DNA from: Olsenella timonensis
Lineage (GTDB): Bacteria; Actinomycetota; Coriobacteriia; Coriobacteriales; Atopobiaceae
Direction: 5' to 3'
Length of the DNA stretch: 64,000 nt
Assembly: GCF_900119915.1 (NCBI RefSeq)
Contig: NZ_LT635455.1
Location: 868,001 to 932,000, forward strand
The first letter of the stretch is position 1. The number at the start of each line of letters is the position of its first letter. The notes beneath the pieces are model-generated. The model was not told the origin of the DNA. It made no database searches and saw nothing but the letters and a program-made list of their open reading frames with translations. The translations under genes and the position numbers were made by a program. Below are positions 1-64,000 of this stretch, in pieces.

Positions 1-838
1 GGCGCTCGTCCTGCATGACGCGCAGCGCGTCTCTCCCGCCCATGAGCTCGGGTCGCTCCGTCTTCTGATGGCCGTCGAGCTCGCCGATAACGAGGCGACC
101 GTCTGCGGTGAGCCACAGGAAGTCCACGCGGAACCACTTCCCGGGCTCGACGGGGTCCTCGATCCACACCTGCAGCTCGGGCATCGCAAAGCCGAGGAGG
201 TGCATGTTCGCGCGCGCGATGGACTCGCCGCCGCTCTCGGCCCGCGCGTCGGCGAGCGCGGCTGCCCGCAGCGCGCCGCGGACGCCACGGTGCCCGCGGT
301 ACCGCTCTCCGAGGTGGGTCGCAAGGCCCCGTGCCGAGACGCCGCTCATTCGCAGCGCGGCGTCGGCAATGGCGAGCGCGTCGGGCAGCTCGAACGACGC
401 GAGGCAGTCGAACACCGTGCGCCAGAACGGCGTGAGCGGAAGCCCATCGTGCTCCTGGACGGCGTCGTCCTCGAGGTGCCGCCTCACGATGCCGGGGCAT
501 GACCGGCGGCTCGCACCGGACGGGGCGGCCACGTGCACGTCGGAGAGCAGGTCCCACGTCACGGGGAGCCCGTAGGCAACGGCGGCCGACGCCCCGCAGA
601 ACTGCCAGTTTGGGTGGTTGGGGGCGAGGGCGCGCATGAGGTGCAGCGTCCTCTCGGGCGGCTTGAGGCGCTCCCAGGAATCTCGCCGGAAGAAGAGGCC
701 CCTGACAGGCTCGACGACCTGGTCGCGGCGATGGCGCATCGCCTCGCGCAGGCCGCGCTCGCTCGGGGTGCAGCAGCGCCGCGCCCGCTCGGCCTCGTCC
801 AGCATCGCGGCGACGCTTTCATCGATGGACTTGCTCAT
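1..838 (-). CDS. AbiEi-like / nuclease-fold hypothetical protein, 3' end cut by window edge
   Basis: An open frame of 279 codons runs from an ATG at 836-838 off the left edge, with a good GGGGAGG ribosome binding site 6-7 nt upstream. The N-terminal half has a WQFCGASAAVAYGLPVT stretch and an RRHL segment, the pattern of the AbiEi-antitoxin-like proteins common in actinobacteria. The distal part (FRVDFLWLTADGRLVIGELDG) has the D...E-x-D-G layout of PD-(D/E)XK-like or DUF559-type domains. Family knowledge: such proteins are usually solitary and their function is unproven, and no AbiEii-type toxin gene is visible. The C-terminus lies outside the window, so a complete nuclease motif cannot be confirmed. 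Confidence 0.6.
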   Translation of the reverse strand, partial: MSKSIDESVAAMLDEAERARRCCTPSERGLREAMRHRRDQVVEPVRGLFFRRDSWERLKPPERTLHLMRALAPNHPNWQFCGASAAVAYGLPVTWDLLSDVHVAAPSGASRRSCPGIVRRHLEDDAVQEHDGLPLTPFWRTVFDCLASFELPDALAIADAALRMSGVSARGLATHLGERYRGHRGVRGALRAAALADARAESGGESIARANMHLLGFAMPELQVWIEDPVEPGKWFRVDFLWLTADGRLVIGELDGHQKTERPELMGGRDALRVMQDER

Positions 839-1088
839 GGATTGCCTCCCCTTGTGAGACTTCACCTCACAACAGCAGAATAGCAAACCACGAGTTTAAG
901 AATTACAGCATTAGGTGAACGCTCGTATGTGCGAAGCCAAGGCTTACGCCTACACCGAGACAGAGGAACTGCGGAAAACGGCGCCAAATTTCGGCCGATT
1001 TTCCGTAGATGCTCCGTCTCGGCGAATCGGAGGGCGTATGGGGAGCGGGCAAGGGGGGCGAGAAGGGCGAGAAGGGCGAGAAGGGCGC
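839..1088. repeat. Intergenic region with a 68-bp palindrome and a 9-bp tandem repeat
   Basis: No gene is seen here. Positions 955-1022 form an imperfect hairpin with about 24-nt arms; the left arm starts CCGAGACAGAG and the right arm ends CTCCGTCTCGG. A second element of the same length lies at 48013-48080. Positions 1060-1086 hold three perfect copies of the 9-mer GAGAAGGGC, a unit that recurs at 15589-15624 on the other strand and, in variant form, around 38600-38680. The segment 839-950 carries the promoter region of the leftward gene, where I see no clear consensus. Confidence 0.75.
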
Positions 1089-1319
1089 CTAGTCGCAGGC
1101 CCCGCAGCTCTCGCACTTCTCGGGCTTGGGGGAGCCTCCCTTGCCGCGCTGGTCGGTGTTGTAGAAGCCGGAGCCCTTGAAGACGATGCCGGAGGGGTCG
1201 AAGACGCGCTCGGCCTCGTGACCGCAGCTGGGGCAGCTGACCGTGGGGTGAGCGCTCATCGGGTGCTCGACCTCGAAGGTGATGCCGCAGTCGGGGCAGT
1301 GATAGTCATAGCGTGCCAT
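1089..1319 (-). CDS. FmdB-type zinc-ribbon protein
   Basis: A 76-residue protein that opens MARYDYHCPDCGITFEV and has a second knuckle SCPSCGHEAERVF, the two-CxxC zinc ribbon of the FmdB putative regulatory family. It ends with a CESCGACD cysteine cluster that could bind further metal. I chose the ATG at 1317-1319 because GCGGAGG sits 5-6 nt upstream and the family starts exactly there; the frame is open 12 codons further upstream. The role of the family is poorly defined (first noted near formamidase regulation). It is an isolated leftward gene with nothing co-directional immediately around it. Confidence 0.85.
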   Translation of the reverse strand: MARYDYHCPDCGITFEVEHPMSAHPTVSCPSCGHEAERVFDPSGIVFKGSGFYNTDQRGKGGSPKPEKCESCGACD

Positions 1320-1490
1320 GTCAGCCTCCGCAAAACCTGAAACGTCCAAACGCAAGATACTTTACCCAACGCACGCGTCGGCGAACGCGAGGATTTTATC
1401 GCCGAATGCGTTTATCATCATATCTGCTCTACTCGTACAGGAATGTGTGTGCAAGTGCGCCCGGCTGCGCACCTGCGGAACGGGGGACCG

Positions 1491-2840
1491 ATGGAGATTT
1501 CCGGCGCGATCTTTGACTGCGACGGCACGCTGGTGGACTCTATGGGCATGTGGCGCGGCGCCAACCGCTGGCTCTTCGAGGCCAACGGCCTGGATGCCGA
1601 CGCCGTCGACCTCGTGGCGCTCGAGGCCCTGTCGATCAGGGACATGTGCGCCTACATGCATGACGAGCTCGGCGCGAGCGCATCCGCCGACGACCTCTAC
1701 GAGCAGCTCTGCGCCCATGTGCGCGACGCCTACGCGCGCGAGGTCCCCGTCTTCCCCGGGGCCCGCGAGTTCCTGGCGGAGCTCGCCGCCGCGGGCGTGC
1801 CGATGGTGATCGCCTCCTCGACGCCGGTGCGCGAGCTGCGCTGCGCGCTCGAGGCACACGGACTCGACGGCTACTTCGCCGACCTCGTGAGCACCGAGGA
1901 CGTGGGCGGCCGCGACAAGGAGTTCCCCGACGTCTACCTGGAGGCCCAGCGGCGCCTCGGCACCCCGCGCGAGACCACGTGGGTCTTCGAGGACGCGCCC
2001 TTCGGCGTGCAGACGTCGCACCGCGCTGGGTTTGCCGTCGTCGGCCTCATGAACGACCATGACGGGCGACGCGAGGAGGACGTGCGCCCCTACTGCGACG
2101 TCTACGTCCACGGCTACGCGGAGCTGTCCCTGCCGCTGCTGCGGGACTACGAGCGCCCGGTGGCGCCGCACGGCGCGCCGCTGCGCGCGCTCGTCGTGGC
2201 GGGCTCGCCCGAGCCGAGCTCCCCGGAGCTGATCGCGCGCCTTGCCGACGACGCCGACTACGTGGTGGTCGCCGACGGCGGCGCCGACGCCTGCCGCGCG
2301 GCGGGCGTGGCCCCGGACCTCTTCTGCGGCGACGGCGACTCCGCCTCCGCCGAGGCGGCCGCGTGGGCCCGCGCCGCGGTCCGCTCCTGCGTGAGCTTTC
2401 CGGCGGAGAAGTACGCGACCGACCTCGCCCTCGCGCTCGACTGCGCCCGCCACGAGGCCTCCCGCCGCGAGGCGCCGCTCTCGGTGACGCTCACGTGCGC
2501 CTCGGGCGGGCGTCCCGACCACGCGCTCGCCGCGGTGGGGCAGCTCGCCGCCCTCGGCGCCGCACGGGCGCGCATCGTGGAGGACGGCTACGAGATGAGG
2601 ATCGTCTCGGCGGGCGGGGAGCACCTCTGGAGGCTCGGGCCCGACGCGGTCGGTCGCACGTTCTCCGCGGTCGCCGTGGCGCCCGACACGCGGATCGACG
2701 AGCGCGGCATGCGCTGGGAGCTCCGCGACAAGCCGATGGTCCTTCTCGGCGACCTGGGAATCTCGAACGTGGTCACGAGCGCGGACGCGGAGGTCGAGTG
2801 TCGCTCGGGCGCCGTCGCAGCCTTCGTGCTGCGCGACTAG
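1491..2840 (+). CDS. HAD-family phosphatase fused to thiamine pyrophosphokinase
   Basis: A single 449-residue protein. Residues 1-225 are a HAD subfamily I (phosphoglycolate phosphatase/beta-PGM type) domain: nucleophile motif FDCDGTLVDS (D9, D11), motif II ASSTPVREL, motif III lysine in GRDKEFPD, and motif IV FEDAPFGV. From about residue 230 a ThiN-like domain follows, with VVADGGADACRAAGVAPD, FCGDGDSAS and PAEKYATDLALAL, the thiamine pyrophosphokinase signature (ATP + thiamine to AMP + TPP). The start is ATG 1491 with a GGGGG site just upstream; an earlier in-frame GTG at 1443 lacks the family match. Inference: the HAD half may convert thiamine monophosphate, or another cofactor phosphate, to a substrate for the kinase half. 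No TPP riboswitch is seen upstream. Confidence 0.85.
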   Translation: MEISGAIFDCDGTLVDSMGMWRGANRWLFEANGLDADAVDLVALEALSIRDMCAYMHDELGASASADDLYEQLCAHVRDAYAREVPVFPGAREFLAELAAAGVPMVIASSTPVRELRCALEAHGLDGYFADLVSTEDVGGRDKEFPDVYLEAQRRLGTPRETTWVFEDAPFGVQTSHRAGFAVVGLMNDHDGRREEDVRPYCDVYVHGYAELSLPLLRDYERPVAPHGAPLRALVVAGSPEPSSPELIARLADDADYVVVADGGADACRAAGVAPDLFCGDGDSASAEAAAWARAAVRSCVSFPAEKYATDLALALDCARHEASRREAPLSVTLTCASGGRPDHALAAVGQLAALGAARARIVEDGYEMRIVSAGGEHLWRLGPDAVGRTFSAVAVAPDTRIDERGMRWELRDKPMVLLGDLGISNVVTSADAEVECRSGAVAAFVLRD

Positions 2841-2898
2841 TCCGACCCCACACCTTGTCATCCCAAACACAAACGCCACAAATGCTTGAGGTTTTGTG

Positions 2899-2926
2899 TT
2901 GCAGGAGGCCAGCCGTGTGCTATAGT
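2899..2926 (+). promoter_or_regulatory. rpmB promoter
   Basis: TTGCAG (2899-2904), a 16-bp spacer and TATAGT (2921-2926) resemble a primary-sigma promoter. It sits about 58 nt before the rpmB start and after the 3' end of the HAD-TPK gene. Confidence 0.7.
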
Positions 2927-2983
2927 TGGCGAGCTGTGTAAAAGCGGGCGCGAGAAGAGCGCCGCGCCCCCGAGGAGGTAAGC

Positions 2984-3172
2984 ATGTCCAAGGTCTGTGA
3001 GTTCTGCGGCAAGCATGCCGTTGCCGGTCGTTCCATCAGCCACTCCCACCGCGTGGTGAACCGCACGTTCAAGCCCAACATCCAGCGCGTCACCGTCGTC
3101 GTCGACGGTCACCGCCGCAAGGCCAACGTGTGCTCCCGCTGCCTCAAGTCCGGCAAGATCGCCCGCAGCTAG
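2984..3172 (+). CDS. rpmB: 50S ribosomal protein L28
   Basis: A 62-residue L28. The N-terminus MSKVCEFCGKHAVAGRSISH and the C-terminal VCSRCLKSGKI give four cysteines in two CxxC pairs, so this is the zinc-binding (C+) paralogue type. It binds 23S rRNA in the large subunit. A strong GAGGAGG site is 4-5 nt upstream of the ATG. It is monocistronic, with its own promoter and a terminator directly behind it. In many actinobacteria C+ and C- L28 paralogues alternate with zinc status; whether a C- copy exists elsewhere cannot be judged here. Confidence 0.97.
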   Translation: MSKVCEFCGKHAVAGRSISHSHRVVNRTFKPNIQRVTVVVDGHRRKANVCSRCLKSGKIARS

Positions 3173-3196
3173 GTCGCGCGACATAGTGTAGCCCGA

Positions 3197-3221
3197 GGGG
3201 GTCGCCACGGCGGCCCCCTTT
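3197..3221 (+). terminator. rpmB terminator
   Basis: A GGGGGTCGCC / GGCGGCCCCC stem with a tight loop is followed by TTTGCGTTT. It lies between convergent rpmB and the leftward amidohydrolase gene and could serve both. Confidence 0.75.
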
Positions 3222-3265
3222 GCGTTTCCGGGCCTCACGGCGCGGGGTGCGCGACGAGGCCCGCC

Positions 3266-4417
3266 CTAGGGCATGAGGAGGAGCCGACGGTACGCGTCGA
3301 GCCCCGCGAGCAGCACGCGCTCGTCAAAGTCGAAGGCGTCGGCGTGGAGCGGGACGTGCGTGCCGGTCCCGAGCAGCAGGAAGACGCCGGGCAGCCTGCG
3401 CTGGTAGAAGGAGAAGTCCTCGGCGATGAGCAGGGGCTCCGCCACGCGCTCGAGCCCCGGCAGCGCCGCCTCTGCGCGCGCGAACAGCTCGGCGTCGTTC
3501 ACGACGGGAGGGTACCCCTCGGAGAGGGAGAGCTCGGCGGCGCAGCCTTCGGCCCCGGCGGCGGAGCCCGCGAGCTCCTCCAGGGCCTCGCGGGCGCGTT
3601 CGAACATCTCGTCGGAGAAGACGCGCAGGCTGCCCTCGGCCCGCGCCCCGGCCGCGATGGCGTTTCTCACGGTGCCCGCCTCGAGGCGCCCGAAGCGCAG
3701 CAGGCACGGCTCCCCGGACCCCTCCGCCAGCCGGGCGCACGCCGCCTCGGCCGCGGGCACGAAGCGCGCCGCCGCGACAAGGGCGTCGCGCCCCTCCCGC
3801 CAGCGCGCGATGTGGCTCGCGCGTCCGGAGAACCCGACCGTGACCTCGCTCGAGCGCGCGAGCAGCGCCCCCGGGCGCGAGGCCAGCGTTGCTGCCGGCA
3901 GCTCGGGCCACAGATGGAACCCAAAGACGCGCTCGGCGGCCACCCGCTCGAAGACCCCGCTCCCGCAGACGCGCGCCGCGCCGCCCGTCGTCTCCTCGGC
4001 GGGCTGGAACACCACGAGCACGTTGCGCGGCAGGTCGCGCGCGCTGACGCCGGAGGCGCGCCCGTCGACCACCTCGCCCACCCACGTCGCCGCGGCGAGC
4101 GCCATGGCCATGTGCCCGTCGTGCCCGCAGGCGTGCATGCGCCCCGGGCGCTGGCTCGCGTAGGGCGCCCCCGTCCGCTCCGAGACGGGGAGCGCGTCCA
4201 TGTCTGCCCTGATCGCCACGCTCGACCGCCGCCCGAGGTCGAACCACGCGCAGAGCGCCCCCGGGCACGGCTCCAGGAGCTCGCACGGAAGCCCCTCGAG
4301 CTCCGCGCGCAGGTAGGCGAGCGTCTCGGGGAGGTCGTCGTCAAGCTCGGGGATGCGATGGAGGTCGCGGCGCCAGCGCGTGAGCGCGGCGAGCTCGCGG
4401 TTCTTGTCGGCGTGCAT
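3266..4417 (-). CDS. M20 amidohydrolase, probable N-acetyl-L,L-diaminopimelate deacetylase
   Basis: A 383-residue M20D metallopeptidase. Metal and catalytic motifs are visible: MHACGHDGHMAMALA (CGHD.H), FQPAEETTGGA with the general-base glutamates, GFHLWPELP, and AEDFSFYQRRLPG near the C-terminus. The family covers hippurate hydrolases, IAA-amino acid hydrolases and N-acetyl-DAP deacetylases. I favour the last because the gene sits back to back with lysA-dapA-dapB-dapH, whose DapH makes the N-acetylated intermediate, and no other deacetylase is in the cluster. Its ATG follows GAGGAGG. It is transcribed away from the lysine riboswitch and is therefore not under that control. Substrate assignment is inference. 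Confidence 0.75.
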   Translation of the reverse strand: MHADKNRELAALTRWRRDLHRIPELDDDLPETLAYLRAELEGLPCELLEPCPGALCAWFDLGRRSSVAIRADMDALPVSERTGAPYASQRPGRMHACGHDGHMAMALAAATWVGEVVDGRASGVSARDLPRNVLVVFQPAEETTGGAARVCGSGVFERVAAERVFGFHLWPELPAATLASRPGALLARSSEVTVGFSGRASHIARWREGRDALVAAARFVPAAEAACARLAEGSGEPCLLRFGRLEAGTVRNAIAAGARAEGSLRVFSDEMFERAREALEELAGSAAGAEGCAAELSLSEGYPPVVNDAELFARAEAALPGLERVAEPLLIAEDFSFYQRRLPGVFLLLGTGTHVPLHADAFDFDERVLLAGLDAYRRLLLMP

Positions 4418-4441
4418 GGGCCTCCTCTCAGAATGGTTTCG

Positions 4442-4450
4442 AGTATATCA
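4442..4450 (-). promoter_or_regulatory. Extended -10 promoter of the amidohydrolase gene
   Basis: On the minus strand this reads TGATATACT, an extended -10 (TGn-TATACT) about 25 nt before the start codon. No -35 is needed or seen. Confidence 0.55.
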
Positions 4451-4496
4451 ACGCGCGGCGCGGCCGCGCCCCCGTGTGCTAAGGTGTCCCCCACTC

Positions 4497-4654
4497 GATA
4501 GAGGCGCGGACGAGAAGATCCGCGGGGGAGCCGGCAGGCGACGATCCCGCGGGGAGGCGAGCCCGCCGAACCCGACGCACGGGCGCGTGCGCACGGGTGG
4601 GCCTGCGGGGAACACCCGCAGGACTGTCTGCACGCAGCCTGCAGGAGCGCTATC
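4497..4654 (+). ncRNA. Lysine riboswitch (L box) upstream of lysA
   Basis: The conserved lysine-aptamer blocks occur in order: GATAGAGGCGCG at the 5' P1 side (4497-4508), GGGGGAGCCG, CCCGCCGAA, GGACTGTC (4621-4628) and GGAGCGCTATC (4644-4654), whose CTATC closes P1 with GATAG. P1 ends only 11 nt before the lysA ATG and the ribosome binding site GGGAG lies at once behind it. No terminator hairpin with a T-run is present, so control is probably translational (inference). It should shut the downstream lysA-dapABH genes when lysine is abundant. Confidence 0.93.
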
Positions 4655-4665
4655 AGGGAGCAGCC

Positions 4666-5952
4666 ATGGGCATGAAGCGTCCTTTTGTCACGCGGGAGCG
4701 GCTCGAGGCCATCGCGGCCGAGCACCCCACCCCCTTCCACCTCTACGACGAGGCGGAGATTCGCCGGCGCGCCGCCGAGCTCAACGCCGCCTTCTCCTGG
4801 AACCCCGGCTTCAGGGAGTACTTTGCCGTCAAGGCCACCCCAAACCCGTGGATCGTCTCGATCCTGGCCGAGTGCGGCTGCGGCTGCGACTGCGCCACCG
4901 GCCCCGAGCTCATGCTCGCCGAGGCCGCCGGCGTCACCGGGCGCCGCGTCATGCTCTCCTCGAGCGACACGCCCGACGAGGACCTTCGCGCCGCCGCCGA
5001 GCTCGGGGCGATCATCAACCTCGACGCCCCGGACATGGTCGACGCGCTCCTGCGCGCGCTCGACGGGCGCGTGCCCGAGGTCGTCTGCTGCCGCGTGAAC
5101 CCCGGCGGGAGCTTCGTGGCGCAGAGCGGGGTCATCGGGCGCCCCGAGGACTCCAAGTTCGGCATGACCGTGCCGCAGCTCCTCGAGACCTTCGCGCGGC
5201 TGCGCGACCTCGGCGTGCGGGAGTTCGGCATCCACGCGTTCCTTGCCAGCAACGCGCAGGTCGACGACTACTACCCGCGCCTCGCGCGCCTGCTCTTCGG
5301 CCTGGCGGTGCGCGTCTCGCGCGAGCTCGGCGTCCACGTGGGCTTCGTGGACCTCTCCGGGGGGATCGGGGTCGACTACCGACCCGAGGACACCCCCTGC
5401 GACCTGGCCGCCATTGGCGAGGGCGTGCGCCGCGCCCACGAGGAGACGCTCGTCCCCTCGGGCATGGGCGACGTGGCGGTCTACGCCGAGCTCGGGCGCT
5501 GGATGCTCGCGCCGGCGGGCGCCCTGGTGACCCGCGTCATCCACGAGAAGCGGACCTACCGTCACTACCTGGGCGTAGACGCGTGCGCGGCCAACCTCAT
5601 GCGCCCCGCCGTCTACGACGCCTACCACCACGTGACGGTCATGGGATCCGAGGGCGCACCGTGCGACCACCGCTACAGCGTGGTGGGACGGCTCTGCGAG
5701 AACAGCGACCAGTTCGCGCGCGACCGCCTGATGCCGGAGTGCCACGTCGGCGACCTGCTCTTCATTCACGACGCTGGTGCCCACGGGCACTCGATGGGCT
5801 ACAACTACAACGGCGCCCTGCGCTCCGCCGAGCTGCTCCTGCGCGAGGACGGCTCCGTGCAGCGGATCCGCCGCGCCGAGACGCCGGCCGACTACTTCGC
5901 CACTCTCGACGATGACCCGCGCTTCTCAGCGCTCGCCCGCCGAAAACCGTAG
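4666..5952 (+). CDS. lysA: Diaminopimelate decarboxylase family protein
   Basis: A 428-residue fold-type III PLP enzyme that converts meso-diaminopimelate to lysine. The PLP lysine is in YFAVKATPNPW; a GGIGVDY phosphate-binding loop, RWMLAPAG and CENSD (in place of the usual CESGD), and YNYNG near the C-terminus are visible. The substituted HAFLASN and CENSD motifs place it in a divergent LysA-like branch, so substrate preference is slightly uncertain; context and the upstream lysine riboswitch support LysA. I start at ATG 4666: earlier in-frame codons fall inside the riboswitch. ATG 4672 is an alternative. First gene of lysA-dapA-dapB-dapH. Confidence 0.85.
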   Translation: MGMKRPFVTRERLEAIAAEHPTPFHLYDEAEIRRRAAELNAAFSWNPGFREYFAVKATPNPWIVSILAECGCGCDCATGPELMLAEAAGVTGRRVMLSSSDTPDEDLRAAAELGAIINLDAPDMVDALLRALDGRVPEVVCCRVNPGGSFVAQSGVIGRPEDSKFGMTVPQLLETFARLRDLGVREFGIHAFLASNAQVDDYYPRLARLLFGLAVRVSRELGVHVGFVDLSGGIGVDYRPEDTPCDLAAIGEGVRRAHEETLVPSGMGDVAVYAELGRWMLAPAGALVTRVIHEKRTYRHYLGVDACAANLMRPAVYDAYHHVTVMGSEGAPCDHRYSVVGRLCENSDQFARDRLMPECHVGDLLFIHDAGAHGHSMGYNYNGALRSAELLLREDGSVQRIRRAETPADYFATLDDDPRFSALARRKP

Positions 5953-6027
5953 CCGCGCCCCGGGGCCTTCCCCGGCGCGCACCCGGCAGAGCGACCGCGA
6001 ACAGAGACAAGCGAAAGCGAGAAGAAC

Positions 6028-6918
6028 ATGGACATGACCAACCTCACGGGATCCGTTGTCGCGCTCGTCACGCCGTTTTGCGCGGACGGGTCGATCGACT
6101 TTGCCGCGCTCGAGCGGCTCGTCGACTTCCACCTGGCGAACGGCACCGACGGGATCCTCGTGCTCGGCACCACCGGAGAGTCGTCCACGATGACCGACGA
6201 GGAGGACCTCGAGGTCGCCCGCTGCGTGGTCGAGCGCGTTGCCGGCCGCGTCCCGGTCATCGGCGGCGCGGGCTCCAACGCCACCTTCGAGTCCCAGCGC
6301 AAGGCCGCGGGCCTCGTGCGCCTGGGCGTGGACGGCCTGCTCCTCATCACGCCCTACTACAACAAGTCCAACGAGGAGGGGATCTACCGCCACTTCACCG
6401 CGGTCCTCGACCAGGTCGACGTGCCCTGCATCCTCTACAACATCCCCGGCCGCACCGGCTGCTCGATCAGCGAGAAGAACCTCGCGCGCCTGGCGGCCCA
6501 CCCCAACGCGTGGGGCATCAAGGAGGCCTCCGGCTCCATCGGCTACGCCACGATGGCGGCGCGCTACCTCTCGGACGACTTTCGCATGTTCTCCGGCAAC
6601 GACGACATCGTGGTGCCCCTCATGTCGCTCGGCGCGCGCGGCGTCATCTCGGTGTGGGCCAACGTCGCGCCGGCGACGGTCCATGGGATGTGCGCCGACT
6701 TCCTCTCCGGGGACGTGGCGGCGGCGCGCGAGGCCCAGCTCGCCAACCTCGAGCTCGTCCACGCGCTCTTCTGCGAGGTGAACCCGATCCCCGTCAAGTG
6801 CGCGCTCGCCGAGATGGGGATGATCGAGGAGGTCTACCGCCTGCCCCTGTGGCAGATCTCTGACGCCGGGCGCGCCCGGCTCGTCGCGGCCATGAGGGAG
6901 GTCGGTCTCCTTGGCTAG
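6028..6918 (+). CDS. dapA: 4-hydroxy-tetrahydrodipicolinate synthase
   Basis: A 296-residue class I aldolase-type enzyme that condenses pyruvate with aspartate semialdehyde, the first committed step of lysine/DAP synthesis. Motifs: VLGTTGESSTMT, TPYYNKSNEEG with the catalytic tyrosine, YNIPGRTG, and the Schiff-base lysine in GIKEASG. Length is normal. The ATG is preceded by GCGAGAAGAAC; a second in-frame ATG follows two codons later. It is the second gene of the operon, 75 nt after lysA, and its last codons overlap dapB. Confidence 0.96.
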   Translation: MDMTNLTGSVVALVTPFCADGSIDFAALERLVDFHLANGTDGILVLGTTGESSTMTDEEDLEVARCVVERVAGRVPVIGGAGSNATFESQRKAAGLVRLGVDGLLLITPYYNKSNEEGIYRHFTAVLDQVDVPCILYNIPGRTGCSISEKNLARLAAHPNAWGIKEASGSIGYATMAARYLSDDFRMFSGNDDIVVPLMSLGARGVISVWANVAPATVHGMCADFLSGDVAAAREAQLANLELVHALFCEVNPIPVKCALAEMGMIEEVYRLPLWQISDAGRARLVAAMREVGLLG

Positions 6919-7630
6919 CGCGATCGTGGTGGGCGCCGCGGGGCGCATGGGCCGCCTCGTCACGGAGGAGCTGGCGTGCCGCGACTTTGACGTGCTGGGT
7001 GGCTACGACGCGCTCGACGTGGGCGCCCTCGACGCGGAGGCCCCCGTCGCCGACCTCGTCGTGGACTTCTCCGCGCCGGCCGCGCTGTCGCACGTGCTCG
7101 CCTACGCGCGGCGCACGGGCGCGGCGGTGGTCTCGGGCGTGACTGGCCTCGCCGAGGGGCAGCTCGACGAGCTGCGCGCCCTGGGCGCGGACAACCGGGT
7201 GGCCTGGTCGGCCAACTACTCGCTCGGCGTGGCCGTGCTGCGCCGCGCGACGGCCATGGCGGCCGAGGCGCTCGCCGGCTGGGACGTGGAGATCGTGGAG
7301 ACGCACCACAACCAGAAGGCCGACGCGCCGTCCGGCACCGCCAAGGCGCTTCTCGCCGCGGTCGACCCGGGCGGGGAGCGACCCGTGGTGGACGGGCGCT
7401 CCGGTGCCGTGGGCGCGCGGACGCCCGCAGAGATCGGCGTGCACGCGCTGCGCGGCGGCACCGTGGCCGGGACGCACGAGGTCCACTTCTTCGGCGCGGA
7501 TGAGGAGCTCTGCCTCACGCACCGCGCCGCGAGCCGGCAGATCTTCGCGCGCGGCGCCGCGCTGTGCGCCGAGCGCCTGCTCGGGCGCGCCCCCGGCTTC
7601 TACGACTTTGATACCCTGATGTTCGGATAG
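6911..7630 (+). CDS. dapB: 4-hydroxy-tetrahydrodipicolinate reductase
   Basis: A 239-residue NAD(P)H-dependent reductase of the DAP pathway. It shows the dinucleotide motif VGAAGRMG at the N-terminus and the substrate motif [15 protein letters not shown] with the catalytic HH/K. It starts at a TTG that overlaps the dapA stop by 8 nt, which implies translational coupling. It is somewhat shorter than the E. coli enzyme (about 270 residues), as is common in actinobacteria and clostridia. Confidence 0.95.
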
Positions 7631-7652
7631 CCGCGAATCGGGAGGAACGGGC

Positions 7653-8354
7653 TTGGACGCTCAAGAGATCATCGACTTCATCGCCACGGCGCCGAAGAGG
7701 ACGCCGGTCAGGCTGTACGTTCGCGAGAAGTGCGGTATGCGCGTGGACTGGGGGGACGCTCACGTCTACGGCGGGCGCGAGGGCAAGGTCGTCCTCGGCG
7801 AGTGGTCCGCGCTCGAGGGCGTCCTTCTCGCCAACGCAGACGCGATCGAGTACGCCGACGTCGAGTGCGACCGCCGGAACTCCGCCGTGCCCCTGCTCGA
7901 CCTGCGCGGCGTGAACGCCCGCATCGAGCCGGGCGCCATCATCCGCGAGCGCGTGGAGATCGGCGACAACGCCGTGATCATGATGGGCGCCGTCATCAAC
8001 ATCGGGGCCGTGGTGGGCCCGGGGACCATGATCGACATGGGGGCCGTGCTCGGCGGCCGCGCCACGGTGGGCGCCAACTGCCACGTGGGGGCGGGGGCCG
8101 TGCTCGCCGGCGTGGTCGAGCCCGCGTCCGCCACGCCCGTCGTCGTGGAGGACGGCGTCATGATCGGCGCCAACGCCGTGGTGCTGGAGGGCGTGCGCGT
8201 GGGGGAGGGCGCCGTGGTCGCGGCCGGCGCCGTCTGCGTGGAGGACGTGCCCGCCCGCGCCGTCGTGGCCGGGGTCCCCGCCCGCGTCGTCAAGCTGCGC
8301 GACGAGGGGACCGACGCCAAGACCGGGCTCGTCGACGCCCTGCGGAGGCTCTAG
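7653..8354 (+). CDS. dapH: Tetrahydrodipicolinate N-acetyltransferase
   Basis: A 233-residue left-handed beta-helix acyltransferase. Residues 1-80 are the DapH N-terminal domain ([21 protein letters not shown]); after that hexapeptide repeats run through [20 protein letters not shown] to [25 protein letters not shown]. It acetylates tetrahydrodipicolinate and so defines the acetylase branch of DAP synthesis rather than the succinylase or direct dehydrogenase branches. TTG start with GGGAGG six to seven nt upstream, 22 nt after dapB. The aminotransferase and DAP epimerase of the pathway are not in this window. Confidence 0.94.
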
Positions 8355-8394
8355 CGCCGCCCCCCGTCCCGCGCGCCGCGCTTCTCGCCTGCGC

Positions 8395-8400
8395 TATAAT
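8395..8400 (+). promoter_or_regulatory. -10 element before the Asp23/YloU gene
   Basis: A perfect TATAAT 41 nt before the ATG; no convincing -35 is seen 16-18 bp upstream in the GC-rich DNA. Confidence 0.6.
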
Positions 8401-8441
8401 CGTCGGCATGAGACAGCTCTTCCTACTTGAGAGGAGTTCGC

Positions 8442-8789
8442 ATGTCAGGTGTTGTTCCGGGTACGCTCAGGGTCTCCAACGACTGCATCGCGGACCTCGC
8501 CGGCTACGCCGCGCTGGAGTGCTACGGCGTGGTGGGCATGGCCGAGATTGACGAGCAGGCCGGCGTCGCGCGCCTCCTGCCGTCCTTCCGCCTGCGCAAG
8601 GGCATCGACGTCGCCGCCGGCGCGGGCCGCGTCACGGTGGACCTCCACGTGATCGTGGAGCAGGGGGTCAACATGGCCTCCGTCGTCGGCAACCTCACGA
8701 GCTCCGTCAAGTTCCTGCTCAGGCAGATCGCCGAGCTCGACAACGTGGACGTGAGGGTTCACATCGAGGGCCTGCGCAACGCGCGCTAG
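8442..8789 (+). CDS. Asp23/Gls24 family envelope-stress protein (YloU-like)
   Basis: A 115-residue Asp23/DUF322 protein (GTLRVSNDCIADLAGYAALECYGVVGMA; VTVDLHVIVEQGVNM). Family members are small cytoplasmic or membrane-associated proteins, often alkaline-shock induced; the YloU type regularly precedes fakA, as here (43 nt gap). I chose ATG 8442 behind GAGAGGAG; an in-frame ATG five codons earlier lacks a ribosome site. Exact role unknown; linkage to fatty-acid kinase is a conserved neighbourhood in Gram-positives. Confidence 0.88.
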   Translation: MSGVVPGTLRVSNDCIADLAGYAALECYGVVGMAEIDEQAGVARLLPSFRLRKGIDVAAGAGRVTVDLHVIVEQGVNMASVVGNLTSSVKFLLRQIAELDNVDVRVHIEGLRNAR

Positions 8790-8832
8790 CACCTCCCGCA
8801 CCGTAAGGCCGAAAGAGAAAAGGTCCTCGAAG

Positions 8833-10506
8833 ATGATTTCTTCCGTCGTCCGCACATGCTTCCCCGTGGCCGCCAAGGTCGTGGCCGACCGCGCCGAGGA
8901 GATCAACAAGCTCAACGTCTTCCCCGTCCCCGACGGAGACACCGGCACCAACATGTCGCTCACCCTGGGTACGGTCGTCCGCGAGGTCGAGGCGTTGCCC
9001 GCCTCCGCCACGATGGACGACGTCTCAAAGGCCATCACGCACGGCTCGCTCATGGGCGCGCGAGGAAACTCCGGCGTCATCACGAGCCAGATCCTGCGCG
9101 GCATCGCCGAGGGCCTCTGCGACGCCAAGGACCAGGCGCACGCCACCCCGGCCGACGTCGCCCATGCCTTCCGTCGCGGCGTGAGGGTTGCCTTCAAGGC
9201 CGTCCGCAAGCCGGTCGAGGGCACGATCCTCACCGTCCTGCGCGACGTCTCGGCGAGGGCCGACCAGCTCGAGAAGAGCCGCGACCTCACCACGCACGAC
9301 ATGCTGGAGGCCCTCGTCGTCGAGGCCTACGAGTCGGTCGCGCGCACCCCCGAGCTGCTGCCCGTGCTCAAGGAGAACGGCGTCGTGGACTCCGGCGCCT
9401 TCGGCTTCGCCGTCTTCATGGAGGCGTTCGTCAACGCCGCCACCGGCAAGGCCGGCGAGCTCACCGACTTCAAGACCACCGTCGACGCCAAGGCCGACGT
9501 CTCCGCCAAGGTCGCCATCGAGCTCAACGACGACTGGGAGGGCTCCGAGTTCCGCTACTGCAACGAGTTCCTCTTCAAGGCCGAGAGGGACTTCGACGTC
9601 GACGAGTCGCTCGCCTACCTCGCCACCCTCGGCGACTGCGAGCTGATCGTCGGCGCCTACCCCGACTTCAAGGTCCACGTCCACTCCAACGAGCCCAACC
9701 GCGTGCTCGAGTACATGCTGCAGTTTGGCCAGGTCTACGAGGTCTTCATCCACAACATGGACATGGAGTCCCACGACCGCACCGCCAAGATCGCCGCCGA
9801 CCAGGCCGAGGCCGCGGACGAGAAGGACGCGGGCCCGCGCAAGGAGCTCGGCTTCGTCGCGGTGGCGGCGGGATCGGGCGAGGAGGAGATCCTGCGCTCG
9901 CTGGGCGTCGACGTCGTCGTCTCCGGCGGCCAGACCATGAACCCCTCCACGGCCGACATCCTCGCCGCGATCGAGCAGGCCAACGCCGACAACGTGATCG
10001 TCCTGCCCGGCAACGGCAACATTCGCATGGCGGCCGAGGCGGCGGCGTCCGCCTGCGAGGACGCACGCGTCGCCGTGGTCCCCACCAAGACTGTGCTGCA
10101 GGGCTTCTCCGCCATGTTCGCCGTCGACGCCGAGGCAACGCTCGAGGAGAACGTCGAGGCCATGACCGAGGCAATCGCCGGCGTGCGCGGCGGCGAGGTC
10201 ACCACGGCCGTCCGCGACTCCCAGGCGGCCGACGGCAGCCCCATCCACGCCGGCGACGTCATGGGCATCCAGGACGACTCCATCGACGTGGTGGGCTCCG
10301 ACGTCACGCAGGTCACGCTCGACCTCATCGCCAGGATGCAGGACGAGGAGGAGGGCGACTCGCTCACCATCCTCGCCGGACAGGACATGGACGACGCCGC
10401 CTTCGAGGCGCTCGTCTCTGCCATCGAGGAGGCCCAGCCCGACCTCGAGGTCGACCCGCATCGCGGCGAGCAGCCCCTCTACCCCGTGATCTTCTCGATC
10501 GAGTAG
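8833..10506 (+). CDS. fakA: Fatty acid kinase catalytic subunit FakA (DAK2/YloV)
   Basis: A 557-residue protein. Residues 1-190 are a DhaL/DAK2 ATP-binding domain (LNVFPVPDGDTGTNMSLT; GARGNSGVITSQILRG), followed by a middle domain and a C-terminal FakA domain (IVLPGNGNIRMAAEAAA; VVPTKTVLQGFSAMFA). With a fatty-acid-binding FakB (DegV) partner it phosphorylates exogenous fatty acids to acyl phosphates, which PlsX/PlsY can use; plsX lies in this window at 15.8 kb. No fakB is adjacent. Length is typical. It is followed after 3 nt by recG. Confidence 0.93.
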   Translation: MISSVVRTCFPVAAKVVADRAEEINKLNVFPVPDGDTGTNMSLTLGTVVREVEALPASATMDDVSKAITHGSLMGARGNSGVITSQILRGIAEGLCDAKDQAHATPADVAHAFRRGVRVAFKAVRKPVEGTILTVLRDVSARADQLEKSRDLTTHDMLEALVVEAYESVARTPELLPVLKENGVVDSGAFGFAVFMEAFVNAATGKAGELTDFKTTVDAKADVSAKVAIELNDDWEGSEFRYCNEFLFKAERDFDVDESLAYLATLGDCELIVGAYPDFKVHVHSNEPNRVLEYMLQFGQVYEVFIHNMDMESHDRTAKIAADQAEAADEKDAGPRKELGFVAVAAGSGEEEILRSLGVDVVVSGGQTMNPSTADILAAIEQANADNVIVLPGNGNIRMAAEAAASACEDARVAVVPTKTVLQGFSAMFAVDAEATLEENVEAMTEAIAGVRGGEVTTAVRDSQAADGSPIHAGDVMGIQDDSIDVVGSDVTQVTLDLIARMQDEEEGDSLTILAGQDMDDAAFEALVSAIEEAQPDLEVDPHRGEQPLYPVIFSIE

Positions 10507-10509
10507 GCC

Positions 10510-12672
10510 GTGGGGGAGCGCCCCGCCATCGCGTCAGCCGCAGAGAGGGTGCAGAGAACCTGCGCCCTCTCTGACTCTGTGGCGCGCCTGCGCTACGTGA
10601 GGGGCACCCGCGAGGCGGCGCTCGCGCGCCTGGGCATCCGTCGCGTGCGCGACCTGCTCCTGCACGTGCCCCATCGCTATCTCGACTTCACGCACGTCGA
10701 GAAGATCGCGCATGCCGACGTCGGCACCGACGCCACCGTCGTGGCCACGGTCGACCGCGTGGTGCTCAAGCGGCCCCGGCCGCGGCTGCAGATCGTCGAG
10801 CTCTCGGTGGTCGACGACACGGGCGTCCTTCTCGCCACGTTCTTCCGGCAGCCGTGGGTCGCCGAGCAGGTGCACGAGGGCGACGTGGTCGCGCTCTCCG
10901 GGAAGGTCACCTTCGGCTACGGGTTCAAGCAGATGAAGGCCCCCTTCTACGAGGTCGTGACGGGGGAGGGGGGCGCCGGGGGCTATGCCCGGGTGCTGCC
11001 CGTCCACCCGGTGACCGAGGGGGTCAGCGCGAGCTGGATGCGCAGGATCGTGGCGTCGGCGCTCGCCGACGCGGGAGACGTGTGCGACTGGCTGCCCGCG
11101 CGCCTCGCGGCCAAGCGCGGCCTCATGACGCTCGGCCGGGCCCTGCGCGACGTGCACTTCCCGCGCTCGGTTGCCTGCGCCGGGCGCGCGCGGCGCAGGC
11201 TCGCCTACGACGAGCTGCTCTGCCTGCAGCTCGCGCTGCTCTCGCGCCGCCAGATCGAGCTGGCGGGCGCCGAGCCGTGCTCCCACGTGACGGACGGGCC
11301 GCACGTGGGCGCGCTCCTCGCCGCGCTGCCCTTCACCCTCACCGAGGAGCAGCGCGCGGCGGCGGACGAGATCCTCGCCGACATGGCCGCCCCGCGCGTC
11401 ATGAACCGGCTGCTCCTGGGAGACGTCGGCACCGGCAAGACGGCCGTCGCCGCCGTGGCGATCGCGGCCGTGGCCGACACCGGCACCCAGGCGGCCGTCA
11501 TGGCGCCCACCTCCGTGCTCGCCCGCCAGTACGCCGACAAGCTCGGCCCCGTGCTCGACGCCGCGCGCGTGAGCTGGGCGCTCGTCACCGGCTCGACGCC
11601 CGCGCCCGACCGCTCCCGGATCGAGCGGGCGGCCGCCGCCGGCGAGCTCACGGTCGTCTTTGGGACGACGGCGCTGCTCTCCGAGGACCTCGAGTTCTCC
11701 GCGCTCACGCTGGTCGTCATCGACGAGCAGCATCGCTTCGGCGTCGACCAGCGCGCCGCGCTGCGCCGCAAGGGCGCCGGCGCGGACCTGCTCGCCATGA
11801 CCGCGACGCCCATCCCGCGCACGCTCGCCCTCTCGCTCTACGGCGACGTGGACCTCTCGCGCATCCGCCGCCGCCCGCGCGCCGGGGCGGGCGTGACCAC
11901 GCGCGTCATCTCGCCCACCAACCTCGACCTCGCCTGGGGGGCGATCCGCGACGCCACGGCGGCGGGACGGCAGGCCTACGTGGTCTGCCCGCTCGTCGAC
12001 GACGAGGACGACGGCTCGGCCCTCGACGACGTGCCCGAGCCGCTGCGCGGGTCCGCGGAGCGGCCGCGCGCGGCGGTCCCCACCCTAGAGGAGCTGCGCG
12101 TCCAGGTCCTGCCGGGCGTCTCCTGCGACCTCCTCCACGGGCGGATGTCGGCGGCCGAGAAGGACCGGGCCATGGAGCGCTTCCGCAAGGGCGAGACCCA
12201 GGTGCTCGTGACCACCACGGTCGTGGAGGTGGGGGTGGACGTGCCGAACGCCACGGTCATGGTCGTCCTCGACGCCGACCGGTTTGGCCTGGCCACCCTC
12301 CACCAGCTCCGGGGCCGCGTCGGTCGCGGCGACGTGGCGGGGACGGTGTTCCTCTCCTGCGCGGCGAGGCGCGACAGCCGCGCGCGCGAGCGCCTCGCGG
12401 CGCTCGAGGCGACCTCGGACGGCTTCGAGCTCGCCGAGCTCGACCTGCGTCTGCGCCATGAGGGCGAGGTCCTGGGGTATCGTCAGAGCGGTGGCGTCTC
12501 GCTCGAGGTCTCCGACCTCGACGCCGACCGCGACCTCGTGGAGTGGGCGCACGCCGACGCCCGGGAGATCGCGGACGCCGACCCGCGCCTCGTCGCCCCC
12601 GCGCACCGCGCGATGGCGCTCGAGGTGCGCGACAGGTTCGGGGCCTACTTCGAGGAGCTGGAGCGAGCATGA
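10510..12672 (+). CDS. recG: ATP-dependent DNA helicase RecG
   Basis: A 720-residue superfamily 2 helicase that remodels stalled forks and Holliday junctions. An N-terminal wedge/OB region is followed by Walker A LLGDVGTGKTAVA, the DEQH box VIDEQHRFGVDQR, motif III MTATPIPRTLAL, and motifs V/VI in VVEVGVDVPNATVMV and LHQLRGRVGRG. Length is near the family norm (about 690-720). The frame opens at a GTG 3 nt after the fakA stop; the exact N-terminus is uncertain because the first 25 residues are poorly conserved. It overlaps rsmD by 4 nt. Confidence 0.95.
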   Translation: MGERPAIASAAERVQRTCALSDSVARLRYVRGTREAALARLGIRRVRDLLLHVPHRYLDFTHVEKIAHADVGTDATVVATVDRVVLKRPRPRLQIVELSVVDDTGVLLATFFRQPWVAEQVHEGDVVALSGKVTFGYGFKQMKAPFYEVVTGEGGAGGYARVLPVHPVTEGVSASWMRRIVASALADAGDVCDWLPARLAAKRGLMTLGRALRDVHFPRSVACAGRARRRLAYDELLCLQLALLSRRQIELAGAEPCSHVTDGPHVGALLAALPFTLTEEQRAAADEILADMAAPRVMNRLLLGDVGTGKTAVAAVAIAAVADTGTQAAVMAPTSVLARQYADKLGPVLDAARVSWALVTGSTPAPDRSRIERAAAAGELTVVFGTTALLSEDLEFSALTLVVIDEQHRFGVDQRAALRRKGAGADLLAMTATPIPRTLALSLYGDVDLSRIRRRPRAGAGVTTRVISPTNLDLAWGAIRDATAAGRQAYVVCPLVDDEDDGSALDDVPEPLRGSAERPRAAVPTLEELRVQVLPGVSCDLLHGRMSAAEKDRAMERFRKGETQVLVTTTVVEVGVDVPNATVMVVLDADRFGLATLHQLRGRVGRGDVAGTVFLSCAARRDSRARERLAALEATSDGFELAELDLRLRHEGEVLGYRQSGGVSLEVSDLDADRDLVEWAHADAREIADADPRLVAPAHRAMALEVRDRFGAYFEELERA

Positions 12673-13256
12673 GGATCGTCGGCGGAAAGTGGCGGGGGCG
12701 CAGAATCGAGGCGCCGGAGGGGCGTGCCGTGACGCGGCCGACGACCGACCGCATGCGCGAGAGCATGGCGTCGCAGATCCTCTCGGCCTGCGGGCTCGAC
12801 CTCTCGGGCCGCTCGGTGCTCGACGCCTTCGCCGGGTCGGGCGCGATGGGGCTGGAGCTGGTCTCGCGCGGGGCCGCGCGGGCGACCTTCGTGGACCGCG
12901 ACCGTCGCGCCGTGGCGCGCCTCCGGCGCACCGCAGCCTCGCTCGGGGCGGCCGACGGGGAGGTCGCGGCGCTCGCGGGCGACGTGTTCTCGCTCGCCCC
13001 CCGCGGGCTGCCCGGGGCCCCGTTCGACGTCGTGTTCCTCGACCCCCCCTACGCGCTCTCGGCCGAGCGGGTGTCGTCGCTCGTGGACGTGCTCGCGCGC
13101 GGCGGTCAGCTCGCCCCGGGCGCCGTGGTAGTCTACGAGCACGCCGCCGATGCCCCCGGCCTCGACTGCGACGCCCTGGGCCCCGCCCGCTCCAGGACGC
13201 ACGGGATCACGGCGGTCGACCTCATGGTCGCGCGCACGGAAGGGGACACCCAATGA
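12669..13256 (+). CDS. rsmD: 16S rRNA (guanine(966)-N(2))-methyltransferase
   Basis: A 195-residue class I methyltransferase. It begins MRIVGGKWRGRRIEAPEG, has the RPTTDRMRESM element, the SAM loop LDAFAGSGAMGLELVSRG and the catalytic DPPY. It methylates G966 of 16S rRNA. The ATG overlaps the recG stop (ATGA), and its own stop overlaps coaD in the same way. The recG-rsmD-coaD order is widespread in Gram-positives. Confidence 0.95.
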   Translation: MRIVGGKWRGRRIEAPEGRAVTRPTTDRMRESMASQILSACGLDLSGRSVLDAFAGSGAMGLELVSRGAARATFVDRDRRAVARLRRTAASLGAADGEVAALAGDVFSLAPRGLPGAPFDVVFLDPPYALSAERVSSLVDVLARGGQLAPGAVVVYEHAADAPGLDCDALGPARSRTHGITAVDLMVARTEGDTQ

Positions 13257-13765
13257 GCACCGATACCATCACCCACGTCGTCGTCCCGGGCACCTTCGAC
13301 CCGGTGACGCTCGGCCACATCGACGTCATCCGCCGGACGCGCCGGCTCTTTCCGCGCGTGACCGTCGCGGTGGCGGCCTCCGCCAACAAGCACGGCCGCG
13401 GCACCACCTTCACGCTCGACGAGCGCGTCGAGATGATCCGCGAGGCCCTCGTCTGCGAGGGGCTGCCCGACGACATCGAGGTCGCGCCCTTCACCGGGCT
13501 TCTCGTCAGCTTTGCGCGGGAGCTCGGCGCCGGAGGCGTGGTCAAGGGACTGCGCGCCATGACCGACTTCGAGTACGAGCTCCAGCAGGCCGACCTCAAC
13601 AGCCATCTGTCGCCGGACCTCGAGAGCGTCTTCGTCATGTCGAGCCCGCAGTACGGCTACGTGTCGTCCTCGATCGTGCGAGAGATCGCGTCGCTGGGCT
13701 CCGACGTGAGCACGCTCGTGCCCGCCAACGTCAACGCGCGCCTGCTCGAGCGCTACGGGCGGTAG
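13253..13765 (+). CDS. coaD: Phosphopantetheine adenylyltransferase
   Basis: A 170-residue nucleotidyltransferase of CoA synthesis (4'-phosphopantetheine + ATP to dephospho-CoA). It has the GTFDPVTLGHID (T/HxGH) motif near the N-terminus, KGLRAMTDFEYELQ in the middle, and SSIVREIASLGSDVS for the ISSTxVR region. Length is usual. The start is set by the ATGA overlap with rsmD. Confidence 0.96.
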   Translation: MSTDTITHVVVPGTFDPVTLGHIDVIRRTRRLFPRVTVAVAASANKHGRGTTFTLDERVEMIREALVCEGLPDDIEVAPFTGLLVSFARELGAGGVVKGLRAMTDFEYELQQADLNSHLSPDLESVFVMSSPQYGYVSSSIVREIASLGSDVSTLVPANVNARLLERYGR

Positions 13766-14129
13766 GGCGCGCGGACGGCTGCCTCCGCCGCCTGCCGCGG
13801 GCCGCGAATGGACGTTTTTCTCGACAAAACCGTCCACTTGCGGCCCGTCCTTCTCCGCCCATCCGACTACGGGCCGCGGATGGACGCTTCGGCTGCGAGA
13901 ACCGTCTATCTACGGCCCGCGGCGCCGGGGGGACTCCACGGCTCATGGGTGGGCCTTGGCAGGGAAGACGAGAAGGACACCGAAGGCGGGCCGCGGTCGC
14001 CGACGCGAAACCGCCACAACCTGCGGTGTTCCCCGCCCCCTGCGGCGCACCTCACGCGCAATCTGCTACTATGGCCTTTGATGGAGCCTCTGCGCCCACC
14101 GCCGATGAGTCACGCGAAAGGAACCATAG
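13766..14129. repeat. Intergenic region with two tandem 48-bp palindromes
   Basis: No gene is seen. Two related hairpins of equal length lie at 13799-13846 and 13871-13918, start to start 72 bp. Each opens GGGCCGCG(A/G)ATGGACG and closes with the complementary CCGTC(C/T)A...CGGCCC, with a 15-16-nt variable centre. Copy 1 pairs about 15 of 17 arm positions; copy 2 has compensating G-U-compatible changes, suggesting that the folded RNA or cruciform form is what is kept. A promoter for the next gene lies at 14064-14072. Confidence 0.75.
14064..14072 (+). promoter_or_regulatory. Extended -10 promoter of the SepIVA-like gene
   Basis: TGC-TACTAT, an extended -10 about 58 nt before the ATG at 14130. 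The same TGC-TA... form precedes rpmF, guaB, leuS, ileS and the Wzm gene. Confidence 0.5.
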
Positions 14130-14627
14130 ATGCAGCCAGGTGAGGAAATCGAGAGCTTGGTGGACGAGCTCGAGCAGATCGTCAACGAGGCAAAGTCCCC
14201 GCTCATGGACAACGGCCAGAAGAAGATCGTGGACGCCCAGGACGTCTACGAGATCCTCGACGAGATTCGCCGGGTCTTCCCGCAGGAGTTCTCCGACGCG
14301 CGTCGCATCCTCAAGGAGGAGCAGGAGATGCTCGACCGCGCGCAGCAGCAGGCCAACTCGATCATCGCCGACGCCCAGCAGCAGGCGATGATCCTCGCCG
14401 GCGACCAGGAGGTCGTGCGCCTCGCCCAGCAGCAGGCGGACGGCATCCGCGACCAGGCCGCCCAGTACGAGCGCGACACCCGCTACAACGCCGAGGAGTA
14501 CGCCGACACCGTGCTCGCCCACCTCGAGGAGAACCTCAAGAGCCTCACGAGCTCGGTCTCGCGCGTCCGCCAGACCCTCGACGAGAACTCCGGCCCGCGC
14601 AACACCACCAACAACGTGCCCTGGTAG
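14130..14627 (+). CDS. DivIVA/SepIVA-like coiled-coil protein
   Basis: A 165-residue, mostly helical protein rich in Glu/Gln/Ala. A conserved N-terminal helix (EEIESLVDELEQIVNEAKS) is followed by an AQDVYEILDEIRRVFPQEFSDARRIL block and long coiled coil with AQQQA repeats to about residue 150. Position and appearance match the mycobacterial SepIVA (septum/cell-growth DivIVA-family) neighbourhood next to the DUF177-rpmF-rnc genes. It probably acts at sites of division or polar growth. Assignment rests on gene order and the coiled-coil pattern; it is shorter than SepIVA. GAAAGGA ribosome site. Confidence 0.6.
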   Translation: MQPGEEIESLVDELEQIVNEAKSPLMDNGQKKIVDAQDVYEILDEIRRVFPQEFSDARRILKEEQEMLDRAQQQANSIIADAQQQAMILAGDQEVVRLAQQQADGIRDQAAQYERDTRYNAEEYADTVLAHLEENLKSLTSSVSRVRQTLDENSGPRNTTNNVPW

Positions 14628-14635
14628 GCGCCGCC

Positions 14636-15220
14636 ATGGAGCCCATGCCCTTCGCCCTGGACGAGCGCCTCGCGAACGCGGGCGACACCTGCCCGCTCGT
14701 CGGTCACCTCGACGAGCGCTCCTACGAGCTCGGCGACCACGAGTTCGAGCTGCCCGACGGCCTCGACTACGACCTCGTCCTCACCAACGCTGGCGAGGGC
14801 ATCCTCGCGACGGGAATCGTCCGCGCCCACGTGGTGGGCACGTGCGACCGCTGCCTCGACCCCGCCGAGTTCGACGTCGCCGGCGAGGTGGACGGCTACT
14901 ATCTCTTCCACGAGCCCGAGCGTCTCGCGGAGGACGAGGACGAGGCGGACTACGAGCTCGTCTCGCCCGACAACACGATCGACCTCTCCGCGTCGCTCGT
15001 CTCGGCCCTCGTGATGGACACCCCGTTCGTCGTGCTGTGCCGCGACGACTGCCGTGGGCTCTGCCCGGTCTGCGGCGCCAACCTCAACGAGGGGGACTGC
15101 GGGCACGCGGCCGAGCTCGAGGCCCGGCGCGAGGCGGAGCGCCTCGAGTCGTCGCCCTTCTCGGCGCTCGCCGGGCTCGACCTCGGCACGGGGGACGGGC
15201 ACGGTTCCGTCGAGGAGTGA
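14636..15220 (+). CDS. DUF177 / YceD family protein
   Basis: A 194-residue YceD/DUF177 protein. The core has CDRCLDPAEFDVAGEVDGYYL, an acidic LAEDEDEADYEL segment and the C-terminal zinc-like cluster CRDDCRGLCPVCGANLNEGDCGH. The family nearly always sits directly before rpmF, as here, and has been linked to 23S rRNA accumulation. It begins 8 nt after the upstream coiled-coil gene, with no strong ribosome site, so a second ATG three codons later is possible. Confidence 0.9.
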   Translation: MEPMPFALDERLANAGDTCPLVGHLDERSYELGDHEFELPDGLDYDLVLTNAGEGILATGIVRAHVVGTCDRCLDPAEFDVAGEVDGYYLFHEPERLAEDEDEADYELVSPDNTIDLSASLVSALVMDTPFVVLCRDDCRGLCPVCGANLNEGDCGHAAELEARREAERLESSPFSALAGLDLGTGDGHGSVEE

Positions 15221-15255
15221 AGAATTGCTGAGCACGTGCCCTTTTCGCGGACTCG

Positions 15256-15264
15256 TGCTATAGT
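15256..15264 (+). promoter_or_regulatory. rpmF extended -10 promoter
   Basis: TGC-TATAGT (15256-15264), about 78 nt before rpmF, giving it a promoter separate from the DUF177 gene. Confidence 0.6.
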
Positions 15265-15341
15265 GTCTCCTTGCGTGAATTGGTAATGAGCGCCTCCGTG
15301 GGCGAGCGGCGGGCGCCTTCGTGACAAGAGAGGTTTGTGAC

Positions 15342-15521
15342 ATGGCAGTACCCAAGCAGAAGAAGGGCCGCGGCGCCACCCACTCCCGTCGTTCGGCCAA
15401 CAGCAAGCTCGCGGCTCCGGCCCGCTCCGTGTGCCCGCAGTGCGGCGCCCCCAAGCTCCCGCACCACGTGTGCCCCAACTGCGGCCACTACAAGGACCGC
15501 GAGGTCATCGTCACCGAGTAG
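15342..15521 (+). CDS. rpmF: 50S ribosomal protein L32
   Basis: A 59-residue L32: N-terminal MAVPKQKKGRGATHSRRS and a zinc ribbon CPQC...CPNC. The ATG at 15342 matches the family N-terminus and is preceded by AGAGAGG; an upstream in-frame ATG/GTG region does not match. A terminator follows at once. Confidence 0.97.
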   Translation: MAVPKQKKGRGATHSRRSANSKLAAPARSVCPQCGAPKLPHHVCPNCGHYKDREVIVTE

Positions 15522-15546
15522 CTTCTCGGCACAGCATGGCGAGCCT

Positions 15547-15579
15547 GGCCGACTCCCGTTGCGGGAGTCGGCCTTTTTT
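15547..15579 (+). terminator. rpmF terminator
   Basis: A perfect 11-bp stem GGCCGACTCCC / GGGAGTCGGCC with a 5-nt loop, followed by six T. A textbook intrinsic terminator. Confidence 0.95.
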
Positions 15580-15829
15580 GCCCGCGTCGCCCTTCTCGTT
15601 CTTCTCGTCTTTCTCGCCCTTCTCACCCGTCCTGCGAGCAGTTCGATTAGCATGCAGAATCCGGTTTCCTTCTCTATATCTCCAGGTGGAAAAACGGGGA
15701 AAGTCGAACTTTGCTTGTTAATTTGCGTGAGGCGCCCGCCTCGGTGCCCCGAGCCGTCACAGAAGCGACGGTCGGACGAGAAGGACGTGGCATAATGGAG
15801 CGCGGAGAAGAACGTGCGAAGGGGGAGAC
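15580..15829. repeat. rpmF-plsX intergenic region with 9-bp minisatellite
   Basis: Positions 15589-15624 hold four 9-bp units on the minus-strand sense GAGAAGGGC / GAGAAAGAC / GAGAAGAAC / GAGAAGGGC. Two further GAGAAG(G/A)ACGTG motifs stand at 15778-15789 and 15805-15816. An AT-richer patch lies at 15650-15725 with no recognisable gene. The plsX promoter candidate TGG-CATAAT is at 15788-15796. Confidence 0.6.
15788..15796 (+). promoter_or_regulatory. plsX extended -10 promoter
   Basis: TGG-CATAAT, an extended -10 about 34 nt before the plsX ATG. No -35 match. Confidence 0.5.
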
Positions 15830-16819
15830 ATGACCACCATCTGCGTAGACGTCATGGGCGCCGACAAGGAGCCCGAGGTCCTGCTCGAGGGCGTGGCCCA
15901 GGCGCTCGCCGACGACCCTGGACTCGAGGTGCTCGTCGCCGGGTCGGCCGAGGTGGTCGAGCCCTTCGCCGCCTCCCATGACCGTGCTCGCGCCCTCGTG
16001 ACGACCGAGGTCATCGCGATGTCGGAGCATCCTGCGAACGCCGTTCGCCAGAAGAAGGACGCGAGCATCGTGCGCGCTGCCGCCGCCGTGCGCGCCGGCG
16101 ACGCGGACGGGCTCTTCTCCGCCGGCTCCACCGGCGCTGTGCTCACCGCCGCCACCTTTGGCGTCGGGCGCATCAGGGGCATCAAGCGCCCTGCGCTCTC
16201 CCTGCCGTTCCCGGGGATCTCGGGGCGCCCCACGGTGTTTCTCGACATGGGGGCCAACGCTGACGTCAAGCCAGACGTGCTCGTGCAGTTTGCCCACATG
16301 GGCCGCGCCTACTCACGCGCCATCCTGGGCGTCGCCGAGCCGCGCGTGGGCCTGCTCTGCAACGGCTCCGAGGACACCAAGGGCTCGGAGATGGCGCTCG
16401 CCTACCATGCCGCGCTCGAGGCCGGCGACTGCGGCTTCGCGGGCAACGCGGAGGGCACGGACCTGCTCGCCGGAACCTTCGACGTGATCGTCGCCGACGG
16501 CTTCACCGGCAACGTTGCCCTCAAGTCGCTCGAGGGCACGGGAAAGTTCGTCATCAAGCGCCTCAAGGCCGCGATGGAGGCGTCGCTCGCCAACAAGATC
16601 GGCATGGCGCTGCTCGCCTCCTCGCTCAAGTCGCTCGCCGCCGAGATGTCCGGCGACGAGTACGGCGGCGCCATTCTGCTCGGGCTTCGCGCGCCGGTGG
16701 TCAAGGGGCATGGGGCCACGAGCGCGCAGGCCGTGCGCAAGGGGACGCTCGCCGCCGCGGCGGCCGTGCGCGCCGGGCTCTGCGACAAGATCGCCGCGGC
16801 GTGCGATATAGCTGGATGA
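15830..16819 (+). CDS. plsX: Phosphate acyltransferase PlsX
   Basis: A 329-residue peripheral-membrane enzyme that makes acyl phosphate from acyl-ACP for phosphatidic acid synthesis. N-terminal ICVDVMGADKEPEVLLEG; SAGSTGAVLTAATFGVGRI; DMGANADVKPDVLVQFA; GFTGNVALKSLEG. The ATG follows GGGGGAG by 2-3 nt. It heads plsX-acpP-rnc-smc-ftsY-ffh and is functionally linked to FakA at 8.8 kb, which supplies acyl phosphate from external fatty acids. Confidence 0.96.
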   Translation: MTTICVDVMGADKEPEVLLEGVAQALADDPGLEVLVAGSAEVVEPFAASHDRARALVTTEVIAMSEHPANAVRQKKDASIVRAAAAVRAGDADGLFSAGSTGAVLTAATFGVGRIRGIKRPALSLPFPGISGRPTVFLDMGANADVKPDVLVQFAHMGRAYSRAILGVAEPRVGLLCNGSEDTKGSEMALAYHAALEAGDCGFAGNAEGTDLLAGTFDVIVADGFTGNVALKSLEGTGKFVIKRLKAAMEASLANKIGMALLASSLKSLAAEMSGDEYGGAILLGLRAPVVKGHGATSAQAVRKGTLAAAAAVRAGLCDKIAAACDIAG

Positions 16820-16855
16820 TGCAAAGGGAACGCACCCTTCCGGCGTCGGCCGGGG

Positions 16856-16861
16856 TAGAAT
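16856..16861 (+). promoter_or_regulatory. Possible acpP -10 element
   Basis: TAGAAT 27 nt before the acpP ATG in the 68-nt plsX-acpP gap; a -35 is not evident. Confidence 0.35.
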
Positions 16862-16887
16862 CGAAGAAAGCCGGACAAGGAGGAACC

Positions 16888-17127
16888 ATGGACCGTGACG
16901 CAATTCTCGCCAAGGTCATCGAGGTCGTCGAGGACACGCTCTCGCTCGGCGACGACGTGACGCTCGACGAGGCCACCAACCTGAAGGAGCTCGGCGCCGA
17001 CTCGTTCGACCTGCTCGAGCTCGTGACCGCCCTCGAGGACGAGTTCTCCATGACCTTCGAGGACGACGCGGTGCGCACGATCGCCACCGTCGGCCAGGTG
17101 GTCGACGCCATCTCCGCAGCACAGTAG
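16888..17127 (+). CDS. acpP: Acyl carrier protein
   Basis: A 79-residue, very acidic ACP. The phosphopantetheine-attachment serine is in ELGADSFDLLELV (DSF in place of the usual DSL). The start is fixed by a strong AAGGAGG site 4-5 nt before ATG 16888. It carries acyl chains for fatty acid synthesis and is the donor partner of PlsX. Confidence 0.96.
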   Translation: MDRDAILAKVIEVVEDTLSLGDDVTLDEATNLKELGADSFDLLELVTALEDEFSMTFEDDAVRTIATVGQVVDAISAAQ

Positions 17128-17142
17128 GCGGGGGTCCGATCG

Positions 17143-17871
17143 TTGAAGATGCAGGCGAGGGTGGCCGAGGCCGAGCGGGTCTGCGGCCACCACTTTGAGA
17201 ACCAGGACCTCATCGTCTCCGCCCTCACGCACCCCTCGGCCTCCGAGGGGCGCCCGGTCTCGGCATCCTACGAGCGCCTCGAGTTCCTCGGTGACTCCAT
17301 CCTCGGCGCCATCGTCGCGACCGACCTCTTCGAGCGGTTTCCCGAGATGGACGAGGGCGCGCTCACGCAGGCCAAGATCAGCCTCGTCTCGGGCAAGATG
17401 CTCTCGAGCGTTGCCGGCCGCCTGGGCCTGGCGCCGCTCATCGTGATGGGGGAGTCCGAGCGCGGCACCGGCGACCGCGGCATGCACTCGGCCCTCGAGA
17501 ACGTCTACGAGGCGCTCGTGGGCGCCCTCTACCTCGACGCGGGCTACGCGGCGACGCACGCGTTCGTGGCGGCCACGCTCGGCCCCGAGGTCTCCCCCGC
17601 GCTGGCCGAGAAGCCCATCAGCCCCAAGTCGCGCCTCCAGGAGATCACCCAGCGCGACCTTCACTGCGGCCCCGAGTACAGGCTCGTCTCCGAGGAGGGG
17701 CCGGCGCACGACCCCACGTTCACCTCCGTCGTCCTCGTGGAGGGCAGGCGGATCGGGCGCGGCACGGGCTCCTCGAAGAAGTCCTCGGAGAGCGCCGCCG
17801 CCGTCGACGCCCTCGTGCGCCTCGGCTATGCCGACGAGGGAGACTTCGACGGCTCGGGAACCACCAACTAG
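17143..17871 (+). CDS. rnc: Ribonuclease III
   Basis: A 242-residue dsRNA endonuclease. The catalytic signature YERLEFLGDSILGAIV is at about residues 44-60, a second acidic site is in ENVYEALVGALYLD, and a C-terminal dsRNA-binding domain includes GRGTGSSKKSSESAAA. The TTG start at 17143 is 8 nt after GCGGGGG; ATG 17149 is an alternative two codons in. It processes rRNA and structured RNAs. Confidence 0.95.
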   Translation: MKMQARVAEAERVCGHHFENQDLIVSALTHPSASEGRPVSASYERLEFLGDSILGAIVATDLFERFPEMDEGALTQAKISLVSGKMLSSVAGRLGLAPLIVMGESERGTGDRGMHSALENVYEALVGALYLDAGYAATHAFVAATLGPEVSPALAEKPISPKSRLQEITQRDLHCGPEYRLVSEEGPAHDPTFTSVVLVEGRRIGRGTGSSKKSSESAAAVDALVRLGYADEGDFDGSGTTN

Positions 17872-17892
17872 CGCGCGAGAAGGACGTGGAAG

Positions 17893-20800
17893 TTGTACCT
17901 TAAGTCGCTGACACTCAAGGGGTTCAAGTCCTTCGCGGACCGCACCCACATGGTCTTCGACCCGGGCCTCACCGTGGTCGTGGGCCCCAACGGCTCCGGC
18001 AAGTCGAACGTCTCCGACGCGATTCTGTGGGTGCTGGGCGAGCAGAGCGCCAAGCAGCTCCGCGGCCAGGCGATGGAGGACGTCATCTTCTCGGGCTCGT
18101 CGGCACGCTCGGCGGTGGGCGTCGCCGAGGTCACGCTCGTGCTCGACAACTCCGACCACACGCTTCCCATCGACTTCGCCGAGGTGGGAATCACGCGGCG
18201 GATGTATCGCTCGGGGGAGTCCGAGTACCTGATCAACGGGGCGCCGAGCCGGCTCATGGACGTGCAGGACATCCTCCACGACTCGGGCCTGGGCAAGGAC
18301 ACCCACTCGATCATCTCGCAGGGCAAGCTCGACTCGATCCTCTCGAGCCGCCCCGAGGAGCGCCGCGCGCTGATCGAGGAGGCGGCAGACATATCCAAGC
18401 ACCGCCGTCGCAAGGAGCGCAGCCAGCGGAAGCTCGTCTCCATGGACGAGAACCTCGCGCGCGCCAAGATGCTCTCCCGCGAGATCGCGCGCCAGCTGCG
18501 CCCGCTCGAGCGGCAGGTCGACAAGGCCCAGCGGGCCCGGCAGCTCGAGGACGAGCTCAAGGAGCTCGAGGTGACGCTCGCCGTGGACGACCTGAGGCGG
18601 CTGCAGCAGGACTACGCGCGCCTCGAGGCGCGCGGCAGGGAGGCCGACGCCGCCTGCGAGCTCGCGCAGTATCGCCTGGACGAGAAGAGCGCCGAGCTCG
18701 AGAAGCTCCAGTCGCTGCTCGAGCAGAAGGGGCTGTTCGTGGGCGACCTCGGCGAGCAGCGCCGTCGCATGCAGGACCTCCTCGGCAGGATGGACGCGGA
18801 CATGCGCCTTCTCGAGGAGAAGGGCAAGAACATGGTCTCGCGCCTCTCCGACATGCGCATGCAGCTCTCGACGATGGAGAAGCAGCGCTCCGACGCCGCC
18901 GAGGAGCACGAGGGCGTGGCCGGAGAGCTCTCGGACGCCCGCGTGCGCGAGGCGAGCCTGCGCGAGTCCCTCGAGGCGCTCTCCCGTGCCGCGCGCGAGG
19001 CGAGCGAGCGCCGCCGCGCCGTCGACGAGGAGCTCGCCGGCATCACCGCCGAGGAGCGCGCCGCGCGCACCGAGGCGGACCGCGAGACGCTCGCCTATGC
19101 CAAGCTCGAGGACCAGATCAGCAACGCCGAGGTGGAGGACCAGATGTTCGCCTCCCGCCTCGCGCAGCTCGAGGAGACGGCGCGCACGGCCGAGGAGGCC
19201 ATCGCCGAGCGCGACCGGCGCGTCGAGGGGCTCGAGGGGGAGCTCTCCGAGGAGCGCCGCCGCGAGTCCGCCCTCGTCGCCTCCGTGACGGGCCTCACCA
19301 CGGCGCTCGAGTCGGCCCGCGCCGAGCACACCGTGGCCCAGCGCGAGCTCTCGTCCGCCGCGGCCACCCTCGACGCGCTGAGGGCGGTGGACTCGGACGT
19401 GGAGTCGGCCACGCCGCTCGTCGCCGCGCTCGCCTCCGACGAGGCTCGCGTCAGGTGCCGCCTCGCCGACCTCGTCGACGCCGACTCGGAGGTCGAGTCG
19501 CTCGTGGAGCGGCTCCTGGGCGACGACCTCGCCGCCCTCGTCGTCGGCGGCTCGGATGACGTCGCCGCCCTCGCGCGCCGGGCGCTCTCGCTCACCGACC
19601 GCGAGGGCCGCGCCGCGCTCGTCGCGTCCGCACCCGCCGTCGCGCCCTCGCCCTCGGACGCCCCGGGCACCCCCCTCGTCTCGCGCCTGCGCGTCTCTGA
19701 CGAGGCCAGGCCGCTGCTCGAGGCCCTTCTCGGGGGCGTGCGCATCGTCGCCGACGCCGACGAGGCCATCCGCTCTCACGAGGCGGCCCCGGAGGCGGTC
19801 TACGTCACCCTCGACGGGGTCGTCGCGCTGCCCGACGGCCGCGTCCACGTCGGGACCGCCCCCTCCGGCGAGGCGGGCGCGCTCGAGCGCAAGCGTCGCA
19901 TCCGCGAGCTGGAGGCCGGCATGGGGGCGCTCGAGGAGCGCCTCGCCGCTGCCGTCGACGCCGTCGCCGAGGCGGAGGAGCGCCTCGCGGGGGCGCGCGA
20001 GGAGTCCGCCGCGGCGAAGGGGGAGATCGCCCGGCTCCAGGCGGAGATCTCCTCGACGACGGCCGAGCGCGGTCGCCTGGAGGCGCAACTCGCGGGCGCC
20101 GCGTCCGAGCGCGCCCAGGTGACCAAGAGGCGCGAGGCGTCCGCCGAGCGGGCCACCGCCGCGCGGGCGCAGATCGAGGAGCACAGGTCCGCCGCCCGCG
20201 CCGCGCGCGAGCTGGCCGACGAGCTCGCGGGTCGCCTCGCCGAGCGCACCGCGGAGCACGAGGAGGCGGTGCGCGCCCAGGGCAAGGCGTCCAAGGAGCT
20301 CTCTGACGGGCGGCTCGAGCTCGCCATGACGAGCGAGCGCCGCGCCGGCCTCGAGCGCCGCGACCGCGAGCTCTCCGCCCGCGTCGCCGAGCTCGACGCA
20401 CGCATCGACGCCACCCGTCGCTCTTCTCGCTCGCTCGAGGTCGTCCGCCTGCGCGTCGACCCGCTGCACGACCGCTACGACGCCATCCGCGAGCGCGCCC
20501 TGGAGTGGGCGGCGCGCCTGAAGGACCGCGCCTCGCTCGCCGAGGCGGACTCCGACTCGCTCAAGCGCACGATCGGCGATGCACGCGAGGCGGTGAGCGC
20601 GGCATCCGCCGAGCTCGAGGGGGCCCGCTCCGCGGCGACCGCCGTCAAGGTGGACCTCGGCAAGCTCGAGGTCCAGGTCCAGGGTGCCGTGAACGCCATC
20701 GTTGCCACGGGAGCCGTGCTCGACGAGGCGCTCGAGTGCCCGCCGCCCGAGGACAGGGAGGCGGCGGAGCGCCGCGCCGACTCCCTTCGCTCCCAGATCG

Positions 20801-21426
20801 AGTCCATCGGCCCGGTCAACGCCGTCGCGATGGACGAGTACCTGCGTCTCAAGGAGCGCTTCGACTACATCGACGAGCAGGTCCACGACCTCGAGGACGC
20901 CCGCGTGTCCCTGCGCAAGATCACCGCGGCCATCGACCGCAAGATGCGCAACCGGTTCCTCACCGTGTTCGAGCGCGTGAACGCCAACTTCTCGGAGATA
21001 TTCGCGCTGCTGTTCCCGGGCGGCCAGGCGCACATCGAGATGACGGACCCCGACAACCCCTCGGAGACCGGTATCGAGATCGTCGCCCAGCCGCGCGGCA
21101 AGCGGCTCTCCAAGATGATGCTCATGAGCGGCGGGGAGAAGTCGCTCACGGCGCTGGCGCTGCTGTTCGCCGTCTACAAGGTGCGCACGGTACCGTTCTA
21201 CGTCTTCGACGAGGTCGAGGCCGCGCTCGACGACTCGAACCTCTCCAAGCTGCTCGACGCAATCGAGCGGCTCAAGGCAACGACGCAGCTCATCGTGATC
21301 TCCCACCAGCGGCGCACGATGGAGCAGGCCGACGTGCTCTACGGCGTCTCCATGCAGGCGGACGGCGTGAGCCGCGTGGTGTCCCAGCGACTCGACCAAG
21401 AGACCGGAAAGGTGGTTGATGCGTAG
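17893..21426 (+). CDS. smc: Chromosome segregation ATPase SMC
   Basis: An 1177-residue SMC. The N-terminal head has LKGFKSFADRT and Walker A GPNGSGKSN; two long coiled coils flank a hinge at about residues 500-640 (RCRLADLVDADSEVE; DALLGG-type region). The C-terminal head has the signature LMSGGEKSLTALALL and Walker B VFDEVEAALDD. It organises the chromosome with ScpA/ScpB, not in this window. TTG start 21 nt after rnc, preceded by GAGAAGGACGTGG. Its reading-frame bias creates a very long antisense frame that I do not accept as a gene. Confidence 0.97.
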   Translation: MYLKSLTLKGFKSFADRTHMVFDPGLTVVVGPNGSGKSNVSDAILWVLGEQSAKQLRGQAMEDVIFSGSSARSAVGVAEVTLVLDNSDHTLPIDFAEVGITRRMYRSGESEYLINGAPSRLMDVQDILHDSGLGKDTHSIISQGKLDSILSSRPEERRALIEEAADISKHRRRKERSQRKLVSMDENLARAKMLSREIARQLRPLERQVDKAQRARQLEDELKELEVTLAVDDLRRLQQDYARLEARGREADAACELAQYRLDEKSAELEKLQSLLEQKGLFVGDLGEQRRRMQDLLGRMDADMRLLEEKGKNMVSRLSDMRMQLSTMEKQRSDAAEEHEGVAGELSDARVREASLRESLEALSRAAREASERRRAVDEELAGITAEERAARTEADRETLAYAKLEDQISNAEVEDQMFASRLAQLEETARTAEEAIAERDRRVEGLEGELSEERRRESALVASVTGLTTALESARAEHTVAQRELSSAAATLDALRAVDSDVESATPLVAALASDEARVRCRLADLVDADSEVESLVERLLGDDLAALVVGGSDDVAALARRALSLTDREGRAALVASAPAVAPSPSDAPGTPLVSRLRVSDEARPLLEALLGGVRIVADADEAIRSHEAAPEAVYVTLDGVVALPDGRVHVGTAPSGEAGALERKRRIRELEAGMGALEERLAAAVDAVAEAEERLAGAREESAAAKGEIARLQAEISSTTAERGRLEAQLAGAASERAQVTKRREASAERATAARAQIEEHRSAARAARELADELAGRLAERTAEHEEAVRAQGKASKELSDGRLELAMTSERRAGLERRDRELSARVAELDARIDATRRSSRSLEVVRLRVDPLHDRYDAIRERALEWAARLKDRASLAEADSDSLKRTIGDAREAVSAASAELEGARSAATAVKVDLGKLEVQVQGAVNAIVATGAVLDEALECPPPEDREAAERRADSLRSQIESIGPVNAVAMDEYLRLKERFDYIDEQVHDLEDARVSLRKITAAIDRKMRNRFLTVFERVNANFSEIFALLFPGGQAHIEMTDPDNPSETGIEIVAQPRGKRLSKMMLMSGGEKSLTALALLFAVYKVRTVPFYVFDEVEAALDDSNLSKLLDAIERLKATTQLIVISHQRRTMEQADVLYGVSMQADGVSRVVSQRLDQETGKVVDA

Positions 21427-22327
21427 CATGGGTCTTCTCGACAGCCTGAGGGCGGGCCTCCAGCGGTCCCGCGAGGCAATCAACGAGATCTTCTACATGG
21501 GCGGCGAGGTCGGCGAGGACTTCTGGGAGGACCTCGAGGACACCCTCGTCATGGGCGACATGGGGGCGGAGGTCGCGATGCGCGTGACCGACGACCTGCG
21601 CGAGCAGGCTGCGCGCGAGAACCTCACCCGTGCCGACCAGCTGCGCGACGCGCTTGCGAGGCGCCTCGCGGCAGAGTTCCCGGCCGCCGCGCGCGACCCC
21701 TTCACCGACCTTCCGAGCTGCGTGCTGTTCGTCGGCATCAACGGGGCGGGCAAGACGACCACGGTCGGCAAGCTCGCCGGCCGCGCTCGCGAGTCCGGCG
21801 TCTCCTGCCTCATCGGCGGGGCAGACACGTTCCGCGCGGCCGCCATCGAGCAGCTCGAGGTCTGGGGCTCAAGGGCGGGCGTTGACGTCGTCACGCGCGA
21901 GCGCGGCGCCGACCCGGCGAGCGTGTGCTACGAGGTCGTGGACGAGGCCGAGCGACGCGGCAGCGAGCTCGTCCTGATCGACACGGCAGGGCGCCTGCAC
22001 ACCTCCGCCGACCTCATGCGCGAGCTCGCCAAGGTCGTGAACGTCACCCGGAAGCGCTCGTCGCTGCCCGTTGCCGTGGTGCTCGTCATCGACGCCACCA
22101 CCGGCCAGAACGGCCTGAACCAGGCCCGCGAGTTCAACGACGCCCTCGAGCTCGACGGCCTCATCGTCACCAAGCTCGACGGCACCGCCAAGGGCGGCAT
22201 CGCCCTCGCCATCTCCAGCCAGCTGGGGCTGCCCATCTATCGCATCGGCGTGGGCGAGTCCCTCGACGACCTCCAGACCTTCGACGCGCTCGAGTTCTGC
22301 CGGGCGCTCGTGGGTGAAGGGATGTAG
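21419..22327 (+). CDS. ftsY: Signal recognition particle receptor FtsY
   Basis: A 302-residue SRP-family GTPase. An N domain (residues 1-95) precedes the G domain with GINGAGKTTTVGKLA, DTFRAAAIEQL, DTAGRLHTSADLM and TKLDGTAKGG. The acidic A domain is absent, as in short Gram-positive FtsY. Three in-frame starts are possible (TTG 21416, ATG 21419, ATG 21428); I prefer 21419, 3-4 nt behind AAGGTGG and overlapping the smc stop. It docks ribosome-SRP complexes at the membrane with Ffh, encoded next. Confidence 0.95.
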   Translation: MRSMGLLDSLRAGLQRSREAINEIFYMGGEVGEDFWEDLEDTLVMGDMGAEVAMRVTDDLREQAARENLTRADQLRDALARRLAAEFPAAARDPFTDLPSCVLFVGINGAGKTTTVGKLAGRARESGVSCLIGGADTFRAAAIEQLEVWGSRAGVDVVTRERGADPASVCYEVVDEAERRGSELVLIDTAGRLHTSADLMRELAKVVNVTRKRSSLPVAVVLVIDATTGQNGLNQAREFNDALELDGLIVTKLDGTAKGGIALAISSQLGLPIYRIGVGESLDDLQTFDALEFCRALVGEGM

Positions 22328-22329
22328 CC

Positions 22330-23706
22330 ATGTTCAACTCTCTCTCCGACCGCCTCCAGGACACCTTCGAGCGCCTGCGCGGCAAGGGACGCCTCACCGA
22401 GGACGACATCAACGTCGCGATGCGCGAGATCCGCATGGCGCTGCTCGAGGCGGACGTCAACTATCGCGTGGTGAAGGAGTTCGTCGCCCGCTGCAAGGAG
22501 AAGTGCCTCACCGCCGAGGTCCTCTCCTCGCTCTCGCCGGCGCAGAACGTGGTCAAGGTGGTGCTCGACGAGCTCACGGTCCTTCTCGGCTCCACCGACT
22601 CCCGCCTCACGCTCGCGCAGAACCGCACGCCCAACGTGATCATGCTCGTGGGCCTGCAGGGCTCGGGCAAGACTACGGCCGCCGCAAAGCTCGCCTACCT
22701 CCTCAAGTCCCAGGGCCACAGCCCGCTGCTCGCCGCGTGCGACACGCACCGGCCGGCGGCCGCTGACCAGCTCGCCACGCTCGGCGCGGAGATCGGCGTC
22801 CCCGTCTTCCGCGGAGAGGGCAAGGACGCCGTCGCCGTGGCCGAGGGGTCGATCAGGGACGCCGTCGACCGTCTGTGCGACATCGTGATCGTCGACACCG
22901 CCGGTCGACTGCAGATCGACGAGGAGATGATGGAGGAGGCCGTCGCGATCAAGCGCGCGGTGCGCCCCGACCAGATCCTCATGGTCGTCGACGCCATGAC
23001 CGGCCAGGACATCGTCAACGTGGTCACGGAGTTCGCCAACCGCGTGGACTTTGACGGCGTGATCATGTCCAAGCTCGACGGCGACGCCCGTGGCGGCGGC
23101 GCGCTGTCGGTGCGCGAGGTCACCGGGAAGCCGATCAAGTTCGTCTCGATGGGGGAGAAGCCTGACTCGCTGGAGGTCTTCCACCCCGACCGCATGGCCA
23201 AGCGCATCCTGGGCATGGGCGACGTCGTGGGCATCATCGAGCAGGCGCAGAGGGTCGCCGACGAGCAGCAGGTGGCAGATGCCGAGCGGATGCTCCGCGA
23301 GGGCTTCACGATGGACGACCTCCTCGCCCAGATGCAGCAGATCCGCAAGATGGGCGGCCTGCAGAAGCTCGTCGGCATGATCCCCGGCATGGAGCGCGCG
23401 ATGGCGCAGGCCCCGCAGGCCGCGAGCGACGAGCAGCTCACGCGCATCGAGGCGATCATCCACTCGATGACCAGGGAGGAGCGCGCCCGCCCCAAGATCA
23501 TCAACGGGCAGCGGCGCCGTCGCATCGCAATGGGCTCTGGACGCAGCGTCCAGGAGGTCAACCAGCTCATCAAGCAGTGGGGCGAGATGAACAAGATGAT
23601 GGGCAAGATGCGCGGGCTGGCGGCCCAGGGCGGCGGCAAGAAGGGGCGTCGCGCCATGCAGCAGATGATGCGCAACATGGGCGGCGGCCAGGGGCTGCCG
23701 TTCTAG
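22330..23706 (+). CDS. ffh: Signal recognition particle protein Ffh
   Basis: A 458-residue SRP54 GTPase. N domain from the start (MFNSLSDRLQDTFERLRGKG), G domain with GLQGSGKTTAAAKLA, DTHRPAAADQL, DTAGRLQIDEEM and SKLDGDARGGG, then a methionine-rich M domain from about residue 300 that ends in repeated MMGKMRG/MQQMMRNMGG. It binds 4.5S RNA and signal peptides. It starts 2 nt after the ftsY stop; last gene of the plsX operon. Confidence 0.97.
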   Translation: MFNSLSDRLQDTFERLRGKGRLTEDDINVAMREIRMALLEADVNYRVVKEFVARCKEKCLTAEVLSSLSPAQNVVKVVLDELTVLLGSTDSRLTLAQNRTPNVIMLVGLQGSGKTTAAAKLAYLLKSQGHSPLLAACDTHRPAAADQLATLGAEIGVPVFRGEGKDAVAVAEGSIRDAVDRLCDIVIVDTAGRLQIDEEMMEEAVAIKRAVRPDQILMVVDAMTGQDIVNVVTEFANRVDFDGVIMSKLDGDARGGGALSVREVTGKPIKFVSMGEKPDSLEVFHPDRMAKRILGMGDVVGIIEQAQRVADEQQVADAERMLREGFTMDDLLAQMQQIRKMGGLQKLVGMIPGMERAMAQAPQAASDEQLTRIEAIIHSMTREERARPKIINGQRRRRIAMGSGRSVQEVNQLIKQWGEMNKMMGKMRGLAAQGGGKKGRRAMQQMMRNMGGGQGLPF

Positions 23707-23717
23707 CCCCCCTCTCC

Positions 23718-23830
23718 GGGTTTGGGATCTCCTTCCCGACGGAAATATGATTGGATCTTACGTAATCCCAGCTCCTGTGGCTGGGATTACCTCTTCCTCG
23801 GGCGATCGCTCGAAATAACGGACCCAAACC
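23718..23830. repeat. About 113-bp palindromic element after ffh
   Basis: GGGTTTGGGATC at 23718-23729 is inverted as GACCCAAACC at 23821-23830. Inside lies a perfect 11-bp hairpin GTAATCCCAGC / GCTGGGATTAC (23762-23772, 23780-23790), which may end the ffh transcript although it lacks a T-run. A second hairpin, GGACCCAA / TTGGGTCC (23820-23849), ends in a T-containing tract when read on the minus strand and could terminate the leftward gene. The end sequence matches an element of similar span at 34032-34145. Confidence 0.7.
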
Positions 23831-23874
23831 GTAGCGAGGGCTTGGGTCCGGAGGCGGCGGGTCGCGTGCCGGGT

Positions 23875-25314
23875 CTAGTGGTGTACCACCACGACGTCGC
23901 CGACCTTGACGAGGCCATAGAGCGACTCGGCCTTGTCAAGCGGGAGGTTCACGCAGCCGTGACTGCCGTTCCACTGGTAGATGCTGCCGCCGAAGCTCGA
24001 GCGAGCGGAGTCGTGCAGGGCGACCAAGTTGTTGATGAACGGCATCCAGTACGAGACCGGGGTCTCGTAGTCGGGCTCGCCGTCTTCGTCCCAGTCGAGG
24101 CCGATGAGGACGGTGTTGCGCGTCATGTTGCCGTTGATCGTGTACACGCCGTCGGGCGTGCCCCAGCCCTGGGAGGGCTGGCCGCTGACGCAGGCGGACT
24201 CCCACACGAGCGAGCCGTCGTCCCCGTACATGCGGACGTACTGCTCGGAGATGTCGATGTCGATGTAGCGCGCACCCCAGTCGCGCCCTCCGGCGTCCGG
24301 GACGACCTGGCCGCGCTCGTCGAAGGGCACCTCGACGGCCTGCGGCTCCCCGGCGCTCACGGCCGCGACCAGGGCGTCGGCGATCCCCGACTCGCTGACC
24401 TTCCAGCCGTAGGTACCGCCCGAGACGCTCACCTGCTTCCCGTCGGCGCGCGTGTAGGTGCGCTCGGCCCCGACGGTGTTGAGTCGGTCGACGCTCTGGG
24501 TCGCCCAGCTTGCGACGGCGTCGGAGTTGAGCGACACGGTGAGGTCGTCGGCGACGCTCACCCAGCCGGCGATGACGTCTGCGGTGAGCTCGGCCGCCGT
24601 CTCGCCGTCGAGCGTGAGCGTGGACCCCGCCGCACCGAGGAAGGCGTTCGCGGCGTCGCATGCGTCGTGCAGGGCGTCGTCCGAGTCGGCGAGCTGGTCC
24701 GCCCCTATCGCGATCTCCGCGTCCCTGGCGGTGAAGCCCTGGGAGAGCGCCTCGACCAGCGCGTCATCGTCGAGGTACTGGGGCAGGACCGAGGCGTCGA
24801 GTCCAAACGACCCCGCCTCCGCGTCAAAGACGACCGCCTTGCCGCCGAGGCTCGCCGCGGTCTCCTGCGCGGCGTCCTCGAGGGGCTCGAACAGGGCGAG
24901 GAGCGCCTCGCGGTCAAAGACGACCGCGCTCGTGGCGCTCACGGTGCGCGACCCCTGGGAGAGCCCGAGCGGCCAGGTCCAGGGGCTGGTGGCGGCGATC
25001 GCCTCTCTGGCGTAGGCCTCGCCGTCATAGGCGAGGCCGATCTGGTCGGCAGAAATCGTGAGGTCGACGCCGTCACCGGTGACGTGGGCCTGGTACCCCG
25101 CGAACGCGTCGGCCTTCTCCTCGGCCACCTCGCTGGCGCGCCTGAGCGAGACGTCGGCGCCGTCGAGCGTGGTTCCCGGCATGAAGAAGAGGTGGAAGTA
25201 GACGACGCCGCCAAGGTAGGCGAGAAGGGCCGCGGCGAGCAGCGCGATCGTTGCTATCAGCGCCCGACGGCCTCCCTTGGTCTTCGGGGCGGGCATGTTC
25301 ATATGATCTGCCAT
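23875..25314 (-). CDS. L,D-transpeptidase (YkuD) with PG-binding-4-type repeats
   Basis: A 479-residue membrane-anchored cell-wall enzyme. After a short basic cytoplasmic tail, one transmembrane helix lies at about residues 18-42. Two large extracytoplasmic segments follow (about 50-330), with the TYGWKVS element typical of putative peptidoglycan-binding domains that precede YkuD. The catalytic domain has VALHDSARSSFGGSIYQWNG and the active-site SHGCVNLP. It should form 3-3 crosslinks or attach proteins to peptidoglycan. It stands alone, convergent with ffh and divergent from the SpoU gene. The start is uncertain among ATGs at 25314, 25302 and 25296. Confidence 0.9.
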   Translation of the reverse strand: MADHMNMPAPKTKGGRRALIATIALLAAALLAYLGGVVYFHLFFMPGTTLDGADVSLRRASEVAEEKADAFAGYQAHVTGDGVDLTISADQIGLAYDGEAYAREAIAATSPWTWPLGLSQGSRTVSATSAVVFDREALLALFEPLEDAAQETAASLGGKAVVFDAEAGSFGLDASVLPQYLDDDALVEALSQGFTARDAEIAIGADQLADSDDALHDACDAANAFLGAAGSTLTLDGETAAELTADVIAGWVSVADDLTVSLNSDAVASWATQSVDRLNTVGAERTYTRADGKQVSVSGGTYGWKVSESGIADALVAAVSAGEPQAVEVPFDERGQVVPDAGGRDWGARYIDIDISEQYVRMYGDDGSLVWESACVSGQPSQGWGTPDGVYTINGNMTRNTVLIGLDWDEDGEPDYETPVSYWMPFINNLVALHDSARSSFGGSIYQWNGSHGCVNLPLDKAESLYGLVKVGDVVVVHH

Positions 25315-25417
25315 GGGAGCACCTGGCTTTTCTCGTTCCAGTCGATGTTTGCGTTCCTTATCGTAACCTAGGGTGTGCGCGCATGTCGCGGGGTATCGGT
25401 GAGTTTACGGGAGGATT

Positions 25418-26236
25418 ATGTCCCATCTGGTGTTTGTGAGCGACCTGTCCGACGGGCGTCTCGACGTCTACGCGAGGCTGACCGACCGTCAGCTGAGGTC
25501 GGCCGTCGAGGAGGCAGGCGGCGTGTTCGTGGCGGAGTCGCATCTCGTGGTCGAGGTCGCGCTCGACTGCGGCGCGCGACCCGTCTCGTTTCTCGTCGAC
25601 GAGCGAGACCTCGCCTCGAGCGAGAAGATCCTGGCGCGGGCCCCGGATGACGTCCCGGCGTACGTGCTGCCCCACGAGCAGGTCGCGCGTCTGACGGGCT
25701 TTCGCCTCACCCGGGGGCTGCTCTGCGCGATGTCGCGCCCGGCGCCACGCCCGGTCGAGGAGGTCGTGCGCGGGGCGCGCCACGTCGCCGTGCTGGAGGA
25801 CCTCGTCGACGTGACCAACGTTGGCGCCATCTTCAGGAACGCGGCCGCCCTCGGGGCGGATGCCGTCGTGCTCTCGCCCCGCTGCGCCGACCCGCTCTCC
25901 CGGCGCGCCGTGCGCGTCTCGATGGGCTGCGTCCTCAAGCTCCCCTGGGCGCGCGCCGAGGAGGGGCAGTGGCCCGACGGGACGCTCTCGCTCCTGCGCG
26001 AGCTCGGCTTCTCCTGCCTCGCGCTCGCCCTGCGGCCCGACGCCGTGCCGCTGGACGAGGCACCGCGCCTGTGCGGCGAGCACCGCGCGCTGGTCTTCGG
26101 CAGCGAGGGCCCCGGCCTCCGCCGCGCCACCCTCGACGCCTGCGAGCGCTCCGTCGTCATACCGATGGCACGTGGCGTGGACTCCCTCAACGTGGCCGCG
26201 AGCTCGGCGGTCGCGTTCTGGCAGCTCTTCAGGTAG
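25418..26236 (+). CDS. TrmH/SpoU family RNA 2'-O-methyltransferase
   Basis: A 272-residue SPOUT methyltransferase. Residues about 1-110 form a substrate-binding N-terminal domain; motif 1 DVTNVGAIFRNAAALGADAV, motif 2 VFGSEGPGL and motif 3 VDSLNVAASSAVAFW make the knotted SAM site. The target (tRNA or rRNA ribose) cannot be told from sequence. It lies 103 nt from the divergent L,D-transpeptidase and converges on ftsH. Confidence 0.9.
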   Translation: MSHLVFVSDLSDGRLDVYARLTDRQLRSAVEEAGGVFVAESHLVVEVALDCGARPVSFLVDERDLASSEKILARAPDDVPAYVLPHEQVARLTGFRLTRGLLCAMSRPAPRPVEEVVRGARHVAVLEDLVDVTNVGAIFRNAAALGADAVVLSPRCADPLSRRAVRVSMGCVLKLPWARAEEGQWPDGTLSLLRELGFSCLALALRPDAVPLDEAPRLCGEHRALVFGSEGPGLRRATLDACERSVVIPMARGVDSLNVAASSAVAFWQLFR

Positions 26237-26263
26237 GGTCGGCGCGGCGGCGCGGGCGCGGGC

Positions 26264-28162
<1,899 letters not shown>

Positions 28163-28292
28163 CGTGCGTTGTGCCTTTCGTCTTGTTGGCAGATGGGAGT
28201 GAGATACCCAAGTCTAGCCCGCCTCAACCCGGTCGGTCGGGCGCATCGTGATAAAACCCGAGTCTGTCGCGGGGGCGGCCGGGGGAGCGCCG

Positions 28293-30182
28293 TCAGGCGC
28301 GCGTCGTGCGCTCCGGAAGCTCGCCCGACCGATAGGCGTCGAGCAGGGCGCGCAGGTCGCGGATCTGCTCGCGTATCTCGTCCCCGGTGTCGGTGTCGCC
28401 GACGGTGAGCGGGCGCGCCTCAAGCTCGAAGCGGTCGTCGTCGCTCATGATGTCGGCGTTGAGGTCGAGCACGTCGGCGATCGACCCGAAGGGGCGGTGG
28501 GCCTTGATGCGCATGCCACGCGGGTCCGAGATGAGCGTGTAGCCGCCGATGCCGGTGGTCTTGTGGTAGGCCTGGCAGAAGCCGCCGTCTATCACCACGA
28601 GCCGACCCCCGGCGCGCACGGGCCGCTCGCCCGCGGAGGCGTGGACGGGCGTGTGCCCGTTGATGACGTGGCCGCGCACGGGGTCGGCGCCAAACTCCTC
28701 GAGGATGCGACGGCAGACGTCGGCGTCGTCCGTGAGCGCGTAGTAGGGGTCGCGCGGCTCGACCCAGGTGGAGCGGTCCGTGAGGTAGGTGCGCTCGAAG
28801 GTCCTCATGAGCCGCCCCGACAGCGGCGAGTAGCGCCCGCACCACAGGTACCACATCCAGTCGAGGGAGACCTCGTCGCTCTCCTGCCAGGCGCGGCGCG
28901 CCAGCCGGTCGGCGTAGTCGTAGTAGGCCTTGCCCGCGAGCAGCTGACCCTGGTGGTTGACGGGGTGGAAGGTTCCGTCCTCGTTCATGGGGACGCAGGC
29001 GTGGAAGAGGACGTCGTCGTTGTGGACGAGGTAGGCGCTGCCATGCTCGTAGAGGAAGTTCACGTGCGCGTTCAGCTTGTAGGAGGTGCGCACGGCGGCG
29101 AGCAGGTTGTCCATCACGGCTATCTCGTCGTCTGAGAGCGCGTAGGGGTCCGACCAGTCCACGGTGGGGAAGTCGGAGGTGACGAGCTCGTGGTCGCCGT
29201 CGCCCATGCGCACGGTGCCGCGGGCCGCCTCGACGCGCCCGAGCAGCAGGCGGTCCTCCATGTGCCAGTTGGGGTGGCGCATGATGGTCTGCCCCTCCAG
29301 CTTGAAGAGGATCACCGAGATGGCCTTCTCGAGCGGGCTCATCGCCTCGCCCGTGCGATAGGTCGCCTCGGCGAACAGGGCGAGCTCGCGCAGGGAGATG
29401 CCGTAGGCGCCCTCGAGGATCTTGAGCGAGTCGTAGCGGATGTTGTTGCGGATCACGGCGGCGAGGCACGTGGCCGAGCCAGCGGCGGCCCCCATCCAGA
29501 CGATGTCGTGGTTGCCCCACTGCAGGTCCACGGAGTGGTACTCCATGAGGCGGTCGAGGATCTTGTCGGCGTGGTCGCCCCGGTCGAAGACGTCACCGAC
29601 GACGTGGAGGTGGTCGACCGCGAGGCGCTTGATCAGCGAGGCCAGGCTCACCACGAAGTCGTCGGCGGAGCCGGTGTCCACGATCGTGTCTATGATGCGG
29701 CGATGGTAGCTCTGGCGCTCGTCGCCCTCGCCGGGGGAGGCGTGCAGCAGCTCGTCGATGATGTAGGCGTACTCGGGCGGCATGGCCTTGCGGACCTTCG
29801 AGCGCGTGTAGGAGTCGGAGAGGTAGCGCGCCAGGCGCACGAGGCGCATGAGCGTGATCGCGTACCACTCGTCCGTCACGACGCCGGAGGACTTGAGCCG
29901 ACGCAGCTTGCGGTGGGGGTAGTAGATGAGCGTGCAGAGGTCGGCCTGCTCGCCGCCCGTGAGCTCAAAGCGGAAGATGTCGGCCACGCGCTCGCGGACG
30001 ACGCCGGAGCAGTTGTTGAGGATGTGCTTGAACGCGTCGTACTCGCCGTGGATGTCGGAGACGAAGTGCTCGGTGCCCTTGGGCAGGTTGAGGATGGCCT
30101 CGAGGTTGATGATCTCCGCGTAGGCGGAGCGGACGGTCGGGAACTTCTCCGAGAGCAGCTCGAGGTACTTGCGATCCGGCAT
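28293..30182 (-). CDS. fbp: Fructose-1,6-bisphosphatase class III
   Basis: A 629-residue Firmicutes-type (class III) FBPase of the metallophosphatase fold. Motifs: FVSDIHGEYDAF, VVGDVFDRGDHAD, LQWGNHDIVWMG, and INGHTPVHASAGE near the C-terminus. It hydrolyses fructose-1,6-bisphosphate in gluconeogenesis. I start at ATG 30182, which matches the family (MPDRKYLELLSEKFPTV) and follows GGAGAAGGG; a longer frame upstream is not supported. Monocistronic, divergent from the ileS leader. Confidence 0.95.
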   Translation of the reverse strand: MPDRKYLELLSEKFPTVRSAYAEIINLEAILNLPKGTEHFVSDIHGEYDAFKHILNNCSGVVRERVADIFRFELTGGEQADLCTLIYYPHRKLRRLKSSGVVTDEWYAITLMRLVRLARYLSDSYTRSKVRKAMPPEYAYIIDELLHASPGEGDERQSYHRRIIDTIVDTGSADDFVVSLASLIKRLAVDHLHVVGDVFDRGDHADKILDRLMEYHSVDLQWGNHDIVWMGAAAGSATCLAAVIRNNIRYDSLKILEGAYGISLRELALFAEATYRTGEAMSPLEKAISVILFKLEGQTIMRHPNWHMEDRLLLGRVEAARGTVRMGDGDHELVTSDFPTVDWSDPYALSDDEIAVMDNLLAAVRTSYKLNAHVNFLYEHGSAYLVHNDDVLFHACVPMNEDGTFHPVNHQGQLLAGKAYYDYADRLARRAWQESDEVSLDWMWYLWCGRYSPLSGRLMRTFERTYLTDRSTWVEPRDPYYALTDDADVCRRILEEFGADPVRGHVINGHTPVHASAGERPVRAGGRLVVIDGGFCQAYHKTTGIGGYTLISDPRGMRIKAHRPFGSIADVLDLNADIMSDDDRFELEARPLTVGDTDTGDEIREQIRDLRALLDAYRSGELPERTTRA

Positions 30183-30306
30183 CAGGGTCCCTTCTCCACG
30201 TGTCTCCACCCCATGGTGAGCGGCTGGGATTGATTCCGGCAAACGGTTTTCGGCGAGAAGGGCGGGGCGCCGGCGCGTGCGGCCCAAAACGTGCTACCAT
30301 GCTGTG
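30183..30306. promoter_or_regulatory. fbp/ileS divergent promoter region
   Basis: An extended -10, TGC-TACCAT (30292-30300), faces ileS and would start the T-box transcript near 30307. No convincing promoter for fbp is seen on the other strand. Confidence 0.5.
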
Positions 30307-30577
30307 CCGAGGCGTTGACGGGGAGAGTACCCGGGGGCGCGCGGCCCAGAGAGAGCGGGGACGGTGGGAGCCCGCGGCCGCGTCCCGGCGAAGATCACCC
30401 CCGAGCCGCGGCCCCAAAGCCCGGCGAGAAGAGCGTTCTTCTCGCCTGCGAGTAGGCGTCGCCGGAGTGGCCGCCGAGACAGGCCAGCCGAGTACGGCGG
30501 ACATCCGCTCGCTGGGTGGTTCACAAGCGAAGTCGCGTGCGCGCTTCGTCCCAGCAGGAGGGACGGGCGCGTTTTTT
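30307..30577 (+). ncRNA. T-box leader of ileS
   Basis: The T-box landmarks are present: an AGAGAG...GGTGGGAGCCC stem I distal block (about 30340-30374), an ATC isoleucine specifier candidate at 30394-30396 in GAAGATCACC, an internal hairpin GGCGAGAAGA / TCTTCTCGCC (30423 onward), and the antiterminator T-box TGGGTGGTTCAC (30513-30524) paired with the downstream CGTCCC. The terminator follows at 30540-30577. Uncharged tRNA-Ile should stabilise the antiterminator and allow ileS transcription. The long stem I and clear terminator indicate transcriptional rather than the translational control known for some actinobacterial ileS T-boxes. Confidence 0.9.
30540..30577 (+). terminator. T-box regulated terminator
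   Basis: CGCGC-TT-CGTCCC (30540-30552) pairs with GGGACG-G-GCGCG (30560-30571), followed by six T. It is mutually exclusive with the antiterminator, which uses the same CGTCCC. Confidence 0.9.
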
Positions 30578-30593
30578 CGTGTCCGAGAGGATG

Positions 30594-30622
30594 GGTCAAA
30601 AGGGGACTATCCCCTTTTGACC
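30594..30622. repeat. Perfect 13-bp palindrome before the ileS ribosome site
   Basis: GGTCAAAAGGGGA / TCCCCTTTTGACC with a 3-nt loop, between the T-box terminator and the ileS ribosome site at about 30626-30633. It is not part of the T-box fold and has no T-run. Confidence 0.85.
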
Positions 30623-30638
30623 GATGAAGGAGGAGAGC

Positions 30639-33470
30639 GTGGCGAAGAACGAGTACAAGAAGACGACCAACCTGCCGAGCACGGGCTTTCCCATGCGCGC
30701 CAGCCTGGCTCAGAACGAGCCCAAGCGCCTGGCCATGTGGGAGGAGAACCACGTCTACGAGCAGATGATCGCCAAGAACGAGGGGCACGAGAAGTTCGTC
30801 CTGCACGACGGCCCCCCGTACGCCAACGGCCCGATCCACCTCGGCCACGCGCAGAACAAGATCTCCAAGGACATCATCAACCGCTACTGGTCGATGCGCG
30901 GCTACCAGACGCCCTACGTCCCCGGCTGGGACTGCCACGGCCAGCCCATCGAGCACAAGGTCGAGACCATGCTCGGGACGGAGAAGTTCAACCAGCTCCC
31001 CACCGAGAAGATCCGCGAGCTGTGCCGCAAGATGGCCGTCGAGCAGGTGGACACCCAGCGCCAGGGCTTCAAGCGACTGGGCGTGCTGGGCGAGTGGGAC
31101 AACCCCTACCTCACCTACGTGAACGACTATGACGCCACGGACGTGGAGATCTTCAAGGCGATCTTCGACGCCGGCGCCATCGTGCAGGGCTCCAAGCCGG
31201 TGCACTGGTGCTCCCACTGCCACACGGCGCTCGCCGAGGCAGAGATCGAGTACGGCGACGAGGTCAGCCCCGCTATCTTCGTGCGCTTCGAGATGACCAC
31301 GGTGCCGGCGGGCCTCGAGGAGTGGGCCGGGCGGCTCTTCGTGGACATCTGGACCACCACGCCCTGGACGCTGCCCGCGGACGACGCCGTCATCCTGCAC
31401 CCCGAGGCGACCTACGTCGCGCTCGTGCACGACGGCCACGCCGAGATCGTGGCCGAGGCGCTCGCGGAGCGCCTGGTCGAGAAGTTCGGCTACGGCGAGC
31501 TCGAGCTCGTGCGCGGCGAGGGCGGCGAGCCCTGGCGCGCCACCGGCGAGCAGCTCGCCCACAACCGCTACAAGCAGCCGATCTTCGGCGAGCAGGGCGA
31601 GACGGGCGAGTTCATCTACGCCGACTACGTCACCCTCGACGACGGCACGGGCATCGTCCACTCCGCGCCCGGCCACGGCGTCGACGACTACCTCGCCGGT
31701 CAGAGGTTCGGCATCCCCACGATCATGCCCGTCGACGACGACGGCCGCTTCTTCGTGGGCGACAAGATCGGCACGGGCGGCCCGTGGTCCGGCATGGACG
31801 TGAACGACGCCAACCCCAAGATCATCGAGTGGCTCCGCGAGCGCGGCGTCCTGATTCTCCACGAGGACATCTCCCACAGCTACCCCCACTGCTGGCGCTG
31901 CAAGGAGCCGGTCATCTTCAGGGCCACGAGCCAGTGGTTCGTCTCGATGGACAAGCCCCTCGCAAACGGCCGCAGCCTCCGCGAGCAGGCGCTCGAGGAG
32001 CTCTCGAAGGTTCGGTTCTACCCGAGCCACGCCATCAAGCGCATCGGCTCGATGGTCGAGGGGCGCCCCGACTGGTGCATCTCGCGCCAGCGCAACTGGG
32101 GCGTGCCCATCCCGGCGTTCACCTGCCAGGACTGCGGCGAGACCGTCATGAACGACGACACGCTCGACGCCGTGATCGAGCTCTTCCGCGCCAAGGGCTC
32201 TGACGCCTGGTTCACCGACGACCCCGCGAGCTACCTGGGCGACGCCTGCGTCTGCCCCAAGTGCGGCGGTCACCACCTCAAGGCCAACTCCGACATCCTC
32301 GACGTCTGGTGGGACTCGGGCGTCTCCCACACCGCCGTCTGCCGTCACCGCGACAACCTCGAGTTCCCGGCTGACATGTACCTCGAGGGCTCCGACCAGC
32401 ACCGCGGCTGGTTCATGAGCTCGCTCATGACCTCTGTGGGCGCATACGGCGTGGCCCCGTACAAGTCCGTGGTCTCCCAGGGCTTCACGCTCGACGGCCA
32501 GGGGCGGAAGATGTCCAAGTCCCTGGGCAACGTCATCGACCCCAACGCCGAGTGCGACACCCGCGGCGCGGACATCCTGCGCCTGTGGGTGACCTCCGTC
32601 GACACCTCCAACGACATCCCCTGCGACGGGCAGATCCTCGACCACGTGGGCGAGGCCTACCGCCGCTTCCGCAACACGCTGCGCTTCCTGCTCGGCGAGA
32701 TCGAGGGCCAGTTCGACCCGGCCACCGACGCCGTGCCCTACGACGAGCTCCTCCCGTACGACAAGCTCACGCTCGCGCGCCTCTGCCAGGTCCACGACCA
32801 GGTGAGCGCCGCCTACGAGTCCTACCGCTTCAACGTGGTCTACCGCACGCTCTACGACTACGTGATCACCGAGCTCTCCAACGGCTACCTCAACGCCACC
32901 AAGGACCGCGTCTACTGCGGCGAGAAGGACGGCTTCGAGCGGCGCTCCGCCCTCACCGTCTGGGCGCAGATCCTCTCGATGCTCGTCCACGACCTGCAGC
33001 CGATTCTCGTCTACACGACCGACGAGGCCATGAGCTACCTGCCCGCGAGCCTGCGCGACGGCCAGGAGTTCGCCGCGCTCCTCGACTGGTACCAGGCGCC
33101 CTGGACCGCCGAGGTCTACGAGCCCTACCTCGCCGCCTATGACGCCGTGGTCGAGGCGCGCGCCGCGTTCACCAAGGCCTACGAGACCGCGATCGCCGAC
33201 GGCACGCTCGCCGAGAAGACCACGCAGGCCGCGTGCGCCACGCTGACGGCGCCCGCCGAGCTGCACGCCCTTCTCGCCGGCGAGCTGGGCTGCGACTTGG
33301 CCGAGCCCTTCGTCTGCTCCGAGGTGACGCTCGTCAGCGGAGACGACCTCGCCTGCGCCGTCGAGCCCGCCCGCGGCGAGAAGTGCCCGCGCTGCTGGAA
33401 CTTCCGCGAGCTCGGCGAGGACGGCCTCTGCCCGCGCTGCTCGCATGCCGTGGCCGAGCTCGGGGAGTAG
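30639..33470 (+). CDS. ileS: Isoleucyl-tRNA synthetase
   Basis: A 943-residue class I synthetase. HIGH motif PIHLGHAQN (about residue 58), CP1 editing domain, KMSKS motif GRKMSKSLGN (about residue 620), and a C-terminal zinc site CPRCWNF...CPRC. The start is GTG 30639, 6-7 nt behind AAGGAGG; an ATG 15 nt earlier overlaps that site and is unlikely. Controlled by the T-box upstream. Confidence 0.97.
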   Translation: MAKNEYKKTTNLPSTGFPMRASLAQNEPKRLAMWEENHVYEQMIAKNEGHEKFVLHDGPPYANGPIHLGHAQNKISKDIINRYWSMRGYQTPYVPGWDCHGQPIEHKVETMLGTEKFNQLPTEKIRELCRKMAVEQVDTQRQGFKRLGVLGEWDNPYLTYVNDYDATDVEIFKAIFDAGAIVQGSKPVHWCSHCHTALAEAEIEYGDEVSPAIFVRFEMTTVPAGLEEWAGRLFVDIWTTTPWTLPADDAVILHPEATYVALVHDGHAEIVAEALAERLVEKFGYGELELVRGEGGEPWRATGEQLAHNRYKQPIFGEQGETGEFIYADYVTLDDGTGIVHSAPGHGVDDYLAGQRFGIPTIMPVDDDGRFFVGDKIGTGGPWSGMDVNDANPKIIEWLRERGVLILHEDISHSYPHCWRCKEPVIFRATSQWFVSMDKPLANGRSLREQALEELSKVRFYPSHAIKRIGSMVEGRPDWCISRQRNWGVPIPAFTCQDCGETVMNDDTLDAVIELFRAKGSDAWFTDDPASYLGDACVCPKCGGHHLKANSDILDVWWDSGVSHTAVCRHRDNLEFPADMYLEGSDQHRGWFMSSLMTSVGAYGVAPYKSVVSQGFTLDGQGRKMSKSLGNVIDPNAECDTRGADILRLWVTSVDTSNDIPCDGQILDHVGEAYRRFRNTLRFLLGEIEGQFDPATDAVPYDELLPYDKLTLARLCQVHDQVSAAYESYRFNVVYRTLYDYVITELSNGYLNATKDRVYCGEKDGFERRSALTVWAQILSMLVHDLQPILVYTTDEAMSYLPASLRDGQEFAALLDWYQAPWTAEVYEPYLAAYDAVVEARAAFTKAYETAIADGTLAEKTTQAACATLTAPAELHALLAGELGCDLAEPFVCSEVTLVSGDDLACAVEPARGEKCPRCWNFRELGEDGLCPRCSHAVAELGE

Positions 33471-33473
33471 CGC

Positions 33474-33986
33474 TTGTCCGCGGCCGACCCGACACGTTTC
33501 GCCCGCGTTCGGCGACTGGCGCTCTTTGCGCTGGTCGCCGGCGCGGTCGTCGCGCTTGACCAGCTGAGCAAGCTGGCGGCGCGCTCCCTTCTCGTCCCGG
33601 GCGAGCCGGTCACGCTCATCCCGGGCGTGATGGACCTGTCGCTCATCTACAACACCGGCGCCGCCTTCTCGATGGGGGAGGGGGCGGGGCCGGTCTTCGT
33701 GCTGGTCGCCGTACTCATGTGCGTCGCGGGCGCCCATGTCGCCTGGCGGCGCACCGACGTCCCGCTGTCCCTTCTTCTCGTGGTGGCGGCCGTCGTCGGC
33801 GGCGGCATCGGCAACGCGATCGACCGCGTGGCGCTCGGCGCCGTCACCGACTTCTTCATGACAACGTTCATGGACTTCGCGATCTTCAACGTTGCGGACA
33901 TCTTCGTGACCTGCGGCGTGATCGTCGCGCTCGTCCTGTGGTGGCGCTGGGACGCCGCGCGCGAGCGTTCTGCGGCGGGGAGGTAG
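33474..33986 (+). CDS. lspA: Lipoprotein signal peptidase
   Basis: A 170-residue aspartic membrane protease (signal peptidase II) with four predicted transmembrane helices. The catalytic aspartates are in GNAIDRV and FNVADIFV; LDQLSKL and IYNTGAAFSM are the other family blocks. It cleaves prolipoproteins at the lipobox cysteine. TTG start 3 nt after ileS; the ileS-lspA-rluD order is common. Confidence 0.95.
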   Translation: MSAADPTRFARVRRLALFALVAGAVVALDQLSKLAARSLLVPGEPVTLIPGVMDLSLIYNTGAAFSMGEGAGPVFVLVAVLMCVAGAHVAWRRTDVPLSLLLVVAAVVGGGIGNAIDRVALGAVTDFFMTTFMDFAIFNVADIFVTCGVIVALVLWWRWDAARERSAAGR

Positions 33987-34417
33987 CGAGGCTGCCCCGC
34001 CGCTTCGTCCCGTTCTGCCCGTCCCGCCGGAGGGTTTGGGTTCTCCGTCGCCGCCCGACGCGCGCCATCATTCGCGCAGTCACAGGCAACAGTTCCATGC
34101 AATGCGGCAGGGCTCCCCTTGGCCCGGAATGCCGAGCCCAAACCCAAGATTAAGCACAGGCCTATCCGCGGCCAGGGCTCCCCGCCGCACTGCGTTCGGA
34201 CGCCCTGATTCGTGGATCCGTCATTATCTGGGTACTTTTTTGCGGATCCCGCCAGTATCGACAAGAGTCACACTGAGGCTACCTGCGGATACGTTGAGGA
34301 TTCGCGTTCGAGTACTCGAACGCCCCCCGAAAAAGTACCCAGATAACGCGCGATGCGCTCGACGTGGTACGATGGCGCACCACAAGAGACGTCGCCGTCG
34401 CGCGAGGGAGGGGGAGA
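33987..34417. repeat. lspA-rluD intergenic region with two inverted-repeat elements
   Basis: No gene is seen in 431 bp. Element one (34032-34145) has GGGTTTGGGTTC and GAGCCCAAACCC as ends (11 of 12 pair). Element two (34224-34346) has perfect 17-bp inverted ends TTATCTGGGTACTTTTT / AAAAAGTACCCAGATAA enclosing about 90 bp that includes TTCGAGTACTCGAA. Both look like short non-coding mobile or folded elements. An extended -10, TGG-TACGAT (34365-34373), precedes rluD. Confidence 0.75.
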
Positions 34418-35461
34418 ATGCCGAGCCGAATCGTGAACCTGCTCGTGGAGCCCGAGTTCGACGGCATGCGACTCGACACGTTCCTCGCCGCCGCCCCCGG
34501 CATGCCCTCTCGCTCGGCCTGCGCGCGCCTCGTCGAGGACGGCGCCGTCACGATCAACGAGACCCCGGCGACGTCAAAGTCCGAGAGGGTGCTGCTCGGG
34601 GACCGCGTCCGTGCCACGGTGGAGGAGCCGGAGGCAGTCGGCGGGCCGCTCGCGCCAAACCCCTACATCACGCTCGACATCCGCTTTGAGGACGACCACC
34701 TCATCGTGCTCTCCAAGCAGGCCGGTCTCGTCTGCCACCCGAGCCCCGGCCATGTGGACGACACGCTCGCCAACGCGCTCGTCGCGCACTGCGGCTACTC
34801 CCGTCTCGGCATGCTCCAGGGCGAGGAGCGGCCCGGCATCGTGCACCGCCTCGACATGGACACCTCGGGCCTCATGGTCGCCGCCAAGGACGACGACACC
34901 CAGAGGGCGCTTCAGGACCTCATCCGCCTGCGCGTGCTCGACCGCCGCTACGTCACGCTCGTCCACGGCCCGATTGCCCACGACGAGGGCACGATCGAGA
35001 CGGGTATCGCCCGGTCGACCCGCGACCGCCTGCGCATGGCCGTGTCCGACGCCCCCGGCGCGCGGGAGGCGATCACCACCTTCCGGGTGCTCGAGCGCTT
35101 CGAGGCGGGCCCGCGCGACGACGGCTACACGCTCATCGAGTGCCATCTCTACACGGGACGCACCCACCAGATTCGCGTCCACCTGCGCCACGTCGGCCAC
35201 CCGCTCGTGGGTGACCCCCTCTACGGCCGTGGCGACCTGCGCCAGAACCTCGGCCTCGCGCGTCAGTTCCTGCACTCCTGGCACATCCGCTTCGAGCATC
35301 CCGCAACGGGAGAGACGGTGGAGCTTGCCGACACGCTCCCGGACGACCTGCTCGATGTACTAGAATCGCTGGGCGAAAGGTCCATGGGCCGGACCCCGGC
35401 GGGCGAGGGCATCTGCCCGCTCCTGGTCCCGTCCGGTCGAGTCGCGCGCCGCGAGGGGTGA
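34418..35461 (+). CDS. RluA-family pseudouridine synthase (RluD-like)
   Basis: A 347-residue synthase: N-terminal S4 domain (MRLDTFLAAAPGMPSRSACARLVEDGAVTIN), then the catalytic HRLDMDTSGLMV with the nucleophilic Asp, and CHLYTGRTHQIRVHL. It isomerises uridines, probably in 23S rRNA helix 69 if truly RluD. ATG 34418 follows GGGAGGGGGAG. It is likely co-transcribed with the glycosyltransferase gene 1 nt downstream. Confidence 0.93.
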   Translation: MPSRIVNLLVEPEFDGMRLDTFLAAAPGMPSRSACARLVEDGAVTINETPATSKSERVLLGDRVRATVEEPEAVGGPLAPNPYITLDIRFEDDHLIVLSKQAGLVCHPSPGHVDDTLANALVAHCGYSRLGMLQGEERPGIVHRLDMDTSGLMVAAKDDDTQRALQDLIRLRVLDRRYVTLVHGPIAHDEGTIETGIARSTRDRLRMAVSDAPGAREAITTFRVLERFEAGPRDDGYTLIECHLYTGRTHQIRVHLRHVGHPLVGDPLYGRGDLRQNLGLARQFLHSWHIRFEHPATGETVELADTLPDDLLDVLESLGERSMGRTPAGEGICPLLVPSGRVARREG

Positions 35462-35462
35462 G

Positions 35463-36752
35463 ATGGAGTTCAATCAGTTCGGCATCACGCCGATCGTCTT
35501 CTTCAACTTCCTTATCTGGGTATTCTTCACCTTTGCCTATCTTTACCAGGCGGTCTTCATGATTCGCGCCCTCGTGCAGGGCACGGTCCGCCTGCCTGAG
35601 GCAAAGCGTCTGCACAGCTACGCCTTCGTCATCGCCGCCCACAACGAGGAGGCGGTCATCGGCAACCTCGTCGAGTCAATCTTTGCCCAGGACTACCCGC
35701 GCGAGCTCATGGACGTCTTCGTGGTCTGCGACGCCTGCACCGACGACACCCACGCCGTGGCGGAGGCGGCGGGCGCCACCGTCTGGGACCGCAACGACCT
35801 CGCACGACGCGGCAAGAGCTGGGCGCTCGACTATGCCTTCGACCGCATCCTCAACGACTACGACGGTGCCTACGAGGCCTTCGTCGTCATGGACGCCGAC
35901 AACCTCGTCGCCCCGGACTACCTCTCCGTCATGAACCGTGCCTTCGACGCGGGCTATCTCGTCTGCACGGGCTACCGCAACTCCAAGAACTTCGACTCGA
36001 GCTGGATCAGCTCTGCCTACGCCATATGGTTCATCCGCGAGGCGAAGTTCCTCAACAACGCGCGCATGATGTCGGGCACGAGCTGCGCCATCTCCGGCTC
36101 GGGCTGGATGGTGTCGGAGCGCATCGTTCGCGGCATGCACGGGTGGGACTTCCACACCCTGACCGAGGACATCCAGTTCTCCACCTTCTGCTGCGCCAAC
36201 AACGTGCAGATCGGGTACGCGCCCGCCGAGTTCTTCGACGAGCAGCCCATCACCCTCAAGGCCTCCTGGACGCAGCGCATGCGCTGGACCAAGGGCTTCT
36301 ACCAGGTGTTCTTCAGCTATGGTCGCGACCTGGCCAAGGGCATCACCCGGGGTCAGTTCGCGAGCTACGACATGCTGATGACCATCGCGCCCGGGATGAT
36401 CCTGACCCTGCTCTCCTTCTCGGTCAACGCCACCTACCTTGTCATAGGCTCGCTCTCCCACGGATTCTTCGCCACCCAGGCGGAGCTCGACATGTGCACG
36501 GGGTCGCTGATCATGACCTTCGTCTCGCTGTACGTGACGTTCTTCCTGCTCGCGCTCATCACGACCGTCTCCGAGCGCTCCCACATCCACGCCAAGAAGC
36601 GCTGGCGCGTGGTCACCAACCTCTTCACGTTCCCGATCTTCATGATGACCTACATCCCCATCACCGTCGCCGCGCTGTTCAAGAAGGTGGAGTGGATTCC
36701 CACCAAGCATGACATCGCCGTCGACCTGAGCGACGTCGTCCAGGACGCCTAG
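35463..36752 (+). CDS. Processive-type family 2 glycosyltransferase, membrane-bound
   Basis: A 429-residue GT2 enzyme of the cellulose/hyaluronan synthase-like type. One N-terminal transmembrane helix (about 10-35), the catalytic domain with CDACTDDT, DADNLVAPDY (DxD), LTEDIQFST (TED) and the processivity motif QRMRW, then three or four C-terminal transmembrane helices. It probably polymerises or transfers sugars for a surface glycan; donor and product are unknown. It starts 1 nt after the rluD stop behind GAGGGGTGAG. Confidence 0.88.
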   Translation: MEFNQFGITPIVFFNFLIWVFFTFAYLYQAVFMIRALVQGTVRLPEAKRLHSYAFVIAAHNEEAVIGNLVESIFAQDYPRELMDVFVVCDACTDDTHAVAEAAGATVWDRNDLARRGKSWALDYAFDRILNDYDGAYEAFVVMDADNLVAPDYLSVMNRAFDAGYLVCTGYRNSKNFDSSWISSAYAIWFIREAKFLNNARMMSGTSCAISGSGWMVSERIVRGMHGWDFHTLTEDIQFSTFCCANNVQIGYAPAEFFDEQPITLKASWTQRMRWTKGFYQVFFSYGRDLAKGITRGQFASYDMLMTIAPGMILTLLSFSVNATYLVIGSLSHGFFATQAELDMCTGSLIMTFVSLYVTFFLLALITTVSERSHIHAKKRWRVVTNLFTFPIFMMTYIPITVAALFKKVEWIPTKHDIAVDLSDVVQDA

Positions 36753-36829
36753 GAGGGGCCGCGCCTCGTTGTGACGCCCCGGGGCATCGGCGGACGGCGC
36801 CTGGAAACCCGTGAGCGGATGCTACAATG

Positions 36830-36838
36830 GCGTGAACT
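36830..36838 (+). promoter_or_regulatory. guaB extended -10 promoter
   Basis: TGC-TACAAT 39 nt before the ATG at 36877. Confidence 0.6.
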
Positions 36839-36876
36839 CAGACGACACCGCCGCGGGCGGGGAAAGGAGCCGACGC

Positions 36877-38388
36877 ATGGCAACGTTCTTCGAGGGGGAG
36901 TCACACACCTTTTCCGAGTACCTGCTCGTTCCCGGATACTCCTCGGCGGAGAACGTCCCCGCCAACGTCTCGCTCAGGACGCCGCTCGTGAAGTTCCGTC
37001 GCGGCGAGGAGCCCGCGCTCTCGCTCAACATCCCGATGGTCTCCGCCATCATGCAGTCCGTCTCGGGCGTTGACATGGGCGTCGCGCTCGCCATCGAGGG
37101 CGGCCTGGCCTTCATCTACGGCAACCAGACCCCCGAGGCCGAGGCTGCCATGGTCAAGGCCGTCAAGGACCACAAGGCGGGCTTCGTCGAGTCCGACTCC
37201 ACCCTCACGCCCGACATGACGATGGAGCAGGTCATCGAGCTCAAGGAGCGCACCGGGCACTCCACCATGCCCGTCACCGACGACGGGTCCTCCCGCGGCA
37301 AGCTCCTCGGCATCGTGACCAGTCGCGACTACCGTCCCACCCGTGACGACCACCAGACGAGGGTCGCCGAGTTCATGACCCCGCGCGAGAAGCTCATCGT
37401 GGGCGACAAGGACATCACGCTCAAGCGCGCCAACGACGTCATCTGGGAGAACAAGCTCAACGCCCTCCCCGTCGTGGACGACAACGACCACCTCATGGGC
37501 ATCGTCTTCCGCAAGGACTACGACCAGCACAAGTCCAACCCCGACGAGCTGCTCGACGCCAACAAGCGCTACATGGTGGGCGCCGGCATCAACACGCGCG
37601 ACTACGCCGAGCGCGTGCCGCTGCTCGTGGACGCGGGCGCCGACGTGCTGTGCATCGACTCCTCCGAGGGCTTCTCCGAGTGGCAGAAGCGCACGATTGA
37701 GTGGATTCGCGCCAACTACGGCGACTCGGTCAAGGTCGGTGCCGGCAACGTCGTCGACGCCGACGGCTTCCGCTTCCTCGCCGACTGCGGCGCCGACTTC
37801 GTGAAGGTGGGCATCGGCGGCGGCTCGATCTGCATCACGCGCGAGACCAAGGGCATCGGCCGCGGCCAGGCCTCTGCCGTGATCGACGTCTGCCGCGCCC
37901 GCGACGAGTACTTCGAGGAGACGGGCGTCTACGTCCCCGTCTGCTCCGACGGCGGCATCGTCTACGACTACCACATGACGCTCGCCCTGGCGATGGGCGC
38001 CGACTTCATGATGCTCGGTCGCTACTTCGCCCGCTTCGACGAGAGCCCCACCGAGCGCGTGAACGTCAACGGCCAGTACATGAAAGAGTACTGGGGCGAG
38101 GGCTCCGCGCGCGCCCGCAACTGGCAGCGCTACGACCAGGGCGGCGCCTCCAAGCTCGGCTTCGTTGAGGGCGTGGACTCCTACGTCCCCTACGCCGGCT
38201 CCCTGCGCGAGGGCGTTCGCAACACGCTCTACAAGATCAAGTCCACGATGTGCAACTGCGGCGCAAAGACGATCAAGGAGCTGCAGCAGAAGGCGCGCCT
38301 GACGCTCGTGAGCTCGACCTCCATCGTCGAGGGCGGCGCCCACGACGTCGTCGTCAAGGACTCCCAGCACTCCGTGAGCTACCGCTAG
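36877..38388 (+). CDS. guaB: IMP dehydrogenase
   Basis: A 503-residue IMPDH that oxidises IMP to XMP in guanine nucleotide synthesis. A catalytic (beta/alpha)8 barrel is interrupted by two CBS domains (about residues 100-220: [36 protein letters not shown]). The active-site cysteine loop is [21 protein letters not shown] 36877 follows GGAAAGGAG; an earlier in-frame ATG overlaps the promoter. Monocistronic, with a hairpin behind it. Confidence 0.95.
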
Positions 38389-38420
38389 CGGTTCGGCCAG
38401 CGAGAGGAACGTGCGACACG

Positions 38421-38451
38421 CGGCCCCGGTGCCCCTGCGGCGCCGGGGCCG
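38421..38451 (+). terminator. Candidate guaB terminator
   Basis: A 9-bp stem CGGCCCCGG / CCGGGGCCG followed by TCTTGCG; the T-run is weak. Confidence 0.55.
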
Positions 38452-38925
38452 TCTTGCGTCTCGCGGACGCAGCTCGCTCGAAGGGGGGCGCTCTCGCCCG
38501 CGCGCTTAAGAAAACGGGGTAGTTGCACCTTGGCGGCTGGGCGGATTGCCACAACCCCCGATTCCTCAACTCGCGCGTGCGGGGAGAAGGGCGGCAAGCC
38601 CGAAAGGGGGAGAGGGGCGACAAAGGCGAGAAGGGCAACAAGGGCAACAAGGGCAACAGGGGCGGCAAGGGCAACAAGCCCGAAGGGGCGACAAGGGTGA
38701 CAGGCCCGTTCGGCCGGATGTAACCGTTGGGTAAGGCGGTCCCGAGGGCGTTTTCTCGCTTCGTCGCCCGTAGGGGGGTCGGAGCCCGTTCGTGTCGCGA
38801 TTATTTTCACGGACGGAGGATGCGAAAGCTTATTTTCATATTACAGATGACTGACGCTAGCAGGGGTTTCTCCTCGTTATCGTGCCAAGCGCCGGCATAG
38901 ATAAGCAATTGAGGAGAGGAAGCCA
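38452..38925. repeat. Repeat-rich intergenic region before the ECF operon
   Basis: No gene accepted. GGATTGCCACAACCCCCGATTC (38543-38564) is the exact reverse complement of 44195-44216. From 38582 to about 38700 a G-rich 9-bp tandem repeat (AAGGGCAAC and variants, including GAGAAGGGC) reads in one frame as Gly-x-y triplets. From 38795 the DNA becomes AT-richer and carries the presumed promoter/operator of the downstream operon. Confidence 0.65.
38801..38844 (+). promoter_or_regulatory. Candidate operator and promoter of the ECF operon
   Basis: Two direct copies of TTATTTTCA (38801-38809 and 38830-38838), the second forming GAAAGCTTATTTTC with an inverted GAAA, and a possible -10 TATTAC at 38839-38844. 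RpiR-family regulators usually bind short T/A-rich dyads of this kind, and such a regulator is the last gene of the operon. Inference only. Confidence 0.35.
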
Positions 38926-39762
38926 ATGTCTGCAGCGAAGGTAAGCTACACCCAGTCCCAAAAGCTCATGACCTTTGTTCTCTCGATGTCGCTCTACGGT
39001 CTCGCCACGCTCATCTCGGAGCTCATCCCGTCCGTTCAGGTCGGCGTCGTCGAGTTCTCCGTCGAGTTCTTCCTGTTCATCCCGCTCACCATCGCCATGC
39101 TCTTCGACCCTCTTTCCGCCGCCCTCGGCGCCGCAACGGGAGAGCTCGTCTTCTCGGAGATCATGCTCGGGCAGTTCGGCGGCATCGGGGAGCTCGAGAA
39201 GTTCCTGACCGTCACCATTGCCGTCTACATTGCCGGCACCCTGGTGAAGGACCCGCGCGATATGAAGTCCATCGCGCTCGTCTCCCTCGGGTGCACCGCG
39301 CTGCAGCTTGTCATGAGCGCCGGCGTTGACATCTGCAAGGTCGTCTTTGCCGTCGAGGAGTTCGAGGCCGTACCCGGCCTCCCCGAGTCCGTCTTCTTCA
39401 CCGAGGGCTTCTCCGCGGTGAACGACCTGCTCTTCTCGGGAATCCTGTTCTGCATGCTTCCCACGATGTTCCTCGTTCCGCGTCTGTACGGCAAGATCGA
39501 GCCGCTGCTCGGCATGAGGCCCCGCACTGCCGAGAACGCCCCCGGCGCTCCTTCTGCCAAGCTCGTGGCGATCGCCGTCGCGTGCTTCGCCATCGCTGCC
39601 GCCGTGGCATGCTTCGCGGAGGCCGGCTTCTCCCTCATCGAGTGGGAGGCTGAGTGGGCCAAGTCCGAGGGTGCAATCTTTGCCGGCATCGCGGTGGCCG
39701 CGGTGGTCGCCGTCGTCGCGGGCTTCTGGGCGTACCGCAGCGCCCAGCTCAAGGCCGCGTAG
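38926..39762 (+). CDS. ECF transporter substrate-binding (S) component, substrate unknown
   Basis: A 278-residue, strongly hydrophobic protein with about six or seven transmembrane segments, starting behind GAGGAGAGGA. The layout (FVLSMSLYGLATLISELIP; FFLFIPLTIAMLFDPLSAALGAATGEL) is that of an ECF S component. It is longer than typical vitamin S components (about 180-200 residues), with extra helices at 205-275. It precedes the ATPase and T component genes directly. I do not recognise a vitamin-specific signature; the PHP phosphoesterase and RpiR genes in the operon argue for a sugar- or phosphate-ester-related substrate (inference). Confidence 0.72.
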   Translation: MSAAKVSYTQSQKLMTFVLSMSLYGLATLISELIPSVQVGVVEFSVEFFLFIPLTIAMLFDPLSAALGAATGELVFSEIMLGQFGGIGELEKFLTVTIAVYIAGTLVKDPRDMKSIALVSLGCTALQLVMSAGVDICKVVFAVEEFEAVPGLPESVFFTEGFSAVNDLLFSGILFCMLPTMFLVPRLYGKIEPLLGMRPRTAENAPGAPSAKLVAIAVACFAIAAAVACFAEAGFSLIEWEAEWAKSEGAIFAGIAVAAVVAVVAGFWAYRSAQLKAA

Positions 39763-39772
39763 GGAGAAGAAC

Positions 39773-41509
39773 GTGTCAGCAGTCACGCTTAGAGACGTCA
39801 CCTTCACCTATCCTGGCGCGGCCGCGCCCACCCTCCGCCACGTGAACCTCGACGTGGCGGAGGGGGACTTTCTCGCCATCATGGGAGCAAACGGGTGCGG
39901 CAAGTCGACGCTGTGCAAGACGATGAACGGGCTCATTCCGCAGTTCATCGTCGGGGACCTCGAGGGTGAGGTCACCGTGGCGGGCGTCGATGCGGCGACC
40001 TCCCAGATCGGCGAGCTCGCCCAGCGCATCGGCTACGTCTATCAGGACTTCGAGAATCAGCTCGTGCGCCCCACCGTCATCGACGAGGCGTCCTTCTCGT
40101 GCCTCAACTTCGCTTGCGAGGACTATGTCGAGCGAGGGATGCGCGCGCTCGAGCTTTGCGGCCTCGCGGACCGCGCGGACTCCTACATCTGGCAGCTCTC
40201 GGGAGGTCAGAAGCACCTGCTCGCGCTCGCGGGCGCCATCGCGCTCGAGCCAGACGTGATCGTGCTCGACGAGCCCGTCGCCCAGCTCGACCCCTACCAC
40301 GCCGAGCGAACCTACGAGGTGCTGCGCGAGCTCAACGAGAAGTATGGCAAGACGATCATCGTCATCGAGCACCACACCGACTTCATTGCCGAGTACTGCA
40401 AGACCGCCTGTCTCATGGCTGACGGCGCCATCGCCTGGAAGCTCCCGGCGCGCGAGGCGCTGCGCCGCATCGACGACCTTTCCGCGAGCGACGTTCACCC
40501 GCCGCAGATCGCGCTTGCCGCCTGCGAGCTCGTCCGCGTGGGCGCGCTTCCCGAGGGCGCTCCACTGCCCACCACCGTTGACGAGGGCGCCACGGCGTTT
40601 TGGGGCGTCCCCTTCGTCGCGCGGGAGCGTGGGCACGCCCCGGCGTCCGCCGCGCAGCCCGTCGTCTCGTTTAGGGGCGTCGACGTGAGCTACCGCAGCG
40701 TCAAGGGGGCTCCCCGCCAGGTGTTTCGTGACCTCGACCTGGATATCCGCCAGGGCGAGAAGGTCGCGCTCGTGGGTGCCAACGGGGCGGGCAAGTCCAC
40801 GCTCATGAAGCTCATGTGCGGCCTCATCAAGCCGCAGGCGGGCGAGGTCCTCGTTGGCGGCACCAGTACGCGCGGCATCAGCCCGGATGAGCTGTCCGAG
40901 AAGGTCAGCATCGTCTACCAGAACCCCGAGCAGATGTTCATCAAGGACTCCGTTCGTGCGGATGTCGAGTTTGCCATGAGGGCGCGCGGAATCGAGGACG
41001 CGGCAGAGCGCGCGAGCTCCCTGCTCGAGCGATTCCGTCTCACCGAGCTCGCCGAGCGCGACGGACGTCTGCTCTCGGGAGGCCAGATGCGCCGCGCATC
41101 TCTCGCCGTGGGCATTGCGCTCGACCCGCCGATCCTTCTGCTCGACGAGCCCACCGCCAACCTCGACATCGGTACGCGGCAGGAGATCATCCAGCTCGTC
41201 TCGGACCTTCGGGGCGTCACGGACACGGTCGTCATCGCGACGCATGACATGCAGCTCGTCTGCCAGTTCGCCGAGCGCGTCATCGTGCTCACTGACGGAG
41301 AGGTCATCGGCGACGCCGCCCCCGACGAGGTCTTCATGGACGAGGGGGTGGTCGCGCGCTCGGGCATCCGCCCGCCGGAGATCTTTCAGATGGGGCGCGC
41401 GCTCGACTGTCGCGCCGCCTGCTACACGCTCGAGGAGTTTCTCGCCTGCTTCCCGGCATGGGAGGCCGCTCGGGGCGAGAAGAACGTGGTTGAGGAGATG
41501 TGCGCATGA
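39773..41509 (+). CDS. ECF transporter ATPase, two fused ATP-binding domains (A-A')
   Basis: A 578-residue protein with two complete ABC domains. Domain 1 (about 1-230): Walker A GANGCGKSTLC, signature LSGGQKHLLALA, Walker B VIVLDEPVAQLDP. Domain 2 (about 300-530): Walker A GANGAGKSTLM, signature LLSGGQMRRASLA, Walker B ILLLDEPTANLDI. The two halves correspond to EcfA and EcfA' and energise the T/S membrane parts. It begins at a GTG 10 nt after the S gene, preceded by GGGAGAAGA; upstream in-frame codons lie inside the S gene. It overlaps the T gene by 4 nt. Confidence 0.9.
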   Translation: MSAVTLRDVTFTYPGAAAPTLRHVNLDVAEGDFLAIMGANGCGKSTLCKTMNGLIPQFIVGDLEGEVTVAGVDAATSQIGELAQRIGYVYQDFENQLVRPTVIDEASFSCLNFACEDYVERGMRALELCGLADRADSYIWQLSGGQKHLLALAGAIALEPDVIVLDEPVAQLDPYHAERTYEVLRELNEKYGKTIIVIEHHTDFIAEYCKTACLMADGAIAWKLPAREALRRIDDLSASDVHPPQIALAACELVRVGALPEGAPLPTTVDEGATAFWGVPFVARERGHAPASAAQPVVSFRGVDVSYRSVKGAPRQVFRDLDLDIRQGEKVALVGANGAGKSTLMKLMCGLIKPQAGEVLVGGTSTRGISPDELSEKVSIVYQNPEQMFIKDSVRADVEFAMRARGIEDAAERASSLLERFRLTELAERDGRLLSGGQMRRASLAVGIALDPPILLLDEPTANLDIGTRQEIIQLVSDLRGVTDTVVIATHDMQLVCQFAERVIVLTDGEVIGDAAPDEVFMDEGVVARSGIRPPEIFQMGRALDCRAACYTLEEFLACFPAWEAARGEKNVVEEMCA

Positions 41510-42339
41510 TCGAGAAGATATCCGAGAGCGTCCTAGACAAGGTCTCCATCGACTTTCTGCGTGACCAGGTGCTCAAGAACGCCTACGGAAACGACGACAC
41601 ACCCATCGCGAGGCTCGACCCGCGGGTGCTCCTGCTGTGGTACCTCTTCTTCGGCGTCGTGCCGTGGTTCCTGAACGACGTCGTCGTGCTGCTCGGCATC
41701 TTCGTCCTGACGGTGGTCACCACGCGCGTCGCCCGCGTGGCCCCGCTGGTGCTCTTCGTCTTTGCGCTGGGGGTGTTCTCGCAGACCGGTTACACGTTCG
41801 TCGTGTCGCTGCTCTTTGGCGGCAGCCTCGAGACGCTCGTGCCGCTGCTGGTGCTGACGCTCAAGGTGGCCACGTGCTCGCTCGCGAGCATCACGGTCTT
41901 TTCGGGACTCGACCCCGACAAGCTCTCCAACGGCCTGCTGTGGTTCGGTGTGCCCGAGCGCCTGTCCTTCTCGATCGCCTTTGCCTATCGCGTGCTGCCC
42001 ATCCTCATGGAGGAGCTGCAGAACATTCTGCTCTCCTACCGCCTGCGGGGGCGCGCCCCGGCCCACGACACCCTGGGCGGAAAGGTCCGCTGGCTGATCT
42101 ACCAGGTGAAGATCATCGTTCAGTCGTTCTACCCGCTCATGCTCAACACCGCCAAGCGCTCGCGCACGACGGTCGAGGCGCTCGAGCTCAAGGGGTATCG
42201 CTACGCCTCGACCAACCTCAAGGTTCTCAAGATCAAGCTCTCCTCCCTCCATGCGGGCAGACGCGAGGCCGCTTTCGTGGCGCTCTCTGCCGCGTGGGTC
42301 GTCCTGTGCCTCGTCATCTCTCGGATTGTGGGTCTCTAG
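41506..42339 (+). CDS. ECF transporter T component (EcfT)
   Basis: A 277-residue CbiQ-type membrane protein with about five or six transmembrane segments and the cytoplasmic coupling segments ending in Ala-Arg-Gly-like motifs (SYRLRGRAP and ALELKGYRY). Starts at ATG 41506 behind GAGGAG, overlapping the ATPase stop (ATGA). It couples the fused ATPase to the S component. The N-terminal 40 residues are an unusual soluble extension (ISESVLDKVSIDFLRDQVLKN). Confidence 0.88.
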   Translation: MIEKISESVLDKVSIDFLRDQVLKNAYGNDDTPIARLDPRVLLLWYLFFGVVPWFLNDVVVLLGIFVLTVVTTRVARVAPLVLFVFALGVFSQTGYTFVVSLLFGGSLETLVPLLVLTLKVATCSLASITVFSGLDPDKLSNGLLWFGVPERLSFSIAFAYRVLPILMEELQNILLSYRLRGRAPAHDTLGGKVRWLIYQVKIIVQSFYPLMLNTAKRSRTTVEALELKGYRYASTNLKVLKIKLSSLHAGRREAAFVALSAAWVVLCLVISRIVGL

Positions 42340-43134
42340 ATGGACATCGACTTTCACACGCATGGCAAGCTGGCAAAGTACCTCGCCTTCTCGCCCGACT
42401 ACACGGACTGGCTCTTCAACGAGGCGATAAGCGCGGGGCTCGATGCCCTGTGTCTCACGGAGCACTTCAACACCCAGGGCTTTCACGATGTCTATGCGGA
42501 CATCGCCCGTCGCTTTCCCCGGATTGGCGACGCCTATGACGTGAACGGGCTGCTCGTCTTCCCGGGGATGGAGATCGACGTGGCCGAGGGCGGCCATACG
42601 CTTGCGCTCGGCCCCATGGAGGACGTCCTCGATCTCAACGCCTGGCTCGAGCCCCACAAGGCCAGGGGGCACTTCCTGCCCTTTGGCGAGCTTGCCCACG
42701 AGGTGCATCGTCGCGGACTGCGCCTGGGGGCCGGTCATCCCTTCCGTGCGCCCGGCCACCTTCCCGAGCTCCCCGACGAGCAGCTCGCGGAGTTTGACTT
42801 TATCGACCTCAACGGGAAGGACCTCGCACGAGACCGCGAGCGCTCCGAGCGCCTCACCTTTGCGCTGGGAGAGCGCCTGGGCATCCCCGTGGTCTCGGGA
42901 AGCGACACGCACCAGGCCTTCCAGTACGGCTGCGTCGTCACGCGCGTGGCGCGTCGCTGCACGACTTTTGACGACCTCTTTGCGCAGGTCGAGGCAGGGG
43001 CGTACGAGATTGTCCTCGCCGATGACGCGGCATTCCGCGTGAAGACCGCGGGCTACCTCAAGCGCGCCCTCAAGGAGATCGACCGTCTCGGGGGCGACTA
43101 CGTGGCCACGATCCTTGCCGGTCAGGCGCTCTAG
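42340..43134 (+). CDS. PHP-domain metal-dependent phosphoesterase
   Basis: A 264-residue PHP protein. Metal ligands are visible: DFHTHGK at the N-terminus, LTEHFN, the conserved glutamate in PGMEIDV, AGHPFR, and the C-terminal GSDTHQ. PHP enzymes hydrolyse phosphate mono- or diesters (histidinol phosphate, 3',5'-bisphosphate, cyclic phosphates). The ATG follows the T-component stop with no gap, so the genes are coupled. This suggests the imported compound, or its phosphorylated product, is the substrate. Specificity unknown. Confidence 0.85.
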   Translation: MDIDFHTHGKLAKYLAFSPDYTDWLFNEAISAGLDALCLTEHFNTQGFHDVYADIARRFPRIGDAYDVNGLLVFPGMEIDVAEGGHTLALGPMEDVLDLNAWLEPHKARGHFLPFGELAHEVHRRGLRLGAGHPFRAPGHLPELPDEQLAEFDFIDLNGKDLARDRERSERLTFALGERLGIPVVSGSDTHQAFQYGCVVTRVARRCTTFDDLFAQVEAGAYEIVLADDAAFRVKTAGYLKRALKEIDRLGGDYVATILAGQAL

Positions 43135-43143
43135 GGGGTCGGC

Positions 43144-43968
43144 GTGGCACCTGAGTCGCTCTTCCGGGACAACGTGAACTATACCGACGCGGAGCACCTC
43201 ATCATCGACTTCGTCACCATGTGCCCGGCCGAGTTTCTCGTCATGTCGATCCAGCAGGTCTCGGCCCGTCTCGGCGTCTCCGACGCGACGGTGTCCCGCT
43301 TTGCGCGCCATGCGGGCTTCCGGGACTTCAAGGAGCTCAAGGCCGCCGTCGCCTCGGCGACCGTGGGCCCTGCCGAGAAGATCCGCACGAGCCTCGAGGG
43401 CTCTGGGTCCGCGCGCGCCTTTCTCGAGGGGCAGCTCGAGAACATAGGGAGGACCATTGACGGGCTTGATGACGATGCGTTCTCACGTGCCGTGGATGCG
43501 CTCTCCGGGGCGCGACGCGTGCTGCTTCTGGGAAAGGGCGCTGCCGGATCGCTCGCTGAGCTGCTTCGCTTCAGGCTGTCTCGCTTTGGCAAGGAGGTGA
43601 TCGTTCTCGCCGCGGGGTCTGATGCCATGGAAGGGCTCGTGCACGCGGATGCGCAGAGCGCGATCGTGGCCTTTGGGTTCCAGCGCGTGCCGGCCGAGGT
43701 CGAGATTGCGCTGGCGTACGCCCGAAGCGTGGGAGCGGTCTCGGTGCTCGTCACGGGCAGGCGTCACATTGGCTCGAGGGTTTCCGTGGACGTCGAGCTC
43801 ATCGCCTACCGCGGCGAGCCTCGCGGCTACCACTCCATGGCGAGTGCGGTCGCGCTGCTCGACGCGCTCGTCGTTGCCGTGGCGGGCCGGATGGATGGCG
43901 AGGCCATGGAGCGGCTCGAGCGGCTGAAGGCCCTCAAGCGCGAGCACGAGTCGAGGCTCCCACGCTAA
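43144..43968 (+). CDS. MurR/RpiR family transcriptional regulator
   Basis: A 274-residue regulator with an N-terminal HTH_6 (about 20-80: FLVMSIQQVSARLGVSDATVSRFARHAGF) and a C-terminal SIS sugar-phosphate-binding domain (about 125-255: RRVLLLGKGAAGSLAELLRFRLSRFGKEVIVL). GTG start 9 nt after the PHP gene. As the last gene of the operon it probably controls the cluster in response to a phosphorylated ligand. No terminator is clear behind it. Confidence 0.9.
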   Translation: MAPESLFRDNVNYTDAEHLIIDFVTMCPAEFLVMSIQQVSARLGVSDATVSRFARHAGFRDFKELKAAVASATVGPAEKIRTSLEGSGSARAFLEGQLENIGRTIDGLDDDAFSRAVDALSGARRVLLLGKGAAGSLAELLRFRLSRFGKEVIVLAAGSDAMEGLVHADAQSAIVAFGFQRVPAEVEIALAYARSVGAVSVLVTGRRHIGSRVSVDVELIAYRGEPRGYHSMASAVALLDALVVAVAGRMDGEAMERLERLKALKREHESRLPR

Positions 43969-44222
43969 CGGGGCGGGGCAGAGGACTTGCGGGACGGGGC
44001 GCCGAGAAGAACCTGCGCCGTGTTCCAGGAACGTGCTTCGCGTTCTTCTCGGCGGCTCTGCCCGCGCGTTCGCGTTGCGGAAAAGGGGGTTGTGGCAATC
44101 ACGACGAGGGTCAGACCCGCCGCCCTTCTCAGGGCGTTGCGGTTTTGGGGGTCATGGCAATCCGACGCTCGGCGGCGGGTCGCTTCGCGTTGTCGAATCG
44201 GGGGTTGTGGCAATCCGACGCT
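43969..44222. repeat. Tandem repeat units left of the IS30 element
   Basis: No gene. Three related units contain GGGGGT(T/C)(G/A)TGGCAATC at 44085-44100, 44147-44162 and 44200-44215; the 21-mer TGGCAATCCGACGCTCGGCGG is perfect at 44155-44175 and 44208-44228. One unit matches 38543-38564 in reverse complement over 22 bp. A hairpin near 44004-44051 (CCGAGAAGAAC ... GTTCTTCTCGG) may act as the end of the upstream transcript. Confidence 0.7.
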
Positions 44223-45303
44223 CGGCGGAGTCAGGCGACCATTGCACCGGCCTTCGCAAGCTCCTCCGCCAGCGCCTCCGCCGGCGTCCTCCACCCCAGG
44301 GTCTCCCGCGGCCTCCCGTTGAGCAGGTCCTGCGCCTCGCGGACCTCCCCGTCGGTCACGTCCGCGAACTCGGTGCCCTTCGGGAAGAACTGCCCGAGCA
44401 GCCCGTTGGCGTTCTCGTTGGTGCCCCGCTGCCAGGGCGAGTGCGGGTCGCAGAAGTAGACCCTGAAGCCCGTCGCCTCGGTGAAGCGGGCGTGCTCGGC
44501 CATCTCGACCCCCCTGGTCCCGTGTGAGGGTGGAGAGCAGCGCGTCGCGCACGCCGTCGGGCACCGACGCGACCATCTCGACGAGCAGGTCCACGACGGT
44601 CCTCGACTCGTGGCCGGGCAGCCTCCTGGCGACCAGGAAGCGCGTCCTGCGCTCCACGAGCGTCACGAGGCAGCTCCGGCCGCCCGAGCCCACCACCAGG
44701 TCGCCCTCCCAGTGCCCGGGCACGGCGCGGTCGGCGGCCTCGGGCGGGCGCGGCGAGATCCCGCAGCCCTCGCACCAGCCCCGGCCGGGCCTCTCCGGCA
44801 GCCTCGAGCGCGGCCTGCGCCCGCGCCGCCCCGAGCGCAGCGCCTGCACGCGCCCCAGCTCGTGGCGCAGGGCGCCCCTGCCCTGCACGTACAGGGCCTG
44901 GTATATGGTCTCGTGGCTCGCCCTCATGGCGCCATTGTCGGGGAACTCGAGCCTCATGCGCCCGGAAATCTGGCGCGGCGACCACCCCCTCAGGAGCCCC
45001 GCCGCGACGTAGGCCCTGAGGGCGGCCTCGGACTCGAGCCTGCGCGGCCTGTCGGCCGCCGCGAGCTCGGACGCCACGGGCGCCCCCCTCCTGGGCCTGC
45101 CGACCCTGACGGGCGCGCCCGCCGCGCGGCACCAGTCCCGCGCCGTGGTCGGGTCGCGCCCCACGACGCGGGCGGCGCCGGCGGCGGTCAGGCCGCCCCA
45201 CACCAGGTCGACGACCCTCCTCCTGGTCTCCTCGCCATAGTGCCTGTGCCCCCATTGAACCACGCCCCTCTCGTCGTGGTGCAATGGCCGCTGGAATCCG
45301 CCG
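44223..45303 (-). mobile_element. IS30-family insertion sequence
   Basis: An insertion of about 1.08 kb bounded by imperfect 26-bp inverted repeats: CGGCGGAGTCAGGCGACCAT... at the left (44223-44248) and its inverse at the right (45278-45303), 22 of 26 positions equal, sharing a perfect inner CCATTGCACC. It encodes one transposase that reads leftward. The outer CGGCGG of the left repeat is shared with the neighbouring tandem repeat unit, so the exact left boundary may be a few bases further in. No target duplication is obvious. Confidence 0.78.
44231..45284 (-). pseudogene. IS30-family transposase, frameshifted
   Basis: The frame opens at TTG 45284 (or GTG 45263) with a helix-turn-helix N-terminus, an RGWSPRQISGRM block and the first catalytic Asp in GHWEGDLVVG. 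After LSTLTRDQG (second Asp) the frame is lost at a run of six C (plus strand 44509-44514); the expected continuation VEMAEHARFTEATGF resumes in another frame and contains the catalytic Glu in GTNENANGLL and ends at 44231. One extra base in the run explains everything. Either the element is dead or the base is a sequencing error. All three DDE residues are otherwise intact. Confidence 0.85.
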
Positions 45304-45360
45304 TGCCATGGCCTCGTTTTTCAGGACAGGGGGCAAACCTCCGGCGGAGCCACTGATTGC

Positions 45361-45369
45361 TGCTACAAT
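45361..45369 (+). promoter_or_regulatory. leuS extended -10 promoter
   Basis: TGC-TACAAT, 37 nt before the leuS ATG, just outside the IS30 element. No T-box or attenuator fits in the short leader. Confidence 0.55.
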
Positions 45370-45405
45370 CAAGCGGTTGACCATCGCAGAGAAGGAGCAA
45401 CGCAG

Positions 45406-47967
45406 ATGAGCGACGCCGAGAAGAACTTCGAGGTCCCGGCCTACGACGCCGAGGAGATCGAGACGCGCTGGCAGGCGGAGTGGGACGCCGAGGAACTCTA
45501 CAAGACCGAGGAGAGCCCCGAGAAGCCCAAGAAGTACGTGCTGGAGATGTTCCCGTACCCCTCGGGCGACCTGCACATGGGCCACGCGCGCAACTACACG
45601 ATCGGCGACGCCATGGCGCGCCAGGCCCGCATGCGCGGCTTTGACGTGCTGCACCCGATGGGCTACGACGCCTTTGGCCTGCCCGCTGAGAACGCCGCCA
45701 TCAAGCACAACACGCAGGCGAGCGTTTGGACGCATCAGAACATCGCGCAGGCAACCAAGACCATGCGCCGCATGGGCTTCTCCTACGACTACGACCGCAT
45801 GTTCAACACCTGCGATCCCGAGTACTACAAGTGGGGCCAGTGGATCTTCCTCAAGATGTGGGAGAAGGGCCTCGTCTATCGCGACAACTCGCCGGTGAAC
45901 TGGTGCCCTGGCTGCCAGACGGTGCTCGCCAACGAGCAGGTCGTCGACGGCAAGTGCTGGCGCTGCGGCTCGGTCCCTGAGAAGCGCGCGCTGAGCCAGT
46001 GGTACTTCAAGATCACCGACTACGCCCAGGAGCTGCTCGACGACCTCAAGAAGCTCGAGGGCAAGTGGCCGGAGCGCGTCCGTGCCATGCAGTCCAACTG
46101 GATCGGCCGCTCCGAGGGCGCCGAGATCGACTTCACGCTGGCCGACAAGGACGGCGTGACCCCCACCGACACCAAGATCACCGTCTTCACCACGCGCCCG
46201 GACACGCTCTTCGGCGTCTCCTTCTTCCTGCTCCCGCCCGAGAGCCCGCTCGCCGCGGAGCTCGTGGCCGGCACCGAGCACGAGGCAGCCTTCCTCGAGC
46301 TCAAGGCCGCCGCGGAGAAGGTCTCCTCGGTCGACCGCCAGGGCTCCGAGCGCGAGAAGCACGGCGTCTTCACCGGGCGCTACGTCATCAACCCGGTGAA
46401 CGGCCGCCCGGCGCCGATCTGGGTCGCGGACTACGTCCTCATGGACTACGGCACCGGCGCCGTCATGGGCGTGCCCTGCGGCGACCAGCGCGATTTCGAC
46501 TTCGCCAAGAAGTACGGCCTTGAGATCGCCCCGATCATCTGCGAGAAGGACGACCCGCTGTACGAGCGGCTCAAGGACGAGCGCGAGCTCGTCGTGACCT
46601 CCGTCGACTGGGACCACGCGATGGAGGCCGAGGGCTACCTCGTGCAGTCCGGCCGCTTCACCGGCATGAAGGGCGGCAAGCACTCCGAGGCCGTCGACGC
46701 CATCATCGACTGGCTCGGAGAGCAGGGCCTCGGCCGCAAGACCGTGCAGTTCCGCCTGCGCGACTGGCTCATCAGCCGCCAGCGCTACTGGGGCAACCCC
46801 ATCCCCATGATTCACTGCGACTGCTGCGGTGACGTGCCGGTGCCCTACGAGGACCTCCCCGTCACCCTGCCGGACACGCTCGACCTCGGCGCCGGCGAGA
46901 CGCTCGCCGCCTACGCGCCGTTCTACGAGACCACCTGCCCCAGGTGCGGCAAGCCCGCAAAGCGCATCACCGACACCATGGACACCTTCACGTGCTCCAG
47001 CTGGTACTACCTGCGTTACTGCGACCCGCACAACGAGGAGCTGCCCTTCTCGCGCGAGGCCGTGGACCGCTGGATGCCGGTCGACAACTACATCGGCGGC
47101 ATCGAGCACGCGATCCTGCACCTGCTCTACAGCCGCTTCTTCACCAAGGTCCTGCGCGACCTCGGCATGATCGGTATCGACGAGCCCTTCGAGAACCTGC
47201 TCTGCCAGGGCATGGTCAAGGACGCCAACGGCGACACCATGTCCAAGTCCAAGGGCAACGTCGTGCCGCCGTCCTCGGTGATTGAGCCCTACGGCGCCGA
47301 CACGATGCGCCTCGCCATCCTCTTTATCGCCCCTCCTGAGAAGGACTTCAACTGGGACGAGGAGGCCGTCGCCGGTGCCAACCGCTTCATCAAGCGCGCC
47401 TGGCGCGTGGTCTGGCTGCTCTCGCAGGGCGCGGCTGCCGGCACCGTTGACGCGGGCGCCCTCGACGCCGCCGGCAGGGAGCTCTGGCGCACGCTCAACG
47501 GCATGGGCCTCAAGTGCACCGCCGACTTCGACCGTGGCCAGTTCAACACCGCCATCTCCGCGGTCATGGAGATCACCAACGCCGCGTCCAAGTACGTCAA
47601 CGACGTCTCCGTGGAGCAGCGCGACCCTGCGCTCTGCTTTGCCGTGGCGCACGCGATCGTGACGATGCTCGCGCCGATCTGCCCGCACTGGGCCGAGGAG
47701 CTCTGGCACAAGGCGCTGGCCCGGGAGGGCTCCGTCTACAACGCCGCCTGGCCCGAGTTCGACGCCGACGCCGCCAAGGCGGACGAGGTGGAGATCGCGG
47801 TCCAGATCAAGGGCAAGGTCCGCGGCAGGGTCACGGTCCCCGCCGACGCCTCGGACGACGAGGTCGCCGAGGCCGCCAAAGCCGCCGTGGCGGCCCAGCT
47901 CGACGGCAAGGACATCAAGAAGGTCATCGTCATCAAGGGCCGTCTGGTCAACATCGTCGCGGTGTAG
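45406..47967 (+). CDS. leuS: Leucyl-tRNA synthetase
   Basis: An 853-residue class I synthetase. HIGH motif [13 protein letters not shown] at about residues 48-60, zinc-type cysteines in CWRCGS and CPRCGKP, CP1 editing domain (about 220-400; [13 protein letters not shown]), and KMSKS motif DTMSKSKGN at about 615. C-terminal anticodon-binding domain ends in an RGRVTVP segment. ATG follows GAAGGAGCAACGCAG. Confidence 0.97.
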
Positions 47968-48135
47968 GCGTCGTGCGACCCCTGTGACCCCGTCCGTTCC
48001 GGGCTTTGCGCGCCGAGACGGAGCAACTACGGAAAATGCCGCGCTTTTCTCGCCTGTTTTCCGAAAGCGCTCCGTCTCGGTGACGCTGGAGACCGAGAGG
48101 GGCGCGTCGCTTGTGGGAACTTCGTGGAGGACCGT

Positions 48136-48164
48136 TTGACGCAGGGCGAGAAAAACCGTAGACT
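48136..48164 (+). promoter_or_regulatory. Promoter of the rimP-nusA-infB operon
   Basis: TTGACG (48136-48141), a 17-bp spacer and TAGACT (48159-48164), the best two-box promoter in the window. Confidence 0.75.
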
Positions 48165-48191
48165 AGCTGCGTATTCGAAGCTGTAACCGTA

Positions 48192-48223
48192 GGAAGTGGG
48201 GTGGATCTGATCGCCCCGCTTCC
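48192..48223 (+). terminator. Leader hairpin before rimP, possible attenuator
   Basis: GGAAGTGGGG / CCCCGCTTCC (10 bp with one G-T pair, 12-nt loop) followed by TTTCTGT in the rimP leader. It lies 27 nt before the rimP start. NusA, encoded in this operon, acts on such hairpins and autoregulates in other bacteria; that it does so here is inference. Confidence 0.5.
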
Positions 48224-48250
48224 TTTCTGTATGAAGACGGGAGGGGAGAG

Positions 48251-48727
48251 ATGCCCAAGACCGGCATCGAGCAGCAGATCATCGACGCGCTGGAGGCCCG
48301 CGCGGCGGAGCGTGGGGTGGACGTCGTCGACGTCGAGGTCGTCGGCGCCACCAAGGCGCCGTGCGTGCGCGTGCGCATCGACCACGCCGACGAGACCCTG
48401 CCCACGATCACGCTCGACGAGGTGACCGAGGAGACGGGGTGGATCTCCGACGCGCTCGACGAGCTCGACCCCATCCCCTCGAGCTTCACCCTCGAGGTGT
48501 CGAGCCCGGGCATGGACCGCCCGCTGCGCAGGGAGCGCGACTTCGAGCGCTTTGCGGGGCAGACCGTCGCCGTGTCGCTCGTCCCCGGGGAGGGGAGGCG
48601 CCGCTACACCGGCACCCTCCTCGGCATCGAGAGCGGCACCGTCGCCCTCGAGGTGGACGGCGAGCGCGTGGGCCTCTCGTTTGACGACATCAGGAAGTGC
48701 ACGATCAAGCCGGACTTCTCCGCGTAG
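48251..48727 (+). CDS. rimP: Ribosome maturation factor RimP
   Basis: A 158-residue RimP: N-terminal domain with VDVVDVEVVGATKAPCVRVRID, then the conserved FTLEVSSPGMDRPLRRERDFERFAGQ and an SH3-like C-terminal domain. It assists 30S subunit maturation. First gene of the rimP-nusA-infB-rbfA group; ATG preceded by GGGAGGGGAGAG. Confidence 0.94.
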   Translation: MPKTGIEQQIIDALEARAAERGVDVVDVEVVGATKAPCVRVRIDHADETLPTITLDEVTEETGWISDALDELDPIPSSFTLEVSSPGMDRPLRRERDFERFAGQTVAVSLVPGEGRRRYTGTLLGIESGTVALEVDGERVGLSFDDIRKCTIKPDFSA

Positions 48728-48753
48728 GCGGACGGCCGAAGAAAGGAAACACC

Positions 48754-49998
48754 ATGGCTTCTGAGATGATGGCAGCCCTCGAGCAGCTCTGCGAGGAGAG
48801 GCACATCGACCAGCTCGACCTCATCACCCGTCTCGAGCAGTCGCTCGCCAAGAGCTATGCCGACGTGCTCCACCTGCCCTTCGGCGCGCGCGTCACCATC
48901 GACCGCGCCACGGGCAAGGTCTACGTCTACGAGCTCGTCCCCAAGGGCGAGGAGGACCCGGAGACCGGCGAGTACAGCGAGTTCGACGAGGTGGACGTCA
49001 CCCCGGCCGACACCTCCCGCATCGCCGCCCAGCACGCCAAGGCGGAGATTCGCGCCATCGTGCGCAACGCCGCGCGCGTCCAGATCTACGAGGAGTTCTC
49101 GCAGCGCGTGGGCGACATCATCACGGGCACCGTCCTGCAGTCCACCCCCGACTTCACGATCATCAAGATCCGCGAGGGCGTCGAGGCCGAGCTGCCCCAC
49201 TTCGACCTGCGCCGCTACCCCGAGGAGCGCAACGAGCGCCCCGCCGGCGAGCGCTACAGCCACAACCAGCGCATCCGCGCGATCATCGTCGACGTGCGCG
49301 ACCCCAACTCCACCCAGCCCGTCGTCCGCGGCGAGCGTCAGCGCCCGCCCATCGTGGTCTCCCGCACCCATCCCGACCTGCTGCGCCGCCTCTTCGAGCT
49401 CGAGGTGCCCGAGGTCTACGACGGCGTCGTCGAGATCCGCAGCATCGCCCGCGAGGCCGGCGTCCGCTCCAAGGTCGCCGTCTCTTCCAACGACGACCGC
49501 CTCGACCCGGTGGGCGCCTGCGTCGGCCCGAAGGGCAGCCGCGTGCGCACCGTCGTCTCCGAGCTGCGCGGCGAGCGCGTCGACGTGGTCCTGTGGAGCG
49601 ACGACCCGGCCCGCTGCGTCGCCTCGGCGCTCTCGCCCGCTCGCGTCTCCCGCGTGATCATCGACCCCGAGACGGGCTACGCCACCGTCATCGTCCCCGA
49701 CGACCAGCTCTCGCTCGCCATCGGCAAGGAGGGCCAGAACGCCCGGCTGGCGGCGCGTCTCACGGGCCTGCACATCGACATCAAGAACGAGTCGCTTGCC
49801 GCCGGGATCCTGCGCGACCTGCCGCGCGCGACCGTCGAGGAGGACCCCGTCGACGACGGCGAGGCGCACCGCTGCGAGTACGTGGGCCCCAACGGCATCC
49901 AGTGTCGCAACATGGCGCGCCCCGGCTCGCGCTTCTGCGGCGTCCACGAGGAGATGGCCGCGGCCGAGGTCTCCTCTGACCCCGACTCGCTCATCTAG
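48754..49998 (+). CDS. nusA: Transcription termination/antitermination protein NusA with cysteine-rich tail
   Basis: A 414-residue NusA: N-terminal RNA-polymerase-binding domain (1-135), S1 domain ([19 protein letters not shown]), and KH1/KH2 ([38 protein letters not shown]). After the KH domains a short tail carries [27 protein letters not shown], a C-x(9-10)-C-x(10)-C-x(2)-H arrangement that resembles a small zinc finger. ATG 48754 follows GAAAGGAAAC. YlxR, often between nusA and infB, is absent. Confidence 0.93.
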
Positions 49999-50067
49999 CC
50001 CGGCACCCCGACGACGCCCCACACGACTCTCTGAGGCCCCGTGCCTCATGCTTGGAAGGTAGGTCAC

Positions 50068-52674
50068 ATGGCAAAGACGCGCGTACATGACCTCGCGAAG
50101 GAGTATGGCATCTCAAGCAAGGAGATGCTCGAGCACCTTCGCGACCTGAAGATCCCGGCGAAGTCGGCCTCCTCGACCCTCGAGGACGCCTACGTGTCGA
50201 TGGTCCGCAAGAAGCTCAAGCCCATCCTCGAGGCCCATGCCGCCGAGATCGAGGCGCAGAGGCGCGCCGAGGAGGAGGCCAAGGCCGAGGAGGCGCGCAT
50301 CGCTGCCGAGAAGGCCGAGGCGGAGCGCATCGCCGCCGAGCGTCGCCGCGAGCGCGAGCGCGCCGAGGAGGAGCGCCGCCGCGCCGCCGCCGAGGCAGAG
50401 CGCAAGGCGCGCGAGGAGGCCAAGGCCGAGGCCGAGCGCAAGGCGCGCGAGGAGGCCGAGAAGAACCGCGTGCGCGACACCGCGCCCAAGTCCGTCCCGT
50501 CCTTCTCCTCGCTCCTCGACCAGATCGCCCAGCAGGAACAGATCCTGAAGCAGCAGGCCGAGGAGGCGGCCCAGAAGAAGGCCGCCGGCCAGGGCCGCAA
50601 CCAGCGCACCCGCGGCGAGTCCCGCCCGAGCGCCGCGCCCGCCCCGGCGTCTGCCCCCTCCTCCGAGCCCGGCGGGCGCCGCCGCGGCAAGAAGGGCCGT
50701 CGCGGCGAGGGGGACGGCGAGGACCGCTACAGCCGCATGGCGCGCGAGGCCGAGGCCTACAACCGCAGCCGCGTCCTCGAGGAGGCCCGCGTGGCCGTCG
50801 AGGAGGCGTCGCGCGAGTCCACCGGCCGCCGCAAGCGCCGCAAGGAGCGTCGCCAGAGGCAGGCCGAGGAGCACGCGAAGGAGCAGCGGATCGAGGAGGC
50901 GCTGGCCAACGACCAGGACCTCTCGCAGCTCGACACCGTGAAGGTCCCGCAGGGCTCGACGGTCCAGGAGCTCGCCGAGCTCCTCGGCGTGCCCGCCAAC
51001 GACATCATCAAGAGGCTCTTCCTGCTCGGCACCCCGCTCACGCTCACCGAGTCCATGTCCGACGAGCTCATCGAGCTCGTCGCCGACGACCTCGGCCGCG
51101 ACGTCAAGGTCATGACGAAGGAGGAGGAGAACTCCTTCACCTTCTACGACGACCCCGCCGACCTCAGGCCGCGCCCGCCGGTGGTCACCGTCATGGGCCA
51201 CGTCGACCACGGCAAGACGTCGCTGCTCGACGCCATCCGCCACACGGGCGTGGCCGAGGGCGAGGCGGGCGGCATCACGCAGGCGATCGGCGCCTCCCAG
51301 GTCACGATCAACGACCGTCTGATCACCTTCATCGACACGCCGGGCCACGAGACCTTCACCGCCATGCGCGCCCGCGGCGCCAAGGTGACCGACATCGTCA
51401 TCCTGATCGTCGCCGCAGACGACGGCGTCATGCCCCAGACCATCGAGTCGATCAACCACGCGAAGGCGGCGGGCGTGCCCATCATCGTCGCCGTCAACAA
51501 GATCGACAAGCCCGGCGCCAACCCCGACAAGGTGCGCCAGGAGCTCACCGAGTACGGCATCATCCCCGAGGAGTGGGGCGGGCAGAACATGTTCGTCAAC
51601 ATCTCGGCAAAGAAGAAGATCGGCATCGACGAGCTGCTGGAGACCGTCATCCTCCAGGCCGACGTCCTCGAGCTCAAGGCCAACCCGGACACCTTCGCCT
51701 CCGGCAACGTCCTCGAGGCCAAGCTCGACCGCGGCCGCGGCTCCGTCGCGACGGTCCTGGTCACACGCGGCACCCTGCACATCGGCGACGCGCTCGTGGC
51801 GGGCATGGCCTACGGTCGCGTCCGCGCCATGCTCGACCCGAAGGGCAACTCCGTCACCGAGGCCGGCCCCTCCGACGCCGTCGAGATTCTCGGCCTCCAG
51901 AGCGTCCCGATGGCCGGCGACGAGTTCCGTGTCTTCCACGACGAGCGCGACGCCCGCGACCTCGCCGACCAGCGCGCCCTCAAGGCCCGCATCGAGGAGC
52001 AGAACCGCGTGAAGCACGTCACGCTCGAGAACCTCTTCGACACGATGGCCGACGCCGAGGTCAAGGAGCTCAACCTCATCATCAAGGCCGACGTCCAGGG
52101 CTCGATCGAGGCGCTCCAGGACTCGCTCGACAAGATGGACCAGTCCGAGGTCCGCATCAACACGATCCACTCCGCCGTCGGCGCGATCACCGAGACCGAC
52201 GTCATCCTCGCGGACGCCTCCAACGCCATCATCATCGGCTTTGGCGTCCGCCCGGAGGCCAAGGCCAAGAGCGCCGCGGAGCGCGACGGCGTCGAGATCC
52301 GCACCTACAGCGTCATCTACAAGGCCATCGAGGACATCGACGCCGCCCGCATCGGCATGCTCAAGCCCACCGAGGTCGAGGTCCAGACCGGTGTCGCCGA
52401 GGTCCGCGACACCTTCAAGGTCCCCAAGGTCGGCATCGCCGCCGGCTGCATGGTCCAGGAGGGCGAGATCTCCCGCGACGACCAGGTCCGCCTCGTGCGC
52501 GACGGCATCGTCGTCTACGAGGGCAGGATCGCCTCGCTGCGCCGCTACAAGGACGACGTCAAGAGCGTCAAGGCCGGCTTCGAGTGCGGCATCGGCCTGG
52601 AGAACTTCCAGGACGTCAAGCCTGGCGACCAGATCGAGGGCTTCCGCATCGACCAGGTCGCCCGCACCGAGTAG
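50068..52674 (+). CDS. infB: Translation initiation factor IF-2
   Basis: An 868-residue IF-2. N-terminal IF2_N module ([24 protein letters not shown]), then a long Glu/Ala/Arg-rich helical linker (about 65-290), a second IF2_N, and the GTPase core with [20 protein letters not shown] and NKIDKPGA, followed by domains II-IV. It brings initiator tRNA to the 30S subunit. The ATG at 50068 is behind AGGTAGGT; an earlier in-frame ATG at 50041 is not supported. Confidence 0.97.
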
Positions 52675-52680
52675 GCGTCA

Positions 52681-52735
52681 CGCTCCCCGCGCCGCCCCCA
52701 TCCAGCGGGGGGTCGGCGCGGGGAGCGCTTTGTTT
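52681..52735 (+). terminator. Strong intrinsic terminator between infB and rbfA
   Basis: A perfect 14-bp stem CGCTCCCCGCGCCG / CGGCGCGGGGAGCG (52681-52694, 52714-52727), with a further CCCCC/GGGGG inside, then TTTGTTT. It lies within what is usually one operon and directly before rbfA. Confidence 0.88.
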
Positions 52736-52745
52736 GGAGCAGAAC

Positions 52746-53153
52746 ATGAAGCAGAACCAGCACTCGAGAAGGACCAACGAGCAGGCTCGCGTCAAGCTCG
52801 CGAACATCCTCCTGTTCGAGGTCTCCGACCCCGCCCTGTCGCTCGTGACCATCACGGGCGTCGAGGTCTCGGTCGACAAGAGCTACCTCCGCGCGTACGT
52901 GAGCTGCGACGCCGGGCGCTACGACGAGGTCACCGCCGCCCTCGCGCGCGCACGGGGGCGCATCCGCTCGCTGCTCGGCCGCTCGCTCGGCTGGCGCGTG
53001 ACCCCCGAGCTCGACTTCCGCATCGATACCACGACCGACGAGGCGGAGCGCATCTCTCGCGCCCTCAAGGACGCGCCCGCGACGCTCGCCGTGGAGAAGG
53101 ACGAGTTCGGCTACCCCGTCGAGCCCGCCGCCGACGACCAGGTCGAGGGGTAG
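52746..53153 (+). CDS. rbfA: Ribosome-binding factor A
   Basis: A 135-residue KH-fold protein (EQARVKLANILLFEVSDPALSLVTITGVEVSVDKSYLRAYVS; LDFRIDTTTDEAERIS) for late 16S rRNA/30S maturation. ATG 52746 follows TTTGGAGCAGAAC. It is separated from infB by a strong hairpin terminator, so its expression probably depends on read-through or an unrecognised promoter. Confidence 0.93.
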   Translation: MKQNQHSRRTNEQARVKLANILLFEVSDPALSLVTITGVEVSVDKSYLRAYVSCDAGRYDEVTAALARARGRIRSLLGRSLGWRVTPELDFRIDTTTDEAERISRALKDAPATLAVEKDEFGYPVEPAADDQVEG

Positions 53154-53162
53154 GGGGCCGCC

Positions 53163-54188
53163 GTGCGATGTGACGATGCGCTCATGGCCGCCCAGGCTCC
53201 CGACTTCGACGCGATCGCGCACCTCGTCGAGGGCGCCCGCACCGTCGCGGTCTGCGCCCACACCTCGCCGGACGGAGACGCGCTCGGCTCCGAGCTCGCG
53301 CTCGTAGAGCTGATCGAGCGCACCTGGCCCGAGAAGCGCGTGGTGCCCCTGCTCGCCGACGACGACGTGGTGCCGCGCATCTACGAGTTCCTGCCCGGAG
53401 TGGAGCGCCTCGTCCGCGCGGCCGCCTTCGACGGGGGCCCCGACCTGTTCGTCTGCGTGGACCTCTCGCACCCCGACCGCCTCAACGACGCCCGCGCCGT
53501 GCTCGAGCGCTCCTCTCGCGTTGCCGTCATCGACCACCACCCCTCCGGCGAGCCGTTCTGGGATGCGGGCGTCGTGCGTCCGGACGCCGCGGCGGCCGGG
53601 GTCCTCGTGGCCGAGCTCGCCCTGCACCTCGGCGCCGACCTGACCCCCACGATGGCGCAGAACCTCCTCTGCGCCCTGGTCACCGACACCGGGCGCTTCC
53701 AGTACCAGAACGCGAACGGCGAGGCCTTCCGCGTGGCGAGCGCCCTCGTGGACGCCGGCGCCTCGCCCTCGGAGGTGGCGCTGCGCGTGTACCAGAGCGA
53801 CCGCCTGAGCTACCTGCATCTCTCCGCCACGGTGATGGGCCGCATCACCACCTTCGAGCAGGGCAGGATCGCCTACAGCTATGCGACGGCGGCCGACCTC
53901 GAGGCCAACGCCGTGCCCGTCGCAGAGTGTGACGGCCTCGTCGACATCGTTCGGCGCGTGGACGGCTGCGAGGTCGCGCTCTTCCTCAAGGAGGTCCCCG
54001 GGGGAAGGGTCCGCGGCAACCTCCGCGCCAAGTCCGACCTGGACATCTCCGCCGTCGCCCGCGAGATGGGGGGCGGCGGGCACCCCGCTGCGGCGGGGTT
54101 CACCGTCGACGGCGACATCGACCAGGCGCTCGCCGTCGTCCTGCCCAAGCTCCGCGCCCTCTACGCCGTCGACGGAGCGGATCGTTGA
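53163..54188 (+). CDS. nrnA: DHH/DHHA1 bifunctional oligoribonuclease / pAp phosphatase (NrnA-type)
   Basis: A 341-residue DHH phosphoesterase. Motifs: HTSPDGDALGSELAL, CVDLSHPDR, VIDHHPSG (DHH), DTGRFQY, and the DHHA1 GGGGHPAAAGF at the C-terminus. It degrades short oligoribonucleotides and pAp. GTG start 9 nt after rbfA. The rbfA-nrnA-truB-ribF order is conserved in Gram-positives. Confidence 0.93.
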   Translation: MRCDDALMAAQAPDFDAIAHLVEGARTVAVCAHTSPDGDALGSELALVELIERTWPEKRVVPLLADDDVVPRIYEFLPGVERLVRAAAFDGGPDLFVCVDLSHPDRLNDARAVLERSSRVAVIDHHPSGEPFWDAGVVRPDAAAAGVLVAELALHLGADLTPTMAQNLLCALVTDTGRFQYQNANGEAFRVASALVDAGASPSEVALRVYQSDRLSYLHLSATVMGRITTFEQGRIAYSYATAADLEANAVPVAECDGLVDIVRRVDGCEVALFLKEVPGGRVRGNLRAKSDLDISAVAREMGGGGHPAAAGFTVDGDIDQALAVVLPKLRALYAVDGADR

Positions 54189-55105
54189 GCCGCCGCCCGA
54201 GTGCGTTCTCCGCACTCATCGCCGTCGACAAGCCGGCGGGCCTCACCAGCCACGACGTCGTCGCGCGCGTCCGGCGCGCGGTGGGGGAGCGCCGCGTCGG
54301 CCACGCCGGGACGCTGGACCCCGCCGCCACCGGCGTGCTCGTGGTGGGGATCGGCCAGGCGACGAAGCTCCTCGGACTGCTGACGCTCGATCGCAAGGGG
54401 TATCGAGCCACGCTCTCCCTCGGCGCCGAGACGACGACGGACGACGCCGAGGGAGACGTCACGCGTCGCGCACCGGTGCCCGACGAGGCCCTCGACGAGG
54501 AACGCGCCGCCGCCGAGGTCGCCCGCCTCGTAGGCACGCGGGACCAGGTCCCCCCGCGGTACTCCGCGGTCTCGGTGAACGGGCGCCGCGCCTACGACGC
54601 CGCCCGCTCCGGCGAGGAGCTGGAGCTGGCGCCGCGACGCGTGACGATCCACGCCGCGAGGCTCGTCGAGGTCCGCCCCGCCGAGCGCGCCTGGGTCGTC
54701 GATCTCGACGTCTCCAAGGGGACCTACGTGCGCAGCATCGCCCGTGACCTCGGTCGGGAGCTGGGGTGCCTGGCCCATGTCGGCGAGCTGCGCCGGACGT
54801 TCTCGGGGCCGGTCACGCTCGCCGACTGCGTGGGCCTCGACGAGCTTTCCGAGCGCGGCGCGGACCTCGTTCACGAGCGGGCGCTCGACCCGGCGGCCGT
54901 GCTCGGCCTGCCCGTGCGCGAGCTTCTCGTCGACGAGATTCCCGACGTCGCGTGCGGCCGGCGCATCGCCGCGGGCGCCGACCTCGCCCAGGGCGCGCGC
55001 GTCGCCCTGGTCTTTGCGGGCGGCCTCGTCGGCATCTGGCGTCGCGACGGCCGTCACCTGGTCTGCGAGTCCAACTTCCCGCAGGGCATCGAGGGGGTCC
55101 GATGA
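54185..55105 (+). CDS. truB: tRNA pseudouridine(55) synthase
   Basis: A 306-residue TruB: VDKPAGLTSHDVVARVRR, catalytic GHAGTLDPAATGVLVV with the nucleophilic Asp, GYRATLSLGAET, SKGTYVRSIARDLG. It modifies U55 in the T loop of tRNA. It starts at a TTG that overlaps the nrnA stop (TTGA) and overlaps ribF by ATGA at the other end. Confidence 0.96.
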   Translation: MSRRPSAFSALIAVDKPAGLTSHDVVARVRRAVGERRVGHAGTLDPAATGVLVVGIGQATKLLGLLTLDRKGYRATLSLGAETTTDDAEGDVTRRAPVPDEALDEERAAAEVARLVGTRDQVPPRYSAVSVNGRRAYDAARSGEELELAPRRVTIHAARLVEVRPAERAWVVDLDVSKGTYVRSIARDLGRELGCLAHVGELRRTFSGPVTLADCVGLDELSERGADLVHERALDPAAVLGLPVRELLVDEIPDVACGRRIAAGADLAQGARVALVFAGGLVGIWRRDGRHLVCESNFPQGIEGVR

Positions 55106-56199
55106 TGGTCGAGAAGAACCTCGAGCAGCGGCTCCTCGCGCTCTCGCCCGACAACCCCGTCGGGGGCGTCGGAGGTGTTCCTCCGAAAAGTGCGCTTTGC
55201 GAAACTTTTCTCCGGAACACCTCCGGCGCCTCGATGGATGGTGCTCGGAGAGGGAGGCTGCCCGGGTCTCGGGGTTCGGTGTGTGCGATCGGGGCCTTCG
55301 ACGGGGTCCATCTGGGGCATCGAGCCCTGATCGAGCGGGCGCGCTCCGAGGCCCTGCAGCGCGGCGACGAGCTCGTCGTGGTGACCTTCTCTCCCGACCC
55401 GTCCGTCGTCCTGTGCCCGGGTCATCCCCAGAGGATGCTGCTCAGCGACGAGGGGCGCCTCCGCGCGCTTCGCTCGATCGAGGGCGTGGACCGCGTGGTC
55501 GTGTTGGACTTCACGCAGGAGCTCGCCGCGCTCCCGTATGACCGCTTCGTGCTCGAGACGCTGGGAGGGCTCGTGGGGCTCGACGCCATCGTCGTGGGGT
55601 CGGACTTCCGCCTGGGAGCCGGCGGGGAGGGCACGGTCGAGGCGCTCTCCGGGCTGGGGCGCGCCCACGGCTTTGACGTGATCGGCATGGACCTGCTCGA
55701 CGAGGGCGGAGCGCCCGTGACGGCCTCGCGCATCCGGCGCCTCGTCGGCGACGGCCGCGTGGAGGCGGCCGCCGGCCTGCTCGGGCGCTGCCACGTCGTC
55801 TCCGGCGAGGTCGTCCACGGCCGCGGGGAGGGGACGGGCTTCGGGTTCCCCACGGCGAACGTGCGCGTGCGCGACGGCCTGTGCCTGCCCGCCGAGGGCG
55901 TCTACGCCGGCTACGTGGCCTGTCGCGAGACCGCATGGCCCGCCGCGATCAACGTCGGCAAGCCCAGGTCCTTCTCGCCGGGCGAGGAGGGGGAGCCCTT
56001 CCTGGAGGCAACGCTCCTGGGCTTTGACGGCGACCTCTACGGCGCCCGCGTGGAGGTCGCCTTCGTGCGCTGGCTGCGCGAGCCCAGGTCCTTCTCGACG
56101 GTGGAGGAGCTCGAGCGCGTCGTCCTGGGGAACGTGTCCTGGGTGCGCGGCACGCTGGGCGAGCGGGGGATCGACCTGAGGGGGGCGTGCGGCGCATGA
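55102..56199 (+). CDS. ribF: Bifunctional riboflavin kinase / FAD synthetase with N-terminal insertion
   Basis: Makes FMN and FAD from riboflavin. From ATG 55102, which overlaps the truB stop, the protein has 365 residues, about 50 more than usual. The conserved core begins SVCAIGAFDGVHLGHRALI (nucleotidyltransferase domain); the kinase domain holds GFGFPTANV. The extra N-terminus is produced by a palindrome at 55165-55230 (exactly 22 codons). An in-frame ATG at 55234 directly after it would give 321 residues, the normal length, but has no ribosome site. Which start is used is open. Confidence 0.9.
   Translation: MMVEKNLEQRLLALSPDNPVGGVGGVPPKSALCETFLRNTSGASMDGARRGRLPGSRGSVCAIGAFDGVHLGHRALIERARSEALQRGDELVVVTFSPDPSVVLCPGHPQRMLLSDEGRLRALRSIEGVDRVVVLDFTQELAALPYDRFVLETLGGLVGLDAIVVGSDFRLGAGGEGTVEALSGLGRAHGFDVIGMDLLDEGGAPVTASRIRRLVGDGRVEAAAGLLGRCHVVSGEVVHGRGEGTGFGFPTANVRVRDGLCLPAEGVYAGYVACRETAWPAAINVGKPRSFSPGEEGEPFLEATLLGFDGDLYGARVEVAFVRWLREPRSFSTVEELERVVLGNVSWVRGTLGERGIDLRGACGA
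55165..55230. repeat. 66-bp palindrome inside the ribF frame
   Basis: GGCGTCGGAGGTGTTC (55165-55180) pairs with GAACACCTCCGGCGCC (55215-55230) with one T-G mismatch; an inner AAAAGT / ACTTTT stem follows around a 12-nt loop. Its form resembles the intergenic hairpins elsewhere in the window. Length is a multiple of three. Confidence 0.85.
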
Positions 56200-58139
56200 T
56201 CACCGACGAGGACAAGGAGCGGGTCCGCCAGGCGACCGACCTCGTGCAGCTGGTGGCCGAGACCGTGGAGCTCAGGCAGCGCGGCCATGAGTTCTGGGGG
56301 TGCTGCCCCTTCCACGGGGAGAAGACCCCGTCGTTCAAGGTGAACCCGCAGACGGGGCTGTGGCACTGCTTTGGCTGCGGCGAGGGCGGCGACGTCTTCT
56401 CCTACGTGCAGCGTCGTGAGAACCTGGAGTTTCCGGACGCCATCCGCTATCTGGCTGACCGCGCCGGGATCGAGCTCTCCGAGGAGCGGGGGGCTCGTCG
56501 GGGCCCGCGCAAGACCCGTCTCATGGAGGCGCTCGGCGCGGCGGAGGAGTTCTACCACACGATGCTCATGCGCGGCAAGGGGGCCGGTCCCGACGAGGCC
56601 CGGCGCTACTTCGCGGGGCGCGGCTTCGGGTCGGAGGTGTGCCGGCGCTGGGGACTCGGATACGCGCCCGGTCACGGATCGCTCGTGGCGCACCTGCGCG
56701 GCCTCGGCTTCACGTCGGCCGAGCTGGTTGCCGCCGACCTCGCCCAGGAGCGCTCGGGGCGCGTCGCGGACCGCTTCTTCGAGCGCGTGATGTTTCCCAT
56801 CCACGACGAGCAGGGTCGCACGATCGCCTTCGGCGGCCGCGTCATCGGGCCAAAGCGGGACAACGTCGCCAAGTACGTGAACACCCGCGACACCGCTGCG
56901 TTCAACAAGGGCAGGCACCTCTTCGCGTACGACCGCGCCAAGGAGGGGATGGCGGCGACGGGGGACGCCGTCGTCTGCGAGGGCTACACCGACGTCATCG
57001 CCATGCACGAGGCGGGCTTCACCAACGCGGTCGCCGCGCTCGGCACCGCGTTTCGCCTCGACCACGTGCGCCTCATGGAGCGCCAGCGCGTGAGCCGCAT
57101 CATCTGCATGTTCGACGGTGACGCCGCGGGCCAGCGAGCCGCCGAGCGCGCGGTCCGCTACGTTGACAAGACGTCCGCGGCGCTCATGTGCGTGGTGCTG
57201 CCCGACAACCAGGACCCGATGGAGTTCCTCGCCGCACACGGCGCGGACGCGCTGCGGCCGATCCTCGCCTCCGCGCGCCCGCTCATGGACTTCGTCTTCG
57301 AGAAGCGCCTGGAGGGCTACGACCTCTCCGCCCCGGGCAGGCGCGTGCGCGCGCTCGAGGACATGGCGGGGGTCCTGGCTCCGCTCAAGCGCTCCGTCCT
57401 CCTCGACGAGTACGCCACGAGGCTCGCCGACGCGCTCGGGATGGACGTCGACGAGACCAAGCGCGCCATCCGGGAGGCTCCCGTGCGCGAGCTCGACGAG
57501 GAGCGCCCCGCGAGAAGGCCCGCGGCGTCGACGCCGAGCGCCGCCCCGAGCGCCCCCGCCGCCGATGCGGTCGAGGAGGGGGGCGTCCCGGACGACTACG
57601 TGCCGCTCGAGGCCTACGACGCCGGCGCCGCCGCCGTCGCGGAGGCTCCCGCGCCGCCCGCGGCAGACATGGGGAGGCTCTCGGCAGACGAGCGGATGCA
57701 GCTTTCGGCCGAGCGCGAGCTCCTCTGCGTCATCGCGCAGCGCCCCGACGCGATGCGCGCGCTGGGGGAGCGCATCGCGCGCATCTCCTGGGCGGACGAA
57801 CGCCACGAGGCCATGGCGTGGGCCATGCTCTCGACCCCGGAGGGCACGCCGCCCGCCGAGGTCGTCGCCGCGGCGGGCGCGGTGGTGCGCGAGGCTCCGC
57901 AGATCCTCTCGGGGGGCCGCGTCATGGACGAGGAGGAGCTCTCCGACGAGCAGAAGCTCGAGCTCATCGTCGACAACGCCGAGCTCTGCTCGTGCAGGCG
58001 CCGCATCCGCCAGATCCGCGCCCGGCTGCGCTCCGCGCCCGCCGACGCCGAGTCGGAGCGGCTCTTCGCCGAGGCGACCGAGCTCCAGCGGCGCTCGACC
58101 GAGCTCGCCGCCCGACTCTCGTCGGTCTTCTCGGAATAA
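56196..58139 (+). CDS. dnaG: DNA primase
   Basis: A 647-residue primase. The N-terminal zinc finger has [12 protein letters not shown] and [11 protein letters not shown]; the TOPRIM core has [15 protein letters not shown] and [14 protein letters not shown]; the C-terminal helicase-interacting part follows a Pro/Ala-rich linker (about 430-500). ATG 56196 overlaps the ribF stop (ATGA) and is 10 nt behind GAGGGGGG; GTG 56187 is too close to that site. Adjacent to rpoD, the classic macromolecular-synthesis pair. Confidence 0.95.
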
Positions 58140-58147
58140 AAGTTGGG

Positions 58148-58153
58148 TATAAT
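58148..58153 (+). promoter_or_regulatory. rpoD -10 element
   Basis: A perfect TATAAT 31 nt before the rpoD start, immediately after dnaG; no -35 match. Confidence 0.6.
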
Positions 58154-58183
58154 CTCGAAGGTTTATACGTCGAAAGGACACAC

Positions 58184-59542
58184 GTGGCTGCCAAGAAGAC
58201 CAACGACGGCATCAAGCTCTCCGACGACCTTCAGAAGGTGGTCGACGGCCTGGTGGCGGGCGCCTCGCCCTCGGGGGTGACCGAGGACGACATCCAGCTT
58301 GCCATCAAGGACGTCGACGTCGACTCCGACGAGCTCTCAGACCTCTACGACGAGCTCCGCTCGCGTGGCGTCGAGGTGAGCGGCTCGCCCGCATCCGAGG
58401 CGGCCGAGGACTTCTCGGCCGACCCCTCCGTCGACGACGACTTCGACGACGAGGGGGAGGGCGGGGTCGACTCCTTCGACGACGAGGAGGAGTCCGAGAG
58501 CGTCGCCGAGGCGAAGATCGTCAAGGAGGCCCTGCGCTCGGTCCCCAAGGCGCGCGTGGCAAAGCCCAAGCGCTCCTCGCGCGCCCGCGCCCGGCGCGCC
58601 GACACCTCCACCGCCATGCTCACCGGCGATCCGGTGCGCATGTACCTCAAGGAGATCGGCAAGGTCGACCTGCTGACCGCGTCCGAGGAGGTCAACCTCG
58701 CCATGAAGATCGAGGCGGGCACCGAAGCCTCCGAGAAGCTCGAGGCCGCCGAGGCGGGCGAGCTCACGCTCACGCGCGCCGAGCAGCGGCGCCTCATGCG
58801 CATCGAGCAGGTTGGCCTCGACGCCAAGCAGCAGCTCATCTCCGCGAACCTGCGCCTGGTGGTCTCCATCGCCAAGCGCTACGTCGGGCGTGGCATGCTC
58901 TTCCTGGACCTCATCCAGGAGGGCAACCTCGGCCTCATCCGCGCGGTCGAGAAGTTCGACTACACCAAGGGGTTCAAGTTCTCCACCTACGCCACGTGGT
59001 GGATCCGCCAGGCAATCACGCGCGCCATCGCCGACCAGGCGCGCACGATCCGCATCCCGGTCCACATGGTCGAGACCATCAACAAGCTCATCCGCGTCCA
59101 GCGCCAGCTCCTGCAGGACCTCGGGCGAGACCCCACTCCCGAGGAGATCGGCGCCGAGATGGGCATGAGCCCCGACCGCGTCCGTGAGATCCAGAAGATC
59201 TCCCAGGAGCCCGTCTCCCTCGAGACGCCGATCGGCGAGGAGGAGGACTCCCAGCTCGGCGACTTCATCGAGGACTCCAGCGCCGTCGCGCCCCCCGAGG
59301 CGGCCTCGGACTCGATGCTGCGCGAGCAGCTCGACCAGGTGCTCGACGGCCTCGCTGACCGCGAGCGCAAGGTCATCAAGTTCCGCTTCGGGCTCGAGGA
59401 CGGGCACCCGCGCACGCTCGAGGAGGTCGGGCGCGAGTTTGGCGTCACCCGCGAGCGCATCCGCCAGATCGAGAGCAAGACGCTCGCAAAGCTCCGTCAC
59501 CCCAGCCGCAGCGGTCGGCTCAAGGACTACATGGAGGACTAG
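58184..59542 (+). CDS. rpoD: RNA polymerase primary sigma factor
   Basis: A 452-residue sigma-70. Region 1.1 and an acidic stretch (about 85-115), region 1.2 ([16 protein letters not shown]), region 2 with [19 protein letters not shown] and [12 protein letters not shown] (2.3/2.4), region 3 and region 4 with [23 protein letters not shown] start behind AAAGGA; the frame is open further upstream into dnaG but in a shadow frame. It should recognise the TATAAT-type promoters listed here. Confidence 0.96.
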
Positions 59543-59545
59543 CCC

Positions 59546-59971
59546 ATGTCTCCCAACCAGAAGCGGTTCAAGATCGTCTCGCTGATAATCCTACTCGCCG
59601 CGCTCGTACAGGTCGTGGGCGGCGTGCTGCTCCTGCTGGGCTCGCCCCTCGCCGCGGCGTGGCGCGTCGGCCTGGGCGAGGGCCTCGTCGGCGGCGACGC
59701 GGTCGCCTCGGAGGTGCTCGGCGTCCTCGCGCTGGTCGTCGGCCTCTACTGCCTCGTCGTGGGCGTGACCGGCGCCCGTGCCGCCAACAGCCCGCGCAGC
59801 ACCGGCAAGTTCAACGTGCTGGCCGTGGTCATGCTGGTCGCCTCGCTGTTCCAGGTCGGCCTCGGCGTCGTCTCGGGCAACGTCGGCTGGCTCGCCGTCC
59901 TTCTCGCCGCCCTCGCCGTGCTCGGCCTCGTCTTCGCCGCCAGGGCCCGCGCCGAGGCGGTCGATCGCTAG
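59546..59971 (+). CDS. Small four-helix membrane protein, function unknown
   Basis: A 141-residue hydrophobic protein with four predicted transmembrane helices (about 9-32, 55-78, 90-110, 113-132) and short basic loops. Not recognised as a characterised family. It starts 3 nt after rpoD, with no separate promoter, so it is probably translated from the rpoD message. No charged or catalytic motif within the helices. Confidence 0.65.
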   Translation: MSPNQKRFKIVSLIILLAALVQVVGGVLLLLGSPLAAAWRVGLGEGLVGGDAVASEVLGVLALVVGLYCLVVGVTGARAANSPRSTGKFNVLAVVMLVASLFQVGLGVVSGNVGWLAVLLAALAVLGLVFAARARAEAVDR

Positions 59972-60038
59972 GGGGCAGGTCGCGCGGGACGTCTCGCCCG
60001 GGTCGCGCAACCGGGACGACGCGTCAAAAAAAAGAGGC

Positions 60039-60066
60039 TTGCGCTTCTCCGCCACTTCTGTATACT
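60039..60066 (+). promoter_or_regulatory. tRNA-Asn promoter
   Basis: TTGCGC (60039-60044), a 16-bp spacer and TATACT (60061-60066), 20 nt before the tRNA. Confidence 0.6.
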
Positions 60067-60086
60067 TCTTCCTTGCGCGAACACAT

Positions 60087-60161
60087 TCCCCGGTGGCGCA
60101 GTGGTAGCGCAGCTGACTGTTAATCAGCGTGTCGTAGGTTCGAATCCTACCCGGGGAGCCA
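60087..60161 (+). tRNA. tRNA-Asn (anticodon GTT)
   Basis: A 75-nt cloverleaf: acceptor TCCCCGG / CCGGGGA, D arm GCGCAGTGGTAGCGC, anticodon stem-loop CTGACTGTTAATCAG with anticodon GTT, T arm GTAGGTTCGAATCCTAC, discriminator G and encoded CCA. All stems pair. Confidence 0.97.
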
Positions 60162-60170
60162 GAGAGCACC

Positions 60171-60207
60171 GAGGCCGGAGGGCAGTTCCCTCCGGCCTCT
60201 TTCTGTT
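60171..60207 (+). terminator. tRNA-Asn terminator
   Basis: A perfect 12-bp stem GAGGCCGGAGGG / CCCTCCGGCCTC, 5-nt loop, then TTTCTGTT. Confidence 0.93.
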
Positions 60208-60271
60208 CGCGCCGTCGGCAGGCAGGGGCCGCCTCGCCCGCTCTGGCGATTCCATGGCCTCCGAGCGGCTG

Positions 60272-60280
60272 TGCTAGGAT
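60272..60280 (+). promoter_or_regulatory. Extended -10 promoter of the polysaccharide exporter pair
   Basis: TGC-TAGGAT 44 nt before the permease start. Confidence 0.45.
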
Positions 60281-60323
60281 TTCAGGGATCGACACCAACC
60301 TCTCGGACCGGAGGACGACGACC

Positions 60324-61148
60324 TTGAGTCACGCCACATCCACTGCCGACAAGATCGTGCACGTATCGAGCGCCTACGCCAAGGACCGTTTCATCCTTCA
60401 GCAGCTCGTGAGCAAGGACTTCAAGCTCCGCTACCGCCGCTCGGTGCTGGGCGTCGTCTGGAGCGTGCTGAACCCGCTGCTCATGATGATCGTCATGAGC
60501 TTCGTCTTCTCCTACTTCCTCCGCGGCTCCAGCGTTGAGAACTACCCCCTCTACCTCATCGTGGGCAACATCACCTTCTCGCTCATGAACGAGTCCACCA
60601 GCGCCGGCCTGCGCTCGATCATCGACGCCGCGCCGCTGCTCAAGAAGGTCAGGGTCGACCGCTGGGTCTTCCCCGTGCAGAAGGTCTTCTCGGCCGCCTT
60701 CAACTTCTCCTTCTCGCTCATCGCCGTCGCCGTGGTCATGCTGTTCTTCCGCGTGGTCCCCACCTGGCATATCGTCTGGATGATCCCGGCGCTTGCCCTG
60801 CTCATGGTGTTCTGCATGGGCATCAGCCTGCTCATCGGCTCGCTCGCCGTCTTCTTCCGCGACATGATCCACCTCTGGAGCGTGTTGATCACGGCCTGGA
60901 CCTACCTCACGCCGATCTTCTGGGACCTCTCGCTGCTCACGGGCTCGAGCGCGCCCTGGTTCGTCATCGCGGTGGTGAAGCTCAACCCGATGTACAACTA
61001 CCTCGAGATGATGCGCTGCGCCATCGTCTACCAGACCAGCCCCGACCCGGCGGTCATCGCGCTCTGCGCGGTCTGGGCGGTTGCCCTCCTGGCGCTCGGG
61101 TTCTTCGTCTTCCGCAGGACCGAGCACAAGTTCATCCTCTACATCTAG
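60324..61148 (+). CDS. ABC-2 type polysaccharide export permease (Wzm/TagG-like)
   Basis: A 274-residue permease with six predicted transmembrane helices. The N-terminal amphipathic part FILQQLVSKDFKLRYRRSVLGVVWSVLNPLLMM is characteristic of Wzm/TagG exporters of O-antigen or teichoic-acid-like polymers. TTG start behind GGAGGACGACGACC. Pairs with the ATPase gene 12 nt downstream. The polymer is unknown; the rest of any glycan cluster lies outside the window. Confidence 0.88.
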   Translation: MSHATSTADKIVHVSSAYAKDRFILQQLVSKDFKLRYRRSVLGVVWSVLNPLLMMIVMSFVFSYFLRGSSVENYPLYLIVGNITFSLMNESTSAGLRSIIDAAPLLKKVRVDRWVFPVQKVFSAAFNFSFSLIAVAVVMLFFRVVPTWHIVWMIPALALLMVFCMGISLLIGSLAVFFRDMIHLWSVLITAWTYLTPIFWDLSLLTGSSAPWFVIAVVKLNPMYNYLEMMRCAIVYQTSPDPAVIALCAVWAVALLALGFFVFRRTEHKFILYI

Positions 61149-61160
61149 GCGGTTCATCAC

Positions 61161-61913
61161 ATGGCACCCTCAACCGACGACTACGCCATCGAGGTCAACG
61201 ACGTCACGATGATCTTCAACATCGCGAACGAGCAGCTCAACAACCTCAAGGAGTACTTCATCAAGCTCATGCGGCACGAGCTGTTCTTCAAGGAGTTTCG
61301 TGCGCTCGACCACGTGAGCTTCAAGGTCCGCCGCGGCGAGGTCGTGGGTCTCGTCGGGACCAACGGGTCGGGCAAGTCCACGATGCTCAAGTGCATCGCG
61401 GGCGTGCTCGAGCCCTCCATGGGCAGCGTCTCCGTCCGCGGCAACATCGCCCCGCTGATCGAGCTCGGCGCGGGCTTCGACCCGGAGCTCACGGCGCGCG
61501 AGAACATCTACCTCAACGGGGCGCTGCTCGGCTACACGCGCCAGTTCATCGACGACCACCTCCAGGACATCATCGACTTCGCCGAGCTCGAGAGCTTCAT
61601 GGACATGCCGCTCAAGAACTACTCCTCGGGCATGGTCGCGCGCATAGCCTTCGCCATCGCGACCGTCACCGAGCCCGACGTCCTCATCGTCGACGAGACG
61701 CTCTCGGTGGGAGACGTCTTCTTCCAGCAGAAGTGCGAGGACCGCATCCGGCACTTCATCGAGTCCGGCGACGTCACGGTGCTCTTCGTCTCGCACTCCA
61801 TGGATCAGGTCGAGCGCATCTGCCAGCGCGCCATCTGGATCGAGAAGGGCGTCCAGCGCATGGACGGGCCCGTGGCCGAGGTCTGCGAGGCGTACCGCGC
61901 GCAGTTCGGCTAG
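61161..61913 (+). CDS. Polysaccharide ABC exporter ATP-binding protein (Wzt/TagH-like)
   Basis: A 250-residue ABC ATPase: N-terminal extension with FNIANEQLNNLKEYFIKLMRHE typical of Wzt/TagH, Walker A GTNGSGKSTML, NIAPLIELGAGFDPELT, signature YSSGMVARIAFA, Walker B VLIVDETLSVGD. It lacks the C-terminal carbohydrate-binding domain of longer Wzt proteins, so chain-end recognition is not built in. Functions with the upstream permease. Confidence 0.9.
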   Translation: MAPSTDDYAIEVNDVTMIFNIANEQLNNLKEYFIKLMRHELFFKEFRALDHVSFKVRRGEVVGLVGTNGSGKSTMLKCIAGVLEPSMGSVSVRGNIAPLIELGAGFDPELTARENIYLNGALLGYTRQFIDDHLQDIIDFAELESFMDMPLKNYSSGMVARIAFAIATVTEPDVLIVDETLSVGDVFFQQKCEDRIRHFIESGDVTVLFVSHSMDQVERICQRAIWIEKGVQRMDGPVAEVCEAYRAQFG

Positions 61914-62884
<971 letters not shown>

Positions 62885-62904
62885 AACCAGGAGGTGCCCC
62901 AAAG

Positions 62905-63840
62905 ATGCTGTCCGTCAAACACCTAATCGACACGACGAGCCTGACCGCCGACGACATCACGCAGATCCTCGACACGGCGCGCTCGTTCTCCGAGGTCAAC
63001 CGCCGCGCCATCAAGAAGGTCCCCGCGCTGCGCGGCCGCACGATCGTCAACCTCTTCCTCGAGCCGTCCACGCGCACCAAGAGCTCGTTCGAGCTCGCCG
63101 AGAAGCGCCTCTCGGCAGACTCGCTCTCCATGGGCGGCGCCACCAGCTCCGTCGTCAAGGGGGAGAGCCTGGCCGACACCATCGAGACCATCGACGCCAT
63201 GAACGTCGACATGTTCATCTGCCGCGCGAAGCTCGCCGGGACGCCGCAGAAGATCACCGAGCACACCGACGCCATCGTGATCAACGCCGGCGACGGCAAG
63301 CACCAGCACCCCACGCAGGCCATGCTGGACCTCTACACCATCCGCGAGAACTTCGGCCACCTCGACGGCCTCAAGGTCGCCATCGTGGGAGACCTCTCCC
63401 ACAGCCGCGTGTGCGGCAGCCTCGTCCCCGCCCTCAAGACGATGGGCGCCGACGTCACGCTCGTCGGCCCGCCCACGTTCCTGGTCGACGACCCCGACTA
63501 CTACGGCGTTCCGCAGACCTCCGACCTCGACGCCGTCATCCCGGAGATGGACGTGGTCTACATGCTCCGCGTCCAGCTCGAGCGCATGGAGGGCGCTGCG
63601 ATCCCGTCGCGCCGCGAGTACAATCGCCTCTGGGGCCTCGACATGAGCCGCGTCGCCAAGATGAGGCCCGAGGCCATCATCTGCCACCCCGGGCCCATGA
63701 ACCGCGGCATGGAGATCAACGCCGACGTGGCGGACTGCGCGCGCTCGCGCATCCTTGACCAGGTCAACGCCGGCGTCCTCACGCGCATGGCCGAGATGTA
63801 CCTGCTTCTGGGAGGAGAGAACAATGGCGTATCTGCTTAG
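62905..63840 (+). CDS. pyrB: Aspartate carbamoyltransferase catalytic chain
   Basis: A 311-residue enzyme (carbamoyl phosphate + aspartate to carbamoyl aspartate). Carbamoyl-phosphate motif [32 protein letters not shown], the aspartate-domain [11 protein letters not shown] and CHPGPMNRG. The sequence has STRTKSSF where many have STRTR(T/L)SF. Starts 20 nt after pyrR behind AGGAGG; its 3' end overlaps pyrC by 17 nt. Confidence 0.95.
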
Positions 63841-64000
63841 AGGTGCACATGTCGTCGACCCCCAGCTGGGCCTCGACGACGTCCGTGACGTGCTCGTCGA
63901 CGGCGAGAAGATCGCGTGCGTGGGGGAGGGCCTCCAGCCGCCCGCCGACGCCGAGGTCGTCGACGCCTCCGGGAAGTACCTCGTTCCCGGCCTCGTGGAT
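63824..64000 (+). CDS. pyrC: Dihydroorotase, N-terminal part (cut by window edge)
   Basis: 59 codons are present: [20 protein letters not shown]..., then an [12 protein letters not shown] segment, the start of the amidohydrolase barrel; the HxH metal motif should follow beyond the edge. Family and position after pyrB identify a type I dihydroorotase. ATG 63824 lies inside the end of pyrB behind GGAGGAGAG. Confidence 0.9.

Follow-up and report, generated by a model that had tools for sequence, protein, structure and literature searches.

Five genes in one stretch of bacterial DNA join an ECF-type importer to a PHP-fold enzyme and an RpiR-type regulator, which raises the question of what such a transporter carries and what the cell gains from it. 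A sequence-only reading of the window (the whole 64 kb stretch of DNA analysed here) had described these genes as a co-directional cluster with gaps of 0–10 nt or overlaps. The cluster is real, each gene lies exactly where it had been placed, and the intergenic distances are 10, −4, 0 and 9 nt; the ATPase and EcfT genes (39773–41509 and 41506–42339) overlap by 4 nt, and the PHP gene starts at the base directly after the EcfT stop. The same reading had proposed that a phosphate ester is taken up and that the SIS domain of the regulator senses it; our analysis lends support to the first part and not to the second. We consider it likely that the cluster encodes a dedicated ECF importer of the Pho regulon, which takes up an organic phosphate and releases phosphate in the cytoplasm. 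The cluster and its upstream repeat comprise:

38825–38847, + strand: PHO-box-like direct repeat, the best-scoring matrix site of the 64 kb window
38926–39762, + strand: membrane-embedded, substrate-binding S component of the ECF type, 278 aa; fold assigned from AlphaFold, Foldseek and VIA-align, with alignments A1 and A5 for the family
39773–41509, + strand: fused double ECF ATPase (A1-A2), 578 aa, GTG start; TIGR04520, TIGR04521, two ABC_tran stretches
41506–42339, + strand: EcfT transmembrane coupling protein, 277 aa; PF02361 CbiQ, alignment A3
42340–43134, + strand: 264-aa enzyme of the PHP fold, likely a metal phosphoesterase; PF13263, predicted structure, invariant residues
43144–43968, + strand: RpiR-type regulator (HTH_6 and SIS domain), 274 aa, GTG start; PF01418, PF01380

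The double ATPase matches TIGR04520 (361 bits, cut-off 315) and TIGR04521 (352 bits, cut-off 330) and contains two ABC_tran stretches in Pfam, and EcfT matches the Pfam family CbiQ at 56.9 bits against a cut-off of 25. An S component with its own ATPase and EcfT constitutes the group I (dedicated) ECF arrangement, seen in the window as in 76 of the 80 named loci. The group I importers BioMNY, CbiMNQO and YkoEDC likewise encode S, ATPase and T together in a single operon of their own, and the fused double ATPase presumably resembles YkoD. The window system differs from these importers in having an S component without a sequence family, an adjacent phosphatase, a PHO-type box and two extra C-terminal helices in S. 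A role in anti-phage defence was set aside, as PADLOC gave no match for S, PHP or RpiR. Another ECF transporter, HtsTUV, has reportedly been described from gene context. We tentatively allow that the window transporter is this catalogued family (TC 3.A.1.31, 'Unknown-ABC1'), in which case it would already be named and only its role would be new; this is compatible with a Pho-controlled importer. The part of PMC3654945 consulted catalogues HtsTUV along with a two-member ECF family called Unknown-ABC1, and the family has no assigned substrate there. HtsTUV may or may not equal the window system, so that the cluster is at most a candidate for the undescribed system which the sequence-only reading saw in it.

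The S component matched no family in Pfam or NCBIfam and no PDB sequence, either as a single-protein query or as a 48-row profile, and an assignment by sequence as a vitamin or metal transporter was therefore rejected. Its AlphaFold model (pLDDT 76.6) was compared with known structures in two ways. In Foldseek, ECF S components occupied ranks 1–12 with probabilities of 1.00–0.66, with a best E of 0.032 and no match at E ≤ 0.001; in VIA-align they occupied ranks 1–18, with Z from 14.3 down to 7.9. As modelled, S is an ordinary ECF S fold with a six-helix core, similar to those of ThiT, FolT, RibU and BioY. RibU, FolT, ThiT, BioY and PanT have near-equal VIA-align scores against the model, and the fold is thus uninformative on the ligand; deducing a substrate from it was abandoned, since five S components with different names score much alike. 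The sequence-only reading had called S long and without a vitamin signature. The latter stands, in that no characterised vitamin family is matched by sequence, and the length is accounted for by two more long helices in the C-terminal part, beyond the core alignable to known S components. The strictly conserved acidic residues (E32, E73, E91, D135, E147, E160 and E192) outnumber the basic ones (K138), a pattern that suits polyol hydroxyls or a cation more than it does a bare anion.

The genes that travel with S were surveyed. From 148 named-genome loci, 80 were examined, and 76 of them carry S, ATPase, EcfT and PHP as a set; of the remaining four, three stop at contig ends and one (L099) is interrupted within the ATPase gene. 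RpiR adjoins PHP or sits one gene further in 69 of the 80. The co-occurrence of S, PHP and RpiR across Coriobacteriia, which the sequence-only reading had suggested checking, was found in all 13 genomes with S, window included, with the gene order kept; in one of them PHP and RpiR are separated by an additional gene. The five neighbours are stable within this branch rather than freely varying, and S lacks a sequence match to a characterised vitamin transporter; neither of the observations that would have refuted that reading was thus made. Recurrence in 13/13 Coriobacteriia and 76/80 named loci means that the cluster is more than chance. In one relative, L178, S stands alone. S was present in 14 Bacilli genomes, of which 12 were inspected (all but G1209 and G1383), and in the loci examined RpiR is divergent and upstream of S. 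Besides the five genes, IMPase and reading frames nested within the five genes or running antisense to them, no further neighbour family was found in more than 10 of 81 loci, and conserved catabolic neighbours were accordingly dropped as a clue to the substrate.

Beyond these lineages, homologous S–ATPase–T sets in actinomycetes and on haloarchaeal plasmids adjoin phosphatase families other than this PHP. HAD genes, usually in tandem, accompany the set in all eight actinomycete loci and also in S. cavourensis, and one Streptomyces plasmid bears the module. Three haloarchaeal plasmids carry, respectively, a ComB-type gene, a ComB-type gene with a distant PHP, and two IMPases. An IMPase-family gene is added after PHP in 12 of the 80 named loci and in the coriobacterial L031. 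The regulator varies as well, being RpiR, LacI (actinomycetes) or none annotated (the three haloarchaeal plasmids). What stays constant across lineages is a transporter with a phosphatase, while the phosphatase family and the regulator change. A second phosphatase recurs (tandem HAD, PHP with IMPase, ComB with PHP, two IMPases), a hint that the substrate may be a phosphodiester or a bisphosphate. The PHP and IMPase families both include histidinol-phosphate and pAp enzymes, which prompted us to consider a route through either compound; the three scanned members of the IMPase family did not reach the NCBIfam cut-off of inositol-1-monophosphatase, HisN or CysQ and favour neither.

The second line of evidence is the repeat upstream of S. 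In the window, CTTATT (38829–38834) and ATTACA (38840–38845) are separated by N5 and thus phased by 11 bp, with a weaker third unit, CTGACG (38851–38856), just past them; the site 38825–38847 ends 78 nt before S. We trained a matrix on 50 non-coriobacterial S-operon boxes, namely those scoring at least 10 among 57 non-redundant regions. Over both strands of the window this matrix ranked 38825–38847 best at 7.5, with the runner-up at −0.1, and column-permuted matrices reached the score of the box in 6 of 1000 trials; by plain consensus the box scores 8/12. Across the family, TTWACA-N5-TTWACA was present at ≥10/12 in 55 of 71 non-redundant upstream regions (96 minus one shorter than 200 nt and 24 near-duplicates), against 7/71 on the reverse strand and 7.9/71 in shuffles; spacing 1 was also above chance (29/71). 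Only L054, among 13 coriobacterial S operons, had no good matrix site. A motif search of the window's own genome returned one exact site, that of the S operon, and one two-mismatch site, and the reversed control pattern returned one match. By eye, the two-mismatch site lies in unrelated-looking sequence.

The pstS genes of the same genomes provided a comparison (22 loci in 17 genomes; G206, G913 and G915, which gave split matches, and some weak matches were left out). A TTWACA-type box of 11–12/12 precedes pstS in 7 of the 9 non-coriobacterial genomes scored, another spacing also scores 11 before pstS in G916, G1394 and G1422, and second pstS copies in four genomes score 7–9. In front of coriobacterial pstS genes, similar repeats lie chiefly on the other strand (consensus 9–11 reverse, 7–9 forward), and the matrix rates one of eight of these genes well; for pstS of the window genome, the consensus gives 10/12 reverse and 9 forward and the matrix −1.0 and −5.9, respectively. 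In actinomycetes the form is GTTCACC-N4-GTTCACC, found at ≥11/14 in 7 of 8 S operons, against 1/8 on the reverse strand and 4% of shuffles, and also before 6 of 8 pstS genes; two of the eight S-operon matches (L133 and L134) partly use a LacI palindrome. According to the portion of PMC4415409 consulted, GTTCACC is the S. coelicolor PHO motif, and some verified PHO boxes lie at genes whose control by phosphate is not obvious. On the haloarchaeal plasmids nothing convincing was seen before S (best 8/12). Taken across the family as a whole, the 11-bp-phased repeat before S resembles PhoP/PHO boxes and the box in front of pstS.

The import of a phosphate ester and its internal hydrolysis, as first read from the window, are thus supported by several unrelated phosphatase families and by a PHO-box-like repeat. 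We propose that, when phosphate is scarce, a PhoP/PhoB-type regulator would act at the box upstream of S. S would then bind a small phosphorylated organic compound, for which the phosphate of a sugar or polyol, or else a related phosphodiester, is the most likely candidate, and the double ATPase and EcfT would power its import. In the cytoplasm, PHP, accompanied in some relatives by an IMPase-family enzyme, would strip the phosphate, a role that HAD or ComB-type enzymes may fill in other lineages. What the cell gains is probably phosphorus and not carbon, because no further family occurs in more than 10/81 loci. To our knowledge, the characterised ECF substrates are vitamins, cofactors, metals or heme. 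S could accordingly import a phosphate-free nutrient (vitamin-like, sugar or amine), with the phosphatases trimming an intracellular phosphorylated derivative and the Pho box being incidental or belonging to another OmpR-type regulator. Such a nutrient would suit the mostly acidic conserved charges of S, and the ECF substrates in the literature, among the matches listed, are vitamins, cofactors and heme; we nevertheless judge it unlikely, as PHO-type boxes occur in two consensus forms in two phyla, each like the pstS box of several of the same genomes, and no family, hence no kinase or salvage gene, recurs beyond the 10/81 level.

The enzyme proposed to release the phosphate matches PHP_C (PF13263) at 28.2 bits, above the Pfam cut-off of 21.3, and stays below that of PF02811 (22.5 against 26.4). 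H6, H8, E41, H42, E78, H86, H133, D189 and H191 are invariant in all 43 rows of alignment A6, and we take these H-x-H, E-H, E78, H86, H133 and D-x-H positions to be metal ligands. The predicted model (pLDDT 95.4) is closest in fold to PsfC (7rty; Z 27.2, rmsd 2.2 over 229 residues), which is also the top PDB sequence match (2e-11). The fold is shared with PsfC, TM0559, BVU_3505, RNase AM and C. violaceum 2yb1 (Z from 27.2 for PsfC to 14.1 for 2yb1), whereas identity to them is at most 23%; the window enzyme forms a separate family. From conserved residues and model, the protein is likely a metal phosphoesterase. PsfC itself, in the section of PMC12871164 consulted, is a dinuclear iron enzyme that acts in fosfomycin synthesis and is not a phosphatase. 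Oxidative processing of a phosphonate or other phosphorus compound by a PsfC-like dinuclear iron enzyme would agree with these best matches in structure and sequence, but is very improbable, as the invariant H86 faces Asn in PsfC (a His four residues later leaves a shifted alignment possible) and PHP is replaced elsewhere by ordinary phosphatases of the HAD, IMPase and ComB-type families.

The regulator matches HTH_6 (PF01418; 43.5 bits, cut-off 28.3) and SIS (PF01380; 27.2 bits, cut-off 25), both above the Pfam cut-off, and therefore shares its domains with MurR/RpiR regulators. Phosphosugar-binding SIS domains usually carry S-x-S-G-x-T. The window protein differs in having FGFQRVP at the place aligned with this loop and in falling under the cut-off of every NCBIfam model listed; other members have forms such as FSFSKLS there. 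The S-x-S-G-x-T loop is absent from the window SIS domain, and a loose S-x-S-[GA] occurs anywhere in 20 of 81 sequences. In the 69 named loci, RpiR lies on the same strand as S in 40 and on the opposite strand in 29. Sensing of the substrate by the SIS domain is not supported, given FGFQRVP in place of the usual loop and the LacI or absent annotated regulator elsewhere. Under Pho-controlled import, RpiR, or elsewhere LacI, might add a second, ligand-dependent control.

Ugp, a classical ABC importer that employs a soluble binding protein, differs from the window system, which pairs a membrane S component of the ECF type with a cytoplasmic phosphatase. In the text of PMC7866108 consulted, Ugp and GlpT–GlpQ of E. 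coli tie organic phosphate import to a phosphoesterase, with Ugp under Pho control. The same text states that Streptomyces uses sugar phosphates and nucleotides as a phosphate source without evidence of uhp and lacks ugp, and that glycerol-3-phosphate has been suggested to be hydrolysed before transport. If it feeds phosphorus, the module would be a concrete candidate for intact organic phosphate uptake in bacteria without Ugp or Uhp. Among the literature matches listed, none was seen to link an ECF transporter to the Pho regulon, and two papers contained each of the two terms once. We lean, by a little, towards regarding it as the first phosphorus-devoted ECF importer, a transferable module of two bacterial phyla and haloarchaea, which would use its membrane-embedded S to import an organic phosphate intact under Pho control (with boxes in the bacteria only) and recruit whichever phosphatase is available (PHP, HAD, IMPase or ComB-type). 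If true, a phosphorus-feeding branch would widen the ECF class beyond vitamins, cofactors, metals and heme. Many carriers have names that suggest gut bacteria, and on that basis the module could matter for how such bacteria use phosphorus.

The cluster is real and conserved, and its best reading is a known class of transporter in a variant form that scavenges phosphate. Consecutive genes run head to tail, separated by 10, −4, 0 and 9 nt:

38926–43968, co-directional: ECF S component (S), fused double ECF ATPase, EcfT (T), PHP-fold enzyme, RpiR regulator, in this order

This bears out the five-gene arrangement described in the sequence-only reading. The fused ATPase scores above two ECF ATPase equivalog cut-offs. 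For S, searches of Pfam, NCBIfam and PDB sequences gave zero matches, and by sequence it fits no named S family, in agreement with the earlier remark that it shows no recognised vitamin signature. An AlphaFold model of S, built from a 48-row alignment (mean pLDDT 76.6), retrieved ECF S components at ranks 1–12 with Foldseek (E values 0.03 to 0.9) and at ranks 1–18 with VIA-align (Z 14.3 to 7.9). The core aligned to known S components stops near residue 200 of the model, and the remaining C-terminal part has two more long helices. Judged by modelled fold and partners, the cluster is an ECF transporter.

In the window's class, Coriobacteriia to judge by its named relatives (Thermophilibacter, Olsenella, Collinsella and Enorma), S is found in 13 of 296 genomes and the PHP protein in 14, namely the same 13 and G084. 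The latter, a genome of the same genus, lacks S and the ATPase start; its locus (L132) retains the rest of the ATPase gene together with T, PHP and RpiR. The order S–ATPase–T–PHP–RpiR is kept in all 13 genomes with S, the window counted, so that the co-occurrence which the sequence-only reading had proposed to look for in Coriobacteriia does hold. One coriobacterial locus, L031, has an extra gene between PHP and RpiR. Named species genomes yielded 148 loci in one scan, and the following counts rest on the best 80, a set that spans Coriobacteriia, clostridia, erysipelotrichs and lactic acid bacteria. T and PHP are present in 76 of these; three of the other four (L091, L113 and L129) stop at a contig end, and in the fourth, L099 (contig CANPET010000162.1), the ATPase match ends about 114 residues in and the remaining 1.8 kb of contig hold no T or PHP, a broken, rearranged or misassembled locus. 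RpiR lies 3′ of PHP in 69 loci, at most 259 nt away in 57 and, in the other 12, beyond an intervening gene (about 0.8 kb), on the same strand as S in 40 and on the opposite strand in 29. The 11 loci lacking it comprise seven cut at a contig end, L099 and three that are neither (L068, L078 and L105). In 12 of the 80, an inositol-monophosphatase (IMPase)-family gene begins on the final bases of the PHP gene; the extra gene of L031 belongs to the same family. The names and strain codes of carriers among loci L052–L131 often point, by eye, to chicken gut, which may reflect sampling.

Elsewhere, the S profile was found in 8 of 296 actinomycetes, 2 of 291 genomes in the class of Anaerostipes and 14 of 250 in that of Bavariicoccus. 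In the alignment of S sequences across groups, the window's S is 56–67% identical to clostridial and bacilli S, versus 37–41% to two actinomycete rows from its own phylum; more distant Bacilli and clostridial loci gave 40–53%. The identity pattern suggests transfer between phyla. The ten examined Bacilli loci with a complete transporter all have S–ATPase–T–PHP, with RpiR divergent 5′ of S in nine; the tenth is too close to a contig end. A Niallia plasmid carries RpiR, S, ATPase, T and PHP. An eleventh Bacilli locus, L178 (8699–9580, genome G1295), is a lone S with no match to an ATPase, EcfT or phosphatase of this family alongside; this S is altered at conserved positions E73 and K138 and has a 12/12 PHO-type box upstream.

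The partners change further afield. All eight actinomycete loci begin with a divergent LacI gene, after which come HAD, S, ATPase and T; PHP and RpiR gave no match there, and a Streptomyces cavourensis plasmid has the same arrangement. In at least seven of the eight, the HAD protein consists of two HAD domains in tandem; that of L143 aligned over the first half only. Three haloarchaeal plasmids carry S–ATPase–T, with S 37–39% identical. On their 3′ side lie, respectively, a ComB-type phosphatase; a ComB-type phosphatase with a distant PHP protein (28% along 94 residues); and a pair of IMPase-family genes, of which the second is encoded on the other strand. Regulator and enzyme fold thus vary across lineages, and a phosphatase family continues to adjoin the transporter. 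We regard these changing partners as the strongest hint that import would be followed by removal of phosphate from the substrate, as the sequence-only reading had envisaged for a compound that is or becomes a phosphate ester and is hydrolysed by the PHP enzyme. Directly 5′ of S in Halostagnicola, a divergent sugar phosphate isomerase/epimerase-family gene (L223, 7948–8733) may point towards a sugar phosphate. Between LacI and HAD, the palindrome TGGAACGTTCCA recurs exactly or nearly in L133, L134 and L144–L148 (by eye; L143 differs more) and is probably a LacI operator.

A direct repeat of 11-bp period is common to the regions 5′ of S. We scored 71 non-redundant regions for TTWACA-N5-TTWACA, the consensus of the B. 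subtilis-type PhoP box, with at least 10/12 as a pass. The repeat passed in 55 on the forward strand versus 7 on the reverse, with 7.9 expected from dinucleotide shuffles; other spacings passed in 10–22 regions, except spacing 1 (29). In nine non-coriobacterial S-carrying genomes, the box 5′ of the comparison gene pstS scored 12/12 in G1440, G1009, G1378, G1422 and G1362, 11/12 in G914 and one of two G916 loci, and 10/12 in G1267 and G1394, with another spacing likewise reaching 11 in G916, G1394 and G1422; second pstS copies in four genomes scored only 7–9/12. PMC4415409 describes the PHO box as a pair of direct repeats of 11 nt each and gives GTTCACC as the S. coelicolor motif. At the actinomycete operon start, GTTCACC-N4-GTTCACC reaches at least 11/14 in seven of eight (reverse, one of eight; shuffles, 4%), and spacings 2, 3, 5 and 6 do so in 1, 2, 2 and 0 operons. 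The best pstS loci of these actinomycetes reach it in six of eight. In L133 and L134 the match partly overlaps the LacI palindrome. No PHO-type box was found 5′ of S on the haloarchaeal plasmids.

The window's own region 5′ of S matches the plain consensus at only 8/12. With a matrix trained on 50 relatives outside Coriobacteriia, the best site in all 64 kb on both strands is 38825–38847 (+), at 7.5 versus −0.1 for the next. Part of this contrast is A+T richness, since the window is 69% G+C; column shuffling of the matrix controls for this, and shuffled matrices reach 7.5 in 6 of 1000 trials. Across 13 coriobacterial regions, 12 score 5.1 to 16.6 and L054 −3.3 (mean 8.58, reached by 0 of 1000 shuffled matrices). 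Before coriobacterial pstS, comparable repeats lie mostly on the opposite strand (consensus 9–11 reverse, 7–9 forward), and the matrix scores well at just one of eight genes. On this evidence, Pho control of the window's copy is likely.

Charged residues conserved in at least 98% of 106 S sequences, archaea included, are E32, E73, E91, D135, K138, E147, E160 and E192. A putative acidic pocket containing a single lysine could accommodate a sugar or polyol phosphate, with acids to the hydroxyls and lysine to the phosphate, or else a positively charged molecule. The recurrence of two phosphatase sites hints at a diester or bisphosphate; an Eggerthella lenta PHP enzyme reportedly converts a cyclic phosphodiester to diol and phosphate (PMC5460133). 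The PHP model (pLDDT 95.4) is nearest in fold to PsfC (Z 27.2), EndoQ and TM0559. PsfC is reported in PMC12871164 as a dinuclear iron enzyme. It has Asn where the family's invariant H86 aligns, with a His four residues further on, and its function is therefore not carried over.

The cluster could be the same as the catalogued ECF family HtsTUV (TC 3.A.1.31), listed with substrate unknown in PMC3654945. Among the open-access papers listed, we found none linking an ECF transporter to the Pho regulon.

A repeat with a GGATTGCCACAACCCC core flanks the operon at 38542–38587 and 44057–44217 in opposite orientation, the copies being 82–91% complementary; the window has five matches at up to two mismatches versus 0.14 expected. 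These repeats may mark a transferred segment. Directly 3′ of the operon lies a transposase-like reading frame that, judged by eye, is apparently divided between two frames (43965–45284 (−) and 44231–44503 (−)), and a 9-nt tandem repeat of AAGGGCAAC-like units occupies 38604–38684, in the gap separating the operon from its upstream neighbour.
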